Positions 1-64,000 of a stretch of DNA of 64,000 nucleotides are shown here, piece by piece; position 1 is the stretch's first letter, and each line of letters starts with the position of its first letter. Made by a program: the position numbers and the translations under genes. The notes under the pieces are model-generated. The model saw nothing but the letters and a program-made list of their open reading frames with translations, was not told the origin of the DNA and did not search any database. Source of the stretch: Mycobacterium sp. (lineage in GTDB: Bacteria > Actinomycetota > Actinomycetes > Mycobacteriales > Mycobacteriaceae); the NCBI GenBank assembly GCA_020438845.1, contig JAGQTV010000017.1:62001-126000 (forward strand), written 5' to 3'.

Positions 1-171
1 CAGGGTGTAGGTCAGTAGATCCCACCGCAGGCCCTGCTCTTGGTTGGTCTCGACGATCAACAGGGCGACGCCGGTGATCAGGGTGGCGAAGCACAGCAGG
101 GCGAGTTCGGAGTTTCGGCGGGTGGGCAGCGGCGGGATCACGGTCACCGGCGACTGCGGCGCGGTCGTCAT
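1..171 (-). CDS. rodA: RodA/FtsW-family peptidoglycan glycosyltransferase, N-terminal part only
   Basis: The first 57 codons of a gene that runs off the left edge. The product begins MTTAPQSPVTVIPP and then shows PTRRNSEL followed by a hydrophobic first membrane segment (ALLCFATLITGVALLIV) and a short polar loop, the usual start of mycobacterial RodA. RodA is a multi-pass SEDS glycosyltransferase that polymerises lipid II during cell elongation, working with the class B PBP encoded next to it. It lies 31 bp downstream of pstP on the same strand, as in the pstP-rodA-pbpA-pknA-pknB operon. The catalytic part is outside the window. Confidence 0.85.
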   Translation of the reverse strand, partial: MTTAPQSPVTVIPPLPTRRNSELALLCFATLITGVALLIVETNQEQGLRWDLLTYTL

Positions 172-202
172 CCGTCGTCGGTCCCCGGTCTCTGCCCGTA
201 CG

Positions 203-1732
203 TCATGCGGCCGCCCGGCAGTCGGTTCCCGGCTTAGGCTGCGGGGCTGGCAGGGCGGTGGTCGGTGGAGTGGTGTTCGACGGGGCGGTGGTCGACGGGG
301 CGGTGGTGGAAGACCCAGTCGGCGTACTGGGTGCGGGACCGGACGACGTGCTCGGTGCCGAACTGGTGCTCGGACTGGGCGAAGCGGGCGACCCTGACGT
401 CCCGCTGCGGGGGGCAGGTGGGGGAACCGCGGCGCGCGACGAGGAGGCCGGAGCAGGTGCCGGCGGAGGGCACTCCGGTAGCAGCGAATTGCGGGCGAGA
501 TTGCGAATCTGGTTGATGGCGTCGTCGAGGCTGCCGGTGGGAAGCCCAGCCTGAACCTGTGCGCGCTCGGAGGGCCGCAGATCCTGCATCCGCATCGGCG
601 CGCAGCCTGGGTCCCCATCCCTCTGCCCATAGCTCACCTCGGACGCCTCGCCGTGCGCGTTGATGCAGACGACCAGGTAGGGCTCGTGCAGCGTCAGGCC
701 CAGAGTCGAGCCCGGTACGCCACGCATGATCGCGACAGTGTCGTCCTGGGCGCTCACGTAGTAGTAACCGCGGACGATGTGGTACCCGATGCCTGCTCCG
801 ACCAGGGCAAGCAGCGCAACGATCGCGGCGGCGACGAACATCGGTTTGCGAGACTTCGGCTTGGGCAGCGGTTCTGGTTCCGGCACCACTCGTTTGACCG
901 CCGCGGGACGTGGGGCGATTGCCGACGCGCGGCCTGCAGCTGTGTTCGGCGGTGCCAGCTGGTCGTCATCCCCGGACACCGCCCCCGCCAGGATCGGCTG
1001 GGTCTGCCCGCTGTAATCCTGTTCGACCACATCGGCCACCACGACGGTGACGTTGTCCGGCCCCCCGCCCCGTAGGGCGAGTTCGATGAGGCGGTCGGCA
1101 CTGGCCGCAACGTCGGGGATTTTCAGAGCCTCGAGGATGGTCTCGTGCCGAACCGGATCGGACAGGCCATCGGAGCACAGTAGGTACCGGTCGCCTTCGC
1201 GGGCCTCCCGCATGGTCAACGTCGGATCGACTTCGTGGCCGGTCAGTGCCCGCATGATGAGCGAACGCTGGGGGTGGCTGTGCGCCTCCTCGGCCGTGAT
1301 GCGACCCTCGTCGACCAGCGTTTGCACGAAGGTGTCGTCCTTCGTGATCTGAGTCAGTTCGCCATCGCGAAGCAGGTACCCCCGTGAGTCCCCGATGTGC
1401 ACCAGGCCGAGGCGGTCTCCCGCGAACAGGATGGCGGTGAGGGTGGTTCCCATGCCGTCGAGGTCCGGATGCAGTTCCACTTGTTCGGCGATCGCTGAGT
1501 TCCCGTCGTGGACCGCGCGCCCCAGCTTGCTCAGGAGGTCTCCGCGGGGTTCGTCGTCATCGAGATGGGCCAGCGCGGCGATCACCAGTTGGGAGGCAAC
1601 CTCGCCGGCGGCGTGACCGCCCATGCCGTCGGCGAGTGCGAGCAACCGCGCGCCGGCATATACCGAATCCTCGTTGTTGGCCCGAACCAGGCCGCGATCG
1701 CTGCGGGCGGCGTAACGCAGGGTCAAGGTCAC
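203..1732 (-). CDS. pstP: Serine/threonine protein phosphatase PstP (PPM/PP2C family)
   Basis: 509 residues. It dephosphorylates substrates of the mycobacterial Ser/Thr kinases PknA/PknB and so controls growth and division. The N-terminal ~240 residues carry the PP2C metal-site motifs: RSDRGLVRANNEDS at the start, LADGMGGHAAGEVAS, GDSRGYLLRDG, CSDGLSD and GGPDNVTVV. A single membrane segment (FVAAAIVALLALVGAGIGYHI) follows at about residues 299-319, then an extracytoplasmic domain ending in a long Pro/Ser/Thr tail. The start is GTG, and its GTGA overlaps the stop of fhaB by 4 bp, so the two are probably translationally coupled. The extended low-complexity tail probably varies in length between species. 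Confidence 0.95.
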   Translation of the reverse strand: MTLTLRYAARSDRGLVRANNEDSVYAGARLLALADGMGGHAAGEVASQLVIAALAHLDDDEPRGDLLSKLGRAVHDGNSAIAEQVELHPDLDGMGTTLTAILFAGDRLGLVHIGDSRGYLLRDGELTQITKDDTFVQTLVDEGRITAEEAHSHPQRSLIMRALTGHEVDPTLTMREAREGDRYLLCSDGLSDPVRHETILEALKIPDVAASADRLIELALRGGGPDNVTVVVADVVEQDYSGQTQPILAGAVSGDDDQLAPPNTAAGRASAIAPRPAAVKRVVPEPEPLPKPKSRKPMFVAAAIVALLALVGAGIGYHIVRGYYYVSAQDDTVAIMRGVPGSTLGLTLHEPYLVVCINAHGEASEVSYGQRDGDPGCAPMRMQDLRPSERAQVQAGLPTGSLDDAINQIRNLARNSLLPECPPPAPAPASSSRAAVPPPAPRSGTSGSPASPSPSTSSAPSTSSGPAPSTPTGSSTTAPSTTAPSNTTPPTTALPAPQPKPGTDCRAAA

Positions 1733-2196
1733 GGGCGTAGCTCGATTGCCGTTTTGCCGATGTGCACCGGCATGCCGAGTGGGACGCGAACCGCCGTCGT
1801 CACTTTCGCGCGGTCCAGGTAGGTGCCATTCGTCGAGCCGAGATCCTCGACGTACCAGTCCGCGCCGCGTTGCGATAGCCGAGCGTGGCGGGTCGATGCG
1901 TAATCGTCGGTGAGCACCAGCGTGGAGTCGTCGGCTCGGCCGATCAGGACCGGCTGGGAGCCGAGAGTAATTCGCGTACCGGCCAGCGCGCCCTCGGTGA
2001 CGACGAGATAGCGGGCGGCGGTCCGGCCCTGTCGCGCCGTCGAACGGCTACCGCGTAGCGGCAGGCCGCGGCGCACCATCACCGACCCACTCGGTGCATA
2101 GATGTCATTCCGCAGAATCCGCAGAACCGAGAATATGAAAAGCCACAACAGCAAGAGGAAACCAGCGCGCGTGAGCTGCAGAACTAGTCCCTGCAT
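1729..2196 (-). CDS. fhaB: FHA-domain protein FhaB (FipA)
   Basis: 155 residues from the ATG at 2196, which has a GGAGGACC ribosome-binding site; the open frame extends further upstream but that part is not FhaB-like. One N-terminal membrane helix (residues ~5-25) is followed by a cytoplasmic region and a C-terminal forkhead-associated domain with the phosphothreonine-binding signature GRADDSTLVL, STRHARLS and GSTNGTYLD. FHA domains bind phosphothreonine; in M. tuberculosis this protein bridges FtsZ and FtsQ in a PknA-dependent way. It overlaps pstP by 4 bp downstream and lies 163 bp after fhaA. Confidence 0.95.
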   Translation of the reverse strand: MQGLVLQLTRAGFLLLLWLFIFSVLRILRNDIYAPSGSVMVRRGLPLRGSRSTARQGRTAARYLVVTEGALAGTRITLGSQPVLIGRADDSTLVLTDDYASTRHARLSQRGADWYVEDLGSTNGTYLDRAKVTTAVRVPLGMPVHIGKTAIELRP

Positions 2197-2359
2197 GCAG
2201 CGGTCCTCCGGCTTCCTGTTGTGCGCGCCGCCCCGGTAGTACGCCAATCCGGCCGACGTCGGCAACGTCACAGGATACTTGGGTGCCGGTTTGTGCGAGG
2301 GCGAAGCGCATCGGCTCCACCTATGCCTGGGTCTACCGACTGAACTCGTCCAACTGACC

Positions 2360-3730
2360 TCAGCGAACGTGGACGATGATTTCGGAGTGGCCAAGACGGA
2401 TCACGTCACCGTCCGCGAGCTGCCACTCCTGAACCGGAGCGTTGTTGACTGTCGTGCCGTTGGTCGAGTTGAGGTCCGACAGCAGAGCAACCTGGCCGTC
2501 CCACCGGATCTCCAGGTGGCGCCGCGACACCCCGGTATCGGGCAGGCGGAACTGGGCCTCTTGGCCGCGGCCGATGACGTTCGCGCCCTCCCGCAGCTGG
2601 TAGGTCCGGCCACTGCCGTCGTCGAGCTGAAGGATGATGGCATGCCCGGCCGACGAATAATCGTCCTGAGGTGTGTATCCGCCAGCGGCCGGCTGGCCTG
2701 CCTGGGGGCCGTAGTCATAGTCCGGTGCGGCTGGTGCCGGGTAGCCGCCGTAGCCGGGGGGTGGTCCGTACTCGGGCCTGCCGTAGGGGGCGCCGTAGCC
2801 CTGCTGGTAGCCAGGCTGATCCGGATAAGGCGGCCTGGACTCGTGGCGGCCCTGAGACGGACCGTAGCCGGGATCGTCGTACCGCCCGGGAGCTTGACGC
2901 CCATAGTCATAGTCACCGGCCGGGGGCCCGTATCCACCACCGGGCGGCGGGCCGTAGGGTTGGCCACCCTGACCGGGATAGCCGCGATAGCCCTGGTCAT
3001 AGCCGGGTGGGGGTGGGTTGTAACCACCTGCCGGGGGCCGCTGCTCGTAGCCCTGGCCGTAACCGGGTTGTCCGTAATAGCCGCCCTGCTCATAGGGCGC
3101 GCGGCCCTGGTAGCCCTTTTCGTACGACGGCGGATATCCCTGGTCCTGGGGATAGGCGGCACGCTGCTGGTCCTGGCCGCCGGCGCGCTCCTCCTGGGGA
3201 CGGCCGTACTGATCGTCGAGGTTCTCCTCGCCGGGGTTGCCGCGGTAGGTCGGGTTATCGGTCATCGCTGGTGCTCCTGGTTCTGCGCTGTACGCATGGG
3301 TCGATTGTGCTTGGACGGGCGGGGAGGGCGATGGACGGGGGTTGGCGTCGGGATTGACGACGGCACGTGCGCGGTATTGGCCGGTGTGCAAGCCCTCGGA
3401 CTGCTCGAACCGGACGACGACCTCACCATACGTCTGCCAGCCCTGTTCCTGAAGGTAACCCGCCAAGTGCTTGGCGAATGCGCCCGCTGTGAACTCCCGA
3501 TCGGTGTTGAACCTCTCATAGTCGCTGGTGCTGAGGGTGATCACGTAGTCGTTGGGAGCCAGGTAGCGCTCTTCGGGGAGAGCCCGCAGGCCGTCGGATG
3601 CCTCCCGTCGCAGCAGGGCCTCAACTTCTTGGGGAACGACCGATCCGCCGAACACCCGCGCGAAGACGTCGCCCACGCCCGCCTCCAGCATGCGTTCGAT
3701 ACGTTGAACCAGACCTTTCTGGTTAGCCAA
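2360..3730 (-). CDS. fhaA: FHA-domain protein FhaA
   Basis: About 456 residues. The N-terminal domain (residues ~1-120, from NQKGLVQRIERML to the WQTYGEVVVRFE segment) is the DUF3662 domain that PknB phosphorylates. A long central linker rich in Tyr, Gly, Pro and Gln (GYGQ/PGYQQ-like repeats, residues ~150-360) follows, then a C-terminal FHA domain with GRGQEAQFRLPD, SRRHLEI and NSTNGTTVNN. The protein binds phosphorylated MviN/CwlM and regulates peptidoglycan synthesis at the septum and poles. I chose the TTG at 3730 because GAGGGCGG lies 5 bp upstream and the sequence then aligns with known N-termini; another in-frame TTG lies at 3745. Confidence 0.93.
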   Translation of the reverse strand: MANQKGLVQRIERMLEAGVGDVFARVFGGSVVPQEVEALLRREASDGLRALPEERYLAPNDYVITLSTSDYERFNTDREFTAGAFAKHLAGYLQEQGWQTYGEVVVRFEQSEGLHTGQYRARAVVNPDANPRPSPSPPVQAQSTHAYSAEPGAPAMTDNPTYRGNPGEENLDDQYGRPQEERAGGQDQQRAAYPQDQGYPPSYEKGYQGRAPYEQGGYYGQPGYGQGYEQRPPAGGYNPPPPGYDQGYRGYPGQGGQPYGPPPGGGYGPPAGDYDYGRQAPGRYDDPGYGPSQGRHESRPPYPDQPGYQQGYGAPYGRPEYGPPPGYGGYPAPAAPDYDYGPQAGQPAAGGYTPQDDYSSAGHAIILQLDDGSGRTYQLREGANVIGRGQEAQFRLPDTGVSRRHLEIRWDGQVALLSDLNSTNGTTVNNAPVQEWQLADGDVIRLGHSEIIVHVR

Positions 3731-3899
3731 CCGGACCGCCCTCAACTCCGTGACAACGCCAGTCGGGGGACGTGGCGTCCTAACTCTCTATGTATGGTAT
3801 CGGCCGCTGCTGGCCCTACGTGACACGCGAAACCCTGAGAATTGCATCAGCGCAGGTCAGAGATAAGTGGTTCAGCCACATTACGGGGCTTCGCAGGGT

Positions 3900-3930
3900 T
3901 TGGTGAGGGCCACTGGAACCGTGATAGGCT
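3900..3930 (+). promoter_or_regulatory. Probable promoter of tRNA-Leu
   Basis: A TAGGCT hexamer at 3925-3930 fits the mycobacterial SigA -10 pattern TANNNT and ends 13 bp before the tRNA. A TTGGTG at 3900-3905 could be the -35 element, with a rather long 19-bp spacer. Confidence 0.5.
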
Positions 3931-3943
3931 CGCGCGGTTGTTG

Positions 3944-4026
3944 GGGCGAGTGGCGGAATGGCAGACGCGCTGGCTTCAGGTGCCAGTGTCCTTCGGGACG
4001 TGGGGGTTCAAGTCCCCCTTCGCCCA
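3944..4026 (+). tRNA. leuT: tRNA-Leu, anticodon CAG
   Basis: An 83-nt cloverleaf. The acceptor stem is GGGCGAG (3944-3950) paired with TTCGCCC (4019-4025) and A4026 is the discriminator. The anticodon arm is CTGGC-TTCAGGT-GCCAG, giving CAG in the loop. A long variable arm (GTCCTTCGGGAC) marks a class II tRNA, and the T-arm is GGGGGTTCAAGTCCCCC. CCA is not encoded. A tRNA-Leu follows fhaA in M. tuberculosis as well. Confidence 0.97.
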
Positions 4027-4057
4027 CAGTGAGCGGTTCCACGAACTGCGAGCGCCG

Positions 4058-4087
4058 AGGTCACGAACTCGAAAGAGGTCGTGACCT
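4058..4087 (+). terminator. Hairpin terminator after tRNA-Leu
   Basis: AGGTCACGA (4058-4066) pairs with TCGTGACCT (4079-4087). An inner CTC/GAG closes a GAAA tetraloop, with one A-G mismatch between the helices. The hairpin is followed by a T/G-rich run (TTTGTGTTTGTGTG), so it resembles an intrinsic terminator 31 bp beyond the tRNA. Confidence 0.75.
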
Positions 4088-4280
4088 TTGTGTTTGTGTG
4101 TGATGGGTGGGCAGTCGGAGAGTTTTTGCGTCATTTGGGGATTGGTTGCTCAAGTCCCGATTGACGGTTGTTTTGCGTGAAAAGCGGGCAATGATTCGTT
4201 CCGCTTGTTGTTTCTCTGGCGCGCGGCGCGCTAAGTGCGTTCGTCAGATACTGCCGCCGCTGACAGGGCATTCTGGGCGG

Positions 4281-6029
4281 GTGGTAGATGTGGCCGTGCC
4301 CGACGGGCGGCTTGCAACGGTGCTGGCGTGGTGGGGACGCCTCGCGGTGGGTGCGGTGTTCGCCATGGCGGTCGTGGACTGGGTGGGCTGGGCGACGGGG
4401 CTGGAGCGGCTGACGCGGTTTTTTCCGTCGTGGCCGCAGATGACCCCGTGGACTGCGGTTCTGGCGGCCGGGTTGGGTGTAGCCATTCTGCTGCAATCAG
4501 GTCAACCGTCATCGGTACGGATCGCCCTGGGAGCTGGCGCGGCGGTGTTGGTGGGCGTGCTCGCGGTGATCTTTCTGGCCGAGTACCTCACCCACCGTTC
4601 GTTCGGGCTGGATGTCGTTTGGTTTCACAACGAGGTTCGTCGGCTGCAGGAAACATTTCCGGGCCGGCCAAGCCCGCGAACGGCCGTCTCGGTTCTCCTG
4701 TTATCGGCCGCGATCACCACGATGCGGGTCGGTTCCAGGCAACGATGGTCCGGCCGAGTGTGGCTGGCGGCTCTGGTGGCCGCAGCCATCATCCCGTTCG
4801 TCGTCATCGCGGCCTACGGGCTCCAAGCGATTGCGCTGGTGGGTATTGCACCCTCGACGGGGATGGGGATCTCGACCGCCCTGTCTGTGCAGTTGTTGGT
4901 CATCGCAGCGGTCTTGGCACGTCCTGACCGACGTCCGATCAGCTGGCTATTGACACGACCGGATGGATGGACCCTGGTTCGACTTGTTGGCATTTTCGCC
5001 GGCCTTCCGCTGCTGTTGGGGGTGTCCCGGCTGCTGTTTCTGACCATCGGTTTCGAGGCCGACCCGGCGCTGGCCTTGGCCGTGACGGTGAGCACGATCA
5101 TCGTGGGCGTTGCCACGTTCTATCTGAGCCAGCGGGAACAGAAACTGCTGATCCAACGCGCCGAAGCCGAGGCGCGTTACCGACTCCTTGCCGACAACGC
5201 CGTGGACATCGTCGAGCATCTTCGCGATCGTCAGATCACCTGGATTTCACCGTCGGTGGAATCTGCCCTGGGCCGGCCGCCCGAGCAGTGGGTGGGCAAT
5301 GACTTCGCCGATTACGTCCATCCCGAGGACCGGGCCATGGTCCTCCGAGCCCAAGAATTGATCGGCGCAGGGCAGTCCTCGGTCGAACGGTTCCGCATCC
5401 GCGCGGCCGACGGCGGCTATCGCTGGGTTGACTGCCTCTGCAAGCCCTACCTCACCGCCAACGGCGACCGCGACGGTGTCATCGCAGCGATGCGGATCGC
5501 TGATGACCAGGTGGAGGCGCAGCGCCGCCTGGAACGGCTGGCCCACTTCGACACCCTCACCGGGCTGGCGAACCGAACGGAGACCATCGCCCGCCTCGAA
5601 AGAGCCCTACGGCAAACGGCCCGCACACCCGGCTCGCATCTGGGCGTGTTGTTCTGCGATATCGACCATTTCAAATCCATCAACGATACGTTCGGACATG
5701 CCGCCGGCGATATCGTCCTGTCCACGGTGGCGGCCCGGGTCCGCGAGTGCGTACGTGAACACGACACGGTCGGACGTATCGGCGGTGACGAAATCCTGGT
5801 CCTGCTCCCCGGGCTACACAATCTCGATGAGGCAGCCGAGGTCGCCGAGAAGATCCGGCTCCACGCCGGACAACCAATCTGCAACGGTGCCAACACCATC
5901 CGGCCTGCGATGAGCATCGGTGTCACCCTGAACCAGCCCGGTGAGTCCGCCTCAGATCTCATGGCCCGAGCCGACGTAGCGATGTATCAAGCCAAAGAAG
6001 CCGGCCGTAACAACGTCACCCGCATCTGA
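4281..6029 (+). CDS. Membrane PAS-GGDEF diguanylate cyclase
   Basis: About 582 residues. The N-terminal ~290 residues hold seven or eight hydrophobic segments, a membrane sensory module of unassigned type. A PAS domain follows (~300-420, ending in a WVDCLCKPY/GVIAAMRIADD PAC-like segment), then a GGDEF domain starting with HFDTLTGLANR (~422). The active-site motif is GGDEI (501-505) and the inhibitory I-site RxxD (REHD, 492-495) is intact, so it should make c-di-GMP from two GTP with product inhibition. The frame is open from GTG 4107, but 4107-4280 has codon use unlike the rest and no ribosome-binding site. I prefer GTG 4281, with GTG 4290 also possible. It stands alone, read away from the tRNA. 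Confidence 0.85.
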   Translation: MVDVAVPDGRLATVLAWWGRLAVGAVFAMAVVDWVGWATGLERLTRFFPSWPQMTPWTAVLAAGLGVAILLQSGQPSSVRIALGAGAAVLVGVLAVIFLAEYLTHRSFGLDVVWFHNEVRRLQETFPGRPSPRTAVSVLLLSAAITTMRVGSRQRWSGRVWLAALVAAAIIPFVVIAAYGLQAIALVGIAPSTGMGISTALSVQLLVIAAVLARPDRRPISWLLTRPDGWTLVRLVGIFAGLPLLLGVSRLLFLTIGFEADPALALAVTVSTIIVGVATFYLSQREQKLLIQRAEAEARYRLLADNAVDIVEHLRDRQITWISPSVESALGRPPEQWVGNDFADYVHPEDRAMVLRAQELIGAGQSSVERFRIRAADGGYRWVDCLCKPYLTANGDRDGVIAAMRIADDQVEAQRRLERLAHFDTLTGLANRTETIARLERALRQTARTPGSHLGVLFCDIDHFKSINDTFGHAAGDIVLSTVAARVRECVREHDTVGRIGGDEILVLLPGLHNLDEAAEVAEKIRLHAGQPICNGANTIRPAMSIGVTLNQPGESASDLMARADVAMYQAKEAGRNNVTRI

Positions 6030-6376
6030 CAAGCCGTAGCCCTGGCACGAACCTCCGACCGGTACCCGCTCGCGGCTCACAAGAACGGCGAGATGGCCCG
6101 GGATGGCCTGTGAGGTGTTCGGCCATGCCCCGGCTCACTTCTCGCGGTGCGTCCTGCCCAGCACCGCCTTACCGATCCCACGACCGAACAGGTTCTCTGA
6201 TGAGCACCAATGTCGGCGACAGTACCCCGGAAGGCAATCCATCGAAGCCCCAAACTCACTGCTGCCTCAATGCGGCAGAGCCCCGAGAGCAAATTTCGGT
6301 TCGGGGAACTTTCGTCGCTAGAGTCGACCAACTGACTGGTCGGACGACTGTCTAAAGCCGAGTAGTGAGGTGCGAG
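6030..6376. other. Intergenic stretch without a convincing gene
   Basis: 347 bp between the diguanylate cyclase and the glycosyltransferase. No reading frame here has mycobacterial codon bias and a ribosome-binding site. The only structured element I see is the inverted repeat at 6325-6342, listed separately. Confidence 0.5.
6325..6342. promoter_or_regulatory. Inverted repeat upstream of the glycosyltransferase, operator-like
   Basis: CGACCA (6325-6330) and TGGTCG (6337-6342) are perfect arms around ACTGAC. The ACTGACTGGTC core resembles TetR-family operators, and it sits about 35 bp before the GT2 start codon. No TetR gene is adjacent; the nearest is at 12573-13187. Confidence 0.35.
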
Positions 6377-7456
6377 GTGAGCCAACTGGCAGACCTTTCT
6401 GGGCCCAGTCCGGTTGCCCCGCTGAGTTGTGCGGTCGTCATCTGCGCGTACACCTTCGAGCGGTGGGACGCGACGTTGGAGGCGGTCAACTCGGTCCGCG
6501 CTCAGCAACCGGCCCCTGACGAGGTGATTCTCGTCGTCGACCACAACGAGGATTTGCGCGCCGCCTTCGCCGATTCACTACCGGGTGTGCGCGTGGTCGC
6601 CAGCCACAACCATCGCGGTGTTTCGGGTGCGCGGAACGCGGGCGTCGAATTGACGACCTCGGAGGTAGTGGCCTTCCTCGATGACGATGCGGCAGCAGAA
6701 CCTGGCTGGTTGGCGGTGTTGTTGCCGCATTACGCCGATCCCGACGTGTTGGGAGTCGGTAGCCGGATCGAGCCCCGCTGGGCGACTCGACGCCCGGTGT
6801 GGTTTCCTCCCGAATTCGACTGGGTCGTGGGCTGCAGCTACACCGGGCAGGCCACCGGTGTCGTGCGCAACCTGATCGGTGCGAGTTCCTCGTACCGGCG
6901 CAAGACCTTTTCCGGGGGCGGTTTCGTCGATGGCATCGGCCGCTCGGCGGGAATCCGCATTCCGGTGGGGTGCGAGGAGACCGAATTCTGTATCCGTGCA
7001 GGGGAAAAGTGGCCGACCGGTGTGTTCATTCACGACGACCGGGCAACGGTGATCCACCGCGTCACCCCTGCGCGGGAGCGGTTTTCGTACTTTCTCAAAC
7101 GGTGTTACTCCGAAGGCCTGTCAAAGGCCCAGATGACCGGCAGGACGGGAAAACGCGACGGCCTGTCTGCGGAGTGGAGATACTCAGCGGTGACGTTGCC
7201 GGCGGGTGTTCTTCGCGGGTTGGGCGAGGCGGTGCGCGGTGAACTGGCGGGTCTGCTGACGGCCGCCTCGATCATCATCGGGCTTGCTGTGACCACAGGC
7301 GGATACGGCGTCGGTTCGGCGTCGCGGCGTTGGCAGCAACTGCGAGCGTCGAGATCCACGGCCTCCGCCCCTCCAGTTGGCTTGCCGCGCCATCTGTCGG
7401 TGTCGCCCGCAGATACCTCAGCCCGATCACCAGATCCGGAGCATGAGGGCAATTAG
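6377..7456 (+). CDS. Family 2 glycosyltransferase
   Basis: About 359 residues. A GT-A fold glycosyltransferase: AVVICAYTFERW at the start, VDHNEDLR, SGARNAG and the metal-binding FLDDDAAAEPGW (DxD). A C-terminal hydrophobic segment (LAGLLTAASIIIGLAVTTGGYG) probably attaches it to the membrane, with a short basic tail. The sugar and acceptor cannot be read from sequence; a cell-envelope glycan or glycolipid is likely. Start GTG 6377 is preferred over GTG 6365 because GAGG lies 6 bp upstream of it. The gene is monocistronic with a 230-bp gap downstream, in which I see nothing beyond a weak CCCATC/GATGGG inverted pair. Confidence 0.85.
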   Translation: MSQLADLSGPSPVAPLSCAVVICAYTFERWDATLEAVNSVRAQQPAPDEVILVVDHNEDLRAAFADSLPGVRVVASHNHRGVSGARNAGVELTTSEVVAFLDDDAAAEPGWLAVLLPHYADPDVLGVGSRIEPRWATRRPVWFPPEFDWVVGCSYTGQATGVVRNLIGASSSYRRKTFSGGGFVDGIGRSAGIRIPVGCEETEFCIRAGEKWPTGVFIHDDRATVIHRVTPARERFSYFLKRCYSEGLSKAQMTGRTGKRDGLSAEWRYSAVTLPAGVLRGLGEAVRGELAGLLTAASIIIGLAVTTGGYGVGSASRRWQQLRASRSTASAPPVGLPRHLSVSPADTSARSPDPEHEGN

Positions 7457-7686
7457 CCGAGGCGCAGCAACGGCCCATCGGCATGCGGGTGTGCCATCGA
7501 ATCTGATGGGTGAGTTGCCGGTACTGGCCGATCGATCTCCCACCGGTTCTCAGCCGCCCGCAACGCCTCTCGGTCTGCGGATGTAGATGTGGCGAATGCA
7601 AACGTGCCTCGGCGATGGCGTGAGCCGAATTCACGTTCCCGCGAGGCGGGTCAGGGTCTGGGCTGGCCCGTGTCTACGGTTGCTGC

Positions 7687-9492
7687 GTGCGCAATAAGGG
7701 GCGTGTCGCCGCGATTGCGGCTGGCATGGTGCGATTGCGCCCTTCCCGCCGCCGGTGGCCGTTAGCCGCTCGCGTGGCGGCGTGCACCGCGATTCCCGTC
7801 CTGGCCGGATGGGCGTTCGGATCGGTAGACGCCGGCTTGGTCGCTACCTTGGGAATCTTCACCGCCGACTACGGAACCGACAGGCCGTACGTCAAACGCG
7901 GTATTCAGTCCGCGGTGATCGCGGTGGCACTGTCTGCCGCGGTCACGGTGGGGATGTGGGCGTCGGCTGTGGCATGGATCGCGGTCCTGGCAGTGTCGGC
8001 GGTTGCGGTAGTTGCGGTATGGATCTGTTCTGCCCTGGCCACCGGCCCCCCAGGTGCGTACATGTTCGTCCTGGTTTGCGCTGCCGGAATCGGCGTATCG
8101 GCAGCGCACCTACCGCCCTGGCAGGTCGGCCTGTTGGTGCTTGCCGGAGGCACGGTCGCCTGGCTTGGGGGAATGACCCCCGCGCTCACCGACCCACGCG
8201 GGCCCGAGAAGGAGGCACTGGCGGCTGCCGGAGACGCCGTCGCAAACTATCTCGAGGTGGCTGGCACTCCGGAGGCGGTCGGGGTTCGGCGACGTGCGGC
8301 CGAATCGCTCGCGCGGTCGTGGACGGCGCTCGTCGACTACCAACCTGCCCGTGGCCGTTCGGCCGCACAGTTGATACCGCTACGCGAAGCCAACCACGCT
8401 CTGCACGTTATGTTCGCCGACGGGATGGCGGCGGCACGCCAAGGCGAGGTCATGCCGAACGGCGCCGCGGCCTCCGCCCGCGCCATCGGGACTCTGTCGG
8501 CGAATCCCTCAATCGTCGCCAACCGCGATCCACACCGGCCTCCGCTACCGCCGGTTGCCATCCCGGCCAGGCTCTCCGGTGCAGTCAGGCGGGGATCACA
8601 TGACCGGAGGGTGATGGCGCGGGTCGCGGTGGCAACGCCGTTGACGGGCGCCGCGACAGCGGCGTTAGGTGTCGGCCATGCCTACTGGGCCATGGCCGCG
8701 GCCGTTCTCGTCCTGCACCAGGGCGCACACCTGACAGCGACTCTGCAGCGCGGTACGGAACGAGTGATCGGCACGATGGTCGGGTTGTGCTTCTCCGCCC
8801 TTATTCTGGCTGCCCACCCCCAAGGGCTATGGCTCGTCTTCATCGTCGTCGGACTTCAATTCGGTATCCAGATGTACATCATCGGCAACTATGCCGTTGC
8901 CACGGTATTCATCACGGCGATCGCGCTGACCATCTCCGCCGGTACGCGCCGGGTCGATGTCGGCACTCTGCTCGCCGACCGCGGCCTGGACACCGTGATC
9001 GGATGCGGATTGGGAACCGCGGTGTTTCTGCTGATGGCCCGTCGTCAGGAAGCCCAGCGCCTCACCGAGTCGATCGCCGGGGTGATCGAGGGCACCATCC
9101 GGGCAACCGAATTCATCATAAACAACGACGTGTCTTCCCTTCCGGCCCGCGACGCTCGACGTGCGTTGCAGGACAGCATCTTTGATTTGGATAAGGCTCA
9201 GGAGTCGGCCCGGCACGGATCACACAGCGACCAGGCAGAAGCTGTCCGGCTGGACGGTGCCATCGTCGCCGCGGAAGAACTCGGCTATGCGACAGTTGCG
9301 GCATGCTGGAAAGCCGAGCGGCACATGCCCGGGTTATCCGGGTCCGCGGAGTACCTCACGAGGCTGCGTACCCTCGCGCAGGCGGTGCAGGCGGGAACGA
9401 CAAGCCCTATGTGCGAGGAACTTTCGGTCCTCTGCGCACCGGAAGTGCTTGCATTGGAAAGGGCATGGCGGACTCTCCCGCCAGAAGCCTGA
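7687..9492 (+). CDS. FUSC-family membrane protein (aromatic-acid exporter-like)
   Basis: About 601 residues with two clusters of hydrophobic helices (about residues 25-165 and 315-450), each followed by a soluble region. This duplicated layout is typical of the fusaric acid resistance (FUSC/YccS/AaeB) family. The second half contains the characteristic short basic-Gly stretch GTERVIGTMVGLCFSALIL and an RGLDTVIGCGLGT segment. The family exports aromatic or amphipathic acids, but the substrate here is unknown. The start is uncertain: GTG 7687 or ATG 7726, neither with a clear ribosome-binding site. It is convergent with the GGDEF-EAL gene, only 14 bp apart. Confidence 0.8.
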   Translation: MRNKGRVAAIAAGMVRLRPSRRRWPLAARVAACTAIPVLAGWAFGSVDAGLVATLGIFTADYGTDRPYVKRGIQSAVIAVALSAAVTVGMWASAVAWIAVLAVSAVAVVAVWICSALATGPPGAYMFVLVCAAGIGVSAAHLPPWQVGLLVLAGGTVAWLGGMTPALTDPRGPEKEALAAAGDAVANYLEVAGTPEAVGVRRRAAESLARSWTALVDYQPARGRSAAQLIPLREANHALHVMFADGMAAARQGEVMPNGAAASARAIGTLSANPSIVANRDPHRPPLPPVAIPARLSGAVRRGSHDRRVMARVAVATPLTGAATAALGVGHAYWAMAAAVLVLHQGAHLTATLQRGTERVIGTMVGLCFSALILAAHPQGLWLVFIVVGLQFGIQMYIIGNYAVATVFITAIALTISAGTRRVDVGTLLADRGLDTVIGCGLGTAVFLLMARRQEAQRLTESIAGVIEGTIRATEFIINNDVSSLPARDARRALQDSIFDLDKAQESARHGSHSDQAEAVRLDGAIVAAEELGYATVAACWKAERHMPGLSGSAEYLTRLRTLAQAVQAGTTSPMCEELSVLCAPEVLALERAWRTLPPEA

Positions 9493-9506
9493 CAGGTGAC
9501 TGGCCA

Positions 9507-11912
9507 TTATGGTGTTGCACCAGAACGCACTTCGAGCGGCGCTACCGAGATGGAGCACACCCCACCTGCTTCGAGCAACTCGCGCGCGGCGTCGAAGGTC
9601 ATGGCGCGGCGGTAGAGGAAGCCCTGGGCGTGCATGGCTCCCATGGCGATCAAGGTGTCGCGTTCCGCGATGGTCTCGACCCCCTCGACGACGAGGTCGA
9701 GGGCCAGAGCCTTGGCGAGCGCTACTACCGACTGCACGACGGCGCGTTGTTTGTTGTTGGCCTCGTCGATGTCGGCGACGAACGAGCGGTCGAGTTTGAT
9801 CTGATCGACCGGAAGGGACCGCAGCTGGGTCAATGACGAGTAACCGGTTCCGAAATCGTCCAGGGAAACCCGTACGCCGGCTTCTCGCAGCCTGCCTAGC
9901 ACCTCATGCGCGACTTTGACGTCAACGAGGGCGTGCTCGGTGAGTTCGATGATCAGCGCGTCCGGCGGGACGTTAGCGGAGCGCAGTAAAGCGAGCACTT
10001 CGTCGGCGAACCCCGGCTCGCGAACCTGGCGCGCGGTCACGTTAACCGAGATTGTCAATCCGTGGGCCAATCCCGCCGCCCGCCACTCGGCGAGGTTTCT
10101 GATCCCCTCTTCCAATACCCAGTGGCCGATTTCAACGATCATGCCGTTGTCCTCGGCGAGGGGAATGAACATGTCGGGGCTGAGGTGCGGCAGTCCGGGC
10201 CGGTTCCATTGCAGCAGTAGCTCGAAGCCTGTGACGGCGCCGGTGTCGAGCATCACCAGCGGCTGGGCTCCCACGCGCAATTGATCGCGTTCCAAGGCAC
10301 GCCGAAGAGCCGCGTCCAGGTCAAGACGTTCCGCGACCTCGGCCTCGAGGTGGGCGTCATAGACGTTGATGTGGTTGCCCTCAGTGAGTTTGGCCCGGTA
10401 CATCGCAACGTCGGCCTCGCGCATCAGTTCCGCAGCGGATTCGGTGTCCGAATCCGCGAACGTGAGCCCGATGCTGGTTCCGACGAATGCCTCCTTCCCG
10501 TCGAGGTCGTACGGGGCGCTCAGCGCGGTGTGGATCCGTTCCGCCAAGGCCACCCCGTACTCGCGATCGGGCAGATCTGGGCAGAGGATGACGAACTCAT
10601 CCCCGCCCAGTCGCGCCACCGTGTCGGTGTCACGTGTGGCACTGGACAGGCGCTGCGCGGCCTTGATGAGCAATTGGTCGCCGGCGGCGTGGCCCAGTGA
10701 GTCATTGACCATTTTGAAACGGTCGAGGTCGCAGAACAGCAGCGCCAGTTGAGCTCCGCCGTCGCCGATGGCAGACAGGCTGTCCGCGAGGCGGGTGAGA
10801 AGCAGGCTGCGGTTGGCCAGCCCGGTGAGCGCGTCGCGGTTGGCCTGCTGGGCCAGCTTCGCAGCCGAGGCCTCGCGCTCCAGCGCAAGGGATACCAGGT
10901 CGCGGCAACGCAGGAAGGCCGTGCGGGCGCTTTCGTCCAGTGTGCTTGCGTCTCCGAACACCTCGAACGCCCCAACGGTATTCGTTGTGGCGGCGTGGAA
11001 AGTTCGACTCCAGGCTGGCGTCCCGGAAACGTCCGCATGCGGAGGCTGCGTTACCGACAGGGTGCCCGCGCTGATGCGCACCGCATGCTGTCCGGACACC
11101 GATGCTGCGAGTTCGGCGACTTGTCGCAAGACGGTGGAAAGCGCCTCGCCGGTAGCGATCTGCTGCAGGAGATGGGCCTGCGCTCGATCGAGGAACGAGA
11201 CCTGGGCGAGTCTCTTCTTGGTGGCCTGCAATTCCTGTCGTTCCTGATCCAGCGCGCGCCGGGCAGCTCGGTACTGCCGCCCTACATCGGCAGCGACCCA
11301 CGCGAGCAACGCCGCACCGACGAGGAGGGTAGCGATGAGGAGCATTAAGTTGATGAATCGGCTGCGGAGTAGGGCGCTGTTGCTAGCGCGCGCATCCGTG
11401 TGCAGTTGAGCGGCAGTACTGTCGGCCAGGTGGCGGGCCGCTTCGGATAGCGCTTCGGTTCGGGGCAGAACGATCGTTGCCCAACGCTCCCGTTCGCCGA
11501 CTGGGAGGACGCCGGGCGGCATCTGGCCTATGGCATCATCCAACGCGGTGAGGCTCGCGCGAAACTCCGGCGGGACGGAGTCACCGACCGGGATTCCCTG
11601 CCCGTCCACCACCGACAGTCGTCGGCCCAACATCGCGCGGACCATTTGCACGTCGCGCCGGGATGCGAACCCGAGGAGGTAGCGCTCGGATTCGTCGATG
11701 TAGGAGAGCGCCTCGCGCATGGTGTAAGACAGGTTGTTCCCAACGGACTCGGTCCGGGCGAATGTTTCGGTGTACCTGCGCTGAGTGGCCGAGGCCGCCC
11801 AGTTGGTTGCCACCAACGCGATGATCATCAGTAACGCGACAACGGCAAGTGCCCACTGTCCGCGGTTGAGACGAAGCCGCGGATCTGGGGAGGTACCCCC
11901 CTCGGTGGGCAT
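9507..11912 (-). CDS. Membrane GGDEF-EAL protein (cyclic-di-GMP turnover)
   Basis: About 801 residues. Membrane helices at ~20-41 and ~186-209 bracket an extracytoplasmic helical sensor region (CHASE3-like in layout). A linker and GAF-like region follow, then GGDEF and EAL domains. GGDEF is canonical (436-440) with an intact I-site RDTD (427-430). In the EAL domain the signature motif is ELL with Q in place of the usual R (residue 564 onward), but the other catalytic segments are kept: SVNVTARQ, ELTEHALV, DDFGTGYSSL, KLDRSF and EGVET. Both activities are therefore plausible. The ATG at 11912 overlaps the TGA of the upstream lipoprotein gene (TGATG), which decides this start over an ATG at 11969 that would overlap by 58 bp. 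Confidence 0.88.
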   Translation of the reverse strand: MPTEGGTSPDPRLRLNRGQWALAVVALLMIIALVATNWAASATQRRYTETFARTESVGNNLSYTMREALSYIDESERYLLGFASRRDVQMVRAMLGRRLSVVDGQGIPVGDSVPPEFRASLTALDDAIGQMPPGVLPVGERERWATIVLPRTEALSEAARHLADSTAAQLHTDARASNSALLRSRFINLMLLIATLLVGAALLAWVAADVGRQYRAARRALDQERQELQATKKRLAQVSFLDRAQAHLLQQIATGEALSTVLRQVAELAASVSGQHAVRISAGTLSVTQPPHADVSGTPAWSRTFHAATTNTVGAFEVFGDASTLDESARTAFLRCRDLVSLALEREASAAKLAQQANRDALTGLANRSLLLTRLADSLSAIGDGGAQLALLFCDLDRFKMVNDSLGHAAGDQLLIKAAQRLSSATRDTDTVARLGGDEFVILCPDLPDREYGVALAERIHTALSAPYDLDGKEAFVGTSIGLTFADSDTESAAELMREADVAMYRAKLTEGNHINVYDAHLEAEVAERLDLDAALRRALERDQLRVGAQPLVMLDTGAVTGFELLLQWNRPGLPHLSPDMFIPLAEDNGMIVEIGHWVLEEGIRNLAEWRAAGLAHGLTISVNVTARQVREPGFADEVLALLRSANVPPDALIIELTEHALVDVKVAHEVLGRLREAGVRVSLDDFGTGYSSLTQLRSLPVDQIKLDRSFVADIDEANNKQRAVVQSVVALAKALALDLVVEGVETIAERDTLIAMGAMHAQGFLYRRAMTFDAARELLEAGGVCSISVAPLEVRSGATP

Positions 11913-12508
11913 CAGGGTCTTGGTGCCGCTGGACTGGTCACGGTGATCGATGCCAGGCTCCAATTCCATGCATCGAGCACGGCGGCCAGTGGCGTTCCAT
12001 CGGGAAAGACGATGCGAATCGGTCCGCCTTGGTCGTAAGGGATGGGGGCTCCGTCGCGCTCGGTGGCAATCAGCGCTTTCGACTCGACCATCGGTGTGAC
12101 GGAACTGGAGTAGTGGTAGTCATTGACAGCCCTGGTGTCGATGGTGGCGCTATCGGGGATTCCGGCCTTGGACAGGACGGTGGCGAGCGGAACGCCGCGG
12201 AACGTCTGGCGCCTCTTGACGAACGGTTCGTCGAGGGTAATCGTGGTGGTACCAAGTGCGTTGAGTTGCTCGAGTGTGAGGGACAGCGGCGTGTTGCCAC
12301 CGTTCACGGTCAGAACTGGTTCGTTGGGTGCCGCTGGATCGATCGACGGAACGCCGTAAGGATTAGTGGTAGGCGGGCCGACCTGCGACGCGGCCGCTCC
12401 GGCAGACGAGGACGTGCCAGGGGTACTCGAATTGCCTCCGCAAGCGGACAGGCCGAAGATGGCCACAGCACCCGCTACGCCGACAGCTATCCACCGGTTG
12501 CGCACCAT
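11912..12508 (-). CDS. Lipoprotein with a molybdopterin-oxidoreductase-like (sulfite oxidase fold) domain, no molybdenum ligand
   Basis: 198 residues. The signal peptide ends in the lipobox LSAC (acylated Cys23), then a Ser/Thr-rich linker and a ~130-residue domain. Segments such as LTLEQLNALGTTTITLDEP, FRGVPLATVLSKAGI, GPIRIVFPDG and the final AWNWSLASITV fit the small molybdopterin-binding-like domains found in exported proteins. Cys23 is the only cysteine, so the cysteine that ligates molybdenum in true sulfite oxidases is missing and catalysis is unlikely. The stop codon overlaps the start of the GGDEF-EAL gene, so the two are made together. I infer a ligand-binding sensory subunit on the outer face of the membrane. 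Confidence 0.75.
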   Translation of the reverse strand: MVRNRWIAVGVAGAVAIFGLSACGGNSSTPGTSSSAGAAASQVGPPTTNPYGVPSIDPAAPNEPVLTVNGGNTPLSLTLEQLNALGTTTITLDEPFVKRRQTFRGVPLATVLSKAGIPDSATIDTRAVNDYHYSSSVTPMVESKALIATERDGAPIPYDQGGPIRIVFPDGTPLAAVLDAWNWSLASITVTSPAAPRP

Positions 12509-12572
12509 CCTGACGATACGCGCCCATCGCGGTCGCCATCGGGTAGCGGAGGCGTAATCGCTGCGGCGTTGT

Positions 12573-13187
12573 TTAATCGGCCATCCGCAGACAGCGACAC
12601 GCCACCACCGCGAGATCCGCCGCGGCGTCAGCGGGACTTTTGGTCGGTGTAAGAATGTGGCTGAGACACAGGCGCACAACACTTTCCACCATCACGCGGA
12701 CGTCGTTCGGGTCCGCAGAAGGCCATTGTTCGTGAACCCAGTCGCCCAGGATCTCAATCGCGCGGTCGACGAGCGGTTCGCCCCGAATGGTCAGCAAGGG
12801 CAGCAGGGAAACATCGCCGCCGTTGGCCGGGGTGCGGGTCAAGATGGTTTGGAGCAGCGGGTTGTCTCGAGCTACGGAAACCATGTATTGCACCGCCTCG
12901 AACACTCCACCGGCGAGGTCCCCGGGGTGCAAATCCAGTCGGACCCTGACGCCCTCGAAGAACTCCGCCGTCTCCTGCATGACGAGGGCGTTGCCGAGGT
13001 CGTCTTTGGTGCCGAACTCGGCGTGCAGGCTTTGCCGGCTGATGCCGATCGCAGCAGCGATAGCACCCATCCGGACCGCCGCCCAGCCACGATCCAGGAC
13101 GCCTTGGCGGGCCGCTTCCAGAGCGAGCTCGCGCAGCCGGGCCCGGCCGAAAGCGCGGGTCTCGGCACGGAGGTCGACGACGGACAT
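12573..13187 (-). CDS. TetR-family transcriptional regulator
   Basis: 204 residues. The N-terminal helix-turn-helix (about 20-65) reads AARQGVLDRGWAAVRMGAIAA followed by IGISRQSLHAEFGTKDDLG, a typical TetR DNA-binding domain. The C-terminal ligand-binding part is not diagnostic. The gene is divergent from a P450/ferredoxin pair with 109 bp between starts, and that gap holds inverted repeats, so it most likely controls the P450 operon and itself. The downstream lipoprotein/GGDEF-EAL pair begins 64 bp further on the same strand and could be co-transcribed. Confidence 0.85.
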   Translation of the reverse strand: MSVVDLRAETRAFGRARLRELALEAARQGVLDRGWAAVRMGAIAAAIGISRQSLHAEFGTKDDLGNALVMQETAEFFEGVRVRLDLHPGDLAGGVFEAVQYMVSVARDNPLLQTILTRTPANGGDVSLLPLLTIRGEPLVDRAIEILGDWVHEQWPSADPNDVRVMVESVVRLCLSHILTPTKSPADAAADLAVVACRCLRMAD

Positions 13188-13236
13188 TCAACGGAGTCTA
13201 GCCCAGGCGACACTAGAAGGCATCTGTAATTTTTGC

Positions 13237-13271
13237 TTGACAATTATTAGTTTCTGTCAGATGCTCGACAG
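13237..13271. promoter_or_regulatory. Promoter/operator region between TetR and P450 genes
   Basis: TTGACA (13237-13242) is a perfect -35 hexamer on the plus strand; the matching -10 is weak (GATGCT at 13260). Two interlocking inverted repeats cover it: TGACA (13238-13242) with TGTCA (13255-13259), and CTGTC (13254-13258) with GACAG (13267-13271). The second pair shares its left arm with the first. A local AT-rich dip supports a regulatory role. Confidence 0.55.
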
Positions 13272-13296
13272 AGACGATAGCTACTCAGGAGAGATC

Positions 13297-14598
13297 ATGA
13301 CCGCAGCCACCGCCGCCACCACCCGCGCCGACCGCCCCTACGACCCGGCCGACATCTCATCGGTGGCCTTCTGGTCGATGCCTGCCAAGGACCGGGAAAA
13401 GGTGTTCGCCGAGTTGCGGGCGAACCGGCCGATCTCCTGGCATGAGCCGGTGAAGAACGGCATGTTCGAGGACCCCAACGATCAAGGTTTCTGGGCCGTG
13501 GTCCGGCACGCCGACCTGGTGGAGGTCACCCGCCGCCCCGCTGACTTCCTGTCCGGTGAAGGCATAGCGTTCGAGTCGATCCCCAGGGAACTCCTCGACG
13601 CCGCCCAGGGCTTCATCGCGATGGATCCGCCGCGGCACACCAAGATCCGCCGTCTGATGGCGGCGGCCTTCACCCCCAAGCAGCTCGCGCGTATCGACGA
13701 CCACATCATCGCCAACTCCCGGCGCATCGTGGATGACATCGCCGACAAAGGCGAGGTCGATTTCGTCAAAGAAGTGGCCTCTCTGGTGCCGATGAACAAC
13801 ATCTGCGACATGATCGGGATCCCGGAACAGCACCGGCACACCGTCGCCTACGAATCCCAGTTCGCCGACGGCTGGCGGGACCCTCGCTTGCTGCAGGGCG
13901 CCGATCCGCTGGCTCGGCTGACCCAGACCATTATGACGGTGCATGGAATCGCCCATGAACTCATCGCCGCCCGGCGCAGTAGTCCGGAGAACGACCTGAT
14001 GACGGCTCTGGTTCAAGCCGAAGTCGACGGCGAGCGCCTGACCGATGACGAGATCTCGTCGATTTTCGTGCTGCTGATCATCGCAGGCAACGACACCACC
14101 CGGCAGTCCATCGCCCACGGCATGAAGGCGCTCACCGACTTTCCCGAGCAGCGGGCCTGGTTGATGGAGGACATCAACGGGCGTCTGCCGATGGCGGTCG
14201 AGGAGATCATCCGCTGGGCCACCCCGATCATGACCTTCCGGCGCACCGCCGCCCACGACACCGAACTAGGCGGTCAACACATCACCGAGGGCGACAAGGT
14301 GGTGATGTTCTACTCCTCGGCGAACTGGGACACCGCGGTGTTCGATCATCCTGAGCAGCTCAACCTGGCTCGGCACCCGAACAAGCACATCTCGTTCGGC
14401 GGTGGTGGGATTCACCACTGCCTTGGTGCTCAGTTGGCTCGGCGCCAGATCGCGGCGACGTTCCGCGAGTTGTTGACCCGGCTGCCCGATATCCACGTGG
14501 TCGGCGAGCCGGAGCTGGGCACCGGCAACTTCTTCCATACTGTGATGTCCATGACCGCAGAGTTCACCCCCGAAACCAAGACCGGGGAGGATCGATGA
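13297..14598 (+). CDS. Cytochrome P450, related to the CYP124/125/142 group
   Basis: 433 residues. Soluble bacterial P450 with the I-helix oxygen-activation motif AGNDTTR, the K-helix ExxR (EEIIRWATP), and the heme-binding loop FGGGGIHHCLG with Cys375 as the iron ligand. The I-helix context (AGNDTTRQSIAHGMKALTDFP) and the RRTAAHDTELGG stretch resemble mycobacterial lipid/sterol-oxidising P450s; the true substrate is unknown. Start ATG 13297 has GGAGAG 5 bp upstream; the frame extends further upstream but without P450 character. The stop overlaps the start of a ferredoxin gene (ATGA), giving it a built-in redox partner. A divergent TetR gene probably regulates it. Confidence 0.93.
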   Translation: MTAATAATTRADRPYDPADISSVAFWSMPAKDREKVFAELRANRPISWHEPVKNGMFEDPNDQGFWAVVRHADLVEVTRRPADFLSGEGIAFESIPRELLDAAQGFIAMDPPRHTKIRRLMAAAFTPKQLARIDDHIIANSRRIVDDIADKGEVDFVKEVASLVPMNNICDMIGIPEQHRHTVAYESQFADGWRDPRLLQGADPLARLTQTIMTVHGIAHELIAARRSSPENDLMTALVQAEVDGERLTDDEISSIFVLLIIAGNDTTRQSIAHGMKALTDFPEQRAWLMEDINGRLPMAVEEIIRWATPIMTFRRTAAHDTELGGQHITEGDKVVMFYSSANWDTAVFDHPEQLNLARHPNKHISFGGGGIHHCLGAQLARRQIAATFRELLTRLPDIHVVGEPELGTGNFFHTVMSMTAEFTPETKTGEDR

Positions 14599-14786
14599 AG
14601 ATCGTCGTCGACAGAACCAAGTGCTCCTCGATCGGGTTGTGCGAGGCCGCCGTTCCGGACATCTTCGAGATCGGACCCGACGGGGTGCTGCAAATCCTGC
14701 AGGACGAGATTCCGGCCGACCGCCGCGAAGAGCTTGAGCAGGCTTGCGAGAACTGCCCGACTCAGGCGCTCAGCATTCAGGAGTGA
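14595..14786 (+). CDS. Small ferredoxin, [3Fe-4S] type, partner of the P450
   Basis: 63 residues. The cluster cysteines lie in CSSIGLC and in CENCPTQAL, matching the P450-associated ferredoxins that carry a CxxXxxC...CP pattern. The variable position in the first motif, often His or Gly-neighboured in relatives, is Ile here, a difference known to tune redox potential in mycobacterial homologues. It should pass electrons from a ferredoxin reductase to the P450; no reductase gene is adjacent. Translationally coupled to the P450 by a 4-bp overlap. Its 3' end overlaps the convergent PAP2 gene by 17 bp. Confidence 0.92.
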   Translation: MKIVVDRTKCSSIGLCEAAVPDIFEIGPDGVLQILQDEIPADRREELEQACENCPTQALSIQE

Positions 14787-15681
14787 CGGCATCGCGCAGC
14801 GATCGGCCGGTTCGGCTTGAATCCAGCCACCATGAGGCGAGCAGAATGACCGATCCTGCCCAGGCTGCGCCGAGAAGCCAGCCGGCCAGCACGTCGGTGA
14901 CGAAGTGCACGCCGAGATAGGGGCGGGAGAACCCGATCATGCTGACGAGCGCGGAGGTGACCGCCCACACCGCAACTTGATTCGGCCAGCGGCGCACGAC
15001 CCATCGGCACAGCATCCAGGCGCACAGCAGCCCAACGGCCGCAGCGCCGGTGGCGTGCCCGGACGGAAAAGACAGGCCATTCGGGGATAGCAGGGCGTAG
15101 GGCTGTGGCGGTCGGGGCCGGCCGACTAGGTGCTTGGCCACGACGATCACGAGTGCGATGCCGAGCCCACCGATGAGGCCCACAACGATCGGCAGCCGAG
15201 ATCTACCCCGGATGACGGCGAGCACGCACACCAGCGCCATACACGCCATCTGCGCACCCGTATTGCCGATCCGGGTTATGACGAGAAGGATTTGAGTGAG
15301 CCACAATTCGCGGTGTGCGGCCAACCAGCGTGCTGCTCCATCGTCGAATCGAACGAGGCCTTCGCCGTCGAGTACGTTGTCAAGTAGCGCGGTGAAGCCC
15401 AGTGCCATCGCCACCACCGCACCGAGACCCAGCAGCAGCACCACGAGAGCGAGGCCGTTTACCCCGAGACGGGCTCGAAGCGGGGCGGTCAACGGCCGGA
15501 GGCGATCCCAGCCACGCTCGAGGGGTGGCCCGATTACCGGAATTGTTGCTAGGTCGCGTGCGTTCCGCAGGGTCGGTGGGTGGCGGGCTATGACGACCGC
15601 CGTCCCGAGCAGTACCGCCAGCCATGCGATCACTCCCACGCCGATCGGACCGATCTGCGCTACTCCCTGACTGAACGTCAT
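14770..15681 (-). CDS. PAP2-family membrane phosphatase
   Basis: 303 residues, about six membrane helices. All three phosphatase signature motifs are present: KHLVGRPRP, FPSGH and SRPYLGVHFVTD, so a lipid-phosphate phosphatase activity (phosphatidate, undecaprenyl pyrophosphate or a similar substrate) is expected with the active site outside the membrane. An N-terminal extension of about 100 residues with two helices precedes the core domain. Its ATG overlaps the stop of the upstream cation-efflux gene (ATGA), so they are one operon. Substrate cannot be told from the sequence. Confidence 0.9.
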   Translation of the reverse strand: MTFSQGVAQIGPIGVGVIAWLAVLLGTAVVIARHPPTLRNARDLATIPVIGPPLERGWDRLRPLTAPLRARLGVNGLALVVLLLGLGAVVAMALGFTALLDNVLDGEGLVRFDDGAARWLAAHRELWLTQILLVITRIGNTGAQMACMALVCVLAVIRGRSRLPIVVGLIGGLGIALVIVVAKHLVGRPRPPQPYALLSPNGLSFPSGHATGAAAVGLLCAWMLCRWVVRRWPNQVAVWAVTSALVSMIGFSRPYLGVHFVTDVLAGWLLGAAWAGSVILLASWWLDSSRTGRSLRDAVTPEC

Positions 15682-16331
15682 GTCGAACCGCAGCCGTCAT
15701 TCGTGGGAGCCGTTGGCCCGCAACAGTTGCGGCCCTCCCACGCCTCAAGCCCCTCGCGGATGGCGATTGCGGCGATGATCAGGCCGGCGATCGGATCGGC
15801 CAGCGACCAGCCGAACAGGCCGTTGAGCGCGAGGCCGACGAGCAGCACCACCGACAGATAGGTGCACAGCAGGGTCTGTTTGGCGTCGGCCACCGCTGAG
15901 CGGGACCCCAGTTCGAGCCCTGCGCGGCGCTGCGCCCACCACAGCATCGGCATCACCACCAGGCTGAGGATCGCCAGTGCGATACCCACTATCGACGGCC
16001 GCGGCTCCTCGTATCCGAGCAGGGCGCGTACCGAATCCACGGTCACGTAAGCAGCGAGAGCGAAGAACGACAGAGCGATCACCCGCAACGCGGTCTTTTC
16101 CCGCGCCTCGGGATCGGCCGCGGCGAACTGCCAGGCGACGGCAGCCGCTGCGCCAACCTCGATCAACGAGTCCAGGCCGAAGCCCATCAGCGCCGTCGAC
16201 GACACCCGAGATCCTTCTCCGAGCGCGACGGCGGCTTCAGCGACGTTGTAGCCGATCGTGGCGCCCGCCAACTGGCGGATTCGCCGTTCGAGCGTCTGCC
16301 GCCGTTGGGCATCCATTCGGTTGTCCGGCAC
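15678..16331 (-). CDS. Cation-efflux (CDF-like) membrane protein
   Basis: 217 residues with five or six membrane helices. Segments FGLDSLIEVGAA, SAVADAKQTLLCTYLS and SLADPIAGLIIAAIAIREG correspond to helices of the cation diffusion facilitator family, with Asp/Glu residues at metal-site positions but no HxxxD pair in the first site and no C-terminal cytoplasmic domain. It may export a divalent metal or be a divergent relative. It starts with GTG at 16331, sharing a base with the TAG of a tiny upstream reading frame, and ends overlapping the PAP2 gene. Confidence 0.75.
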   Translation of the reverse strand: MPDNRMDAQRRQTLERRIRQLAGATIGYNVAEAAVALGEGSRVSSTALMGFGLDSLIEVGAAAAVAWQFAAADPEAREKTALRVIALSFFALAAYVTVDSVRALLGYEEPRPSIVGIALAILSLVVMPMLWWAQRRAGLELGSRSAVADAKQTLLCTYLSVVLLVGLALNGLFGWSLADPIAGLIIAAIAIREGLEAWEGRNCCGPTAPTNDGCGST

Positions 16332-16414
16332 TAGCCGACAGCTTCCGAGATGCGCTCGGCGACCGGGTCGAATCGGATCGGGATGACCGTGCCGATGAGT
16401 ATCGATTTCTTCAT
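16331..16414 (-). CDS. Possible 27-residue leader peptide upstream of the cation-efflux gene
   Basis: ATG at 16414 to TAG at 16331, encoding MKKSILIGTVIPIRFD and then PVAERISEAVG. Third codon positions after the start are strongly G/C, as in real mycobacterial genes. An AGAGGGG lies about 10 bp upstream, a long spacing. The TAG shares its G with the GTG start of the efflux gene, the arrangement seen in translational coupling. No family recognised. It could instead be an untranslated leader. Confidence 0.35.
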   Translation of the reverse strand: MKKSILIGTVIPIRFDPVAERISEAVG

Positions 16415-16488
16415 CGTCAGGCCATCCCCTCTGAAACTGCTGCTCTTAAACGCGGCCGGGGCGTCGCCCTCTGGGCAACAATAAGGCC

Positions 16489-17280
16489 ATGGCCGTCCCA
16501 CGCAGAGTCCGCGAAGAAGAAGAACTCAAGCCGTACCAGGTGGAGTTGCTCAAGTTGCAGCGGTACCTCGAGGAGACGAACCGGCGCATGATCGTCCTCT
16601 TCGAGGGTCGCGACGCCGCCGGTAAGGGCGGCACCATCCGCCGGGTGACCCGCTACATGAACGAGAAGCACTATCGGGTTGTCGCGCTCGGCCGGCCGAC
16701 CGAGGAACAGCGCAGCCAGTGGTACTTCCAGCGCTACGTGGCCCAGTTCCCCACCGGTGGCGAGATCGTACTGTTCGACCGCTCCTGGTACAACCGCGCG
16801 ATGGTGGAACCGGTGTTCGGCTTCTGCACCGACGAGGAGTACCGCAACTTTCTCAAGGGCGTTGTGGGCTTCGAAAAGGACCTGGTGCGCCAGGGCACCA
16901 TTCTGGTCAAACTGTATTTCAGCGTTACCAAGGAAGAGCAGGCCCGTCGGTTCGAACGGCGCCGCGACGACCCGCTGCGTCAGTGGAAGCTCAGCGAGAT
17001 CGACGTCCAGGCGCAGGAGCATTGGGACGACTTCACCGACGCCAAGTACCGGATGCTGCGCCGCAGCAGCATCCCGGATGCACCGTGGACGATCATCCGC
17101 TCGGAGAACAAACACAAGGCGCGGCTCAACGCCATCCGCGTCATCCTCGACTCGGTCGCGTATACGGGTCGTGCCGACGACGTCGACTTCGTGCCGGATC
17201 CGGAGATCGTCATCCCCGGCGCCCAGGAGCTTGCGCTGATGGAGGCCGACCGCATCCGCAGCGGCAAGTTCACCGGGTGA
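16489..17280 (+). CDS. ppk2: Polyphosphate kinase 2 (PPK2)
   Basis: 263 residues, the normal length for a single-domain class I PPK2. Walker A GRDAAGKGG (from residue 40), the lid region and Walker B-like FDRSWYNRAMVEPVFGF are all intact, as is the RRRDDPLRQWKLSEID segment. The enzyme moves phosphate between polyphosphate and nucleoside diphosphates, mostly forming GTP or ATP in mycobacteria. It has an AAGG ribosome-binding site just before the ATG. It stands between the divergent efflux operon and an ESX gene set, with no obvious functional tie to either. Confidence 0.93.
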   Translation: MAVPRRVREEEELKPYQVELLKLQRYLEETNRRMIVLFEGRDAAGKGGTIRRVTRYMNEKHYRVVALGRPTEEQRSQWYFQRYVAQFPTGGEIVLFDRSWYNRAMVEPVFGFCTDEEYRNFLKGVVGFEKDLVRQGTILVKLYFSVTKEEQARRFERRRDDPLRQWKLSEIDVQAQEHWDDFTDAKYRMLRRSSIPDAPWTIIRSENKHKARLNAIRVILDSVAYTGRADDVDFVPDPEIVIPGAQELALMEADRIRSGKFTG

Positions 17281-17346
17281 TTTCGCGCCGGACTCCCCAC
17301 CACGTCACCAGGGTGAATTGACCCGGATCGGGGTCGGCTGCACCCT

Positions 17347-17670
17347 GTGACGGTGCAGGGGGATTCGGAACTCGTCGCCGGGGTATTACGTGAACTGGAC
17401 GAAGCTGCCGACCGTTGGGCGGCATTGCTCGCCGAGGCCGACGCCACCACCTTCACCGTCGACATGGGTGACATCCGTGCCGTTGCGAATGCCGACGGCA
17501 GGCTCATCAACCTGACCCTGCACTCAAGTGTGACGGTGGACTACACCCACGGCGAACTTGCTGCCCGAATCAACGCCGCCTTCGCGGCGTTGCGTGCAGA
17601 GGCAGCGACGGACTTTCGCGCGCGTTACGGCGCAGTTCAGATAGTGACTGGAACCAGGCCATGCCGCTGA
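17347..17670 (+). CDS. YbaB/EspL-like small protein beside eccB
   Basis: 107 residues. It has a long N-terminal helix (ELVAGVLRELDEAADRWAALLAEA), a short strand region with MGDIRAVANADGRLINLTLH, and a C-terminal helix with HGELAARINAAFAALRAEA. This matches the YbaB/EbfC-like fold found in small ESX-associated proteins such as EspL. Family assignment is by overall pattern only. Its last 10 bp overlap the eccB start, so the two are co-translated. The start is GTG 17347 or GTG 17353, without a ribosome-binding site. Confidence 0.55.
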   Translation: MTVQGDSELVAGVLRELDEAADRWAALLAEADATTFTVDMGDIRAVANADGRLINLTLHSSVTVDYTHGELAARINAAFAALRAEAATDFRARYGAVQIVTGTRPCR

Positions 17671-19142
17671 ACCTGTCCAACCGTGATCAGAACTCCGGCC
17701 ACCTCTTCTACAACCGGCGGCTCCGTGCGGCGCTCACCAAGTTTTCGGTGCGGATGAAGCACGACGACCGTAAACAACAGGCGGCACTGGCCATGTCTGT
17801 GGTGCTGGTGGGCCTTGGCTGTGCATGGATGGTTTTGCTGCAGGCCATCAAGCCGTTAGGGGTTGTCGGCCAGTCGTCCATTGTGGGTGACCGTGACACC
17901 GGGGCGCTGTACGCGCAGGTGGAAGGACGTCTGTACCCGGCACTCAACCTCACTTCCGCACGGCTGGCGACGGGAAGCCCAGTCGCACCGACCTGGCTGC
18001 GGAGCAGCGAGATCGAGAAGCACCCAACCGGACCGATGATCGGCATACCGGGGATACCCGACGACTTGCCCGTGTCGCCAAACCCGTTGTCTGCCTGGGC
18101 AGTCTGCGACACGGCGTCACGTGATGCGGTGACGGTAACGGCGATCGCCGGTGAACTGCTCACCGCAGGCCGTGCGGGGCCGATGCAGGAGTCGGAGGCG
18201 ATCCTGGGTGTGCATGACAACGTGACGTACCTGATCTGGAATGGTCGTCGCACCCCGGTGAACCTCGCCGACCGTACAGTCACCTTCAACCTCGGGCTGA
18301 AACCCAGCTCGGTGCACCCAGTGCCGATCTCGAATGCACTTTTTGATGCGATGCCAGCCACTGAACCCCTTGTGGTTCCGCTGATTTCCGACGCCGGCAC
18401 CCCTTCCCGCTGGCTCCCGGGTGCACCGGTAGGTCAGGTCCTCGTCACCGAGGACGCAAATCGCAATTCCAGCGGGCACTACGTGTTGCTGACCGGTGGA
18501 GTGCAGAGGATTACCGCCTTCGTCGCCGACCTGCTGCGAACCGCTGGTCACAGCGTGTCACCACCGCAATTGATTTCGCCGAGCACTCTGGTGGCCATCC
18601 CGGAGGTCCATCCGCTGAATGTGGACTTCTACCCCACTGCAACACCGCGGTTCGTCGACACCTTTGCCAACCCGGTGACCTGTGTCGGTTGGCGGAAGCA
18701 GTCCATCGATCGCGAGGCCACCGTGACGTTCTTCACCGGCCGGGGCCTACCGACACCCCCGGATCTCGACATCCGCATCGTTTCACTGGTAGGAGACAGC
18801 CCAAACCCGAATTCCTTTGAAGCTCAGCAGATTCTGATTCTTCCAGGGGCAGCGACACTTGTGGTGTCGACCAGCGGATCTCCGATGTCCGAGACTCGGG
18901 AGGTGCTGTTCTGGGTGTCACCCCAGGGCGTTCGTTATGGCATCGACCAGGATGACGACACGCTGGGCGCCATAAGCGTGGATCCCGGTCGGGCCGTCCA
19001 AGCTCCGTGGCCGCTGCTGCGAACGTTCGCACCCGGTCCTGCTATCAGCCAAGCGGGTGCGCTCGTGGTCCGGGACGCCATCGATCCGGCCGGAGGGGTA
19101 GCCCACCTCACTGCGCCGGTCAACCGACACGGGGAGCGGTAG
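17661..19142 (+). CDS. eccB: Type VII secretion membrane protein EccB
   Basis: 493 residues. The N-terminal cytoplasmic segment (NLSNRDQNSGHLFYNRRLRAAL, an EccB hallmark), one membrane helix at ~43-63 (ALAMSVVLVGLGCAWMVLLQ) and a long extracytoplasmic domain with the GALYAQVEGRLYPALNLTSA motif identify EccB. In ESX systems EccB forms the inner-membrane complex with EccC, EccD and EccE. Length is close to that of the ESX-2 EccB. It overlaps the preceding YbaB-like gene and lies 2 bp before eccC. EccD, EccE, MycP, PE/PPE and EsxA/B genes do not occur anywhere in the window. Confidence 0.93.
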   Translation: MPLNLSNRDQNSGHLFYNRRLRAALTKFSVRMKHDDRKQQAALAMSVVLVGLGCAWMVLLQAIKPLGVVGQSSIVGDRDTGALYAQVEGRLYPALNLTSARLATGSPVAPTWLRSSEIEKHPTGPMIGIPGIPDDLPVSPNPLSAWAVCDTASRDAVTVTAIAGELLTAGRAGPMQESEAILGVHDNVTYLIWNGRRTPVNLADRTVTFNLGLKPSSVHPVPISNALFDAMPATEPLVVPLISDAGTPSRWLPGAPVGQVLVTEDANRNSSGHYVLLTGGVQRITAFVADLLRTAGHSVSPPQLISPSTLVAIPEVHPLNVDFYPTATPRFVDTFANPVTCVGWRKQSIDREATVTFFTGRGLPTPPDLDIRIVSLVGDSPNPNSFEAQQILILPGAATLVVSTSGSPMSETREVLFWVSPQGVRYGIDQDDDTLGAISVDPGRAVQAPWPLLRTFAPGPAISQAGALVVRDAIDPAGGVAHLTAPVNRHGER

Positions 19143-19144
19143 CA

Positions 19145-22100
19145 GTGTCGACCAAGCACTTCGTCAGGCCGGTCCGCAGCACACCTCCGACGGTGCCACC
19201 GAGCCGTGTGGACATTGCGCCACCATTGGCTCTGCCGGAGCGGGACCCACGCCACATTCTGCTGATGATTGCTGCGCCGGCTCTGCTCATCGGAATTCTC
19301 GGAACGCTGGCGGTGATGTATGTGGCGGGCTCGAGATCGATCCAGTCGGGCTTCTTCCCGCTGGTCGGCCTCGTCGGGTTCGGGGCGTTGATGTTCGGCA
19401 ATCGATTCGGCCGGGGCCGGCGGATCAGCTGGGGTGAACAGGAACGACAGCGCCGCAGCTACTTGCGTCGGCTCGACGAGGATCGCGAAGAGGTCCAGCG
19501 GGTGGCTCGAGGGCAGCGGGAGAACCAGCTGTTCGTCCACGGCGACCCGCAACGGCTCCACACAGTCATCGGCGGGCCTCGGATGTGGGAGCGCCGGCCC
19601 ACGGATCCGGACTTTCTCGATGTCCGGGTCGGTATGGGCCTGCAGTCCACCGCCGACTCCCCTGTGCTGCTGCAGTGGCCAGAGGTTCCCATCGGGGAGG
19701 AACTGGAGCCGGTGACCGGCCGAGCGCTTCGCGATTTCATTCTGGAGCAGAGCAAGATTCGCGGAATCGGCAAGGTGCTCAGCCTCCGTGCCAAGCCGGG
19801 GTTCAGCGTCATCGGACAAGACCGGTCGGAGGTGCACGCGTTCATCAGGTCTGTGTTGTGTTCGCTGGCCACCTATCACAGCCCCACGGATCTGAAACTG
19901 ATTGTTGTCAGCAGGCACCCTGACCGGTGGTCGTGGCTGGTGTGGCTGCCGCACAACCGGCACGACGACCTTTTCGACGCTTGCGGCCCGCGACGGCTGG
20001 TCTTCACCTCCCCCACCCATCTCGAGGACACACTGGACGCCGAACTGCATCGCAAGGGCCGCGGCCCGTGGACCCCGCCGACCGGGTCAAGCCCGATCAC
20101 CATGTCCTCGACTGTCGAGGCGGCGGCACCGGGTCCGCACTGGATCATCGTTGACGACAGCACCGGAACACCGGATCAGTGGGAGGGGATCACCGGTCAG
20201 AAAGGCATGTCCGGCATCACGATGCTGCGCCTGTCCAGTCGGCCCGGCGTCGGCATCGGGTTCGGCGAGGACGATCAGCGCTTCGATTTGATCGACGGTA
20301 GGTTGCGTCATCGCGGTTCGATGTATGCGGTCGCCGACATGCTGGCCGAGAGCACCGCCACCCGGTACGCCCGGGCTATGGCGCGGTGGTCGACCAGTAC
20401 CGGCCCAACGCCGGAAACAGCAGGGGGCCATGTCAGCGCCAAAGGTGGACAACTGTTGCGCTCCCTAGGCATCGATGACCCCCGCAGCCTCGATATCGAC
20501 CGCTTATGGGCCGGGAGTCGGGGCCGCGGCGATCACCGCTGGGCAACGATCCCTGTCGGCGTGAAGCCGGGCGGCGGGCTTCAAAACGTGATTCTTCGGG
20601 CAAAGGAGTTGGGCGGTTACGGATTTCACTCCGTGGTCATCGGCACCTCCGGATCAGGCAAGTCGGAGTACTTCCTGTCGTTATGCAACGGCATTGCACT
20701 GACCCACTCCCCCGAGGCTTTCGTTGTGATCTTCATCGATATGAAGTTCGAATCCGCCGCGCAGGATCTCGCCGGACTACCCCACGTCGTGGGCTCGCTG
20801 TCCAATCTGAGTAACGACGACCGCAACCTGGCCGAACGAATGCGCAAGGCGATCGACGGCGAAATAGTGCGTCGGTACGGGCTATTCAAGAATGCCGGAG
20901 CGCGTGATGCCAACGAGTACGAGGAGATGAGACTGGCCGGCCGGGACTTGGAGCCCGTCCCGATTCTGCTGGTCATCATCGATGAGTACCTGGAACTGTT
21001 TCAGCATCATTCGGACTGGATCGACCTGGTGATCCACATCGGTCAGGAGGGCCGCGGCTGCAATGTCTTCTTCACCCTGGGCGGCCAACGGCTGGACCTG
21101 TCGTCGTTGAGCAAAGTGAAGAGCAACATCGCCTTTCGGGTCGCGCTGAGAGCGGAGACGGCTGAGGACTCGCGTGACGTCATCGGTAGCGATGCCGCGG
21201 TACACCTGCCCTCCCGGGAGAACGGCCACGCCCTGATCAAGGCCGGGCCCCGCGAACTGGAGCATTTCCGTTGCTTCTACGTCTCGGCACCGTTCGTCGT
21301 TCCCAAAAGCAGCTCGCGGACTGCTGCTGTCACGATCGATTGCCACAGGCCGCGTCCGCTGACGTGGGAACACCAGCCGCTCACTACTGCCGAACAGCAG
21401 GCCCTTTCGGCTGGCGAGACGCCGGATGGGCCCGACGAATTCCTTTATCACCCAGACGGATTCAAACGAAAGAAGCTGTTGGACGTCATCCGCGAGTCGC
21501 TGGCGTCACACCCGGCGCGGGCACCGCACACCATCTGGCTTCCGCCGTTGGAGGTCAGCGCAACCGCGGATGCATTGGTCCAACTCTGGCGGGGCAAACC
21601 ATGGTGGGTCGATTACGGTCAGACCCCCGGCCTGGGTTTTCCGGTCGGCATGGAGGACTTCCCGGAGGAACACGCGCAGCGGGTGCACGTCGTCGACGCG
21701 GAGATGGACAACGTGATGGTTGTGGCTACCGCTCAGCGGGGGAAGTCCACGACATTGATGACGATGATGACTACCGCGGCCTTGCTTTACCGGCCCGACC
21801 GGGTGACGTTCTTCTGTGTGGGTGCCTCGTTGCACCCGGTTGAGGGAATCCCCCATGTGGCAAGCGTGGTCAGCCTGACCGACACTGAGGGCGTCTCGCG
21901 GACGGTGGCGACGATCGAAGCCCTGATCCGCGCACGGGAAAGCGCCTTCACCAGTAACCGGATCGACATCGCCGAATTTCGCCGCCGACGATTCAGCAGG
22001 CAGGCCGGCCCGGAGAACCGAGCGAGACAGGCGACCGACCCGGCCGACAGGTTCGGTGATGTCTTCCTGGTCGTCGATAATTTCGGGGATCTGTACGAGA

Positions 22101-23239
22101 AGGACAGCGCCCTGGGTGAACGGGCCATCGCCATCGCCCGCCAGGGCTTGTCCTATGGCGTTCATCTGATGACCAGCGCAAGCGGATGGCTCGTCGGACA
22201 GAAGCAAGCGTTACTGACGGTTGCCAACGCCAGGGTCCAACTGCGTCTCAGCAATCCGGACGAGACCCAGATGGGGTCAGGGATGGATGCCCGACGTGCC
22301 GCCCGGCGAACCCTGGACCGGCCCGGGTTCGGTCTGACGAAGACGGGACACGAACTGCTGGTCGGTGTTCCGGAGGTCCTCGGCCCTGGTGGCGAGCGGC
22401 TGTCTATCCGCGAGGTGGGTGCGCTGATCAGCGCGCAAACCGGAGCCGCCAAGGTCGAGACCCTGGCCCGCCTACCCCAGCGAGTCCGGCTTGCGGAGAT
22501 CGTGGACTCGTTTGCGTCCGCCGATGACGAGGTGTTCAACATCCCGTTCGCCATCGGGGAGAGCGCTCTGCAACCGATGGCGCTCCCCTCCCTGCTGGTA
22601 CCCAACCTGCTGGTGGTGGGCCGTCAAGGCTGCGGCAAGACCACAGCTCTGGCGGCCGTCGGCGGGGCGATTGTTGCCAGGTTGTCCCCCGAACAGGCCC
22701 AGATCACGATCATCGACCCGAAGACGGCGCTAATCGGCAAGGTGCAGGGGCCCGCGGTTCGGGCCTACGCGTACACCGCCGAGGATATTGACGCATCGCT
22801 GACCGAACTCGGCGCCATTCTGCGTGACCGGCTTCCGCCATCCGGGCTTAGCCAAGAGGAACTACTGGCCCGTCCGGTCTGGGATGGCCCGCACCACTTC
22901 GTCCTCATCGACGACGAACAGGAATTGCGGCCGGCGGGTCTGGCCGGGCGTCCCGCCGCGACCGCGCCCTTGTGGGATCTCCTCGAGCGGGCCCGGGAAA
23001 TCGGCCTCCATGTCATCGTGTCCCGGTTGCCGGGTAACTGGGCCGGAGTCTCGGCTCTGAACCCGTTCCTTCAGAAGCTCAGCGGATCCCGAACCCCAAC
23101 CTTGTTCATGGACAACGATCCGCAAGTGGTCAAGGTGTTCGGCAGAACCAGTGCTCAGCAGCTTCCCCCGGGGCGGGGGCTCCTGGTCACGACCGAAGGG
23201 GCCATGGAAGGCGTGCTGGTGGGTTCGCCCGGACCGTGA
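19145..23239 (+). CDS. eccC: Type VII secretion ATPase EccC (single-chain)
   Basis: 1364 residues. Two membrane helices (~40-85) precede a stalk and three FtsK/SpoIIIE-type ATPase domains. P-loops: GTSGSGKS (500-507, domain 1), ATAQRGKS (from 861, domain 2, first Gly replaced by Ala) and GRQGCGKT (from 1159, domain 3). Walker B-like strands are ILLVIIDEYLELF, DVFLVVDNFGDLY and HFVLIDDEQEL. EccC recognises and drives export of ESX substrates. An unsplit EccC of this length is like ESX-2 or ESX-5 rather than the split ESX-1 form. GTG 19145 is chosen because it follows the eccB stop by 2 bp and has GGGGAGCGG upstream. Confidence 0.94.
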   Translation: MSTKHFVRPVRSTPPTVPPSRVDIAPPLALPERDPRHILLMIAAPALLIGILGTLAVMYVAGSRSIQSGFFPLVGLVGFGALMFGNRFGRGRRISWGEQERQRRSYLRRLDEDREEVQRVARGQRENQLFVHGDPQRLHTVIGGPRMWERRPTDPDFLDVRVGMGLQSTADSPVLLQWPEVPIGEELEPVTGRALRDFILEQSKIRGIGKVLSLRAKPGFSVIGQDRSEVHAFIRSVLCSLATYHSPTDLKLIVVSRHPDRWSWLVWLPHNRHDDLFDACGPRRLVFTSPTHLEDTLDAELHRKGRGPWTPPTGSSPITMSSTVEAAAPGPHWIIVDDSTGTPDQWEGITGQKGMSGITMLRLSSRPGVGIGFGEDDQRFDLIDGRLRHRGSMYAVADMLAESTATRYARAMARWSTSTGPTPETAGGHVSAKGGQLLRSLGIDDPRSLDIDRLWAGSRGRGDHRWATIPVGVKPGGGLQNVILRAKELGGYGFHSVVIGTSGSGKSEYFLSLCNGIALTHSPEAFVVIFIDMKFESAAQDLAGLPHVVGSLSNLSNDDRNLAERMRKAIDGEIVRRYGLFKNAGARDANEYEEMRLAGRDLEPVPILLVIIDEYLELFQHHSDWIDLVIHIGQEGRGCNVFFTLGGQRLDLSSLSKVKSNIAFRVALRAETAEDSRDVIGSDAAVHLPSRENGHALIKAGPRELEHFRCFYVSAPFVVPKSSSRTAAVTIDCHRPRPLTWEHQPLTTAEQQALSAGETPDGPDEFLYHPDGFKRKKLLDVIRESLASHPARAPHTIWLPPLEVSATADALVQLWRGKPWWVDYGQTPGLGFPVGMEDFPEEHAQRVHVVDAEMDNVMVVATAQRGKSTTLMTMMTTAALLYRPDRVTFFCVGASLHPVEGIPHVASVVSLTDTEGVSRTVATIEALIRARESAFTSNRIDIAEFRRRRFSRQAGPENRARQATDPADRFGDVFLVVDNFGDLYEKDSALGERAIAIARQGLSYGVHLMTSASGWLVGQKQALLTVANARVQLRLSNPDETQMGSGMDARRAARRTLDRPGFGLTKTGHELLVGVPEVLGPGGERLSIREVGALISAQTGAAKVETLARLPQRVRLAEIVDSFASADDEVFNIPFAIGESALQPMALPSLLVPNLLVVGRQGCGKTTALAAVGGAIVARLSPEQAQITIIDPKTALIGKVQGPAVRAYAYTAEDIDASLTELGAILRDRLPPSGLSQEELLARPVWDGPHHFVLIDDEQELRPAGLAGRPAATAPLWDLLERAREIGLHVIVSRLPGNWAGVSALNPFLQKLSGSRTPTLFMDNDPQVVKVFGRTSAQQLPPGRGLLVTTEGAMEGVLVGSPGP

Positions 23240-23277
23240 CCCCCGAGGTGCCGATATGTCCCCTGCCGCCGGGCCGA

Positions 23278-23283
23278 TAGGCT
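23278..23283 (+). promoter_or_regulatory. Putative -10 element of gabD2
   Basis: TAGGCT, the same hexamer as before the tRNA-Leu gene and before the acyltransferase, 34 bp upstream of the gabD2 start. No convincing -35 hexamer. Confidence 0.35.
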
Positions 23284-23317
23284 GGGCGACACCGAAGAAT
23301 TAATGAGAGGTGCTGAC

Positions 23318-24874
23318 ATGGCTGCTCCGACCGCCGAAGTCTTCGATCGACTGCGTAAGCTGGCCGCGATCGAGGACATCGCCGCCCGCCCCACCAAGAC
23401 GGTGGACGAGGTGTTCACCGGCAAGCCGCTGACCACTGTTCCGGTGGGAACTGCCGAAGACGTCGAAGCAGCCTTCGCCAAAGCCCGCACCGCGCAGGTT
23501 GCTTGGGCACGCCGTCCGGTTGCCGACCGGATCAGGATCATCGAGCGTTACCGAGACCTCGTCATCAAGAACAGCGAGTTCCTGATGGATCTCCTGCAGG
23601 CCGAGGCCGGCAAGGCTCGCTGGGCCGCGCAGGAGGAAATCGTTGACCTGATGGCCAACGCGAACTACTACGCCAGGGTGTCGGCCGCACTGCTCAAGCC
23701 GCACAAGGTCCAGGGGCTGCTTCCGGCTATCGGGAAGACCACCGTCGTCCACCAGCCCAAGGGCGTGGTCGGGGTAATTTCGCCATGGAACTACCCGATG
23801 ACCTTGACCGCTTCGGACTCGGTGCCTGCCCTGATCGCGGGAAATGCCGTAGTGCTCAAACCGGACAGCCAAACCCCCTACTGCGCGCTGGCCTGCGCCG
23901 AACTGTTGTACCAAGCCGGATTGCCGCGGGAGTTGTACGCCATCGTGCCCGGCCCTGGATCGGTGGTCGGAACGGCGATCATCGATCGCTGCGATTACCT
24001 GATGTTCACCGGGTCCACTGAAACGGGCCGAAAGCTGGCCGAACATGCCGGGCGTCGGCTGATCGGGTTTTCCGCTGAACTGGGCGGCAAGAACGCGATG
24101 ATCGTGACCCGTGGCGCGAACCTCGACAAGGTGGCCAAGGCCGCTACTCGCGCGTGTTTCTCCAACGCCGGGCAGTTGTGCATCTCGATCGAGAGGATCT
24201 ACGTCGAGAAGGACATCGCCGACGATTTCACCCGGAAGTTCGGCGAGGAGGTGAAGAAAATGCGACTGGGCACCGCATATGACTTCTCGGTCGACATGGG
24301 CAGTTTGATTTCCGAGGGCCAGTTGGAGACGGTTACCGCACACGTCGACGATGCGACCTCCAAGGGCGCCAAGGTGATCGCCGGCGGCAAGGCTCGGCCG
24401 GATGTCGGTCCATTGTTCTATGAGCCGACTGTGCTGACCGATGTCACCCCGGAGATGGAGTGCGCCGCTTCGGAGACCTTCGGGCCGCTGGTGTCGATTT
24501 ATCCGGTCGCTGACGTGGAAGACGCGATCGAGAAGGCGAACGACACCGAGTACGGGCTCAACGCCAGTGTGTGGGCAGCATCTACCCACGAGGGCGAGCA
24601 GATCGCGGCCCGTCTGCGGTCGGGGACAGTGAATGTCGACGAAGGCTACGCGTTCGCGTGGGGCAGCCTCAGTGCGCCGATGGGCGGCATGGGTCTGTCC
24701 GGTGTCGGCCGTCGGCATGGCCCTGAAGGCCTGCTGAAGTACACCGAGGCTCAGACGATTGCGACAGCGAGGGTGCTCAACCTCGACCCGCCGTTCGGTG
24801 TTCCGGCGGCCGTTTGGCAGAAGTCATTGCTGCCCATTGTGCGGACTGTCATGAAGCTGCCGGGGCGGACCTGA
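23318..24874 (+). CDS. gabD2: Succinate-semialdehyde dehydrogenase GabD2
   Basis: 518 residues, the same length as M. tuberculosis GabD2 as I remember it, and near-identical in many long stretches. An aldehyde dehydrogenase with catalytic Cys288 in NAGQLCIS and general base Glu254 in AELGGKN; the cofactor-site motif is GVISPWNYPM. It oxidises succinic semialdehyde to succinate with NADP+, closing the GABA shunt or the alternative TCA route. I chose ATG 23318 because AGAGG lies 7 bp upstream; the ATG at 23303 would place that site inside the gene. Monocistronic, 78 bp after eccC. Confidence 0.95.
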   Translation: MAAPTAEVFDRLRKLAAIEDIAARPTKTVDEVFTGKPLTTVPVGTAEDVEAAFAKARTAQVAWARRPVADRIRIIERYRDLVIKNSEFLMDLLQAEAGKARWAAQEEIVDLMANANYYARVSAALLKPHKVQGLLPAIGKTTVVHQPKGVVGVISPWNYPMTLTASDSVPALIAGNAVVLKPDSQTPYCALACAELLYQAGLPRELYAIVPGPGSVVGTAIIDRCDYLMFTGSTETGRKLAEHAGRRLIGFSAELGGKNAMIVTRGANLDKVAKAATRACFSNAGQLCISIERIYVEKDIADDFTRKFGEEVKKMRLGTAYDFSVDMGSLISEGQLETVTAHVDDATSKGAKVIAGGKARPDVGPLFYEPTVLTDVTPEMECAASETFGPLVSIYPVADVEDAIEKANDTEYGLNASVWAASTHEGEQIAARLRSGTVNVDEGYAFAWGSLSAPMGGMGLSGVGRRHGPEGLLKYTEAQTIATARVLNLDPPFGVPAAVWQKSLLPIVRTVMKLPGRT

Positions 24875-24938
24875 GCGGGGAAGCCGCGCGTCAATACGCC
24901 CAGACAGGACCTAGCGGCCGATTGCGGGTGCTGTCCGC

Positions 24939-26153
24939 TTAAGCGGCGCGGTCGATCAGTCGTAAGTGCCGCAGGCGAGGCTGGCGGCCACTGGCCGGCG
25001 AAGCCGTGTCGGCCTTGCTCGAGGCAGACTTCTTCCGTGTGTGCACTGCCACGGTTGATCCGTTGCGAACCACGCCAAGCGGACCACGGACCGCGAAGCG
25101 CATGGCGCCCGACGACGCCATCGCGAAGCCGAACTTGGCTTGGCGGCGACCCAGGCCCACCCCGGTGGCGAAGAAGAACAGCAGGCCGGCCACGCCCGGT
25201 AGAGCAGCCAGCGCCAGTTCGGTCAGCGAGACGTTACGTAGCGCTTCGCGCACGCCATGGAAGATTTGCGATGCTATTCCGGACAACCAGTTCGGGCTGA
25301 GCGATGTTGCCGTTGGCGTAGTCGCAGACGGCGTCGATGCGTTGGCCGGCAGTTGGTTGGACAACAACTGGGGGGTGATCACACCAGTCGCACCTTCCAC
25401 TGCTGGCGCCCCGGCGTCGATCACCATCGGCAGCCGTCCGGGAAGCATCGACCCGGGCTGGGACAAGGTCTGCAGTTCCGATCCAGGCTCGATGCGCGAA
25501 ATCGCTGGCGCCCGCACCGGGCCCCCGTTGTTGATCGCCCCGACGGGATTGATGCCCACCGTGGGGGTGGGGGTCAGCACGCCATCGATGAATTGGTTAG
25601 CCACATCTACCAGTGCGTGCGCGGCCTTGGGGCCGATCACGACGTTGGCGACGCTCTCGACCATCGAGGTCAGCGGTTCGAGCGCCTTCGATGGGGCCGT
25701 ATTGGGAGTGACCGCGATCGGTGCAGGCGACGCCGAGGAGGAGGCCGCGGCCTGGCTGATCTGCCGAATTGTCGACGCAGCGGACGAAGCGGCCTGTTGG
25801 ATGGCCTCGGGCACGCTAGCGACGGGCACGCTAGCGACAGCATTGGCAGTCGGGACCTTGGCGCTGTTGGCGTACGGCTGGCGAGCTTTGGGGCCGGAGT
25901 TGGCAGCTGGCCCAAACCCAGATCTGCCGCGGTTGGCGGACGTAGAACCGGCCTTCGACGAATTGCCGCCGACCTGTCCGGGCTTCCGGTCAACGTTGGA
26001 ACTGTGCGAATCGGCGTTGGGACTGTGCGAACGAGAGCTGCCGCCGTCGGCGCTGGAATCCGGGGCTGCCTGCGCGATTGCGCTACTCCCAGCGAAAAGT
26101 CCGGCTGCGATCATGCAGGCACCAGCGGCGACGCGCCAGAATGACGGACTCAT
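24939..26153 (-). CDS. Ala/Ser/Pro-rich exported protein with C-terminal membrane anchor
   Basis: 404 residues, no recognised enzymatic domain. Residues 1-29 are a signal peptide ending AIAQAA; 30-100 are rich in Ser, Asn, Gly and Lys; the middle is Ala/Ser/Pro/Val-rich with short near-repeats (VASVPVASVPEAI). A single hydrophobic segment lies at ~311-333 (LALAALPGVAGLLFFFATGVGLG), and a ~70-residue basic tail follows, ending RLRHLRLIDRAA. The layout is that of a type I surface protein with an Arg/Lys-rich cytoplasmic end. Similar low-complexity exported proteins are common in mycobacteria and their functions are mostly unknown. Monocistronic, convergent with gabD2. Confidence 0.7.
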   Translation of the reverse strand: MSPSFWRVAAGACMIAAGLFAGSSAIAQAAPDSSADGGSSRSHSPNADSHSSNVDRKPGQVGGNSSKAGSTSANRGRSGFGPAANSGPKARQPYANSAKVPTANAVASVPVASVPEAIQQAASSAASTIRQISQAAASSSASPAPIAVTPNTAPSKALEPLTSMVESVANVVIGPKAAHALVDVANQFIDGVLTPTPTVGINPVGAINNGGPVRAPAISRIEPGSELQTLSQPGSMLPGRLPMVIDAGAPAVEGATGVITPQLLSNQLPANASTPSATTPTATSLSPNWLSGIASQIFHGVREALRNVSLTELALAALPGVAGLLFFFATGVGLGRRQAKFGFAMASSGAMRFAVRGPLGVVRNGSTVAVHTRKKSASSKADTASPASGRQPRLRHLRLIDRAA

Positions 26154-26344
26154 CTGCCTGCATCTCCCAATGCCCGAGCAACGTATGACTGGATCAGAAT
26201 AGCAACATCAGGTATGAAACGAAAAGAGCGTTTCCAACGATGATTATGCTCATCGGTCCACGGGGAACCCGGCGGACGCGGCAAACGCCTCCGACACACC
26301 CCAGATGGACTGAGCCAGGGAACCTCGTGATTCCCGGGATCAGG

Positions 26345-26410
26345 GCTGCTCTGTTTCCGCTATTCGGCTGCCCTGTTCTCGCTATTCAGCTGCTCTGTTC
26401 ACGCTATTCA
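26345..26410. repeat. Three tandem 22-bp repeats ending at a stop codon
   Basis: Units 26345-26366, 26367-26388 and 26389-26410 share the pattern GCTGCYCTGTTNNCGCTATTCR. The last three bases of unit 3 are the stop codon of the exported protein on the minus strand. The rest of the 254-bp gap (26154-26407) shows no gene. Confidence 0.85.
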
Positions 26411-27034
26411 GCGGAGCGACGTCGGACCGCCACCAACCTCGGCGGGTAGCGGCGGCGGCAGCGGGACCACTGAACTCGGCGTCGCGCTATTTGGTGCGGC
26501 GGCGGTGGCTGGCGCTCCCGCGGTCGAAGCCGCGCCGGGCGACGACGTACTCGGCTTGGCACTCGAGGTCGACGGTTTGGCGGCGGAGGTTCCGGACTTC
26601 GAGGAGCCGGGTGCCTGGTGGAAGTCGGTCCACGTCTCGGTTCTGACCGTGTTGCCGCCGATGGTGACGCTCAATGCGGTGGGTGTCACGGTGTAGGTCG
26701 CGCCGTCGTTTGCAACGACGAACGTGTCGGTGCCGGTCTGTTTGGCCGGCACGATCAGCTTGGCTCCGTCGCTCACCCGCACACCGCGGTACTCGTAGGC
26801 CCCGTTGGCGGTCGAACAGATCGCAATCCGCGAGGTCTCGGTCGCTCCGAAGATGACCGCAGTATCGGGCCGGGTGCAGCGCGCGGTGGAATCGACGTAG
26901 CCGGCAACGTCGAAAGGGGGCGAAGCGGTGGGCGCAGCCACCGCCGGCGGCCCGCCGACTGCGAGCAGCGTCGAGACCGCTGCACAGGCGATCGCCGCGC
27001 GCAGTCCGGCTGCTGTTGACGTTGAGGCATTCAT
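26408..27034 (-). CDS. Exported protein of unknown function with a Ser/Pro/Ala tail
   Basis: 208 residues from ATG 27034 (an in-frame GTG lies at 27052). The signal peptide ends near AVAAP. The mature part (about 35-145) contains two cysteines (ARCTRPD and IAICSTA, probably a disulfide) and strand-rich segments such as GAYEYRGVRVSDGAKL and ATYTVTPTALSVTIGG. The final 60 residues are low-complexity (KPSTSSAKPSTSSPG, APATAAAPNS, PPPLPAEVG), suggesting a flexible wall-spanning or glycosylated tail. No family recognised. It lies 87 bp before the nagA stop on the same strand. Confidence 0.7.
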   Translation of the reverse strand: MNASTSTAAGLRAAIACAAVSTLLAVGGPPAVAAPTASPPFDVAGYVDSTARCTRPDTAVIFGATETSRIAICSTANGAYEYRGVRVSDGAKLIVPAKQTGTDTFVVANDGATYTVTPTALSVTIGGNTVRTETWTDFHQAPGSSKSGTSAAKPSTSSAKPSTSSPGAASTAGAPATAAAPNSATPSSVVPLPPPLPAEVGGGPTSLR

Positions 27035-27121
27035 CGGGTTCCACGAGATCACGGCACTGTGGTGCGAGGCGAGCGACGATGCGGAGCTTCGACGAAATTG
27101 TTACGGCGACCGACCGAATCG

Positions 27122-28267
27122 TTAGATAACCGAGACCCCGGGGATCCAGGCGCCGTGACTCAGCACTGCCGTGACGGCCAGATCCGAGTCGAGTATCACA
27201 AGGTCGGCGGTCGCTCCGGGGACCAGGGCAGGGCTCGGCAATCCCAACGCACGAGCGGGATTGATCGACGACTGGCTTACCGCCAACGCCAAGGCTTCAC
27301 CGCGGGGCAGGCCGCTGTGGGTCACTGCGAATCGGAACAGACGGTCCATCGTGGCGGTACTGCCCGCAATTGTGGTCGTGCCGGCCAGATGCGCGACACC
27401 GTGGGCCACGTCGACGGCCAGCGGGCCGATGCGGTAGGGCCCGTCGGGCATTCCTGCTGCCGCCATCGCGTCGGTGACCAGCGAGACTCGACTCGGCCCC
27501 GCGCTGTGGCTGACGTGGCGGTACAGCGCGGGATGTATGTGGACGCCGTCGGTGATGACCTCGACCGTCACCCGCGGATCTTCCAGTAGCGCGATCACCG
27601 GGCCAGGCTCGCGTTGGTTGACCGGCCGCATGGCGTTGAACAGGTGGGTGGCTACCGTCGCGCCGGCGGCGATCGCTTCGCGGGTCTGCTCATAGGTTGC
27701 CTCGGTATGCCCGACGGCGGCAACGGCCCCGGCTTCGACGACCTGGCGGATCGCATCGAGCCCGCCGGTCCGCTCCGGTGCGAGGGTCACCATCCGGATC
27801 GTCCCGCCGCCGGCTTCCAGGACGCGGCCCACCTCATCGGGCGCGGGATCGCGCAACAGAGCAGGGTCGTGGGCGCCGCATCGCTCGGCGGCCAGCCAGG
27901 GACCTTCCAGGTGGATGCCGGCGATCAGCCCGTCCCGTGCCAGTTCAGCCAGTGCGGTCACTTGGGCCAACAGGTCGTCGGGGGCCTCGGTGACCAACGA
28001 GGCGATCAACGTCGTCGTGCCGTGGCGGCGGTGCATGTCGACCACGGTGGCGGTCTCGGCCACACCGCCGGCGAAACTGGCCCCGCCACCACCGTGAACG
28101 TGTGTGTCGACGAATCCCGGCACCACCGTCACGGCGCCGAGGTCGACGTCCGGGGGGCGCGGCGGTGTTCCGGATCCGACGCCGGTCACCAGCGCCCCAG
28201 AGACCTCGATCCACCCGGGCTCCAACAACTCCGAACCGGTGAGCACGGTATCGGCGGCCAGTAGCAC
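27122..28267 (-). CDS. nagA: N-acetylglucosamine-6-phosphate deacetylase NagA
   Basis: 381 residues. An amidohydrolase with the metal-binding HxH in DTHVHGGGG (His56, His58), the Glu in HLEGPW, VGHTEAT, the catalytic Asp in LVTDAMAAAG and the C-terminal strand GATADLVILD. It removes the acetyl group from GlcNAc-6-phosphate, giving glucosamine-6-phosphate for NagB. GTG 28267 is preferred because it begins one base after the nagB stop (TGAGGTG); a longer frame would overlap nagB by over 50 bp. Operon with nagB and crr. Confidence 0.94.
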   Translation of the reverse strand: MLLAADTVLTGSELLEPGWIEVSGALVTGVGSGTPPRPPDVDLGAVTVVPGFVDTHVHGGGGASFAGGVAETATVVDMHRRHGTTTLIASLVTEAPDDLLAQVTALAELARDGLIAGIHLEGPWLAAERCGAHDPALLRDPAPDEVGRVLEAGGGTIRMVTLAPERTGGLDAIRQVVEAGAVAAVGHTEATYEQTREAIAAGATVATHLFNAMRPVNQREPGPVIALLEDPRVTVEVITDGVHIHPALYRHVSHSAGPSRVSLVTDAMAAAGMPDGPYRIGPLAVDVAHGVAHLAGTTTIAGSTATMDRLFRFAVTHSGLPRGEALALAVSQSSINPARALGLPSPALVPGATADLVILDSDLAVTAVLSHGAWIPGVSVI

Positions 28268-28268
28268 C

Positions 28269-29054
28269 TCAGACGCCTTGCCAGGCCGGCTTGCACAAAT
28301 AGGTTTCGCGGTAATAGTCGGCAAGCTGCAACCGGCGGGCGGCGGCGTCGTCGATCAGCACCGTCGCGTGCGGGTGGTGCTGCAGGATGGTCGCCGGCCA
28401 CATGGCGCTGACCGGACCCTCCACCAACTGGTGCACCGCCTCGGCTTTGGTACGTCCGGTGGCGACGAGGACGACATGGCGGGCGTCCATGATGGTTCCC
28501 AGGCCCTGGGTCAGGCAGTGGGTTGGCACGGCGCCGATGTCGCCGCCGAAGAAGCGCGCGTTGTCCATCCTGGTCTGGCGGGTGAGTGTCTTGATCCGGG
28601 TTCTGGAGGCCAACGAGGAGCCCGGCTCGTTGAAAGCGATATGGCCGTCTGTGCCGATCCCCAGGATCTGCAGGTCCACGCCCCCCGCTGCGTGGATCGC
28701 CTCCTCGTAGGCCGCACATGCGGCCGGAATGTCGGAGGCCAGACCGTCGGGTCCCTGCACGGCGCCGGGGGCGAAGTCGACGCGCGAGACGAACACGGTG
28801 TCGATGACCGTGCGGTAGCGCTCCGGATGGTCGGGGGGCAGACCGGCATACTCGTCGAGGGTGAACCCCTTGGCCCGCTTGAACGAGACCCGGCCGGCCG
28901 CGCAACGGGCCGCGAGTTCGTCGTAGATCGTCAACGGCGACGATCCGGTGGCCAGACCCAGCACCGCGTCTGGCTTTCGGGTCAGCAGCGACTCGATCGC
29001 GTCCGCCCCGACCCCGCCGATCTGGGCCGAGTCCTTGAGGATGACTACTTCCAT
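28269..29054 (-). CDS. nagB: Glucosamine-6-phosphate deaminase NagB
   Basis: 261 residues, the usual length. Family signatures are LGLATGSSPL (phosphate loop), FTLDEYAGLP with the catalytic Asp, and GIGTDGHIAFNEPGSS. It converts glucosamine-6-phosphate into fructose-6-phosphate and ammonia, feeding glycolysis. It lies between nagA (1-bp gap) and crr (20-bp gap) on the same strand, a complete catabolic operon. Confidence 0.95.
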   Translation of the reverse strand: MEVVILKDSAQIGGVGADAIESLLTRKPDAVLGLATGSSPLTIYDELAARCAAGRVSFKRAKGFTLDEYAGLPPDHPERYRTVIDTVFVSRVDFAPGAVQGPDGLASDIPAACAAYEEAIHAAGGVDLQILGIGTDGHIAFNEPGSSLASRTRIKTLTRQTRMDNARFFGGDIGAVPTHCLTQGLGTIMDARHVVLVATGRTKAEAVHQLVEGPVSAMWPATILQHHPHATVLIDDAAARRLQLADYYRETYLCKPAWQGV

Positions 29055-29074
29055 GCGGTCTCTATCCGTACGAC

Positions 29075-29545
29075 TTACTTGTTCGACGTGAAAAGGAGTG
29101 CGCTACCGGCGATTTCGGAACCGGCGTTGACAGCGTCAGCGACGACGACGTTGGAGGCCTCCCGTTCGTCCATCACCACGACCGGCACGATCGGACTGAA
29201 GCCTGCCGCGATGATGGCCGGAACGTCATAGGTGATCATCTTTTGGCCGGCAGTCACGGTGTCACCCTGGGCGACGTGGGCGGTGAAACCGGCACCGTTC
29301 AGCTGAACGGTGTCCAGGCCCAGGTGCACGAGTACGCCGACGTTGTCGGCGGTCATGATCACGTAGGCATGCGGCATCAGCTTGAGCAACTTGCCGCTGA
29401 CCGGGGCGACGGCATCGACGACTTGCCGGGGCGGGTCGACGGCGGCGCCATAGCCCACCATTCCCTGGGCGAAGACTGGGTCGGGTACTTCGGCGAGTGC
29501 CACGGCACGGCCGGCGATGGGCGCGAGGACTGGGGTCTGGCTCAT
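29075..29545 (-). CDS. crr: PTS system EIIA component, glucose/GlcNAc type (Crr)
   Basis: 156 residues. A single EIIA-Glc domain with the phosphorylated His74 in VLVHLGLDTV and the flanking PHAYVIMTADN segment. It passes phosphate from HPr to the EIIB domain of the divergent NagE. ATG 29545 is preferred over an upstream in-frame start because the extra residues are not conserved-looking. First gene of the crr-nagB-nagA operon, 110 bp from the nagE start. No clear operator is visible in that gap. Confidence 0.93.
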   Translation of the reverse strand: MSQTPVLAPIAGRAVALAEVPDPVFAQGMVGYGAAVDPPRQVVDAVAPVSGKLLKLMPHAYVIMTADNVGVLVHLGLDTVQLNGAGFTAHVAQGDTVTAGQKMITYDVPAIIAAGFSPIVPVVVMDEREASNVVVADAVNAGSEIAGSALLFTSNK

Positions 29546-29655
29546 GGGAACTGAGGATAGAGACCGGGGCCGCCCCGGTGGGGCAAAACCGCCTCTCAAG
29601 TGCTGCGCTTGTGGACTAAGCTTCGCCTCGACCTGCTATGAAGGAAGGCCCGGAC

Positions 29656-31236
29656 ATGAGTCAAGAGACCAAAGCCTCAGGCGCGGAACAGAAATCGGGC
29701 TTGAAGATCCCGGGCTTTGCGCAGTTGCAGCGGCTCGGCAAGAGCCTCATGTTGCCGATCGCAGTGCTGCCGGCGGCCGGCATCCTGCTGCGCCTGGGCC
29801 AGGACGACCTGCTGGGCAAGATCAAAGCCCCGGTGATCGGGCCGTTCTTCCAGGCGATGAGTGCCGCCGGCGGAGCCCTGTTCACCAACCTGGCACTGCT
29901 GTTTGCCGTGGGCGTGGCGATCGGGTTCGCCCGCAAAGCCGACGGGTCCACTGCGCTGTCTGCAGTCGTCGGTTACCTGGTCATGCAGGCGGTATTCAAG
30001 ACGATGTCGCCCATCGTGCTGGAGGGCCAACTCGACCAAGCGGGCGATGAGGCCCAGATCAACTACAGTGTCCTCGGCGGCATCGTGGTCGGGCTCATCA
30101 CGGCGGTGCTGTTCGACCGGTACCACACCATCAAGTTGCCGCCCTATCTAGGCTTTTTCGGCGGTCGCCGGTTCGTCCCGATCGCGGTGTCGCTGGCCAC
30201 GTTGGTGGTCGCGTTCGCGATGAGTTACTTCTACCCGATTTTCGACGCAGGGCTCACCGGGCTGGGCAGGTTCATCGGCGGTGCGGGTGCGTTGGGCGCC
30301 TTTGTCTACGGCTTTGCCAACCGGATGCTGATTCCCGTTGGGCTGCATCACATTCTGAATTCCTACATCTGGTTCATCTACGGCAGTTTCCAGAAGCCGG
30401 ACGGCGGGGGAGTGGTCACCGGTGAACTCAGCCGATTCGCCGCCGGGGATCCCACAGCCGGACGGCTAACGGCTGGCTTCTACCCGATTCTGATGTTCGG
30501 CCTGCCGGCCGCCGCGCTGGCGATGATCCATGTCGCCAATATCAAGCAGCGAAAAGTGGCCTTCGGCATTCTGTCGGCTGCCGGCCTGACGGCCTTCCTG
30601 ACCGGCGTGACCGAGCCACTGGAATTCGCCTTCATGTTCGTGGCGTTCCCGCTCTACGTCATCCACGCGGTGCTCACCGGCCTGTCGCTGGCGATCGCCT
30701 ATCTGCTGGACATTCACCTCGGATTCTCGTTCTCCGCCGGGCTCATAGACCTATTGCTCTGGGGCAATGCGCCTGCCGCCAAGAACGTCCCACTGCTCGT
30801 CGTGATGGGTTTGGTGTTCTTCGCGGTGTACTACCTGTTGTTCCGTTTCGTGATCATCAGGTGGAACATGCGCACACCCGGCCGCGAGATCGAGTCCGAG
30901 TTCGAGAGGGAGGAGAGCGCCAACCTCAGTGAGGGGGGCGACGCGGCCACGGCGATCCCGACTTCGGCAACCGCTGTTGCGACCGCTCCCCGCAAGACCG
31001 ACACCGACAGCAAGGCCGAAATGCTGATCGCGGCGTTCGGCGGCCGGGAAAACCTCCTCAGCGTTGACGCCTGCATCACGCGGTTGCGGATGGAGGTGGT
31101 CGACTCCAGCAAGGTGGAAAAGGAACGACTCAAGACCCTGGGAGCCGCCGGGGTCATCGAGGTGGGCAACAGTGTGCAGGCGGTGTTCGGCACGCAGGCC
31201 GAGGCGTTGAAGAACGAGATCCTGGACGCCCTGTAG
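29656..31236 (+). CDS. nagE: PTS N-acetylglucosamine transporter, EIICB (NagE)
   Basis: 526 residues. The EIIC domain (about 10-410, ten or so membrane helices) contains GLHHILNSYIWF and TGVTEPLEFAFMF, both typical of glucose/GlcNAc permeases. An Ala/Thr-rich linker leads to a C-terminal EIIB domain with the phosphorylated Cys473 in DACITRLRMEV. It imports GlcNAc as GlcNAc-6-phosphate. Specificity for GlcNAc is inferred from the neighbouring nagA/nagB. ATG 29656 is preferred over ATG 29638 because GAAGGAAGG lies 7 bp upstream. Its TAG stop opens a run of 16-bp tandem repeats. Confidence 0.92.
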   Translation: MSQETKASGAEQKSGLKIPGFAQLQRLGKSLMLPIAVLPAAGILLRLGQDDLLGKIKAPVIGPFFQAMSAAGGALFTNLALLFAVGVAIGFARKADGSTALSAVVGYLVMQAVFKTMSPIVLEGQLDQAGDEAQINYSVLGGIVVGLITAVLFDRYHTIKLPPYLGFFGGRRFVPIAVSLATLVVAFAMSYFYPIFDAGLTGLGRFIGGAGALGAFVYGFANRMLIPVGLHHILNSYIWFIYGSFQKPDGGGVVTGELSRFAAGDPTAGRLTAGFYPILMFGLPAAALAMIHVANIKQRKVAFGILSAAGLTAFLTGVTEPLEFAFMFVAFPLYVIHAVLTGLSLAIAYLLDIHLGFSFSAGLIDLLLWGNAPAAKNVPLLVVMGLVFFAVYYLLFRFVIIRWNMRTPGREIESEFEREESANLSEGGDAATAIPTSATAVATAPRKTDTDSKAEMLIAAFGGRENLLSVDACITRLRMEVVDSSKVEKERLKTLGAAGVIEVGNSVQAVFGTQAEALKNEILDAL

Positions 31237-31313
31237 CGGGAGGGCCCTATAGCGGGAGGGCCCTGTAGCGGGAGAGCACGGTAGCGGGAGAGCACGGTAA
31301 TGGGGACGCGCTG
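31234..31313 (+). repeat. Five tandem 16-bp repeats starting at the nagE stop codon
   Basis: Units at 31234, 31250, 31266, 31282 and 31298. The first two read TAGCGGGAGGGCCCTR, the next two are identical TAGCGGGAGAGCACGG, and the fifth is degenerate (TAATGGGGACGCGCTG). The first unit begins with the TAG stop of nagE. Confidence 0.9.
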
Positions 31314-31324
31314 TCGGGGGCGAG

Positions 31325-31330
31325 TAGGCT
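31325..31330 (+). promoter_or_regulatory. Putative -10 element of the acyltransferase, giving a near-leaderless mRNA
   Basis: TAGGCT ends 10 bp before the ATG at 31341, so transcription would start within a few bases of the start codon. No ribosome-binding site is visible, which fits. Confidence 0.45.
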
Positions 31331-31340
31331 CCCTGCGGTT

Positions 31341-32519
31341 ATGAGCGGCGCGCGGACCGGGGAGATCAGAGCGCTCACCGGTCTTCGGATCGTGGCGGCC
31401 CTGTGGGTGGTGTTGTTCCACTACCGGCCATTGATCTGGGAGGCCTCGCCCAGGCTCGAGGACGATCTGGCGCCGCTGCTGGATGCCGGTGCCCAGGGTG
31501 TGGACCTTTTCTTCATCCTCAGCGGTTTCGTGCTGACGTGGAATTACCTGGACCGGATGGGCCCTTCCTGGTCGGCACGCGCCAATCTGCATTTCCTGTG
31601 GCTGCGGTTGTCCCGGGTATGGCCGATCTACCTGGTGACGATGGGACTCGCCGCGGCATGGATCATCTTCACATTGCACGTCGGAACGGTTCCGTCACCC
31701 AATGTCGACAAGCTGACCGCCGTGAGTTTCGTCCGGCAGTTGTTGATGGTTCAACTGTGGTTCGCGCCGTTCTTCGACGACACCAGCTGGGACGGGCCGG
31801 CCTGGTCGATCAGCGCGGAATGGCTGGCCTACCTGCTCTTCGGTCTCTTGGTCCTGCTGGTTTTCCGGATAGCCCGGGTGTCGCGGGCGCGCATTCTCTT
31901 CCTGCTCGCCTTCTTCGCCGCGCTGCCGCCGACCGTGCTGCTGCTCGCCAGCGGCATGCTCTACACCCCATGGAGTTGGCTACCGCGAATCGTGGCGCAG
32001 TTCACCGCTGGAGCACTGGCCTGTGCCGCGGTGCGGCGACTTCGTCTCACCGACGGCGGGCGGCAAGCGGCCGGGATCGTGTCGCTGATGCTGGTGACGG
32101 CCCTGGTCGGCGGCCTGTACTACTACGACTCCCATCCGGTGTCGGGGATGATCGACTCAGGCGGCCTGATGGCGGTGCTTTTCACGCCCATCGTTGTGGC
32201 ACTTTCGGTCGGGGTGGGGACGTTGCCCGCGCTGCTGTCGACCCGGGTGCTGGTTTACGGCGGCCGGATCTCGTTCAGCCTCTACATGATTCACGAGCCC
32301 GTGCATACAGCGTGGAATTGGGCGGTGGTGCAGTACACCATCACGATGCCGAAGTCGGTGGAGAAAGTCGTCGTCGTCGGGTTGATCCTCGCGGCAATCG
32401 CGGCAGCAGTAGCGCTTTTTCACTTCGTCGAGGAACCCGCGCAACGGTGGATGCGCAGCATGGTGGATTCCCGTGACGTCAAACCCGGTGCCGCGCGGCA
32501 ACCCCCGCTGGCGGCGTGA
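31341..32519 (+). CDS. Acyltransferase family 3 membrane protein (OafA/YrhL-like)
   Basis: 392 residues with about ten membrane helices. The N-terminal signature RALTGLRIVAALWVVLFHY contains the conserved Arg and the catalytic-type His, and GVDLFFILSGFVL and WSISAEWLAYL are further family motifs. These proteins move acyl groups (acetyl, succinyl and similar) onto extracytoplasmic sugars or lipids. The target is unknown; mycobacterial members modify lipoarabinomannan, PIMs or related glycans. No SGNH domain is fused. Monocistronic. Confidence 0.9.
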   Translation: MSGARTGEIRALTGLRIVAALWVVLFHYRPLIWEASPRLEDDLAPLLDAGAQGVDLFFILSGFVLTWNYLDRMGPSWSARANLHFLWLRLSRVWPIYLVTMGLAAAWIIFTLHVGTVPSPNVDKLTAVSFVRQLLMVQLWFAPFFDDTSWDGPAWSISAEWLAYLLFGLLVLLVFRIARVSRARILFLLAFFAALPPTVLLLASGMLYTPWSWLPRIVAQFTAGALACAAVRRLRLTDGGRQAAGIVSLMLVTALVGGLYYYDSHPVSGMIDSGGLMAVLFTPIVVALSVGVGTLPALLSTRVLVYGGRISFSLYMIHEPVHTAWNWAVVQYTITMPKSVEKVVVVGLILAAIAAAVALFHFVEEPAQRWMRSMVDSRDVKPGAARQPPLAA

Positions 32520-32550
32520 GGTCCCTGGCCGACGTTTCGGCAGCGACCTT

Positions 32551-32943
32551 TCAGGCCTGACTTATCCCGGCGATCATGGCCGTGATCAGGATGACCACGA
32601 AGAGGCACAACAGCGCTGTGCCGATGATCCCCATGATGAAGCCCGCCTGGGCCTGCCCGCGCCCACCCAGCTGACCGCCGGAGGCGTCGATCTCGCGCAT
32701 CGACTTGAGACCAAGCCAGATGGCAACCGGCGACAAGAACGAGAAACATGCCAGGCCGACAATTCCCAGCACCATTGCCGTGGTCGCCTGCGGGTGGGCG
32801 GACGGTGGTGCACCCCACGGATACTGCAGGTACTGATCGGGTGGGTACGCGATGGGCGGATAGGGAGCCGGTGGCGGCATGGGCGGCGGGTAGCTCGGAA
32901 AGTTCGGGTCGTCGGGTGGCGGGCTGCCCCACGGGCTGGTCAT
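32551..32943 (-). CDS. Small membrane protein with Pro-rich N-terminus (DUF4190-like)
   Basis: 130 residues. The first ~50 are Pro/Tyr-rich (PSYPPPMPPPAPYPPIAYPP). Two membrane helices follow, separated by a cytoplasmic loop containing GLKSMREIDASGGQLGGRGQA. The pattern TTAMVLGIVGLACFSFLSPVAIWLG then a loop and GFIMGIIGTALLCLFVVILI is that of DUF4190 proteins, of unknown function. Divergent from the S53 peptidase gene by 71 bp. Confidence 0.8.
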   Translation of the reverse strand: MTSPWGSPPPDDPNFPSYPPPMPPPAPYPPIAYPPDQYLQYPWGAPPSAHPQATTAMVLGIVGLACFSFLSPVAIWLGLKSMREIDASGGQLGGRGQAQAGFIMGIIGTALLCLFVVILITAMIAGISQA

Positions 32944-33014
32944 AGCGCCGAGTCTATTTGAGGGGCAACGACGGCCGGTTGCTCTCGATGGTCGCGGTAA
33001 GCCACTCTTGGGGC

Positions 33015-34616
33015 GTGAAACGACGGGGCTCCTGGTCTGCGCTGGCCTTCGCCCTCCTGCTGACCTTGGGAGCGACGGTAGTGCTCGTCGCTCCGGACCG
33101 GCCGCAACACGGGAGAACCGACAACCTGATCGACGGCCCGTATGCTCGGCTGCTGGCCGAGTCGGCTGACCTCGGTCCCGCGCACACCGAACGCGTGCAG
33201 TTGACTGCGGCCCTGAAGAGGGCCGTCGAACCGGTGCGGTTGACCGACTGGGCGGCAACACGTGGCCTGTCGGTGCGGTGGCGGGCCGGGGACACCTGGG
33301 CGATCCTCGAAGGTCGACCAGATGCCGTTGCCGGTGCTCTGAACATCGTCGTACACGACTATCGGGCCAGGCGTGGCGATGTCTTCTACGCCTCACCGCA
33401 GCAGCCGAACGTACCGGCCGCAGCCCGCAGCGAGGTGGTGGAGTTGGGTCGGGTCCTGAGCTACACGCCCTACCGCGAAGGTCTTCCGCCCACCCCGCCG
33501 CTCGATGTGCCTGACGGCGGACTGCTGCCGACCCAGCTGTTGACTGCGTACAACGCCGCGACGTTGTCGGACGAGGGCTTCACCGGAAATGGCGCCACCG
33601 TGGTGGTGTTCAGCTTCGACGGGTTCAAGCAGCAGGATCTGGATAGTGCCGCCGATTGGTTCCATCTGCCCCGGTTCACTCCGGAGGTGATGGGTGAGCT
33701 GCCCAGCCAGCTGAGCGGCGAGGCGACCATGGACATGCAGGTAGTTCACGCCGTCGCACCGGACGCCAAGATCGTGCTGGCCAATGCCCGTCCCACGGTG
33801 GAGGGGGGCGCGGCCTACGAGAAGTTGGGCCGATTGATGGAGGAGGTAGACAAGCAGTATCCCGGCGCAATCTGGAGTCTTTCGATCGGCTGGGGCTGCG
33901 ACCGGATGCTCACCGCCGCTGACCTCGCCCCGGTGCGTGCTGCATTGGCGGCCGCGCACCGCCACGGCACGACAGCCTTCGACGCCACCGGTGACCTTGC
34001 CGGGCTGGATTGCAAAGGAGGCCACACCTGGTCGGATCCGCCCAGCTCCGACGACTTCGGAGTGGATGCGGTCGCCTCGCTTCCGGAGATGACCGCCGTC
34101 GGGGGCACCACCCTGTCCACCGACACCAACGGACGTTGGCTGGCCGAACAAGCCTGGTACGACATCCCACTGACACAGGGCACCGCGGGTGGTGCCTCGG
34201 TGCTGTTCGAGCGGCCCGCTTGGCAGGCGGTGAGTTCCAACGCCGGTCCGGCGGATCGACGTCTGGTACCTGACGTCGCCGCGGTCGCTGATCCGTTCAC
34301 CGGTGTGAAGTTCGTATTCCACCAGCAGGTCTTCGTCGGTGGCGGCACCTCCCAGGCGGCTCCGGTCTGGGCTGGCCTGGCCGCCTTGATCAACGAATTC
34401 CTCCGCGACAGCGGCATCGAACCGCTCGGCGACCTCAACCCATTGCTCTACAGGATCGCCGAAGGTGCTGCGGTACCGGGGTTTCGGGACATCACACTCG
34501 GCGGTAACGCCATCAGTCCGGGCGGGGTCGGATACGACATGGTCACAGGGCTAGGCACGCCGAATATCGATAACCTGCTGAAGGACATCTTGTTCGAAAA
34601 GTCGTTGAAGCGGTGA
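33015..34616 (+). CDS. S53-family (sedolisin/kumamolisin-like) serine-carboxyl peptidase, exported
   Basis: About 533 residues. An N-terminal signal/anchor (WSALAFALLLTLGATVVLVAP) is followed by an activation-peptide-like region and the catalytic domain. The triad is visible: Glu236 and Asp240 in SGEATMDMQ, and Ser446 in GGGTSQAAPVWAG. Asp327 in ATGDLAG is the oxyanion residue, with Leu where relatives have Ser. Calcium-site Asp lies in FRDITLGGN near the end. Such enzymes cleave peptides at acidic pH outside the cell. Start uncertain: GTG 33015 puts the signal peptide first; ATG 32988 is possible. Coupled (GTGA) to a downstream membrane protein gene. Confidence 0.9.
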   Translation: MKRRGSWSALAFALLLTLGATVVLVAPDRPQHGRTDNLIDGPYARLLAESADLGPAHTERVQLTAALKRAVEPVRLTDWAATRGLSVRWRAGDTWAILEGRPDAVAGALNIVVHDYRARRGDVFYASPQQPNVPAAARSEVVELGRVLSYTPYREGLPPTPPLDVPDGGLLPTQLLTAYNAATLSDEGFTGNGATVVVFSFDGFKQQDLDSAADWFHLPRFTPEVMGELPSQLSGEATMDMQVVHAVAPDAKIVLANARPTVEGGAAYEKLGRLMEEVDKQYPGAIWSLSIGWGCDRMLTAADLAPVRAALAAAHRHGTTAFDATGDLAGLDCKGGHTWSDPPSSDDFGVDAVASLPEMTAVGGTTLSTDTNGRWLAEQAWYDIPLTQGTAGGASVLFERPAWQAVSSNAGPADRRLVPDVAAVADPFTGVKFVFHQQVFVGGGTSQAAPVWAGLAALINEFLRDSGIEPLGDLNPLLYRIAEGAAVPGFRDITLGGNAISPGGVGYDMVTGLGTPNIDNLLKDILFEKSLKR

Positions 34617-35356
34617 CGCCGGCAGAAATACCCGCCGTGCAGGTCGAGTCGTTCGACGGCTATGCGGTCCCACCCGGACGCTACCGCGCGCACCGCATCC
34701 GCGGGCCGAAATACGTTGCCACTCTGGGGGCGTGGGTGCTGAGCCTGGTCGCAGTGATGATGGTGTTGACGATCATCGATCACCAGGTGGTCGACGTGCC
34801 CACCCGCTACGTCTGTCCACCGGACTGCGGTCGGCCGCCGACCGGGCTGCCGGTGGCCACCAATCCGCGCTTCGTGGCGCCGGGCGGGGAGTTCTCGGTG
34901 GCCTACCCGGCACCCGGCGCCGCGTACCTCATCACCACCGAACCGAACGGGATCACCGCGGAATGGATGGCAGGCGACGGCGGGACGATGCGGCTTTTCA
35001 GCCAGCCCGCCGAGGGCCGCGATTCCAAACAGATCGCCAAAGCGTTGTTGCAGGAGGCATTCCCCAACGCCACCACAGCGTACGAACTTCCCAACGCGAC
35101 GGTCGGCTATCACCTCGGCTACGGCGAGGTCGCCGATTTTCAGCCGCTGGGATCCGACCAATCCGACCGCTTGCGGATCGTCGTTGTCGTGGCCGTCAAG
35201 AACGGCTTGGCGCTGATCGCTGCAGCCGCCGGGCCGTTCCGGGAGTTCACCCCGGGTTTCGGGCCGGGACCACCGTCGCCGGCGAACCTGCAGATCGCTC
35301 AGGACATGGGCAAATACGTCAACAGCTTCTCGTGGCGCGGAGATCCGCCGCGCTGA
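34613..35356 (+). CDS. Membrane-anchored protein of unknown function, coupled to the S53 peptidase
   Basis: 247 residues, starting GTG within the stop of the peptidase gene. A cytoplasmic N-terminus of about 35 residues, one membrane helix (VATLGAWVLSLVAVMMVLTII) and a ~190-residue extracytoplasmic domain. That domain begins with a close cysteine pair (YVCPPDCGRPP), then strands such as GEFSVAYPAPGAAYLIT and DRLRIVVVVAVKNGLALIAAA. I do not recognise the family. The strict coupling suggests it assists, anchors or inhibits the peptidase. Confidence 0.7.
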   Translation: MTPAEIPAVQVESFDGYAVPPGRYRAHRIRGPKYVATLGAWVLSLVAVMMVLTIIDHQVVDVPTRYVCPPDCGRPPTGLPVATNPRFVAPGGEFSVAYPAPGAAYLITTEPNGITAEWMAGDGGTMRLFSQPAEGRDSKQIAKALLQEAFPNATTAYELPNATVGYHLGYGEVADFQPLGSDQSDRLRIVVVVAVKNGLALIAAAAGPFREFTPGFGPGPPSPANLQIAQDMGKYVNSFSWRGDPPR

Positions 35357-35358
35357 AG

Positions 35359-35514
35359 CTACCGGGGCTGATCGGGCTCGCCGGCCTCGTCGGCCTCGGG
35401 CGGCGGGCTCGGTGGCGGTTGGCGGGCCAGCCAGTCCTTGAGCCGGAATAACTGGCTGGCCACCATGCCAAGGCCAACCAGTAGTAGACCGCCGACGATC
35501 CACGCGATCGACAT
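35359..35514 (-). CDS. 51-residue membrane protein
   Basis: ATG 35514 to TAG 35359. The product starts MSIAWIVGGLLLVGLGMV (one membrane helix), then ASQLFRLKDWLARQ and a Pro/Glu-rich end. GAGAGGGG lies 7 bp upstream and codon third positions are G/C-rich, so it looks like a real gene. It ends 2 bp from the convergent gene at 34613-35356 and is divergent from hrpA by about 50 bp. Function unknown. Confidence 0.65.
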   Translation of the reverse strand: MSIAWIVGGLLLVGLGMVASQLFRLKDWLARQPPPSPPPEADEAGEPDQPR

Positions 35515-35532
35515 GAGGCAACCCCTCTCGTC

Positions 35533-35560
35533 TTGTCCTGATCTGCTGTCGTCCTATCCT
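35533..35560 (+). promoter_or_regulatory. Probable promoter of hrpA producing a leaderless mRNA
   Basis: TTGTCC (35533-35538) and TATCCT (35555-35560) are spaced by 16 bp. The GTG at 35568 lies 7 bp after the -10 hexamer, exactly where transcription should begin. No ribosome-binding site is seen. Confidence 0.55.
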
Positions 35561-35567
35561 GATGAGA

Positions 35568-38500
35568 GTGTCCCAGGCGTCCCGTGACGACGTGCGTGCG
35601 TTTCGTGCGCGTTTGGATGGCCTGACTCTGCGCGACGCCTCCCGGCTGGGCCGCCGCCTGCGGGCGCTGAGGGGACCGGTCAGCGCGGAGACCCTGGCAC
35701 GCCTTGCCCATCAGGTCGATGCCGCCGAACGGCTGATGGCGGCCCGTGCGGCCGCGGTGCCGGCGATCAGCTATCCCGACCTTCCGGTCAGTGAACAACG
35801 GGGCGAGCTGGCCGCCGCAATCAGGGACAACCAGGTGGTGGTCGTCGCCGGTGAAACCGGTTCGGGCAAGACCACCCAGCTCCCCAAGATCTGTTTGGAG
35901 CTCGGGCGCGGCATCCGGGGAACAATCGGGCACACACAGCCGCGTCGACTGGCGGCCCGCACTGTGGCCCAACGGATCGCCGACGAGCTGGGTGTCGAGT
36001 TGGGTGGTGCCATCGGATATACCGTTCGGTTCACCGACCAGGCCAGCGACCGCACACTGGTGAAGCTGATGACCGACGGTATCCTGCTGGCCGAGGTGCA
36101 GCGTGATCGACGGCTGCTGGGTTACGACACCCTGATCATCGACGAAGCCCACGAACGCAGCCTCAACATCGACTTCCTGCTGGGTTACCTACATCAGCTC
36201 CTGCCGCGGCGGCCGGATCTCAAGGTCATCGTCACATCGGCCACCATCGAGCCGGAGCGGTTCGCCGCGCACTTCTGCGGTGCGCCGATCGTGGAGGTGT
36301 CGGGTCGGACCTACCCGGTCGAGATTCGTTACCGCCCATTGGAATCACCGTTTGCCCCGACTGATGGCGATGATCCGGACGACCCTGACCACGAGGTGGT
36401 GCGAGTCGAGCCGCGTGACCAGACCGAGGCGGTCATCGACGCCATCGAAGAGTTGGCAGCCGAGCCTCCGGGCGACGTCCTGGTGTTCCTGTCCGGCGAA
36501 CGGGAGATCAGGGACACCGCCGAAGCGGTGCGGGCAGCCGTGCGTAACGTCGAAGTCCTTCCGCTGTACGCGCGGCTTGCCACCGCCGAGCAGCACAAGG
36601 TGTTCGAACCCAACACCAGTCGGCTGACCCGTCGGATTGTCCTGGCCACCAACGTTGCCGAGACGTCGCTCACGGTTCCGGGAATCCGCTACGTCGTCGA
36701 CCCGGGTACGGCCCGGATCTCCCGTTACAGCCGACGGACCAAAGTCCAACGGCTACCGATCGAGCCGATCTCCCAGGCATCAGCCGCCCAACGAGCAGGG
36801 CGGTCCGGGCGCACCGCCCCGGGGGTGTGCATCCGGCTCTACTCCCAGGAGGATTTCGCATCGCGCCCGCGGTTCACCGACCCCGAAATCCTGCGCACGA
36901 ATCTCGCCGCGGTGATCTTGCAGATGAGTGCACTGCAACTCGGGGACATCGGGAGCTTTCCGTTCCTCGACCCGCCGGAGCGCCGCAGCATCCGTGACGG
37001 TGTGCAGGTGTTGCAGGAACTGGGTGCCTTCGACGATGCCGAGACCATCACCGATCTCGGCCGGCGCCTCGCGCGCTTGCCGGTCGATCCCCGCCTGGGC
37101 CGGATGATCCTCGCGGCCGAGGAACAGGGTTGCGTTCGCGAGGTGCTGGTGCTCGCAGGCGCCTTGGCCATTCCGGACCCGCGGGAACGGCCCGTCGACC
37201 GAGAGGAGGCGGCGCGCCAGTCCCACTCCCGGTTCGCTGACCCGCATTCGGACTTCATGTCCTACCTCAACCTGTGGAACTATCTACGGGACCAGCGAAA
37301 AGCGCTGTCAAGCAGCGCATTTCGCCGGATGTGCCGGGAGGAGTTCCTGCACTATCTGCGAATTCGGGAATGGCAGGATCTGGTTGGGCAACTGCGCTCG
37401 ATCGCCAGGGACATTGGTATTCGGGACGGCATTCGGGAGGACGTCCGGGAATCGAACTCTGCCGACCCGGCCGATCCGGGACGGGTTCATGCCGCGCTCC
37501 TAGCCGGCCTGCTGTCGCATGTCGGTATGCGTGAAGGAGAGTCCCGCGAGTACACGGGAGCCCGCAACGCGAAGTTCGTCTTAGCCCCGGGTTCGGTGCT
37601 GACGAAGCGGCCGCCGCGCTGGATCGTGGTCGCGGACCTGGTGGAGACCAGCCGACTGTACGGACGGACGGCGGCACGCATCGAACCGGAAGTGATCGAA
37701 CGGGTCGCCGGGCATCTGGTTCAGCGCAGCTACAGCGAGCCACATTGGGATCCCGAACGGGGTGCGGTGCTGGCTTATGAGCGGGTGACTCTCTATGGGC
37801 TCGCGTTGGTGGCACGGCGCCGGGTGGGCTACGCGGCGGTGGACCCGGAGGTGTGCCGCGAACTGTTCATCCGGCACGCGCTGGTGGAAGGGGACTGGCG
37901 GACCCGGCACCACTTCTTCGCCGACAACGCCCGAATGCGCACGGAGGTAACCGAACTGGAGGAGCGGGCCCGGCGACGGGACTTGCTGGTGGGCGACGAG
38001 GAGATTTACGCGTTCTACGACGCACGAATTCCGCCGGACGTGCTGTCCGCAAAGCATTTTGACGGGTGGTGGCGCAAGCAGCGGCATAGGACACCGGATC
38101 TGTTGACCATGACCCGGGCTGACCTGTTGAGGGTGTCCGACGCAGACACCGACCGGCCGGATCACTGGCAGTCCGGCGATCTGGCTTTGCCGTTGACCTA
38201 CCGCTTCGAGCCCGGGGCGGACGACGACGGCGTGACGGTGCACATCCCGGTGGGAGTGCTGGCACGACTGGGCGGGACGCAGTTCGGCTGGCAGGTTCCG
38301 GCACTGCGCGAGGAACTGGTCACCGCGCTGATTCGCTCCTTGCCGAAGGATTTGCGTCGCAACTTCGTTCCAGCCCCCGATACCGCACGGGCACTGTTGG
38401 CCGATATCGACCCGGCGGCGGTCAGCGGATCGTTCATTGACTGGCTGCAAGGCGAACTACACCGTCGCACTGGGGTATTGGTCCCGCTGAGCGCGTTTGA

Positions 38501-39518
38501 CATCGACAAACTGCCGGCCCACCTGAGGGTGACGTTTGCAGTGCAAGGGGCGGACGGTGCCGAGGTCGCACGGGGCAAGGACCTCGGCGCGCTGCAGACC
38601 AGATTGGCCGGCACTGCCCGCCGCGCCGTCGCGGAAGCTGTTGCCGGGGAGTGGGAACGAGACGGACTGCGGACCTGGCCGGAAGACCTCGACGAATTGC
38701 CGCGTGCCCTGGAGAAGATCGTCGACGGGGTCGGGGTGCGGGGCTATCCGGGCTTTGTCGAGGCCGGGGCCGGCGTGGGCATCAGACTGTTCGCCGCGGA
38801 GTCCGAACGCGATGCCGCTGCTGTCGCGGGTCTCCGCAGACTGCTACGACTATCGGTACCGTCACCGGTGAAACCGGTGGAGCGGGGGCTGGATCCGCGC
38901 ACTCGCCTGATGCTGGGCGCCAACCCGGATGGCTCGCTGTCGGCGTTGCTGGACGACTGCGCCGACGCCGCAGTCGACCTGTTGGCACCGTCCCCGGTTT
39001 GGGCCAGGTCCGACTTCGACCGGCTTCGCCGGCGGATAGCCGTGGAACTGCCGGGCGCCACCGCTGAGATCGTGTCTCGGGTGCAGAGGGTGCTGATTGC
39101 CCTGCAGGCGGTCCAGGTCGCGTTGCCAGAGAAACCCACCCCTGCTCAGATTGCGGCGGTTACCGACATCCGGCGTCAGCTCGAGGAGTTGGTGCCGCCG
39201 CATTTTGTCACCGCTACAGGGGCCAACCGCCTGGCCGACCTGGCCCGTTACCTCACCGCCATCGGTAGGCGTTTGGAGAGGTTGCCGCACGGTCTGGCCG
39301 CCGACGCTGACCGGATGCAACGGGTCCACGCCGTCGAGCAGGCCTACCGGGCACTGGTGAGTGCCGTGTCCCCCAGCCGGGCGGCTGCTGAGGACGTCCG
39401 CGACATCGCCCGGATGATCCAGGAACTACGGGTCAGCCTCTGGGCGCAGCAGCTGGGAACGGCGAGGCCGGTCAGTGAGCAACGGATCTATCGTGCTATC
39501 GATGAGGTGACGCTGTGA
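35568..39518 (+). CDS. hrpA: ATP-dependent RNA helicase HrpA (DEAH box)
   Basis: About 1316 residues, normal for bacterial HrpA. Walker A GETGSGKTTQ (about residue 100), DEAH box IIDEAHERSLN, TSATIEPERF, and motif VI QRAGRSGRTAPG mark the helicase core; winged-helix, HA2 and OB-fold regions follow. The C-terminal half is the DUF3418 region typical of HrpA. In other bacteria HrpA acts on RNA, including rescue of stalled ribosomes and mRNA processing. I chose GTG 35568 because of the promoter position; ATG 35562 is in frame. Coupled to the patatin gene by a GTGA overlap. Confidence 0.95.
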   Translation: MSQASRDDVRAFRARLDGLTLRDASRLGRRLRALRGPVSAETLARLAHQVDAAERLMAARAAAVPAISYPDLPVSEQRGELAAAIRDNQVVVVAGETGSGKTTQLPKICLELGRGIRGTIGHTQPRRLAARTVAQRIADELGVELGGAIGYTVRFTDQASDRTLVKLMTDGILLAEVQRDRRLLGYDTLIIDEAHERSLNIDFLLGYLHQLLPRRPDLKVIVTSATIEPERFAAHFCGAPIVEVSGRTYPVEIRYRPLESPFAPTDGDDPDDPDHEVVRVEPRDQTEAVIDAIEELAAEPPGDVLVFLSGEREIRDTAEAVRAAVRNVEVLPLYARLATAEQHKVFEPNTSRLTRRIVLATNVAETSLTVPGIRYVVDPGTARISRYSRRTKVQRLPIEPISQASAAQRAGRSGRTAPGVCIRLYSQEDFASRPRFTDPEILRTNLAAVILQMSALQLGDIGSFPFLDPPERRSIRDGVQVLQELGAFDDAETITDLGRRLARLPVDPRLGRMILAAEEQGCVREVLVLAGALAIPDPRERPVDREEAARQSHSRFADPHSDFMSYLNLWNYLRDQRKALSSSAFRRMCREEFLHYLRIREWQDLVGQLRSIARDIGIRDGIREDVRESNSADPADPGRVHAALLAGLLSHVGMREGESREYTGARNAKFVLAPGSVLTKRPPRWIVVADLVETSRLYGRTAARIEPEVIERVAGHLVQRSYSEPHWDPERGAVLAYERVTLYGLALVARRRVGYAAVDPEVCRELFIRHALVEGDWRTRHHFFADNARMRTEVTELEERARRRDLLVGDEEIYAFYDARIPPDVLSAKHFDGWWRKQRHRTPDLLTMTRADLLRVSDADTDRPDHWQSGDLALPLTYRFEPGADDDGVTVHIPVGVLARLGGTQFGWQVPALREELVTALIRSLPKDLRRNFVPAPDTARALLADIDPAAVSGSFIDWLQGELHRRTGVLVPLSAFDIDKLPAHLRVTFAVQGADGAEVARGKDLGALQTRLAGTARRAVAEAVAGEWERDGLRTWPEDLDELPRALEKIVDGVGVRGYPGFVEAGAGVGIRLFAAESERDAAAVAGLRRLLRLSVPSPVKPVERGLDPRTRLMLGANPDGSLSALLDDCADAAVDLLAPSPVWARSDFDRLRRRIAVELPGATAEIVSRVQRVLIALQAVQVALPEKPTPAQIAAVTDIRRQLEELVPPHFVTATGANRLADLARYLTAIGRRLERLPHGLAADADRMQRVHAVEQAYRALVSAVSPSRAAAEDVRDIARMIQELRVSLWAQQLGTARPVSEQRIYRAIDEVTL

Positions 39519-40531
39519 ACGACCGCCGCACAAGGCCTTTGGATCTGGTTTTGGCGGGTGGTGGGGTCAAGGGCATCGGCCTGGTCGGGGCTGTCGTGCG
39601 GCTCATGGAGGCGGGGTATCGAGCCCACCGAGTGGCCGGATCTTCGGCGGGATCGATCCTTGGGTCGATCGTGGCGGCCGCCGCCAAGGGGGACCAGCTC
39701 ACTCCGAGCGAATTCCGCGACTTCGCGCTGAGCGTCGACTACCGCAAGTTCCTCGACCCCGGTCCGATAGAGCGGGTGCCTCTGCTCGGGGCCGCGTGGG
39801 CGATCCTGCAAGGCAATGGCGTCTACCGCGGTGATTACGTTCGCGACTTCGTTGCCGGGCAGTTGCGTGGTCTGGGGGTCGAGACCTTCGGCGATTTGCG
39901 CCTTGACGACGACGAGCTACCGCCGGAGCGGCGCTACCGCCTGGTGGTGACCGCCGCCGACGTCACCCGCGGCCAATTGGTCCGGCTGCCGTGGGACTAC
40001 CGGCGGGTCTACGGCCTGGATCCTGACGAGCAGGTGGTGGCCGACGCCGTTCGCGCATCCATGTCGATCCCCTTCCTGTTCCGCCCCGTCACCATGATCA
40101 ATGCCGCGGGATTCACTTCGCGGCTTGTCGACGGTGGCCTGCTGTCCAATTACCCGATCGACTCGCTGGACCGCCTTGACGGCAAACGGCCGCGGTGGCC
40201 GACGCTCGGAGTGACGCTGCTGCCCACTCTTCCGGAGGGCATCGACCTGGTACTGCCCGGTTTATCACCGTTGCGGGTTTTCGGCGGTCCGCACCTGCTC
40301 GAGGAGGTGTTGACCACCCTGTTGGTCGGCAGGGATCAGGCGTATCTCACCGAGCCGTGGGTGAGTGCGCGCACCATCCGGGTGGATTCCACCGACGTCG
40401 GCGTCCTGGACTTCGACATCTCGCCGCCGGAGGCCGACGCCCTCTACCTGAAGGGATACGCAGCGACGGACACCTTCCTGTCCGACTGGGACGAGGAGGA
40501 CTACCTGCGACGCTTCCACCACGCGCCTTGA
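39515..40531 (+). CDS. Patatin-like phospholipase
   Basis: 338 residues. Patatin features are complete: the oxyanion glycine loop LAGGGVKGIGLVGAV, the nucleophile elbow GSSAGS with the catalytic Ser, and the catalytic Asp in VDGGLLSNYP. Patatins are Ser-Asp dyad lipid acyl hydrolases. No signal peptide or membrane helix is visible, so it is probably cytoplasmic or peripheral. It begins within the hrpA stop codon (GTGA), an odd partner for a helicase; functional linkage is unproven. Confidence 0.92.
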   Translation: MNDRRTRPLDLVLAGGGVKGIGLVGAVVRLMEAGYRAHRVAGSSAGSILGSIVAAAAKGDQLTPSEFRDFALSVDYRKFLDPGPIERVPLLGAAWAILQGNGVYRGDYVRDFVAGQLRGLGVETFGDLRLDDDELPPERRYRLVVTAADVTRGQLVRLPWDYRRVYGLDPDEQVVADAVRASMSIPFLFRPVTMINAAGFTSRLVDGGLLSNYPIDSLDRLDGKRPRWPTLGVTLLPTLPEGIDLVLPGLSPLRVFGGPHLLEEVLTTLLVGRDQAYLTEPWVSARTIRVDSTDVGVLDFDISPPEADALYLKGYAATDTFLSDWDEEDYLRRFHHAP

Positions 40532-40553
40532 ACGCACACTTAAGCGGAGTGCA

Positions 40554-41726
40554 TCAGCCAGTCGCTAGTTTGATGGCGGCAGGATCACACTCGGCATGAT
40601 CCAGAACCAGTTCCGCGACGCGTTCTCGGTGCTGTTCGGCGCTGCCCAGCAACGCCGCGTCGGTGGCTGCCCGCTTGAAATACAGGTGGGCCTGATGTTC
40701 CCAGGTGAATCCGATACCGCCGTGAACCTGGATGCAGTCGGCAGCGATCCGGCTGAGTGCCGCTGAGCAGACCGCCTGGGCGATGCTTGCCGCCAGTGCC
40801 GGGTCATCCGAACCGTCGGTCAACGCCCACGCTGCGTGATACGCCGTCGAGCGGGCGTGTTCCAGGTCGACGAGCATGTCGGCCAATTTGTGTTTGACCG
40901 CCTGGAACGATCCGATCAGCCGGCCGAACTGCAGGCGCGACTTGGCATAGTCGACCGCAATGTCGAGCAGATGCTGGCCTGCCCCGACCTGCTCCACAGC
41001 CATCAGCACCGAACCCACTTGCAGCGCATGGCTGATCACCCGTTCGGCGTCGGCGGGCCCGGCAAGGAGCCGCGCCGGTGTGTCCGACAACACTACGGTC
41101 GCCTGCGGTCGGGTGAGGTCCATGGTTACCAGTGGGATGCGGTGGACACCAGGGGCAGTCATGTCGACGGCATAGAGTCCGAGACCGTCGGATCCCATTG
41201 CGGCAATTACTAATTCGTCAGCGGCATCGGCGTCGACAACTCGCTCGGCCGTGCCGGTCACGGTGTCCCGACCGGCCGAGATTGCGACTGCCGCCGGGTC
41301 GAAGCCACCCGCCCGGTCGGCGACGGCGAACGCGGCCGTGCGCGCGCCCTCCAGCAGCTGAACCAGGAGGGCGTCCGGTGCGGGCCCGGCCGGGCAGGCC
41401 GCCAAGGCTGGAATTGCAAGGTAGACCGTTCCGAACCAGGGTCCGCAGGCGAGCTTCGCCCCGAACTCTTCGGCCGCAACCGCCTGGTCGACCAGGGAGC
41501 CGCCCACCCCACCGTCGCTCTCCGATACCGACATGCCCAGCACGCCGAGCTCGGAGCCCAGCCGCCGCCACACCGCCGGATCGAATCGGATCGGGGATTC
41601 CATGAGCCGACGTACTGTCGGTTCGGCGAAATTCTCGGCGCAGAACTTGCGGATCGCAGTGCGCAGGGCGAGTTGCTCTGCGCTAAAACGGAATTCCGGA
41701 GTGAAATCAAGCACCGCGTCAGCCAC
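40554..41726 (-). CDS. Acyl-CoA dehydrogenase (FadE), second subunit of a pair
   Basis: 390 residues. An acyl-CoA dehydrogenase fold: N-terminal helices (FRFSAEQLALRTAIRKFCAENF), a middle beta region, and C-terminal LQFGRLIGSFQAVKHKLADM plus IQVHGGIGFTWEHQAHLYFKRA, the FAD-interaction segments. In actinobacteria such genes often occur as adjacent pairs forming alpha2beta2 enzymes for steroid or branched acyl-CoAs. It begins GTG 41726, overlapping the preceding fadE by 8 bp. I see no catalytic Glu in the usual position in the middle of the protein, as in one subunit of such pairs; the call on catalysis is tentative. Confidence 0.88.
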   Translation of the reverse strand: MADAVLDFTPEFRFSAEQLALRTAIRKFCAENFAEPTVRRLMESPIRFDPAVWRRLGSELGVLGMSVSESDGGVGGSLVDQAVAAEEFGAKLACGPWFGTVYLAIPALAACPAGPAPDALLVQLLEGARTAAFAVADRAGGFDPAAVAISAGRDTVTGTAERVVDADAADELVIAAMGSDGLGLYAVDMTAPGVHRIPLVTMDLTRPQATVVLSDTPARLLAGPADAERVISHALQVGSVLMAVEQVGAGQHLLDIAVDYAKSRLQFGRLIGSFQAVKHKLADMLVDLEHARSTAYHAAWALTDGSDDPALAASIAQAVCSAALSRIAADCIQVHGGIGFTWEHQAHLYFKRAATDAALLGSAEQHRERVAELVLDHAECDPAAIKLATG

Positions 41727-42933
41727 GGGGGATCTCCTTCCACGGCATGCCGGCGTCGGCACGCAGGTCACCGGGCAGGCCCAGGACCCGCTCCCCGAGG
41801 ATGTTGCGCATGACCTCCGAGGTGCCACCCTCGATGGTGTTGGCCCTGCTGCGCAGATACCGCTGCTGGATCGGTCCGCGCCAGTCGCCGTCCTTGTCCC
41901 TGCCGCGCATGGCGTAGGCGTGGTACAGAATGCCTTCCGGCCCAAGCAGATCCATGCAGAATTCGTAGATCCGCTGGTTCAGTTCAGCGCCGACCAGCTT
42001 GCCGATGGAGGCTTCTGGCCCGGGCCCGCCGGAGGTCGCCGATGCACGCGAGCGCTCCGAGGTCAGCCGCTGTGCCTCCGCGCGTAGCCAGAGTTGGGTC
42101 AGACGGTCGCGCAGTACCGGGGTATGCAGATCCGGACGTGCGGCCCACAGGTTCACAGCGTCGGCGATGGTGCCGGCTCCCCGTCCGCGGCCGCTGGCGC
42201 CCAGCGCGCTGCGCTCGTTCATCAGGGTGGTCATCGCCACCCGCCAGCCGTCGCCGACGGCGCCGAGACGGTGGGTGTCGGGTATGCGGGCGTCGGTCAT
42301 ATAGACCTCGTTGAATTCCGCCTGCCCGGTGATCTGGCGCAGCGGTCGGGTTTCGACGCCGGGGGCGTGCATGTCGAGGACGAAGTAGGTGAGGCCTTTG
42401 TGTTTGGGGGCGTCTGCGTCGGTACGGGCAAGCAGCAGGCCCCAGCGGGCCCGGTGGGCCAGGCTGGTCCACACCTTCTGGCCGTTGACTATCCAATCCC
42501 CGGTGCCGGAACCGTCTTGCACCGCCGAAGTGGCCAGACCTGCCAGGTCGGAACCCGCTCCGGGTTCGGAGAACAACTGGCACCAGATGTCTTCGGTGGT
42601 GGCCAGCGGTCGCAGGAAGAACTTCTTGATGTTCTCGGTCTGGCCGTGCTCGCGGATGGTGGGGGCGGCCATCCCGTAGCCCATCGGGTTCAGGCCCAGC
42701 GGCACTGGACCGCCCGCGCCCTGCAGTATCGCGTCGGCTACGGCCTGCAGTCCCCGCGACAAACCAAGGCCGCCGAGTCCCTCGGGGAAGTGCACCCAGG
42801 ACAGTCCGGCGTCATAACAGGCGCCGAGGAATTCCTCGACGGGCACCCGTTTGGGATCGTGCTCGGCGACGACCCGACGGGCCGATCGGGTGACCCGGTC
42901 GGCTGGCCTGCCGGTGGATTCGGCACCATTCAT
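41719..42933 (-). CDS. Acyl-CoA dehydrogenase (FadE), first subunit of a pair
   Basis: 404 residues. Clear family signatures: CQLFSEPGAGSDLAGLAT (substrate/FAD site), WIVNGQKVWTSLAHRARWGLLLART and the C-terminal RANTIEGGTSEVMRNILGERVLGLP. With the overlapping downstream fadE it probably forms a heteromeric dehydrogenase that puts a double bond next to the CoA thioester. The substrate is unknown; neighbouring thioesterase and FAD oxidoreductase genes do not settle it. Divergent from the oxidoreductase gene by 144 bp. Confidence 0.92.
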   Translation of the reverse strand: MNGAESTGRPADRVTRSARRVVAEHDPKRVPVEEFLGACYDAGLSWVHFPEGLGGLGLSRGLQAVADAILQGAGGPVPLGLNPMGYGMAAPTIREHGQTENIKKFFLRPLATTEDIWCQLFSEPGAGSDLAGLATSAVQDGSGTGDWIVNGQKVWTSLAHRARWGLLLARTDADAPKHKGLTYFVLDMHAPGVETRPLRQITGQAEFNEVYMTDARIPDTHRLGAVGDGWRVAMTTLMNERSALGASGRGRGAGTIADAVNLWAARPDLHTPVLRDRLTQLWLRAEAQRLTSERSRASATSGGPGPEASIGKLVGAELNQRIYEFCMDLLGPEGILYHAYAMRGRDKDGDWRGPIQQRYLRSRANTIEGGTSEVMRNILGERVLGLPGDLRADAGMPWKEIPRG

Positions 42934-43063
42934 TCAGCCACGATAGAACGCCGGTGCGATTGGCCGAATCGGCCCCCCAGGGCTCAGTTCGGTGCTGCAG
43001 ATCGGTGGCGTGACCTAGTCGCTGGAGCGTCGCCGGTCGCTCGGCCCAGGACTCCATCTCGGC

Positions 43064-43069
43064 TAACAT
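43064..43069 (+). promoter_or_regulatory. Putative -10 element of the FAD oxidoreductase, leaderless arrangement
   Basis: TAACAT ends 8 bp before the GTG at 43078, which would make the start codon the 5' end of the mRNA. No -35 hexamer is evident. Confidence 0.4.
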
Positions 43070-43077
43070 TGTTCCCC

Positions 43078-44202
43078 GTGGCTCGCCGTCGGGTGGTGAT
43101 CGCCGGCCTAGGTGATAGCGGGCTGCTGACCGCGATCCGGCTGGCCCGTTTCGCCGATGTCGTCGGCATCTCGGCCAAGCCCGGGTTGGTGAGCGGTCAG
43201 GAACTCGGGACGCGGCTGACCCGTCCGGCGGACTGGGCCCGCGATTACTTCGTGCCGTTCGACCGTTATCGCGGCCTGGACGGGGTGCGAACGGTCCAGG
43301 CCGAGCTGACGGGTGTCGACCTGGCCGCGCGAGTGGTGTACGCCGAGGGCCCCGATGGCAGCCGGATAACTGAACCCTTTGATTCACTGGTGATTTCAAC
43401 GGGGGTGAGCAACGGCTTCTGGCGTCGACCCTCGATGCAATCGCCCGCCGAGGTGGCAGCCGAACTCGCCGTGGCCCATGAACTGTTGTCTGCAGCGGGA
43501 TCTGTGATGGTCGTCGGCGGGGGAGCGGCAGCCCTCAGTGCGGCAGCTAACATCGCCGGCCGCTGGCCGGCCAAGATCGTCGATCTGTACTTTCCGCATG
43601 AGCGCCCTCTACTCGGACATCACCCCAGGACATGGGAACATCTGCAGCGCAGGCTTATCCGGCTTGGTGTCGGGGTGCATCCCGGTCACCGGGCGGTGGT
43701 GCCGAAGGGGTTCGCCTGTGACGCGATCACCGCCGATCCAGTTCAGTGGAGCACCGGACAGGCTCCCGCGACAGCCGACGCCATCGTATGGGCGATAGGG
43801 AAGGTTCGCCCCAACACCGACTGGCTTCCTGACGAGGTGCTCGACGAGGACCGATTCGTCAGCGTGACGGAGGAATTGCGGGTACCCGGACACCGTGGCG
43901 TATTCGCCGTGGGCGACGTAGCGGCGACCGATCCGTTGCGGTCCTCGGCACGAAACCGGGCCGACGCCGTACTCGCCCACAATGTCAGGGCCGAGCCTTT
44001 GGGACGGCGGCTGCGGCCCTACCGGCCGCCGCGGCGGCGGTGGGGTTCGGTGATCGGTGCCCAGCCGGATGGCTTGGAGGTTTTCGCCCCCAGCGGCCAC
44101 CCGGTCCGCATTCCGGCCGCTGTGGTCGACGGGCTGGTGATGCCGTGGATTGTTCGCCGCGGCATGTATCGCGGCGTGCGCACCAACCATCCGCTGGAGT
44201 GA
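43078..44202 (+). CDS. FAD-dependent pyridine nucleotide oxidoreductase (NDH-2/AIF-like)
   Basis: 374 residues. Two Rossmann motifs: VVIAGLGDSGLLTAI at the N-terminus (FAD; the third Gly-position is unusual) and VMVVGGGAAALSAA in the middle (NAD(P)H), plus the FAD-binding VFAVGDVAATDP near residue 280. The redox-active CxxC of disulfide reductases is missing, as in type II NADH dehydrogenases and AIF-like proteins. The electron acceptor is unknown. The frame is open far upstream, but that part overlaps a fadE gene on the other strand, so GTG 43078 is used. Confidence 0.85.
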   Translation: MARRRVVIAGLGDSGLLTAIRLARFADVVGISAKPGLVSGQELGTRLTRPADWARDYFVPFDRYRGLDGVRTVQAELTGVDLAARVVYAEGPDGSRITEPFDSLVISTGVSNGFWRRPSMQSPAEVAAELAVAHELLSAAGSVMVVGGGAAALSAAANIAGRWPAKIVDLYFPHERPLLGHHPRTWEHLQRRLIRLGVGVHPGHRAVVPKGFACDAITADPVQWSTGQAPATADAIVWAIGKVRPNTDWLPDEVLDEDRFVSVTEELRVPGHRGVFAVGDVAATDPLRSSARNRADAVLAHNVRAEPLGRRLRPYRPPRRRWGSVIGAQPDGLEVFAPSGHPVRIPAAVVDGLVMPWIVRRGMYRGVRTNHPLE

Positions 44203-44207
44203 CGGCG

Positions 44208-44576
44208 TCAGCAGATGACGGTGAGGTAGACGGTGGTTCCGGGTTCAACGGCGCCGCTGCCCCGCAATCCGTCGACGCCGCCGATCCGACACATGGACAG
44301 CGGTTGGTCCGTTCGGCCTCCGCCCCAGTTGATCTGGACGCTGTAGCCCTCGGACTGTAGCGCCACGATCCCGTCGGCCGCATTCATATTCGCGTGGAAC
44401 TCGCGGGGTGGCAGGTTGCCGATAATTGCCTTCGCCGTCGGAGTGGCGTTCGGCGGCACAGTGGCACCCCGCGGTGACGAGGTCGTCGACGATGGCGTTT
44501 CGTGGGGGCTGCAGCCGGCTGCGAACGCTCCCGCTGCGATAACGGCAGCGAGACTTCCGGAAATCGGCTTGCGCAC
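44208..44576 (-). CDS. Small lipoprotein of unknown function
   Basis: 122 residues from GTG 44576, preceded by AGGGTGG. The signal peptide has the lipobox AAGC, then a Ser/Thr/Pro-rich spacer and a small domain with SEGYSVQINWGGG, PLSMCRIGGVDGL and TVYLTVIC, the two cysteines probably forming a disulfide. Similar short exported proteins are common in mycobacteria; no function is known to me. Convergent with the FAD oxidoreductase (5 bp apart). Confidence 0.75.
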   Translation of the reverse strand: MRKPISGSLAAVIAAGAFAAGCSPHETPSSTTSSPRGATVPPNATPTAKAIIGNLPPREFHANMNAADGIVALQSEGYSVQINWGGGRTDQPLSMCRIGGVDGLRGSGAVEPGTTVYLTVIC

Positions 44577-44641
44577 GACTTCCACCCTACGGAGAGGGGC
44601 ACGTTGTGGTGACGGTTCACGATCCGGGAGGATCACACCCG

Positions 44642-45445
44642 ATGCATCCCTTTGACGAGGCCATCCGGCTCGATCCCGTGGGCGGGGAACTGATGCGTGG
44701 GCGCACCCATCCGGGGTGGAGCAATATGGTCGGCCCATTCGGCGGCATCACCGCCGCCGTCCTGACGCATGCGGTGGAAATCCACCCTGATGCGATCGGT
44801 GAACCGCTGGCGTTGACCGTCAACTTCGCCGCGCCCGTCGCTGACGGGGACTTCGAGGTTGCGGTACGGGCCGCCCGAACCAACCGCAGCAACCAGCATT
44901 GGACCCTGGAACTGCGCCAGGACGGCGAAGTGAAGACCACTGCCACCGCCGTCACCGGCATCCGCCGCGACACCTGGGCCGACACCGAGGCGCAACCGCC
45001 CAGTGTGGAGGCCCCGGAGAGGTTTGCGCCCACCGATTTGATGGGCTCGGTGGTGCTGTGGGCGCGCAACTATGACATGCGCTTCGCCGAAGGTCCGCTG
45101 CCTGATGACGGACAGACCCGGGAATCCTCCACGACGACGTGGTGGCTGCGCGACCGAGCCCAACGCCGTCTCGACTATCCGGGTCTGGCGGCGTTGGGTG
45201 ACGCCTTCTACCCGCGGGTGTTCCTGCGGCGAGGCGGGCTGGCACCTGCGGGCACCATTTCACTGACCATGTACTTCCACGCCGATCAGCAGCAACTCGA
45301 TGCGCTGAGGTCCGAAGACTTCCTGCTGGGCAGCGCCTACGCCAATCGGTTTTCCCGCGGTTACTTCGATCAGACGGCACACGTATGGTCCGCCGACGCC
45401 GAGCTGTTGGCCAGTTCGCATCAGTTGGTCTACTTCAAGGCCTGA
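44642..45445 (+). CDS. Acyl-CoA thioesterase, double hot-dog
   Basis: 267 residues from ATG 44642 (GGGAGGATC upstream). An N-terminal hot-dog domain with the NMVGPFGGITAAVL segment and LTVNFAAPVADGDFEV, then a second domain ending VWSADAELLASSHQLVYFK, which is the TesB-like C-terminal Asp/Gln/Ser pattern. It should hydrolyse medium or long acyl-CoA. It may act with the nearby paired acyl-CoA dehydrogenases, though these are in different transcripts. Confidence 0.85.
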   Translation: MHPFDEAIRLDPVGGELMRGRTHPGWSNMVGPFGGITAAVLTHAVEIHPDAIGEPLALTVNFAAPVADGDFEVAVRAARTNRSNQHWTLELRQDGEVKTTATAVTGIRRDTWADTEAQPPSVEAPERFAPTDLMGSVVLWARNYDMRFAEGPLPDDGQTRESSTTTWWLRDRAQRRLDYPGLAALGDAFYPRVFLRRGGLAPAGTISLTMYFHADQQQLDALRSEDFLLGSAYANRFSRGYFDQTAHVWSADAELLASSHQLVYFKA

Positions 45446-45448
45446 CCT

Positions 45449-45727
45449 TCAGTCCGCCCTGGCGTCGGAGGACGGCCCGTCGGGGAAGGTCGAGATGTCC
45501 GGTGACAGTTCGTCAGCGAGAAGCCCGGTCGCCGGCTGGTCCGGCTGCGGCGGGATGGCCGATCGCCCGCGCGCCCGCTCGGTCCGCCAATCGCGCGCCA
45601 ACAGGACGATTCCCAACCCGGCAAGCGCGATAACCAGGAAGGCGAACCAGGTGCCGCCGCCCAGGAGCGCAACCACGAGAGCGAACGAGGCCGCCAAGGC
45701 CAGCGCTGCCACTACCCGCACTGTCAC
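45449..45727 (-). CDS. Small two-helix membrane protein
   Basis: 92 residues. Two adjacent hydrophobic stretches (AALALAASFALVVALLG and WFAFLVIALAGLGIVLLA) then a cytoplasmic Arg-rich stretch (RDWRTERARGRS) and an acidic tail. No family recognised. It lies 62 bp after whiB5 on the same strand. Confidence 0.7.
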   Translation of the reverse strand: MTVRVVAALALAASFALVVALLGGGTWFAFLVIALAGLGIVLLARDWRTERARGRSAIPPQPDQPATGLLADELSPDISTFPDGPSSDARAD

Positions 45728-45789
45728 AGTCTGCTACGGGTGGTCGCCAGCCGGTGGGATTGCCGTCCCATGCGGGGCGAGTCTCCCGG

Positions 45790-46203
45790 TCAGGCGGCCG
45801 TATCCGGCCGCCGATGCAGCGGCAGGTGGACGACTGCAATGGCGGGCGTGGGCAGCGGTTCGGGACGGGACAGCAACTCGATGCTCTCGGCCAGCTCACG
45901 CGGGTTGACGGTGCCGTCGGCGATCTTGCGCAGTACCGCGTGGGCGTGGGCCAATTGGTGGCGCTTGCGAAACTGACCGCCGGGCAGCTTCACCCCTGCC
46001 CAGACGCCGTATTCCTCGCTCCCCTCAACCGCCTTGCGGGCACAGTCCCGCTGCTGAGATAAGGGGCACTGGCGTAGGCAGATCGCTCGTGCCCGGGTCG
46101 CGGAGCGTTCGTAGGCCCGGGCTTTGGCGGCACCATCGCTGGCGTCGTCGTCGGCGTAACCGAACCAGAGATCGGGATCGTCAGAGCAGGGGCGGTAATG
46201 CAT
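45790..46203 (-). CDS. whiB5: WhiB-family iron-sulfur regulator, WhiB5-type
   Basis: 137 residues from ATG 46203 with a GAGGAG ribosome-binding site. The cluster ligands are Cys6 (YRPCSDD), Cys42, Cys46 and Cys54 (AICLRQCPLSQQRDC), with wider spacing than the common CxxC-x5-C, a feature I recall in WhiB5. The turn motif GVWAG and a basic segment (KLPGGQFRKRHQ) follow. WhiB5 of M. tuberculosis is reported to influence ESX-2 and ESX-4 genes and reactivation. The gene is divergent from an XRE-family regulator, as is Rv0022c. Confidence 0.88.
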   Translation of the reverse strand: MHYRPCSDDPDLWFGYADDDASDGAAKARAYERSATRARAICLRQCPLSQQRDCARKAVEGSEEYGVWAGVKLPGGQFRKRHQLAHAHAVLRKIADGTVNPRELAESIELLSRPEPLPTPAIAVVHLPLHRRPDTAA

Positions 46204-46239
46204 CGCGTCTCCTCTTGGGAATCGGTAAACAGCGACAAA

Positions 46240-46245
46240 ATCATA
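46240..46245 (-). promoter_or_regulatory. Putative -10 element of whiB5
   Basis: Minus strand TATGAT (46245-46240), about 37 bp upstream of the whiB5 ATG, a good match to TANNNT. No clear -35. Confidence 0.4.
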
Positions 46246-46269
46246 TAAGCGACACACGCCAACCCTGAG

Positions 46270-46294
46270 CGCCAATGTGGCGAAACGTATATAA
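46270..46294 (+). promoter_or_regulatory. Inverted repeat and -10 element upstream of the XRE regulator
   Basis: CGCCA-ATG-TGGCG (46270-46282) is a perfect inverted repeat, and TATATAA follows at 46288-46294. This sits between the divergent whiB5 and XRE starts and could be the site through which either regulator acts. Confidence 0.4.
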
Positions 46295-46336
46295 GTTGTG
46301 GACTGTGTACGATCTGGATATGGTGGCGTGCCGACG

Positions 46337-47068
46337 ATGAGCCGGGCAGCGGCCGGTGCGGCTATCCGGTCCTTGCGGGAGGCGCGGGATTGGTCCTTGG
46401 CCGATCTCGCTGCAGCTACCGGTGTCAGCATGATGGGGCTGAGTTACTTGGAGCGAGGCGCCCGCAAGCCACATAAATCCACAGTTCAGAAGGTAGAAGC
46501 CGGTCTTGGCTTGGCACCCGGAACCTATGCTCGACTGTTGGCGTCCGACGATCCTGCTGCCGAACTTGCCGAACTGCTGGTGGCCGACGCGGGGCCCGAG
46601 GGCGCGGCGGTGCCGGTAGTTGTCGGTCGCACTCAGGACACCAGAGTGCTCGAGGAGCACGCGGAAGTGCACGTCGAATCCCTCAGAACGTTGATGGCGC
46701 GGTTTCCGGCGGAGACATCAAACGAATATGAGACGTATATTCGATCTGTGATCGCTCAATGTGCGAAAGCTGAGATGCTGGCGGCCAGTTCATGGCGCCT
46801 GGCCGCTACCACCGACAGCGAATCCGCTGGTCGCTTGATGGCCCATCTGAAGGATCTCGAAGCGATCCGCGCCGACCTGCTTGCTCGCCTACCGGGCAGC
46901 ATTGGTGCCCGCCTCGACCGAGCGTGCAACGCGTCCGGGCTACCGGAATCAGTCGTTGTCACGTTGCTGGGCGTCGGTGCCGAGCAGATGTGGGACATGC
47001 GAACCCGTGGCGTCATCCCACCCGGAGCGCTGCCCCGGGTATACGCCTTTATCGATGCCCACCTGTGA
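46337..47068 (+). CDS. XRE-family helix-turn-helix regulator (Rv0023-like)
   Basis: 243 residues from ATG 46337 (GTG 46298 is in frame and would add 13). The N-terminal HTH (residues ~6-60: IRSLREARDWSLADLAAATG, VSMMGLSYLERGARKP) is XRE-type. The rest is helical with no known ligand domain. A homologous regulator next to whiB5 in M. tuberculosis is Rv0023. Its stop overlaps the GTG of the NlpC/P60 gene (GTGA), so it probably heads the operon 46337-48488. Confidence 0.85.
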   Translation: MSRAAAGAAIRSLREARDWSLADLAAATGVSMMGLSYLERGARKPHKSTVQKVEAGLGLAPGTYARLLASDDPAAELAELLVADAGPEGAAVPVVVGRTQDTRVLEEHAEVHVESLRTLMARFPAETSNEYETYIRSVIAQCAKAEMLAASSWRLAATTDSESAGRLMAHLKDLEAIRADLLARLPGSIGARLDRACNASGLPESVVVTLLGVGAEQMWDMRTRGVIPPGALPRVYAFIDAHL

Positions 47069-47868
47069 CTGATATCGACATCCTCGCCCGAGTGCATGCG
47101 CTGTTCGACGGGCGCCCCAACGGCATTCCGTTCGGTCCGGTCGACGAGTTGCCAGGGACGACGCCCAACGCTTCGGGCAAGTTTGCCGACGCTTATCGCG
47201 AGGCTGTCGAGGCGAGCCGGACGACGTTGCTTCGTGCGCGCGAGACCGATGAGAAATTGGCTGCCGTCCTCGCCGCTGCGGTTGCCGACCACCACCAGGC
47301 CCGACGAGACACCGGGGTGGTGTTGGCGGCCGCGCGGGCCGACCCTGGCCTTGCCGCAGCCGACAACCCGCTAGCCGCACGAGAAGTGCTGCGCCGCAGA
47401 GTTCTTCGGTTGCGGACCCAGCGTGCGCACCTGCTGGCCGCCCAACGACGGTCCAGGCGTGCGCGGGCGGCCCTGCGGGCCTTGGGCTACGAACCGGACG
47501 CGCATCGAGTCGGCCGGAGACGTGATCCGGACTCCCGCGCCCAGGTAGCGGTGCGGGCTGCCCTGGGCAAGCTTGGCTGCCCCTATGTCTGGGGGGCTGC
47601 CGGGCCGGACCGGTTCGATTGCTCGGGTCTGGTCAAGTGGGCCTACGAACAGGGTGGGATTCGGTTGCACCGCACCACTTATGACCAGATCAACGACGGG
47701 ATTGGGGTGCCCCGATCACAGATCCGGCCCGGTGACCTGGTCTTCCCGCATACCGGTCATGTCCAATTGGCAATCGGAAACAACCTCGTCGTCGAGGCTC
47801 CCTATCCAGGCGCCAGAGTCCAGATCAGCCCGCTGGGCGAGAGCATCGCGATCAGGCGGCCGAGCTAA
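47065..47868 (+). CDS. NlpC/P60 peptidase without signal peptide (Rv0024-like)
   Basis: 267 residues. The N-terminal ~130 residues are helical and polar (ESX-substrate-like helices, e.g. FADAYREAVEASRTTLLRA), with no Sec signal. The C-terminal domain is NlpC/P60: catalytic Cys in FDCSGLVKWAYEQ and His in HTGHVQLAIG, with GDLVF before it. Such enzymes cut peptidoglycan stem peptides. How it leaves the cell is unclear; the adjacent Esp-like genes suggest an ESX route. Translationally coupled to the XRE gene. Confidence 0.88.
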   Translation: MTDIDILARVHALFDGRPNGIPFGPVDELPGTTPNASGKFADAYREAVEASRTTLLRARETDEKLAAVLAAAVADHHQARRDTGVVLAAARADPGLAAADNPLAAREVLRRRVLRLRTQRAHLLAAQRRSRRARAALRALGYEPDAHRVGRRRDPDSRAQVAVRAALGKLGCPYVWGAAGPDRFDCSGLVKWAYEQGGIRLHRTTYDQINDGIGVPRSQIRPGDLVFPHTGHVQLAIGNNLVVEAPYPGARVQISPLGESIAIRRPS

Positions 47869-47883
47869 GCACAGGAGCGAAGC

Positions 47884-48198
47884 ATGACAGAGCTAATTCA
47901 GTTGACAACCCGCGAACTGCGCGCAAACGCCGCGGCCCAGCACACAATCGCAGAGGAACTCGCTGCGGAGTCTGGCGCTCACGTAGAGCTGACATCGATG
48001 CTGGACGCACTGGGGCCGGTATTCGCGGACTTGCGTGACGCCGGCCGCATGCTGCTCGACCAGCGTGCATCGTGCTACCAGCAACTGGCGGCAATCCATG
48101 GTGACCTCTCCGACAAGCTGACTCATGCTGCACAGGAATGGGAGAGAGCCGACGGCGACGCCGCCAGTCGGCTCCGGACATTCCACGAGCGCCCATGA
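47884..48198 (+). CDS. Small helical protein, ESX-secreted-like (EspC/DUF2580 type)
   Basis: 104 residues, all-helical: TRELRANAAAQHTIAEELAAE, then HVELTSMLDALGPVFADL, then a second long helix ending KLTHAAQEWERADGDAASRL. The pattern matches EspC-like ESX-associated proteins, WXG100-sized with the WER near the end of the second helix. Position matches Rv0027 of M. tuberculosis. It has a GGAGCG ribosome-binding site and overlaps the next gene (ATGA). Confidence 0.7.
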   Translation: MTELIQLTTRELRANAAAQHTIAEELAAESGAHVELTSMLDALGPVFADLRDAGRMLLDQRASCYQQLAAIHGDLSDKLTHAAQEWERADGDAASRLRTFHERP

Positions 48199-48488
48199 AT
48201 CCTGACCCTCTCTTCGATGCCGTCCACCCCAGCGGGCAGCTGGTCTTTCGATCGTGCCGTGGCGGCTACCTGCACAGCGTTGTCATCGGCGAATCGGCGA
48301 TGGACGTCGACACCGGAATTCTGGCTCGCGCCATTCTTCTTGCCGCGGACGTCTCGCACCTCAAGGCGACGATGCGGGTTCGCGCCCAGATCGTCGATGC
48401 CGGCGACAGCCCGTCGGGGGAGATGCCGCAACCGGGTGACCTCGAAGCGGCCGAACTCGCGCTGCAGTGCCATCGGCTGCGTACCTGA
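48195..48488 (+). CDS. DUF2694-like small protein (Rv0028-like)
   Basis: 97 residues from ATG 48195, overlapping the stop of the preceding gene. A short strand-rich N-terminus (QLVFRSCRGGYLHSVVIGESAM) and a helix (TGILARAILLAADVSHLKA). This is the pattern of the DUF2694 proteins that accompany EspC-like genes. Function unknown. Last gene of the regulator-NlpC/P60-Esp-like operon. Confidence 0.65.
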   Translation: MNPDPLFDAVHPSGQLVFRSCRGGYLHSVVIGESAMDVDTGILARAILLAADVSHLKATMRVRAQIVDAGDSPSGEMPQPGDLEAAELALQCHRLRT

Positions 48489-48502
48489 CCCGTACCATTT
48501 CG

Positions 48503-49741
48503 TCAGGTCCGGGGAAATTCGGCGTTGATCCGGTCCAACAGCTCCGTATAGCGGCTGGCCTCGGGGTGCTGGCCGGGCTTGCCGCTGCTGACCACCGCCG
48601 CTGCCAGACGCCGCTGCGGATCGGCCCAGACGGCGACGTTGGTCAGACCGGTGTGTCCGAACGCTGCCGGCGCATTGCGGCCGAACGGGCCGAATCGCTT
48701 GGAACCCAGCATGAACCCGGTACCCCACCGGAGCGGGGCCAGGCCCGTCGCCACATCGGGCCGCAGGCGTCGGCACTCCCTGGTCGCCGTCTCCAGCGTT
48801 TCCGGGCTTAGCACCCGCACGCCGTCGAGCTCGCCTCCACGGCAGAGGATTTCGGCGAAACGGGACAGCTCATCGGCCGTCGATACGGTACTCGACGAGG
48901 GAACCACGCTGGTGAGGAACATCGGGCTGTTGGAGAAGGAGATGATCCGCTGCATGGAACCACCCAGGGCGGCTTTCAGTGCTGCGGCAACCGGAGCTGG
49001 CGGTGGTTTGCCGGTGACATGGCTGGGTGCCACCAGTGGGACGTCCACTTCGGCCACACCGTAATTCGTCCACCGGAAGCCCAGGGGATCGAGGATCTCG
49101 GTGGCCAGGATTTCACGAATGTTGCGGCCGGTCGCGGCCGATACGATCTCGCGTACCAGCGGCCCCCAGGTCAGACCATGGTAGATGTGCACCAGGCCAG
49201 GGCGGTGGATCGGCTTCAGTTCGCCGAGCTTTTCCCGCGCGTAGTCGCTGTCATTCATCCGTCGCAGGTCCGGCCGGGGGCCGGTGGCAAACGGCACACC
49301 TGCGCTGTGGGTCATCACATGCCGAATCGTGGTGCGGTGCTTGCCGTGACTGGTGTAGCCGGGCAGGTAATCGCAGACCCGATCGTCGAGGGAGAAGGAC
49401 CCGCGTTCCACGAGCATGTGCACCACCGTGGTGGTGATCGCCTTGGCCGCTGAGTAAACGCAGAACGGGGTCTGCGGTGTCACCGGAATCCGCTTGGCGT
49501 CTTCAGGGTCGGCGGGCCCGTTGCCCCAGGCGTGTCCGATGGCGCGATTGAGCACCACCCGTCCGTCGTATCGGAGGCACAGTTGGATGGCCGGCTGCAT
49601 CCCGGCCCGATACCACAGGCGGGCTGCCTCCCAGATTCGCTGAAGAGACGCTGGATCGAACCCGCCGTTATCTTCGTCCCCGACGACGGTCACGGCGTCC
49701 AAGTCGGCGGGGACCCGAATCCTGTCGACGTTTCGGGTCAC
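48503..49741 (-). CDS. Serine beta-lactamase-family esterase
   Basis: 412 residues from GTG 49741, overlapping the stop of the nitrobindin gene (GTGA). The class C/EstB-type nucleophile motif SxxK is SAAK within VYSAAKAIT. The YxN-like motif is IYHGLTWG and the KTG-like box is HTGL. These enzymes hydrolyse esters or small lactams and are common in mycobacteria; the substrate is unknown. No signal peptide. Third gene of an operon with a methyltransferase and nitrobindin. Confidence 0.88.
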   Translation of the reverse strand: MTRNVDRIRVPADLDAVTVVGDEDNGGFDPASLQRIWEAARLWYRAGMQPAIQLCLRYDGRVVLNRAIGHAWGNGPADPEDAKRIPVTPQTPFCVYSAAKAITTTVVHMLVERGSFSLDDRVCDYLPGYTSHGKHRTTIRHVMTHSAGVPFATGPRPDLRRMNDSDYAREKLGELKPIHRPGLVHIYHGLTWGPLVREIVSAATGRNIREILATEILDPLGFRWTNYGVAEVDVPLVAPSHVTGKPPPAPVAAALKAALGGSMQRIISFSNSPMFLTSVVPSSSTVSTADELSRFAEILCRGGELDGVRVLSPETLETATRECRRLRPDVATGLAPLRWGTGFMLGSKRFGPFGRNAPAAFGHTGLTNVAVWADPQRRLAAAVVSSGKPGQHPEASRYTELLDRINAEFPRT

Positions 49742-50217
49742 GAGATGCGGTGCAATGTCGCGGTCAAATGCACCTGTACCGGCTGTCCGACTGCACCCAT
49801 CAGCACCGTGTAGGTCAACTCGTTGCCGTTGATCTGGAAGGAACGGGCCAGGGCGGCCACGTCTTTGGCGGTTGACGTGCAACCGACGTGGGTCGAATGA
49901 ACCTCGATGGCCAGGCTGGTGCCGCGTCCGGTGACGGTTCCCTCATCGATCTCGGTGATTCCGCTGGGGTGAGCCAGCACCAGCTCCACCCGATCGGGTG
50001 AGGGCATTCGGAGGTAGCCGGTTTCGGCATGCAGAGGCAATCCGTCGTCGGACTTGGTGCGCTGGGAGTAGGTCAGGAATGGTTTGCCGCTGTGGCCGAA
50101 AGTGACTTCTTCGCTGTAGCTGAACGGGTCGATGGTGGGGTAGACCCCAGAACCGCGCCCTGCCCAGGTGCCGAGCAACGTGGCCAGGCCCGCGATTGCG
50201 GGGTGCAGGTCGGCCAC
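49738..50217 (-). CDS. Nitrobindin-like heme-binding beta-barrel protein
   Basis: 159 residues. The GxWxGxG motif GTWAGRGSG near residue 15 and the strand pattern of a ten-stranded barrel identify the nitrobindin/FABP-like family (Rv2717c/Rv0813c group). These proteins bind heme b and react with NO or peroxynitrite. A His near the end (LTATLHRIS) fits the proximal heme ligand position. Encoded between the methyltransferase (2-bp gap) and the esterase (4-bp overlap). Confidence 0.88.
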   Translation of the reverse strand: MADLHPAIAGLATLLGTWAGRGSGVYPTIDPFSYSEEVTFGHSGKPFLTYSQRTKSDDGLPLHAETGYLRMPSPDRVELVLAHPSGITEIDEGTVTGRGTSLAIEVHSTHVGCTSTAKDVAALARSFQINGNELTYTVLMGAVGQPVQVHLTATLHRIS

Positions 50218-50219
50218 GG

Positions 50220-50855
50220 CTAAGTCTTTGTGCCGATCGTGATGAGATCCCAGACCGGGCGCGTCCAGAGCGGTCGGTTAACCCGGTGCTGGTCGGTCAG
50301 GGTGAATCCGGCGTCGGTAAACAATGTGCGCATCTGGGCCGGTGGGGGGCTATGGACAGGATTGGCCAGATTGGCCGACAACTGCCATAGCGGTTGCGGC
50401 AGGGGCGGACTGACGGTTGCGACGGCTGCCAGACCACCCGGTGCGAGCACCCGATGGAACTCCCGCATGGCGGCGGGCTGGTCGAAGAAGTGGAAAGCAG
50501 TGGTGGTGACCACGGCGTCGAGGGCGCCGTCCTCGAACGGCAACTGCTCCGCGGGTCCCTTGAGCCATCGGACTTCCCCGGAGCGGGCTCGCGCCTGCGC
50601 GAGCATCCCATCGGACATGTCTACCCCGTATACCTCGTCCGGCTGAACTTCAGCGGCGATACGGGTAGCGAGAATTCCTGTCCCACAAGCGATATCAGCA
50701 ACCCGGCGGGCGCCGGGCGCACGCAGGAGCCGGATCATTTCGTCTTGGGCGGGCTGGTAGATCCAGCGCTGAAGAGCGGGAAGGTCGTAAAGCGGCGCGG
50801 CGACACTCCAGAACCGCGTCACGACGTCGTTGAGCCGTCGACCTGTTTCCGTCAC
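50220..50855 (-). CDS. SAM-dependent methyltransferase (class I)
   Basis: 211 residues. The SAM-binding motif VADIACGTGILAT, the acidic turn VYGVDMSDGML, and GPAEQLPFEDGALDAVV identify a UbiE/COQ5-like methyltransferase. Substrate unknown. GTG 50855 has GGAG 4 bp upstream; an inverted repeat CTCCA-GTATA-TGGAG covers that ribosome-binding site. First gene of a three-gene operon. Confidence 0.88.
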   Translation of the reverse strand: MTETGRRLNDVVTRFWSVAAPLYDLPALQRWIYQPAQDEMIRLLRAPGARRVADIACGTGILATRIAAEVQPDEVYGVDMSDGMLAQARARSGEVRWLKGPAEQLPFEDGALDAVVTTTAFHFFDQPAAMREFHRVLAPGGLAAVATVSPPLPQPLWQLSANLANPVHSPPPAQMRTLFTDAGFTLTDQHRVNRPLWTRPVWDLITIGTKT

Positions 50856-50858
50856 GTT

Positions 50859-50873
50859 CTCCAGTATATGGAG
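50859..50873. promoter_or_regulatory. Inverted repeat overlapping the methyltransferase ribosome-binding site
   Basis: CTCCA (50859-50863) and TGGAG (50869-50873) around GTATA. On the minus strand the TGGAG half is the Shine-Dalgarno of the methyltransferase. It could be a repressor operator or a small hairpin. Confidence 0.4.
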
Positions 50874-50913
50874 AGGTGTCCTTCTATCGGGCCCTGCCGG
50901 TCCAGGGTGCCCG

Positions 50914-51351
50914 CTATCGCGCGACAGCCCGGAGGTGCGACGTGCGGTGTGGCAGGCGGCTCAGCACGGCGACGGCCGAGACGATGTTCGGCGCCGTCCG
51001 CAGCACGTTGTTGGGATCGCAGATCCGAAGTAGTCGTGCCACCTCGGGTCCGGGTACCAAGACCCAATCCACGCCGGCGCGCTGGCACCGGGCATGAAGG
51101 CGGCTGAGCACCTCGAAGCCGGCCGTGCCGAAGAAGCCCACGCGGGAAAAATCGAGGACTAACTGAGAATGGCGACCCAGGTGGCGCTCGATGCCGTCGC
51201 ACAGGTCTTCGGCACTAGCGGCATCGATGTCGCCGAATACGGTGATCATGATCGTGGAATCGCTGAGGGCCCGGGCTCTTATGAAACCGTCATCGCTTCG
51301 CGACGAGGTCAGGCGCAGGACTGCTCCGGGGGTGGTCTTTGCAGTGACCAT
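50914..51351 (-). CDS. STAS-domain protein (anti-sigma factor antagonist-like)
   Basis: 145 residues. The C-terminal ~100 residues form a STAS domain (IMITVFGDIDAASAEDL, LVLDFSRVGFFGTAGFEVL). The phosphorylatable Ser of SpoIIAA-type antagonists is replaced by Thr in FFGTAGF, which could still be phosphorylated. It probably binds an anti-sigma factor; none is encoded nearby. A strong GAGGAGGGCC ribosome-binding site precedes ATG 51351. Separated from the methyltransferase by 58 bp. Confidence 0.85.
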   Translation of the reverse strand: MVTAKTTPGAVLRLTSSRSDDGFIRARALSDSTIMITVFGDIDAASAEDLCDGIERHLGRHSQLVLDFSRVGFFGTAGFEVLSRLHARCQRAGVDWVLVPGPEVARLLRICDPNNVLRTAPNIVSAVAVLSRLPHRTSHLRAVAR

Positions 51352-51693
51352 GGTGGCCCTCCTCGGTTCAGGTCCGCAGAGCTCATAGTCGGCGTAATAG
51401 CTGTCCCGCCGACATCAGCCAATATTCGGAATGCCGTTCCCCTCGACCTGTCCACAACCTACTACGGATTCCGTCGCAGGACCATGGCTCTCAGCAAATC
51501 CACAAATACCCAGTTCAGATGCTATTTATCTCGCCTAATTCGGCCGCCGATCCTGATAATCGCTCAGGATTTCGACTGATGTGCTACTGAATCCGCACTC
51601 GCAACGATGAAGCCTTCCGCGAGGGATCTGAATAGGACTGGCCGACGGTTGTCCACCGTGGGGGAACTGCGCACAGTATCGTCGTGGCGGATC
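51352..51693. other. Divergent intergenic region with an inverted repeat
   Basis: 342 bp between the STAS and rhomboid genes. ATCCTGA (51550-51556) and TCAGGAT (51564-51570) form a perfect 7-bp inverted repeat with a 7-nt spacer, in an AT-rich stretch. A GGAAC (51663-51667) 16 bp before a GTG could be an ECF-sigma -35/-10 pair for the rhomboid gene, but this is weak. No gene recognised. Confidence 0.5.
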
Positions 51694-52551
51694 ATGAGCA
51701 TCTACTACTCGCAGCAACCCCAGAGTGTGCCCGCGTGCTACCGGCATCCGGATCGCGCGGCGATGGTCGGATGTGTTCGGTGTGGTCGGCCGATCTGTCC
51801 GGAATGCATGCGTACCGCGCCGGTCGGCCAGCAGTGCGTGGACTGCGTGCAAGCGACATACCAATCGGCCTACACCGTGCCGGTGGCGCCGTCGGCACGG
51901 CCGACACCGAAGGCCGCTATGCGGCTGGATGGAAAGCCGTGGGTGACCTACGGGCTGATCGCCGTCAACGTGGCGGTGTTCCTGCTGCAGATGGCTCGGC
52001 CCGATCTGCGGAATCAGTTTGCGTTGTGGTCGCCGGCGGTCGCTCAAGGACAGTATTACCGGCTGGTGTCCTCAGCGTTCATGCACTACGGGCTGGTGCA
52101 TCTGGGGTTCAACATGTGGGCGCTTTATGTGCTGGGGCCTCCACTGGAAGTACACCTGGGCCGGTCGCGATATGGCGCGCTCTACGCCCTGAGCGCGCTC
52201 GGCGGTTCGGTTCTGGTGTACCTGATCTCCCCGGTCACCGCGGCCACCGCCGGCGCTTCGGGCGCGATTTACGGACTCTTCGGCGCGACTTTCGTGGCGG
52301 CGAAGCGTTTGCATCTGGACGTCCGTTGGCTCGTCACGCTCATCGCCATCAACCTGGCGATGACCTTCACCATTCCGGGGATCAGCTGGGAGGGCCACGT
52401 CGGCGGACTCATCACCGGCAGTGTCGTAACGGCGGCCTATGTGTTTGCGCCGCGTAACAATCGCGCCCTCGTGCAGGTGGCTGTGAGTGTGGGCCTTCTG
52501 ATCCTGTTCGCCGTTCTGATCGCCGGCCGAACATCCATGTTCGTGGGCTGA
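51694..52551 (+). CDS. Rhomboid-family intramembrane serine protease with N-terminal zinc-finger
   Basis: 285 residues. The N-terminal ~45 residues contain a Cys/His-rich B-box-like finger (ACYRHPDRAAMVGCVRC and CPECMRTAPVGQQCVDC). Six membrane helices follow with the catalytic pair Ser189 (GASGAIYG) and His235 (GHVGG). Similar to Rv0110 of M. tuberculosis. Rhomboids cut membrane proteins within or near the bilayer. ATG 51694 is preferred over an upstream in-frame ATG at 51607 because the extra residues show no conserved feature. Confidence 0.93.
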   Translation: MSIYYSQQPQSVPACYRHPDRAAMVGCVRCGRPICPECMRTAPVGQQCVDCVQATYQSAYTVPVAPSARPTPKAAMRLDGKPWVTYGLIAVNVAVFLLQMARPDLRNQFALWSPAVAQGQYYRLVSSAFMHYGLVHLGFNMWALYVLGPPLEVHLGRSRYGALYALSALGGSVLVYLISPVTAATAGASGAIYGLFGATFVAAKRLHLDVRWLVTLIAINLAMTFTIPGISWEGHVGGLITGSVVTAAYVFAPRNNRALVQVAVSVGLLILFAVLIAGRTSMFVG

Positions 52552-52552
52552 G

Positions 52553-53011
52553 CTACAACCTCACCAGGCGCAACGGGTAGCTCGTCGTGCCGCCGGGAGC
52601 GTTGTCGCATCCCGCGGCGAACGATGACTGCAGCGTTCCGGTCAGCGTCACCGCATCCCAGGTGTAGACATCACGAGTGGGGATGACGGGCCCGTAATAG
52701 ACATTGCCGCAGCGCAAACCGTCGGGGACGTCGACCGTCAACGTGTAGGTGCCGTCGATCTGGTGTGCTTGGCCGTACCACTGGTAGGCCTTGGCGATGG
52801 GGGTCGGGTTGGCTGACACGTTGGCGCACTGCTCGACGCCGGCCGGGGGGTTGCACGAGCTGATCGACCAGATCCAGGTATGGAAGTCGTAGCGGCCGTC
52901 GATGTTGGCGTTGTAGTTGCCGGCGGCCAACCCGGCATGGGCCACCGGAGCCGCGGTCAGCGATACCGGAACTATGAGCGCACCCAGCAGACCAGCCCAC
53001 TGAATCCGCAC
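52553..53011 (-). CDS. Small exported protein of unknown function
   Basis: 152 residues from GTG 53011. A signal peptide ends AHAG; the mature ~120 residues begin LAAGNYNANIDGRYDFHTW and contain four cysteines (ISSCNPP, EQCANVS, RCGNVYY, GCDNAP), probably two disulfides. The start is decided by a strong GGAGGGGAG just upstream; an ATG at 53026 would put that site inside the gene. Similar exported proteins occur widely in mycobacteria without known function. Stop lies 1 bp from the rhomboid stop (convergent). Confidence 0.78.
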   Translation of the reverse strand: MRIQWAGLLGALIVPVSLTAAPVAHAGLAAGNYNANIDGRYDFHTWIWSISSCNPPAGVEQCANVSANPTPIAKAYQWYGQAHQIDGTYTLTVDVPDGLRCGNVYYGPVIPTRDVYTWDAVTLTGTLQSSFAAGCDNAPGGTTSYPLRLVRL

Positions 53012-53124
53012 CCGCTCCCCTCCCATTCGTGTGATTGCGTTCTGTTCCGAATGTAGGCCCCGGCCGTCAGCGGCGTGCCCATACCGGGCGATCTCCACTG
53101 CATGCGGTCGGACACAATGGCCTC

Positions 53125-53901
53125 ATGATCGGAGTCATCGGCGGCAGCGGTTTCTACAGCTTCTTCGGTGCGGACGCGGGAAGTGTCGCCGTCGAGACTC
53201 CCTACGGGGAGCCCAGCGCGCCGATCACTGTGGGCCGAGTCGGCTCCCACGAGGTCGCCTTCCTGCCTCGGCACGGGCTCAGCCATGAATTCTCTCCGCA
53301 CACCGTTCCCTACCGCGCCAATATGTGGGCCCTCCGGGCACTCGGGGTGCGACGGGTGTTCGGCCCGTGTGCGGTGGGCAGTCTCACGGCCGAACTGGGC
53401 CCGGGCTCGGTCGTGGTGCCCGACCAACTCGTCGATCGCACCCGCGCCCGAAAGGACACCTATTTCGACTCCGGAGGAATCCACGTGGATTTCGCCGATC
53501 CGTACTGCCCCACGTTACGTGCCCTGGTCGCCGAACAAGCGGGAGTGGTCGACGGCGGCACCATGGTGGTGGTGCAGGGCCCGCGGTTCTCCACCCGGGC
53601 CGAGAGCCAGTGGTTCGCCAGCCAGGGCTTCACCCTTGTCAACATGACCGGATACCCCGAGGCCGTGCTAGCTCGAGAGCTCGAAATGTGTTATGCGGCA
53701 ATTGCTTTAGTGACAGATATCGACGCTGGTGTCGACGTCGGATCGGGTGTTCGCGCGGCCGACGTGTTCGCCGAGTTCCAGCGCAATATCGGCCCGTTCA
53801 AAGACCTGGTGCACAGGGCCATCGACCGGGTCGCCACCGAGCGGGTGTGCACGCATTGCCTGGCACATGCCGGTGTGGAGCTTCCGTTCGACCTGCCCTG
53901 A
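53125..53901 (+). CDS. mtnP: S-methyl-5'-thioadenosine phosphorylase
   Basis: 258 residues. The N-terminal GVIGGSGFYS phosphate loop, LPRHGLSHEFSPH and the core YRANMWALRALGVRRVFGPCAVGSL region identify the MTA phosphorylase/purine nucleoside phosphorylase II family, like Rv0535. It splits MTA (from polyamine and other SAM-using reactions) to adenine and 5-methylthioribose-1-phosphate. ATG 53125 directly begins the conserved core. Confidence 0.92.
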   Translation: MIGVIGGSGFYSFFGADAGSVAVETPYGEPSAPITVGRVGSHEVAFLPRHGLSHEFSPHTVPYRANMWALRALGVRRVFGPCAVGSLTAELGPGSVVVPDQLVDRTRARKDTYFDSGGIHVDFADPYCPTLRALVAEQAGVVDGGTMVVVQGPRFSTRAESQWFASQGFTLVNMTGYPEAVLARELEMCYAAIALVTDIDAGVDVGSGVRAADVFAEFQRNIGPFKDLVHRAIDRVATERVCTHCLAHAGVELPFDLP

Positions 53902-53906
53902 TCGCC

Positions 53907-54593
53907 CTACCCATCTGGGCGTTCCCGCTGCCGCGTGTGGGTCCGCCAATTGCGATAGCCGCGGTGGGCGGCGAAGGCGCCGACGATTGCGGTGATGCAC
54001 CAGACGGCGATCGCCGCGTAGGCCAGCGGCGAGGTGAAGTCCGAGATGGACGCGCCCAGCGCGGTGTAGACGAATGCGCGCGGTGCCGATCCGATGAAGG
54101 CTCCGATCGCCATCTGCCACAGCGGCATTCCGAATGCGCCGAAGGTATAGGAAGCCAACGCATCGGAAACGCCGGGGATGAAGCGTTGACCGACGACCGC
54201 CCATAGCCCGCGGCGCTTGATCTGGGTGTCGATCCGCTCCGCCCATTGCGCCCCGATCAGCGCTCGCGCGCTGTCCCGGCCGGCGCGTCTGCCGACGAGC
54301 GCGGCGATCGTGGCGGTCGTGACCGTCGAACCCAGGGTGACGAACGTGCCGAGTACGGGCCCGAAGAGCACCCCGCTGCCTGCCGCAAGTAGCGGGCCGG
54401 GCACGAAGATGGCGGCCAAGACGGCCGAGGTCGCCAGATAGACCAGCGGAGCAATCGGCCCGCTCCGGACGATTGCGCCACGTACGGACTCGATGTCGAC
54501 CACCCGTCGGATGGCGACGAGATAGAACAGGGTGAGCAGAAAGGCGACGAACAGGACAAGCCGCAGAGCATGTGTCCACCTGCGCTCGGCCAC
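53907..54593 (-). CDS. VTT/DedA-family membrane protein (TVP38/TMEM64-like)
   Basis: 228 residues with about six hydrophobic segments. The VTT core is seen in FVPGPLLAAGSGVLFGPVLG, the Gly-rich GSTVTTATIAALVGRRAG, and RFIPGVSDALASYTFGAFG. DedA/VTT proteins are thought to flip phospholipids or undecaprenyl phosphate across the membrane. Convergent with mtnP (5-bp gap). Confidence 0.87.
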   Translation of the reverse strand: MAERRWTHALRLVLFVAFLLTLFYLVAIRRVVDIESVRGAIVRSGPIAPLVYLATSAVLAAIFVPGPLLAAGSGVLFGPVLGTFVTLGSTVTTATIAALVGRRAGRDSARALIGAQWAERIDTQIKRRGLWAVVGQRFIPGVSDALASYTFGAFGMPLWQMAIGAFIGSAPRAFVYTALGASISDFTSPLAYAAIAVWCITAIVGAFAAHRGYRNWRTHTRQRERPDG

Positions 54594-54694
54594 TGCCCGA
54601 TCCTACGGCCGGCGGGCTCACGCCGGATTTCAGCGGAAAATGCACGACCTTCGTCGCAACGTAGTACCGGGTAAGGACCTACTTTCGTGGGAGC

Positions 54695-55384
54695 ATGACA
54701 GTCGTGTGCTTCTCGATGACGGCTGATCTGGTGGCGGGTACTGCGTTGGTGCCGGTGGCGGCACTGACCCTTCGAGAGGTCAAGTACCGGCGGGAGTTGT
54801 TGTTCGCACTGCTGCCGGCCGTGTTCTCGTTGCACCAGTTCCTCGAGGTCGCAGTGTGGGCGGGCCTGGACGGCGACGTTTCGCCCGCTCTTGCGAACCT
54901 GGCGATGCGCGCCTACCTATTCATCGCCTGGCCACTGCTACCGACCTATGTTCCCTTGGCGATCATGCTGCTCGAACGCCCCGGTTCCGCGCGCCGTCGG
55001 GTCGCGCCTTTCCTTGCGCTGGGCATTGTCGTATCCGCATACCTCGGCTACGTCGTTCTAGCGAATCCCGTTGAAGTCATCCGCCACAAGCATGGGCTCG
55101 AATACGTCACCGTCGTCCAACACCCGATGGTCTGGGCGGTGCTGTACATCATCGCCGTGATAGCACCGGCGCTGGTTTCCCGCTACCACTCGATCGTCGC
55201 CTTCGGTGTGTTGAACCTCGTGGGTCTGATTCTGGTGGCCATCTACTACACCCAGGAATTCGCATCACTATGGTGCATCTTCGCCGGCCTCTCGTCGATC
55301 CTCATGCTGGTGCACATGCTTCGTCGCCGCTCGTTGCCCGAGGCGGATCGTCGGCAGGACAGTCCTGAACTGATACCCGCCTGA
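54695..55384 (+). CDS. DUF6629-like integral membrane protein
   Basis: 229 residues with seven membrane helices. The start CFSMTADLVAGTALVPVAAL, FALLPAVFSLHQFLEVAVW and the tail helix with SLWCIFAGLSSILM match the DUF6629 pattern; function unknown. GTGGGAG precedes ATG 54695. Followed by a strong hairpin. Confidence 0.8.
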   Translation: MTVVCFSMTADLVAGTALVPVAALTLREVKYRRELLFALLPAVFSLHQFLEVAVWAGLDGDVSPALANLAMRAYLFIAWPLLPTYVPLAIMLLERPGSARRRVAPFLALGIVVSAYLGYVVLANPVEVIRHKHGLEYVTVVQHPMVWAVLYIIAVIAPALVSRYHSIVAFGVLNLVGLILVAIYYTQEFASLWCIFAGLSSILMLVHMLRRRSLPEADRRQDSPELIPA

Positions 55385-55406
55385 ATCAAATCGGCTCGCA
55401 ATTGAA

Positions 55407-55449
55407 ACGGCCACCGCTGCCGGTCGGGGGCTGGGCAAACGGTGGCCGT
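55407..55449. terminator. Long inverted repeat between convergent genes
   Basis: ACGGCCACCG (55407-55416) and CGGTGGCCGT (55440-55449), 10 perfect bp with a 23-nt loop, 23 bp after the stop of the DUF6629 gene. There is no T-run, so it may act as a bidirectional hairpin terminator of the mycobacterial type. Confidence 0.6.
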
Positions 55450-55582
55450 CGCCGCTGGTCTGGGGTAAGACCGAACCGGAGCAAAACTGCTCGGGCGGCT
55501 GCTAAAAGTGTGGGCCGGTCAGCACGGGTCCGCTAGCGGTGCAGCACGATTCACAGCACATTCCCAGCTGACCGCCTGCGGG

Positions 55583-56278
55583 TCAGGGCTTGACGATGAC
55601 GTCGAGCAGGAACGTTCGGCCCGATGCCACTGTCTGCAGTGCCCGTGCCAGCGCGGGGGCCAGCTCATCGGATTTCTGTACGCGTTCACCCGTTCCGCCG
55701 TAGGCCTCGACGACCTTCACGTAAGCGGGAGTCGGCGCGATGACATCGCCCACGAAGTTGCGTTCACGCACGGCGTCGCTATCCGGGAAGTAACGCAGGA
55801 TGTTCCACGTCTGGGAGGCGTACTCCTCGTTGTTGCACAACACGATGAGAAGCGGCAACCGATATTCCTGGGCGAAGCCGAGGGCGGCCGCAACCGGGTT
55901 GTAGTGCCAGGCTCCGTCACCGATGATCGCAACGACGGTCCCCTGCGGCCTGGCCAGCTTCGCCCCGAGCGCGGTGCCCAAGCTCATGCCGAGGGCGCCA
56001 CCCCACCCACGGTATTGGGTCAGCGGCTTGCGTTCGTAGAGAAACTGGATCATCTGCGGCGTCTGGGCGACGATCTCATCGACGCAGATCGAGTCATCCG
56101 GCAGTACGTCGTGTAGCGCGCTGAACAGATCGGCCGCGGGAACGAAATCAGTGGCACCCGAGCGCGCCTGGAGAGCCGCCTCGCGTCCCTGGGCGGCGAA
56201 AATGCACTCCACCCCATAGTCTTCCAACTGCTGGAGGAGGACGTCCGCGCCGTTGCCGGTCGGTTCGGAGCCTGCCAT
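55583..56278 (-). CDS. TPP-dependent enzyme lacking most of its N-terminal and central domains (internal deletion)
   Basis: 231 residues where relatives have about 540. Residues 1-28 (GADVLLQQLEDYGVECIF) are the opening of the TPP-enzyme pyrimidine-binding domain. At about residue 29 the sequence jumps to a linker and the C-terminal pyrophosphate-binding domain, which is intact with the TPP/Mg motif GDGAWHYNP...CNNEEYASQ (from Gly120). The pyrimidine domain with its catalytic Glu and the central domain are gone, so normal decarboxylase/ligase activity is not expected. The frame has no stop or shift. It lies 23 bp downstream of the MaoC-type dehydratase gene, probably co-transcribed. Confidence 0.8.
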   Translation of the reverse strand: MAGSEPTGNGADVLLQQLEDYGVECIFAAQGREAALQARSGATDFVPAADLFSALHDVLPDDSICVDEIVAQTPQMIQFLYERKPLTQYRGWGGALGMSLGTALGAKLARPQGTVVAIIGDGAWHYNPVAAALGFAQEYRLPLLIVLCNNEEYASQTWNILRYFPDSDAVRERNFVGDVIAPTPAYVKVVEAYGGTGERVQKSDELAPALARALQTVASGRTFLLDVIVKP

Positions 56279-56301
56279 GGTGTCCTCTCCCTCGCACCCG
56301 G

Positions 56302-57330
56302 TCAGCGGAAGCGGACGTCCAGGGTCGCCAGGCCGAAGATCTTGCGGCCGTCCGACTTTGCCGCGACCAGGACCACACCGGTCCGGGTTTCGGGGTCCAG
56401 TGACTTGATGCGCCCGCTGAACTCGATGTCCGCGCCTTCGGCGGCGGAAACGACAGCGGGTGCCGACAACCGCACCGCGTAACGGGTGACCGCGCCGGGG
56501 TCACCGGACCATGCCGAGACGAATCCAGCCCCCAGGCCCATCGTGAGCATTCCGTGGGCGATGACGTCGGGCAGCCCGGCCAGCTTGGCTATGTCCTCAT
56601 CCCAGTGGATCGGGTTGGCGTCTCCGGCGACACCGGCGTAGTTGACCAGGTCGCCGCGGGAGAGACGGGTGTGGTGCACCGGCAACTCGTCGCCAACCTG
56701 CAGCTCGTCGAAGGACGGTGTTCCCGGGTTCCGGGGCGCGTCGTTGGCGATCCGTACCTCGGCCTCAGGGCGAACCGTCTTGTGGTAGTCGTCGGCGGAT
56801 GCCCCGATTCCGAGGATGTCCACGTCGTGCATCATCGCCTTCTGCACGGCTGCCTTGACTTCGGGGTTGATGTCTTCGGCGGTCACCCCGACGACGGTGG
56901 TGTGCAGGGTGTGTACCCGCTCGCCGGCGGCATCGGTGAAGGTGTTGGTGACGGTGATCAGATCTCTGCCGGCGATCCTGCGTACCGACGTCAACTCCAC
57001 GTCGATGACGAGTTCGTCGCCGTCCACAATCGGGCGGTGCTGTTCGAAGACTTCCTCGGTCTGGACGTAGGTGTCGTACCCGACGACCACCGATTCGAAC
57101 ATGCGTCGATTACAGGCCATGCCAGGGGTGGACGTGAACGTCAGCGGTGCGACCAGGCCGGAATAGCCCAGTTCAGCGGCGGCATCGACATCCCAGTGCG
57201 CCGGGTGGTAATCCTGAACGGCCCGGGCGTACTCGCGTACCTTCTCGCGACCGACCAGATAGGTGCCGTCCATCTGGTAGTAGTGGCCGACCCGAGACTC
57301 GATTTCCCCCGCCTCTGATTCTGCGGTCAT
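56302..57330 (-). CDS. Fused (3R)-hydroxyacyl-ACP dehydratase, HadA-HadB-like (MaoC type)
   Basis: 342 residues from ATG 57330. The N-terminal half is a hot-dog domain with YPTxxP-like substrate-entry segments (DYHPAHWDVDAAAELGYSG, APLTFTSTPG). The C-terminal half is a MaoC domain with the hydratase motif VAGDANPIHWDEDIAKLAGLPDVIAHGML, including the catalytic Asp/His pair. Such fusions dehydrate or hydrate 3-hydroxyacyl thioesters in fatty-acid metabolism. It precedes the shortened TPP gene. Confidence 0.9.
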   Translation of the reverse strand: MTAESEAGEIESRVGHYYQMDGTYLVGREKVREYARAVQDYHPAHWDVDAAAELGYSGLVAPLTFTSTPGMACNRRMFESVVVGYDTYVQTEEVFEQHRPIVDGDELVIDVELTSVRRIAGRDLITVTNTFTDAAGERVHTLHTTVVGVTAEDINPEVKAAVQKAMMHDVDILGIGASADDYHKTVRPEAEVRIANDAPRNPGTPSFDELQVGDELPVHHTRLSRGDLVNYAGVAGDANPIHWDEDIAKLAGLPDVIAHGMLTMGLGAGFVSAWSGDPGAVTRYAVRLSAPAVVSAAEGADIEFSGRIKSLDPETRTGVVLVAAKSDGRKIFGLATLDVRFR

Positions 57331-57506
57331 TTGCAGCGCCCAACCATTCTGTCGGCATTTCGGTAGGGCCGACCAGGACACCCTAATGCGCGGGCCGGGG
57401 CCTGCTGACCTTGGCAGACGGTGGCGTCCGCGTTGCAGTGGACCTGGCCCCCAACCCTCCCTCCTAAGAGGGTGTGCAGCCAACCCCAGTGTTCACCGCC
57501 GACGTT

Positions 57507-57908
57507 CTACGGGCTGTTGCCCGGGAGACCGTAGGGGCCTCCTGCACAGACTCCGTTCCCTGGCTGGGCGATGCAGCTGGGATCGTTGGGACTCATCGGG
57601 ATGCCGCCGAAACCGTCGGAACTATTTGGGAGACCGTAGGGGCCTCCTGCACAGATTCCGTTCCCTGGCTGGGCGATGCAGCTGGGGTCGTCTGGACTCA
57701 TCGGGATGCCGCCCATATTCATGGGGTTGTCAGGACCCATCATCCCGCCCATATTCATTGGGTTGTCGGGGGATAGTGGTGACGACGGATCCATCGGGTC
57801 GAGGGGGTCAGCCACGGCGGACGGTGCGCCGCATAGGGCCGCTGTTGCCAGAAGGGCCCCGGCGATCGAGCGCAGTACGCAGTCCTTGCGAGCACGGGTG
57901 GAATTCAT
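57507..57908 (-). CDS. Small exported Pro/Gly/Met-rich protein with a duplicated Cys-containing repeat
   Basis: 133 residues. The signal peptide ends near AVADP (residue ~33). A short repeat DNPMNMGG occurs twice, then a 29-residue unit occurs twice (66-94 and 101-129) differing at only two positions; each contains DPSCIAQPGNG and CAGGPYGLP, so four cysteines. The matching DNA copies are 57522-57608 and 57627-57713. Function unknown. It lies 9 bp before the desaturase stop. Confidence 0.78.
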   Translation of the reverse strand: MNSTRARKDCVLRSIAGALLATAALCGAPSAVADPLDPMDPSSPLSPDNPMNMGGMMGPDNPMNMGGIPMSPDDPSCIAQPGNGICAGGPYGLPNSSDGFGGIPMSPNDPSCIAQPGNGVCAGGPYGLPGNSP

Positions 57909-57917
57909 CGTCCAATG

Positions 57918-59030
57918 TTAGCGGCGACGGAACCAGGGCACTGAGCTGAATTCGTTTGGTAGCGACAGGCGAATGATCTTCTTCCACGCCGAGGCAACCT
58001 GTTTCGGCAGGCTGCCCGTGGTGTAGGTGAGTCCGTAGCGCCCGAATACCTCCTGCACCTTGGGGGCTATCTCCTGGTAACGGTTGCTTGGTAGGTCGGG
58101 AAACAGGTGGTGTTCGATCTGAAAGGACAGGTTTCCGGTCATGAAGTGCATGGCCGTACTGCCCGAGATGTTGGCTGAGCCGAGCATCTGCCGCAGATAC
58201 CACTCGCCGCGGGTCTCGCCCTCGATCGAGGTCTTCGTGAACGTCTGGACGCCCTCGGGAAAGTGGCCGCACATGATCACCGAGTGGGTCCACAGATTGC
58301 GCACGAGGTTGGCGGTGAGGTTGGCCGTCAATGTGCTCAATGCCGACGGACCTGACAACAGGGGGTGCAGCAGGTAGTCGCGGATGGCGTGGCGGCGGAT
58401 CTTGGCGAGTACTTTTTGGGCCCGGCCGCGAAACTCGTCCTTGTCGATGCGGCCCTTGAGGTACTTCCCGATCTCGATGTCGTAGAAGGCGATTCCATAT
58501 TGGAAGAAACAGGCATTGATGAAGTTGGATAGCGGCTGGATCAGAAGGAACGGCCGCCAGGGCTGGTCCTCATCGACCCGCATGATGCCGTAGCCCAAGT
58601 CATGATCCTTGCCCAGAACGTTGGTATAGGTGTGGTGCAATTCGTTGTGCGAGTGCTTCCACAATTCGGCGGGAGCGGCATTGTCCCATTCCCAGGTGGT
58701 CGAATGGATCTTGCTGTCGCGCATCCAGTCCCACTGACCATGCATCACGTTGTGGCCGATCTCCATGTTCTCGATGATCTTCGAGACCGACAGTCCGGCT
58801 GTCCCGATCAACCATGCCGGCGGAAACAACGAGAACAGCAGGACAGCCCTACTGGCCAATTCGAGCTGCCGTTGGCTGGTGATGACGGTGCGGATGTAGG
58901 CGGCGTCGCGTTCGCCACGGCTGGCGATGACCGCGGCGCGAATCGCGTCTAGCTCGACACCTAGGTTCTCGACATCCTCGAGGGAGAGGTGGTCGACAGG
59001 GCTCGGCGTGAGGTATTGCAGGGCAGTCAT
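57918..59030 (-). CDS. desA3: Membrane fatty-acid desaturase, DesA3-type
   Basis: 370 residues. Three His boxes for the di-iron site: HNVMHGQWD, HSHNELHHTYTN and QIEHHLFPDLP, with hydrophobic segments between them. The DesA3 family (Rv3229c) makes oleic from stearic acyl chains using electrons from a partner reductase. The reductase gene is 23 bp upstream on the same strand, as in M. tuberculosis (Rv3230c-Rv3229c). The divergent PucR-like gene 60198-61415 is a candidate regulator. Confidence 0.93.
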   Translation of the reverse strand: MTALQYLTPSPVDHLSLEDVENLGVELDAIRAAVIASRGERDAAYIRTVITSQRQLELASRAVLLFSLFPPAWLIGTAGLSVSKIIENMEIGHNVMHGQWDWMRDSKIHSTTWEWDNAAPAELWKHSHNELHHTYTNVLGKDHDLGYGIMRVDEDQPWRPFLLIQPLSNFINACFFQYGIAFYDIEIGKYLKGRIDKDEFRGRAQKVLAKIRRHAIRDYLLHPLLSGPSALSTLTANLTANLVRNLWTHSVIMCGHFPEGVQTFTKTSIEGETRGEWYLRQMLGSANISGSTAMHFMTGNLSFQIEHHLFPDLPSNRYQEIAPKVQEVFGRYGLTYTTGSLPKQVASAWKKIIRLSLPNEFSSVPWFRRR

Positions 59031-59053
59031 TGTGGACTCTTTCTAGTTGGACG

Positions 59054-60112
59054 TCAGAGGGCGATATCGCAGTCGCCGGCGGCGCCGGAGATACAGGTCT
59101 GGACGATGACGCCATCGCAGTCGCCGGCGATCGTGGTCTCTCCGGTGCGCAGGTCGCGAACCGCGCCGCTGCGCAACGGGGCGACGCAACCGAAGCAGAT
59201 GCCCATCCGGCATCCGGACGGCATCAGGACGCCGGCGGACTCGCCGGCATCGAGCAGGCTTTGAGTTCCCGCGGAATCAATGGTGACACCGGTGGTCGAG
59301 AAGGTGACGGTGCCGTCCCCGCCTGTTGCGACGGGAATGGTTCGGAATCGTTCTGTGTGCAGTTGATCAGCCAAACCGATTGCAGTCCAATGGAGTTCGA
59401 TTGCATCAAGCAAGTCGGCGGGCCCACAGGCCCAGGTCTGGCGCTCGCGGATGTCGTCGACAAGACGCGTGAGTAGGTCGATGTCGAGTCTGCCCTCGGT
59501 GTCGGTGTGGATTTCCACCAGCCGGATGCGCTTGCGGCTGGCCAGCATCCGCAGTTCGCCGCCGAAGATGACATTCTCGGCGTTCGGTGCGCTGTGCACC
59601 ACGGTGATGTCGGGAGCTTCGTCCGGGGACAGGTTGCGCAGCATTCCCATGATGGGAGTGATGCCGCTGCCGGCGGTCACGAAGAGGATCTTGTCGGGGG
59701 CCGGGGTGCCGAGGGTGAACTCGCCGGCGGGCTGGTCGAGGTGGACGATGGTGCCCACGGTGCACCGTCGCACCAAATGGTTGGATACCGCTCCGCCTGG
59801 GACTGCCTTCACGGTGACCGCCACGCATCCGTCGGACGTGCGCGAGGTGAGCGAGTAAGCGCGCCAGTGGCGGACTCCGTTCACCTCGACACCCAACCGG
59901 AGGTACTGCCCCGGGGTATGCGGGCGCCAGCCCTTGCCGGGCTTGATCGCCAGCGTCACTGCGTCTCGCGTTTCGGGATGGATTCCGACCACGCGCCCCC
60001 GATCCCCCGACAGCAGCGGGTCGATCACGTCCAGATAGTCGTTGGGCAGCAGGGGAGTGGTGACTCTTTCGGCGAGCCTGGTCAGCGTCCCGCGCAGCGT
60101 CTTTGTGGACAT
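59054..60112 (-). CDS. Ferredoxin-type oxidoreductase feeding the desaturase (Rv3230c-like)
   Basis: 352 residues. FAD-binding RAYSLTS, NAD(P)H-binding FVTAGSGITPIMGMLRNL and a C-terminal plant-type [2Fe-2S] domain with CRMGICFGC and a final QTC ligand. It passes electrons from NADPH to the DesA3 desaturase encoded 23 bp downstream. The N-terminal ~60 residues are a family-specific extension. Confidence 0.93.
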   Translation of the reverse strand: MSTKTLRGTLTRLAERVTTPLLPNDYLDVIDPLLSGDRGRVVGIHPETRDAVTLAIKPGKGWRPHTPGQYLRLGVEVNGVRHWRAYSLTSRTSDGCVAVTVKAVPGGAVSNHLVRRCTVGTIVHLDQPAGEFTLGTPAPDKILFVTAGSGITPIMGMLRNLSPDEAPDITVVHSAPNAENVIFGGELRMLASRKRIRLVEIHTDTEGRLDIDLLTRLVDDIRERQTWACGPADLLDAIELHWTAIGLADQLHTERFRTIPVATGGDGTVTFSTTGVTIDSAGTQSLLDAGESAGVLMPSGCRMGICFGCVAPLRSGAVRDLRTGETTIAGDCDGVIVQTCISGAAGDCDIAL

Positions 60113-60180
60113 GTCTCCACTTTCGCCGCCCAGAGAGATAAAGTCCTGACCTCTGAAGGTGAATCAGACGGCCTCTATTA

Positions 60181-60190
60181 TTCCTAGGAA
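60181..60190. promoter_or_regulatory. Palindrome at the ribosome-binding site of the PucR-like gene
   Basis: TTCCTAGGAA, a perfect 10-bp palindrome in an AT-rich stretch. Its AGGAA half is the ribosome-binding site of ATG 60198. It sits in the 85-bp gap shared with the desaturase/reductase operon and could be an operator for both. Confidence 0.45.
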
Positions 60191-60197
60191 ATAAATT

Positions 60198-61415
60198 ATG
60201 GGTCTTGCGAGCCGGTACAGCGGGCTTCAGCTGGTACCTGACGTCGCTACGGCCTTGGTAGCCGTGTTGCCGAGGATGGCAGAACGGACCGTGGCGGCGA
60301 TCATCGACGAGGTCCCTGCTTATGCCGACCCGTTCCGGGGGCGGATGGGCCAGAACATCGAGAACGCCGTCCAGACCTCGTTGGGGGCATTCCTGCGGCT
60401 GGCAACCCGGGGTGGGGAGTCGGACTCTGAACTGTCGGGTGCTCTGGACGGGGCATACGAGTTGGGCCGGGGAGAGGCCCGCGAAGGCCGCTCGATCGAC
60501 GCACTGCTGGCCGCATACCGGGTGGGCGCGCGAGTGGCGTGGCAGGAGTTGTCGATGACAGCGGTCGAGGCGGGAGTGCCGGCGACCACGGTCGCGCGCT
60601 TCGCGGAGTTGGTGTTCGCATATATCGACGAACTGTCAGCCTCCAGCGTGTCCGGGCACACCGACCAACTGGCCACCGCAGGTCGGGTCCGGCAGCGCTA
60701 CCTTGACCTGCTGGCACGCCAACTGTTGGCCGGCGAGGAGTCTGTGACCCTGCGCGCCAGTGCGGACGCGGCGGCGTGGTCCCCTCCGGAGAGCCTGACG
60801 GCAGTCCTGACCCCCGCAGCCCGGGTGCGGCGCCTGACCACACTGTTGAGTCCCGGCTTCTTGGAGGTCGCCGACGAGCTTCCCGGGCTCGACCCGGTGG
60901 AGTCCTGGGCGGTGATCCTCGTGCCCGATGCGGACGGCCATCGCCGCTCCGCTCTACTGGGAGCCTTGTCCGGCCACAGTGCTGTCATTGGTCCGCCGCG
61001 TCCATGGCTGCAGGTGAAGGGTTCCTATTCACGAGCTGTCCGTGCGCGGCATCTGATGGTTGAGGGCCACGATCTCGTCGACACCGACGAGCACCTCGCC
61101 CATCTGGTCCTGAGCGCCGACCTGGACTCTGTCGAGGATCTGCGTCAGCGAGTTCTGGCCCCCTTGGCCGAGCTAGGGCCCAGAGGCTTTGACCGCCTCG
61201 TAGAGACGTTGCGAAGTTGGTTGCTGCATCAGGGCCGCCGCGAGGCCGTCGCTGCGGATCTGTTCGTGCACCCCCAGACCGTGCGCTACCGCATGAACCA
61301 GATCCGAGCTGCCTACGGCGACGCGCTGAACGACCCGGAGACAGTCCTGGAGCTGGTGGTGGCGTTGGGAGGATCGGATCGCTCAGATAGTCGGCGAACC
61401 ATCAGCCCGGTCTAG
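60198..61415 (+). CDS. PucR/CdaR-like transcriptional regulator
   Basis: 405 residues. An N-terminal sensory region (helical, LVPDVATALVAVLPRM and a DGAYELGRGEAREGRSIDALLAAYRVGARVA segment) is followed by a GGDEF-like/PAS-like middle part and a C-terminal helix-turn-helix of the PucR type: LFVHPQTVRYRMNQIRAAYG. It is divergent from the desaturase/reductase operon, so it is a good candidate to control fatty-acid desaturation. It ends in a 4-bp convergent overlap (CTAG) with the D-aminoacylase stop. Confidence 0.85.
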   Translation: MGLASRYSGLQLVPDVATALVAVLPRMAERTVAAIIDEVPAYADPFRGRMGQNIENAVQTSLGAFLRLATRGGESDSELSGALDGAYELGRGEAREGRSIDALLAAYRVGARVAWQELSMTAVEAGVPATTVARFAELVFAYIDELSASSVSGHTDQLATAGRVRQRYLDLLARQLLAGEESVTLRASADAAAWSPPESLTAVLTPAARVRRLTTLLSPGFLEVADELPGLDPVESWAVILVPDADGHRRSALLGALSGHSAVIGPPRPWLQVKGSYSRAVRARHLMVEGHDLVDTDEHLAHLVLSADLDSVEDLRQRVLAPLAELGPRGFDRLVETLRSWLLHQGRREAVAADLFVHPQTVRYRMNQIRAAYGDALNDPETVLELVVALGGSDRSDSRRTISPV

Positions 61416-62917
61416 CCTCGCACCGCCCTGCCGGGGCGGGCCGTCGTGTCGAGAATCCCGCTGCTGATCAGTGGTGTTCCGCCCACGAGCACGTGGACCA
61501 TTCCAGCTGAGGGCGTCGTCGGCTCGGAGAAGGTGGCCCGGTCCTCGAAGCTCTCAAGGTCGAACACCGCGATGTCGGCGTCGGCACCCACCTGAAGGCG
61601 ACCTTTGCCGGCTATCGAGGATGAAGAGTTCGCCAGGATCTGCGCTGGAATGAGCGTGCATTTGGCGACCGCGTCGGACAGGCCGATCAACCGTCGCCCG
61701 GTGACGTACCGCGCGAAGAACCGTGCGAACGTTCCGGCGCTGCGCGGATGCGCGACCGCGTCAGACGGCAGCGGCCAGACGTCGCCTTCCACGACGGCGT
61801 GCCCCGGTTGTTCCCAGGGCATGGAGTCCGATGCGATGGCTCCGCCGGGATACAGCACCGAAATGTCGAGCAGCCGTTGGTGTTCCGGGTCGGTCTCTGG
61901 GGAGAGAAAGTTCCAGATGATGGTCTGGCCCGGCTCGTCGTGCTGCACCCGCCGGAGTTCCTCCTCGTCGCGCACCGCTTCTCCGGTCGCGTTGAGGACG
62001 ATGTCCGACCACGTGCTGCCCGTGCGTTCGCAGTAGCAGGGGTCGGCGAGGAAGGCGGCGCCCACCACGGTGGAGGCAGCCCCGTATGGGTAGGCCTCGA
62101 CTGTGATCTTCAGGCCGTGCTGCTGAGCGGCGGAGATCAAATGCGCGCACCGTTCGATGTCACGCAGGCTGGTGCTGTTGAGGTGGCAGATGTGCATATG
62201 CGCGCCGGACGTCGCCGCGTAGGCGATCAGCCGCAGGTAGGCCTCCTGTGAACTGGCCGGGTCGATGTTGGACATGAACTGGATGTGGGTGAAGGTGGGC
62301 ACCCCGTACCGGGCAGCGAGGTCGGCGACCCGAGACATCTCCTGAACACCGGCCCCGGGAACGTAGCCGTTGTTGATGCCTATCCCCAGAGCACCTTCGG
62401 CAAGGCCGCCGTCCAGGCGAGCGACGATTCGGTCAATCTGATCTCGGTTCGCGGTGTCGAACTGCCAGTCCGAATAGCGGTACGCCGATTGGAAGTACGA
62501 CATGGTGGGTTGCGGCTCACCCATCTGCGGCGATAACTCGGCGATACGGGCGAAAGTCCAGGACGCCGATGCTCCGTAGTTGATGGCCCGACCTTTGCGG
62601 GTCTGCTCGTCGTACCAGATGCCCACCGGCAGAATTCCGGACTCGAGTTCCAGAGTTGTGGTCACGCCGTCGAACGCCTGGATGCGGTCGCCGGGCAGTG
62701 ACTGGGTGTGGTTGTGCAGATCGATGAAGCCGGGGGTCACAACCAGTCCGCGGGCATCCAGGATCCGCTCGCCCGGCAGATCGGCATCGGAGATCGACGC
62801 GATCGAGCCGCCACGAATGCCGACCGATCGCACGGCATCCAATCCGGTCTCCGGGTCGATTACGCGACCGCCCGCAATGACTGTGTCAAATTCGGGGTCG
62901 AATTCGCGTGTGGCCAT
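61412..62917 (-). CDS. N-acyl-D-amino-acid deacylase (amidohydrolase)
   Basis: 501 residues. Urease-like amidohydrolase with HxH (His68, His70) in FIDLHNHTQS, later metal/active-site segments FTHIQFMSN and ICHLNS, the catalytic Asp in ASDSMPWE, and the C-terminal GKGRLQVGADADIAVFD strand. It fits D-aminoacylases that free D-amino acids from N-acyl forms. ATG 62917 begins the fold; the frame is open far upstream but runs over the divergent gene. Confidence 0.88.
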   Translation of the reverse strand: MATREFDPEFDTVIAGGRVIDPETGLDAVRSVGIRGGSIASISDADLPGERILDARGLVVTPGFIDLHNHTQSLPGDRIQAFDGVTTTLELESGILPVGIWYDEQTRKGRAINYGASASWTFARIAELSPQMGEPQPTMSYFQSAYRYSDWQFDTANRDQIDRIVARLDGGLAEGALGIGINNGYVPGAGVQEMSRVADLAARYGVPTFTHIQFMSNIDPASSQEAYLRLIAYAATSGAHMHICHLNSTSLRDIERCAHLISAAQQHGLKITVEAYPYGAASTVVGAAFLADPCYCERTGSTWSDIVLNATGEAVRDEEELRRVQHDEPGQTIIWNFLSPETDPEHQRLLDISVLYPGGAIASDSMPWEQPGHAVVEGDVWPLPSDAVAHPRSAGTFARFFARYVTGRRLIGLSDAVAKCTLIPAQILANSSSSIAGKGRLQVGADADIAVFDLESFEDRATFSEPTTPSAGMVHVLVGGTPLISSGILDTTARPGRAVRG

Positions 62918-62968
62918 GCTTCCGAACTTATCTGCCGGCCCCGAGTTCTTCTGTGGTTCGCTGCAGTA

Positions 62969-64000
62969 ATGAGCTCCACGATGGACGCCGGCGCGGTGGA
63001 GGCACTTACGCGTGAGCCGGTGGATTTTCGGTTCAAGGGACTGCCGGCGGGCTGGAGCGGCCGGACGCCGACGCAGATCTGCGCCGAGCGTCCGGACCTG
63101 TTCGCAGCGGGACCGCTTGGACCGGTGTGTGTTCTCGATCGCCCGGCCCTGGAACACAACCTGACCGTGATGGCCGACTGGTGCACGGACAACGGAGTCG
63201 AACTCGCCCCGCACGGAAAGACACATATGGCGCCGCAACTGCTGGCAAAGCAATTCGCCGCCGGCGCCTGCGCGGTCACTGCGGCCACCATCGGCCAGGT
63301 GCGGATCTTCCGCGCGTTCGGAGTTCGCGACGTGATCTTGGCCAACGAACTGGTGGATCGGGCCGGCCTGGCATGGCTGGCCGCAGAACTGGACGCCGAT
63401 CCAGAATTCCGGCTGATCTGCTGGGTCGACTCGGTTCGCGGCGTGACTTTGATGACCGATGCCCTGGATGCTGCCGGAGCGCAGCGCCCCTTGGCGGTCT
63501 GCGTCGAGGTGGGAGCGCGCGGTGGGAGAACCGGGTGCCGTGATCTGGCCACAGTTGACGAGGTGACGGCGGCGGTGCTGTCGAGCCGCCGTCTGCTGCT
63601 GGCCGGCGTCGCCGGGTATGAGGCGGCCTTGGGTCACGACGTGTCGGCCGGGGGAGTGGCAGTTGTCCGCGACTATCTGATGACGCTGCGGGAGACCGCC
63701 CGACGATTGGCGAGCCGTTGCGAGGGCGACGAGGTGATCGTCACCGCCGATGGGAGTACGTATTTCGACATCGTGGCCGACGTCCTGGCCGGAGACTGGC
63801 GCACCATTCTCCGCAGTGGTTGCTATCTGACCCACGACGACGGGCTGTACCGCCGAACGTCCCCGCTGGGCAGACCAGGCTCCGAACCCGGGGGATTCCG
63901 GCCGGCTTTGGCGCTCTGGGCGCAGGTCTGCTCGCGACCGGAACCGGGACTGGCACTGCTGACCATGGGGCGCCGGGACGTTTCCTTCGATCAGGGCCTG
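62969..64000 (+). CDS. D-serine dehydratase/D-threonine aldolase-like PLP enzyme, cut by the right edge
   Basis: 344 codons in frame to the window end. A fold-III (alanine racemase-like) PLP enzyme: the Schiff-base Lys lies in LAPHGKTHMAPQL and the family pattern CVEVGARGGRTGCR and EVIVTADGSTYFD follow. Relatives remove the amino group from D-serine or cleave D-threonine. Divergent from the D-aminoacylase by 51 bp, suggesting a joint D-amino-acid pathway. The C-terminal metal-binding His/Cys would be beyond the window. Confidence 0.85.
   Translation, partial: MSSTMDAGAVEALTREPVDFRFKGLPAGWSGRTPTQICAERPDLFAAGPLGPVCVLDRPALEHNLTVMADWCTDNGVELAPHGKTHMAPQLLAKQFAAGACAVTAATIGQVRIFRAFGVRDVILANELVDRAGLAWLAAELDADPEFRLICWVDSVRGVTLMTDALDAAGAQRPLAVCVEVGARGGRTGCRDLATVDEVTAAVLSSRRLLLAGVAGYEAALGHDVSAGGVAVVRDYLMTLRETARRLASRCEGDEVIVTADGSTYFDIVADVLAGDWRTILRSGCYLTHDDGLYRRTSPLGRPGSEPGGFRPALALWAQVCSRPEPGLALLTMGRRDVSFDQGL

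Follow-up and report, generated by a model that had tools for sequence, protein, structure and literature searches.

A gene pair of a Mycobacterium sp., encoding a lipoprotein and a membrane-bound GGDEF-EAL receptor, is most probably (about 70% in our estimate) an actinobacterial counterpart of the PruR-receptor switch in which the sensor is lipid-anchored. The pair lies in a stretch of 64,000 nucleotides (contig JAGQTV010000017.1, positions 62,001 to 126,000 of the forward strand), hereafter the window, and its features are collected in Table 1. The PruR-DcpA system of Agrobacterium (Feirer 2015, Greenwich 2024) is presented, in the accessible part of a review (PMC13259868), as a pterin sensor controlling c-di-GMP. 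The general system of our pair is already known in Proteobacteria; its new elements are the occurrence in another phylum, the lipid-anchored sensor and a changed output. An earlier note on this DNA was aware of no description of the pair in mycobacteria, which stands in part: the principle was known from the proteobacterial PruR-DcpA, but no description of such a lipoprotein-receptor pair in Actinobacteria was found in the literature, covered mostly through titles and the openings of abstracts. The evidence comes from sequence and modelling, and comprises the predicted fold of the lipoprotein, its lipobox and pocket residues, the strict pairing of both genes and the swapping of outputs.

Table 1. 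Features of the gene pair (nucleotide positions in the window; residue numbers in each protein)
Feature	Position	Strand	Details
PruR-like lipoprotein, 198 aa	11912..12508	minus	single SUOX/PruR-type domain behind signal peptide and lipobox
Lipoprotein N-terminus			signal peptide, lipobox LSAC with Cys23; flexible linker to about residue 58
Lipoprotein SUOX/PruR-type domain	residues about 60-194		carries Asn129, Tyr131, Gly161-Gly162-Pro163, Trp183
TGATG stop/start overlap	11910..11914	minus	TGA and ATG share base 11912
GGDEF-EAL receptor, 801 aa	9507..11912	minus	two predicted TM helices, GGDEF, EAL
Receptor TM helix 1	residues about 21-39		crude hydropathy script
Receptor extracytoplasmic domain	residues about 42-180		helical by model of relative L099
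Receptor TM helix 2	within residues 180-205		crude hydropathy script
Receptor cytoplasmic linker	up to about residue 350		no Pfam match
Receptor GGDEF domain	residues 357-513		E 2e-44 (Pfam); GGDEF motif intact
Receptor EAL domain	residues 534-769		E 8.5e-65 (Pfam); motif ELLLQ, not ExLxR

Gene order and overlap

As judged from the sequence, the lipoprotein gene sits directly upstream of the receptor gene and overlaps it, which is a feature of PruR-receptor operons. The sharing of one base between the lipoprotein stop and the GGDEF-EAL start, as first noticed, was reproduced at the same coordinates. An alternative in-frame start of the receptor at 11969 would give a protein of 820 aa, but all of the fetched Mycobacterium relatives (10/10) offer a possible receptor start with an overlap of 1 or 4 bases at the lipoprotein stop.

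The lipoprotein and its pocket

Pfam places Oxidored_molyb (PF00174) on residues 66-170 of the lipoprotein (E 3.1e-12), and Cys23 is the sole Cys of its 198 residues; because this single Cys belongs to the lipobox, the protein is without a metal-ligating Cys, which bears out the initial description of a molybdopterin-oxidoreductase-like domain devoid of that ligand. The comparison of its predicted structure with SUOX-like folds, proposed as a check, gave a strong match, nearest specifically to PruR: the solved pterin-binding PruR structures were the best matches, over the length of the single SUOX-type domain, with sulfite oxidases behind them. Sulfite oxidases such as SorA, SoxC and YedY share the fold of this domain but differ in the Mo-ligating Cys, absent here, and in the single short domain of the lipoprotein; moreover, the lipoprotein tree places the PruR-like lipoproteins on a branch separate from the sulfite oxidase family. 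None of the NCBIfam models exceeded its cut-off on the lipoprotein (best SorT, 20 bits vs 570). The Pfam name and the SUOX fold are what an alternative would build on, in which the lipoprotein is a molybdenum enzyme encoded merely next to the receptor. We find it hardly credible, since there is no Cys beyond the lipobox, its PDB matches among SUOX enzymes have 261-463 residues vs ~135 for the single domain here, and the part about mere neighbours is refuted by the pairing in 11/11 genomes described below. 

The lipobox Cys is invariant in 11/11 mycobacterial rows, and the protein is, on its sequence, predicted to be exported across the cytoplasmic membrane and lipid-anchored. In the accessible part of PMC13259868, the pterin contacts of A. 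tumefaciens PruR are Trp160 and Tyr104, with Asn102 also named, and a change of N to D at position 102 occurs within PruR groups C and D. The PruR stretch ALNDY aligns on AVNDY of the lipoprotein, so that Tyr104 corresponds to Tyr131 and Asn102 to Asn129, while Trp160 aligns on Trp183. Tyr131, Gly161-Gly162-Pro163, Arg165 and Trp183 are unchanged across 58/58 lipoprotein rows; the position of Asn102 is variable in the mycobacterial clade, with NDY, DDY and DHY, and also NAY and NSY. One of the two patterns used to scan genomes (see below) included the Trp183 stretch and neither of them included Tyr131; the conservation of WNW and EPFV among the 57 loci retrieved is partly built in, because the patterns used those stretches. 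Every PruR feature testable by sequence or model is present in the lipoprotein, for which pterin binding is predicted.

In the window genome, no FolM-type pteridine reductase was found over the curated cut-off: the best match to NF005066, which we take to be FolM, reached 84.1 bits vs 249, with one of 14 control genomes over the cut-off. With no such match, the ligand may therefore be made otherwise or come from outside. Vibrio cholerae is likewise without PruA according to the part of PMC13259868 available to us, whose reference list includes, by title, a paper on pterins released by cyanobacteria. The missing reductase match, together with the variation at the Asn102 position and the absence of the WX7E motif from the receptor (see below), would also suit a pair of the same architecture with a ligand other than pterin, the PruR pocket being re-used or the lipoprotein reporting the redox or envelope state without any ligand. 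We consider this unlikely: the named pterin contacts are kept (Tyr131 and Trp183), Tyr131 in 58/58 rows and outside the scan patterns, and the change of N to D occurs within PruR itself, in its groups C and D (accessible part of PMC13259868). A pterin thus stays our preferred candidate ligand.

The receptor and its sensor domain

The extracytoplasmic loop between two membrane helices, first placed at residues 42-185, was approximately recovered by a crude hydropathy script, whose third peak, at 724, was counted as false because it falls within the EAL domain. By the same script the loop is ~140 aa long in the window receptor and 135-159 aa in 10 proteobacterial receptors; the accessible part of PMC13259868 gives about 190 aa for the extracytoplasmic domain of the DcpA type. 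Inspection had suggested a GAF domain in the segment linking membrane and GGDEF, but Pfam gave no such match in 51 receptors at E 0.001.

Three arginines on one helix, R86, R92 and R98, are the mark of the actinobacterial sensor domain and are the same in 51/51 rows. None of 55 actinobacterial receptors, the window's included, has the WX7E motif within 60 residues of the TM1 start, whereas 6/10 proteobacterial ones do. In the hhalign alignment, the E of WX7E meets a conserved Glu of the actinobacterial domain and the W has no counterpart. The segment RERWATIVLPRTE was not counted as WX7E: it is actually WX8E, lies near the far end of the loop and has V in 2/11 rows. Comparison of actinobacterial and proteobacterial sensors by hhalign gave a probability of 82.5 and a score of 41.0 with the TM helices in (reversed 16.6 and 16.1), and was weak without them (probabilities 5.8 and 7.8, scores 21.5 and 23.2), the controls for the score of 23.2 being 16.3 and 12.8 when reversed and at most 14.1 in 40 shuffles. 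Sequence homology between both kinds of sensor is therefore only weakly visible, though above the controls; because of this weak homology and the absence of WX7E, the receptor is classed merely as working like DcpA.

As a stand-in for the co-folding of lipoprotein and sensor, the lipoprotein domain and sensor of the relative L099 were folded as one chain through the intervening stop, in a second structure job on an alignment (A4) with 7 read-through rows, 38/57 lipoprotein rows and 36/54 sensor rows. The fused model had a mean pLDDT of 91.3 and a pTM of 0.78, with linker residues 154-169 under 50. This pTM, by our judgement, leans towards a defined placement of both modelled domains, since we would expect a lower value for unlinked ones, but it falls short of proving contact. 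With the sensor part of this model, Foldseek found nothing but distantly similar helical bundles (McpZ, E 3.9e-3, and NarQ).

Distribution and strict pairing

Within the genus, the lipoprotein is present in 11/148 genomes (E 5e-70 or better), the receptor sensor region occurs in the same 11/148, and it is the downstream neighbour, in the same order, in 11/11. The pair is therefore sporadic in Mycobacterium but inseparable, and the survey of mycobacterial genomes that the earlier note had called for found neighbours in all 11 carriers among the 148. At E 0.001, 46 genomes had some lipoprotein match; the remaining 35 were weak (E 4.5e-6 or weaker), and their extent points mostly to domains of SUOX enzymes or to signal peptides. 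Of the neighbours of the pair in the window, five genes (glycosyltransferase, FUSC, TetR and PAP2 by Pfam, and a P450 by eye) were absent from the loci of 10 relatives (about 10-12 kb each, E 1e-15), where the pair itself recurs. As these flanking genes are not shared, the pair would have been inherited or moved as a unit; chance neighbourhood is ruled out by the co-occurrence in the same 11 genomes and by the non-recurrence of the flanking genes.

A pattern scan of a collection with one genome per species (84,980 species) yielded 57 actinobacterial loci, of which name or tree assigns 19 to mycobacteria, the other 38 coming from further Actinomycetota. Nanopelagicaceae and Rhodoluna, known as freshwater lineages, are among the names of the latter. 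In 54/57 loci the downstream protein has two predicted membrane helices with starts 130-200 residues apart; those not so counted are L068, whose receptor is broken, L080, where the contig ends soon after, and L105, with a single helix according to the script. In L068 (5594 onward), from a Mycobacterium MAG, the lipoprotein gene is undamaged but the receptor gene that follows is broken, unless the assembly is wrong. Two further MAGs, labelled Bifidobacterium breve (L081) and Streptomycetaceae (L100), fall among uncultured actinobacteria when their lipoproteins are placed in the tree, and their labels may be wrong.

Profile searches at E 1e-12 found the family in 14/394 genomes of the class (4 of them Mycobacterium) and in 8/396 of the phylum (3 of them Mycobacterium). 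From these 15 loci were taken, 8 counted as already in the pattern-scan set and 7 as new; the receptor adjoins in 6/7 of the new ones, and a stop breaks the lipoprotein match of L150. A search of the order at E 1e-8 gave 13/298 genomes, with 4 strong matches in Mycobacterium and 9 others no better than E 4.5e-14. The latter 9, three more weak matches (E 7e-13 to 1e-14) and G999 (E 4e-28) stand outside the fetched loci. Moreover, lipoprotein and sensor distances correlate with r 0.89 over 55 pairs, a value as high being reached in 0/2000 permutations, which shows joint inheritance of lipoprotein and sensor, not contact.

Swapped outputs behind a shared sensor

The 51 complete receptors, among which the window's is one row and from which six truncated at contig ends and the one with a broken gene are excluded, comprise 42 with GGDEF, 39 with EAL, 9 with HisKA and HATPase, 2 with Response_reg and 2 with Hpt. 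The receiver-bearing receptors are, by motif, those of L058 and L074, whose lipoproteins are the window's nearest neighbours by tree, with 75 and 78 percent identity. In L034, taken to correspond to L058 (receptor P0003), sensor and cytoplasmic linker are 52 percent identical to the window's up to about residue 350, and a hybrid kinase follows. Seven non-mycobacterial loci (L086, L088, L093-L095, L105 and L110; L094 and L095 are named Nanopelagicaceae) encode receptors of 483-594 aa with histidine-kinase signatures and no c-di-GMP domains. Judged by domain content, the outputs behind the shared front end are swapped among GGDEF-EAL, GGDEF, EAL and histidine kinase.

The motif is ExLxQ in 17/17 mycobacterial GGDEF-EAL receptors and ExLxR in 22/22 other actinobacterial receptors bearing EAL. 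Across the 118 contigs of the window genome EAL was matched 28 times, in part by fragments; of 15 EAL loci taken, one is the window gene, two were unreadable by the script, and the other 12 all keep the Arg of ExLxR, one with V for L. As far as the accessible part of PMC10333796 goes, ExLxR is determinative for c-di-GMP binding by catalytically inactive EAL domains. The phosphodiesterase side of the mycobacterial receptors may, on this motif, be weak, and the output is expected to lean to synthesis, because the EAL domain has ExLxQ and the GGDEF motif is intact.

As in LapD-LapG (LapD is covered by the accessible part of PMC10333796) and in other transmembrane GGDEF-EAL receptors, a GGDEF-EAL membrane protein has here an extracytoplasmic partner; unlike there, a lipoprotein with SUOX fold takes the place of a protease, and the signal probably runs inward. 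A GGDEF-EAL protein sensing cytoplasmic c-di-GMP and controlling the lipoprotein outside, as LapD does, would be in keeping with the changed ExLxR motif of the mycobacterial EAL domains and with the ability of degenerate EAL domains to serve as receptors (accessible part of PMC10333796). Such inside-out control is nevertheless very improbable: the changed residue sits in the very motif that determines c-di-GMP binding according to that source, against a receptor role of the EAL domain, the GGDEF motif is intact, and histidine-kinase outputs behind the same kind of sensor fit signalling from outside to inside.

Proposed mechanism and relation to known systems

In the preferred PruR-like, outside-in reading, Cys23 would hold the lipoprotein at the outer face of the cytoplasmic membrane, where its SUOX-type domain, with no molybdenum ligand, would bind a small pterin through Tyr131 and Trp183. 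Once loaded with ligand, the lipoprotein would dock on the receptor at its helical domain (about residues 42-180); from there the signal would run through both TM helices into the GGDEF and EAL domains and set cellular c-di-GMP, with synthesis by GGDEF probably favoured over degradation given the ExLxQ of mycobacterial EAL domains. We infer in this scheme the pterin as ligand, the physical contact of the partners and the direction of the output. The initial idea of a ligand-sensing lipoprotein that controls c-di-GMP across the membrane gains support, by analogy, from the role of its closest relatives (PruR-DcpA), from the neighbouring genes and from the match of the sensor fold.

That the pair works like PruR-DcpA is suggested because its fold is nearest PruR and the pterin-contact residues are kept. 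Both systems have an upstream SUOX-like protein lacking the Mo-ligating Cys, with the same fold and the same Tyr and Trp, and, coupled downstream, a gene whose product is a receptor with two TM helices, GGDEF and EAL. They differ in that the A. tumefaciens PruR is a soluble periplasmic protein, whereas the window sensor is a lipoprotein; in the phylum, Actinomycetota here; in the receptor, without WX7E and, in mycobacteria, with an ExLxQ EAL domain; and in the window genome, which has no FolM-type reductase match over the cut-off. In addition, DcpA of Agrobacterium is PDE-biased, whereas the window output is expected to lean the other way. The kinase outputs of L058 and L074, from the Mycobacterium clade, and of the seven other actinobacterial loci resemble those of PruR-DTB (TorS/BaeS-like sensor kinases), unlike the GGDEF-EAL of the window, and the two mycobacterial kinases add REC and Hpt. 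The actinobacterial output swapping parallels the DcpA and DTB types of Proteobacteria.

If this reading is correct, pterin signalling would extend from Proteobacteria to a second phylum, and mycobacteria would gain an extracytoplasmic c-di-GMP input with a candidate ligand that can be named. The loci also reveal the sensor as a module, with one lipoprotein-receptor front end placed before varied outputs, also in the freshwater Nanopelagicaceae. A more speculative proposal, which we put forward tentatively and with the odds rather against it, is that water-living actinobacteria, some environmental mycobacteria included, sense extracellular pterins, for instance cyanobacterial ones, via a lipid-anchored PruR, and that the mycobacterial clade was rewired to c-di-GMP synthesis, not breakdown.

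Genomic surroundings and plasmid-borne relatives

A gene for a FUSC-type membrane protein (window 7687-9492, plus strand) is convergent with the receptor gene, the two ending 15 bases apart, and is missing from the loci of the 10 relatives. A second diguanylate-cyclase-like gene (window 4107-6029, plus), on the strand opposite to the pair and about 3.5 kb away, encodes a product with hydrophobic segments, a GGDE motif and, by eye, a PAS-like region. Outside Actinomycetota, conjugative plasmids of E. coli and Serratia (L119 and L122) carry PruR and a hybrid sensor kinase next to genes for type IV secretion or tra genes, a setting in which pterins might feed into conjugation; PruR matches occur in 631 plasmid records, 265 of them from Klebsiella.
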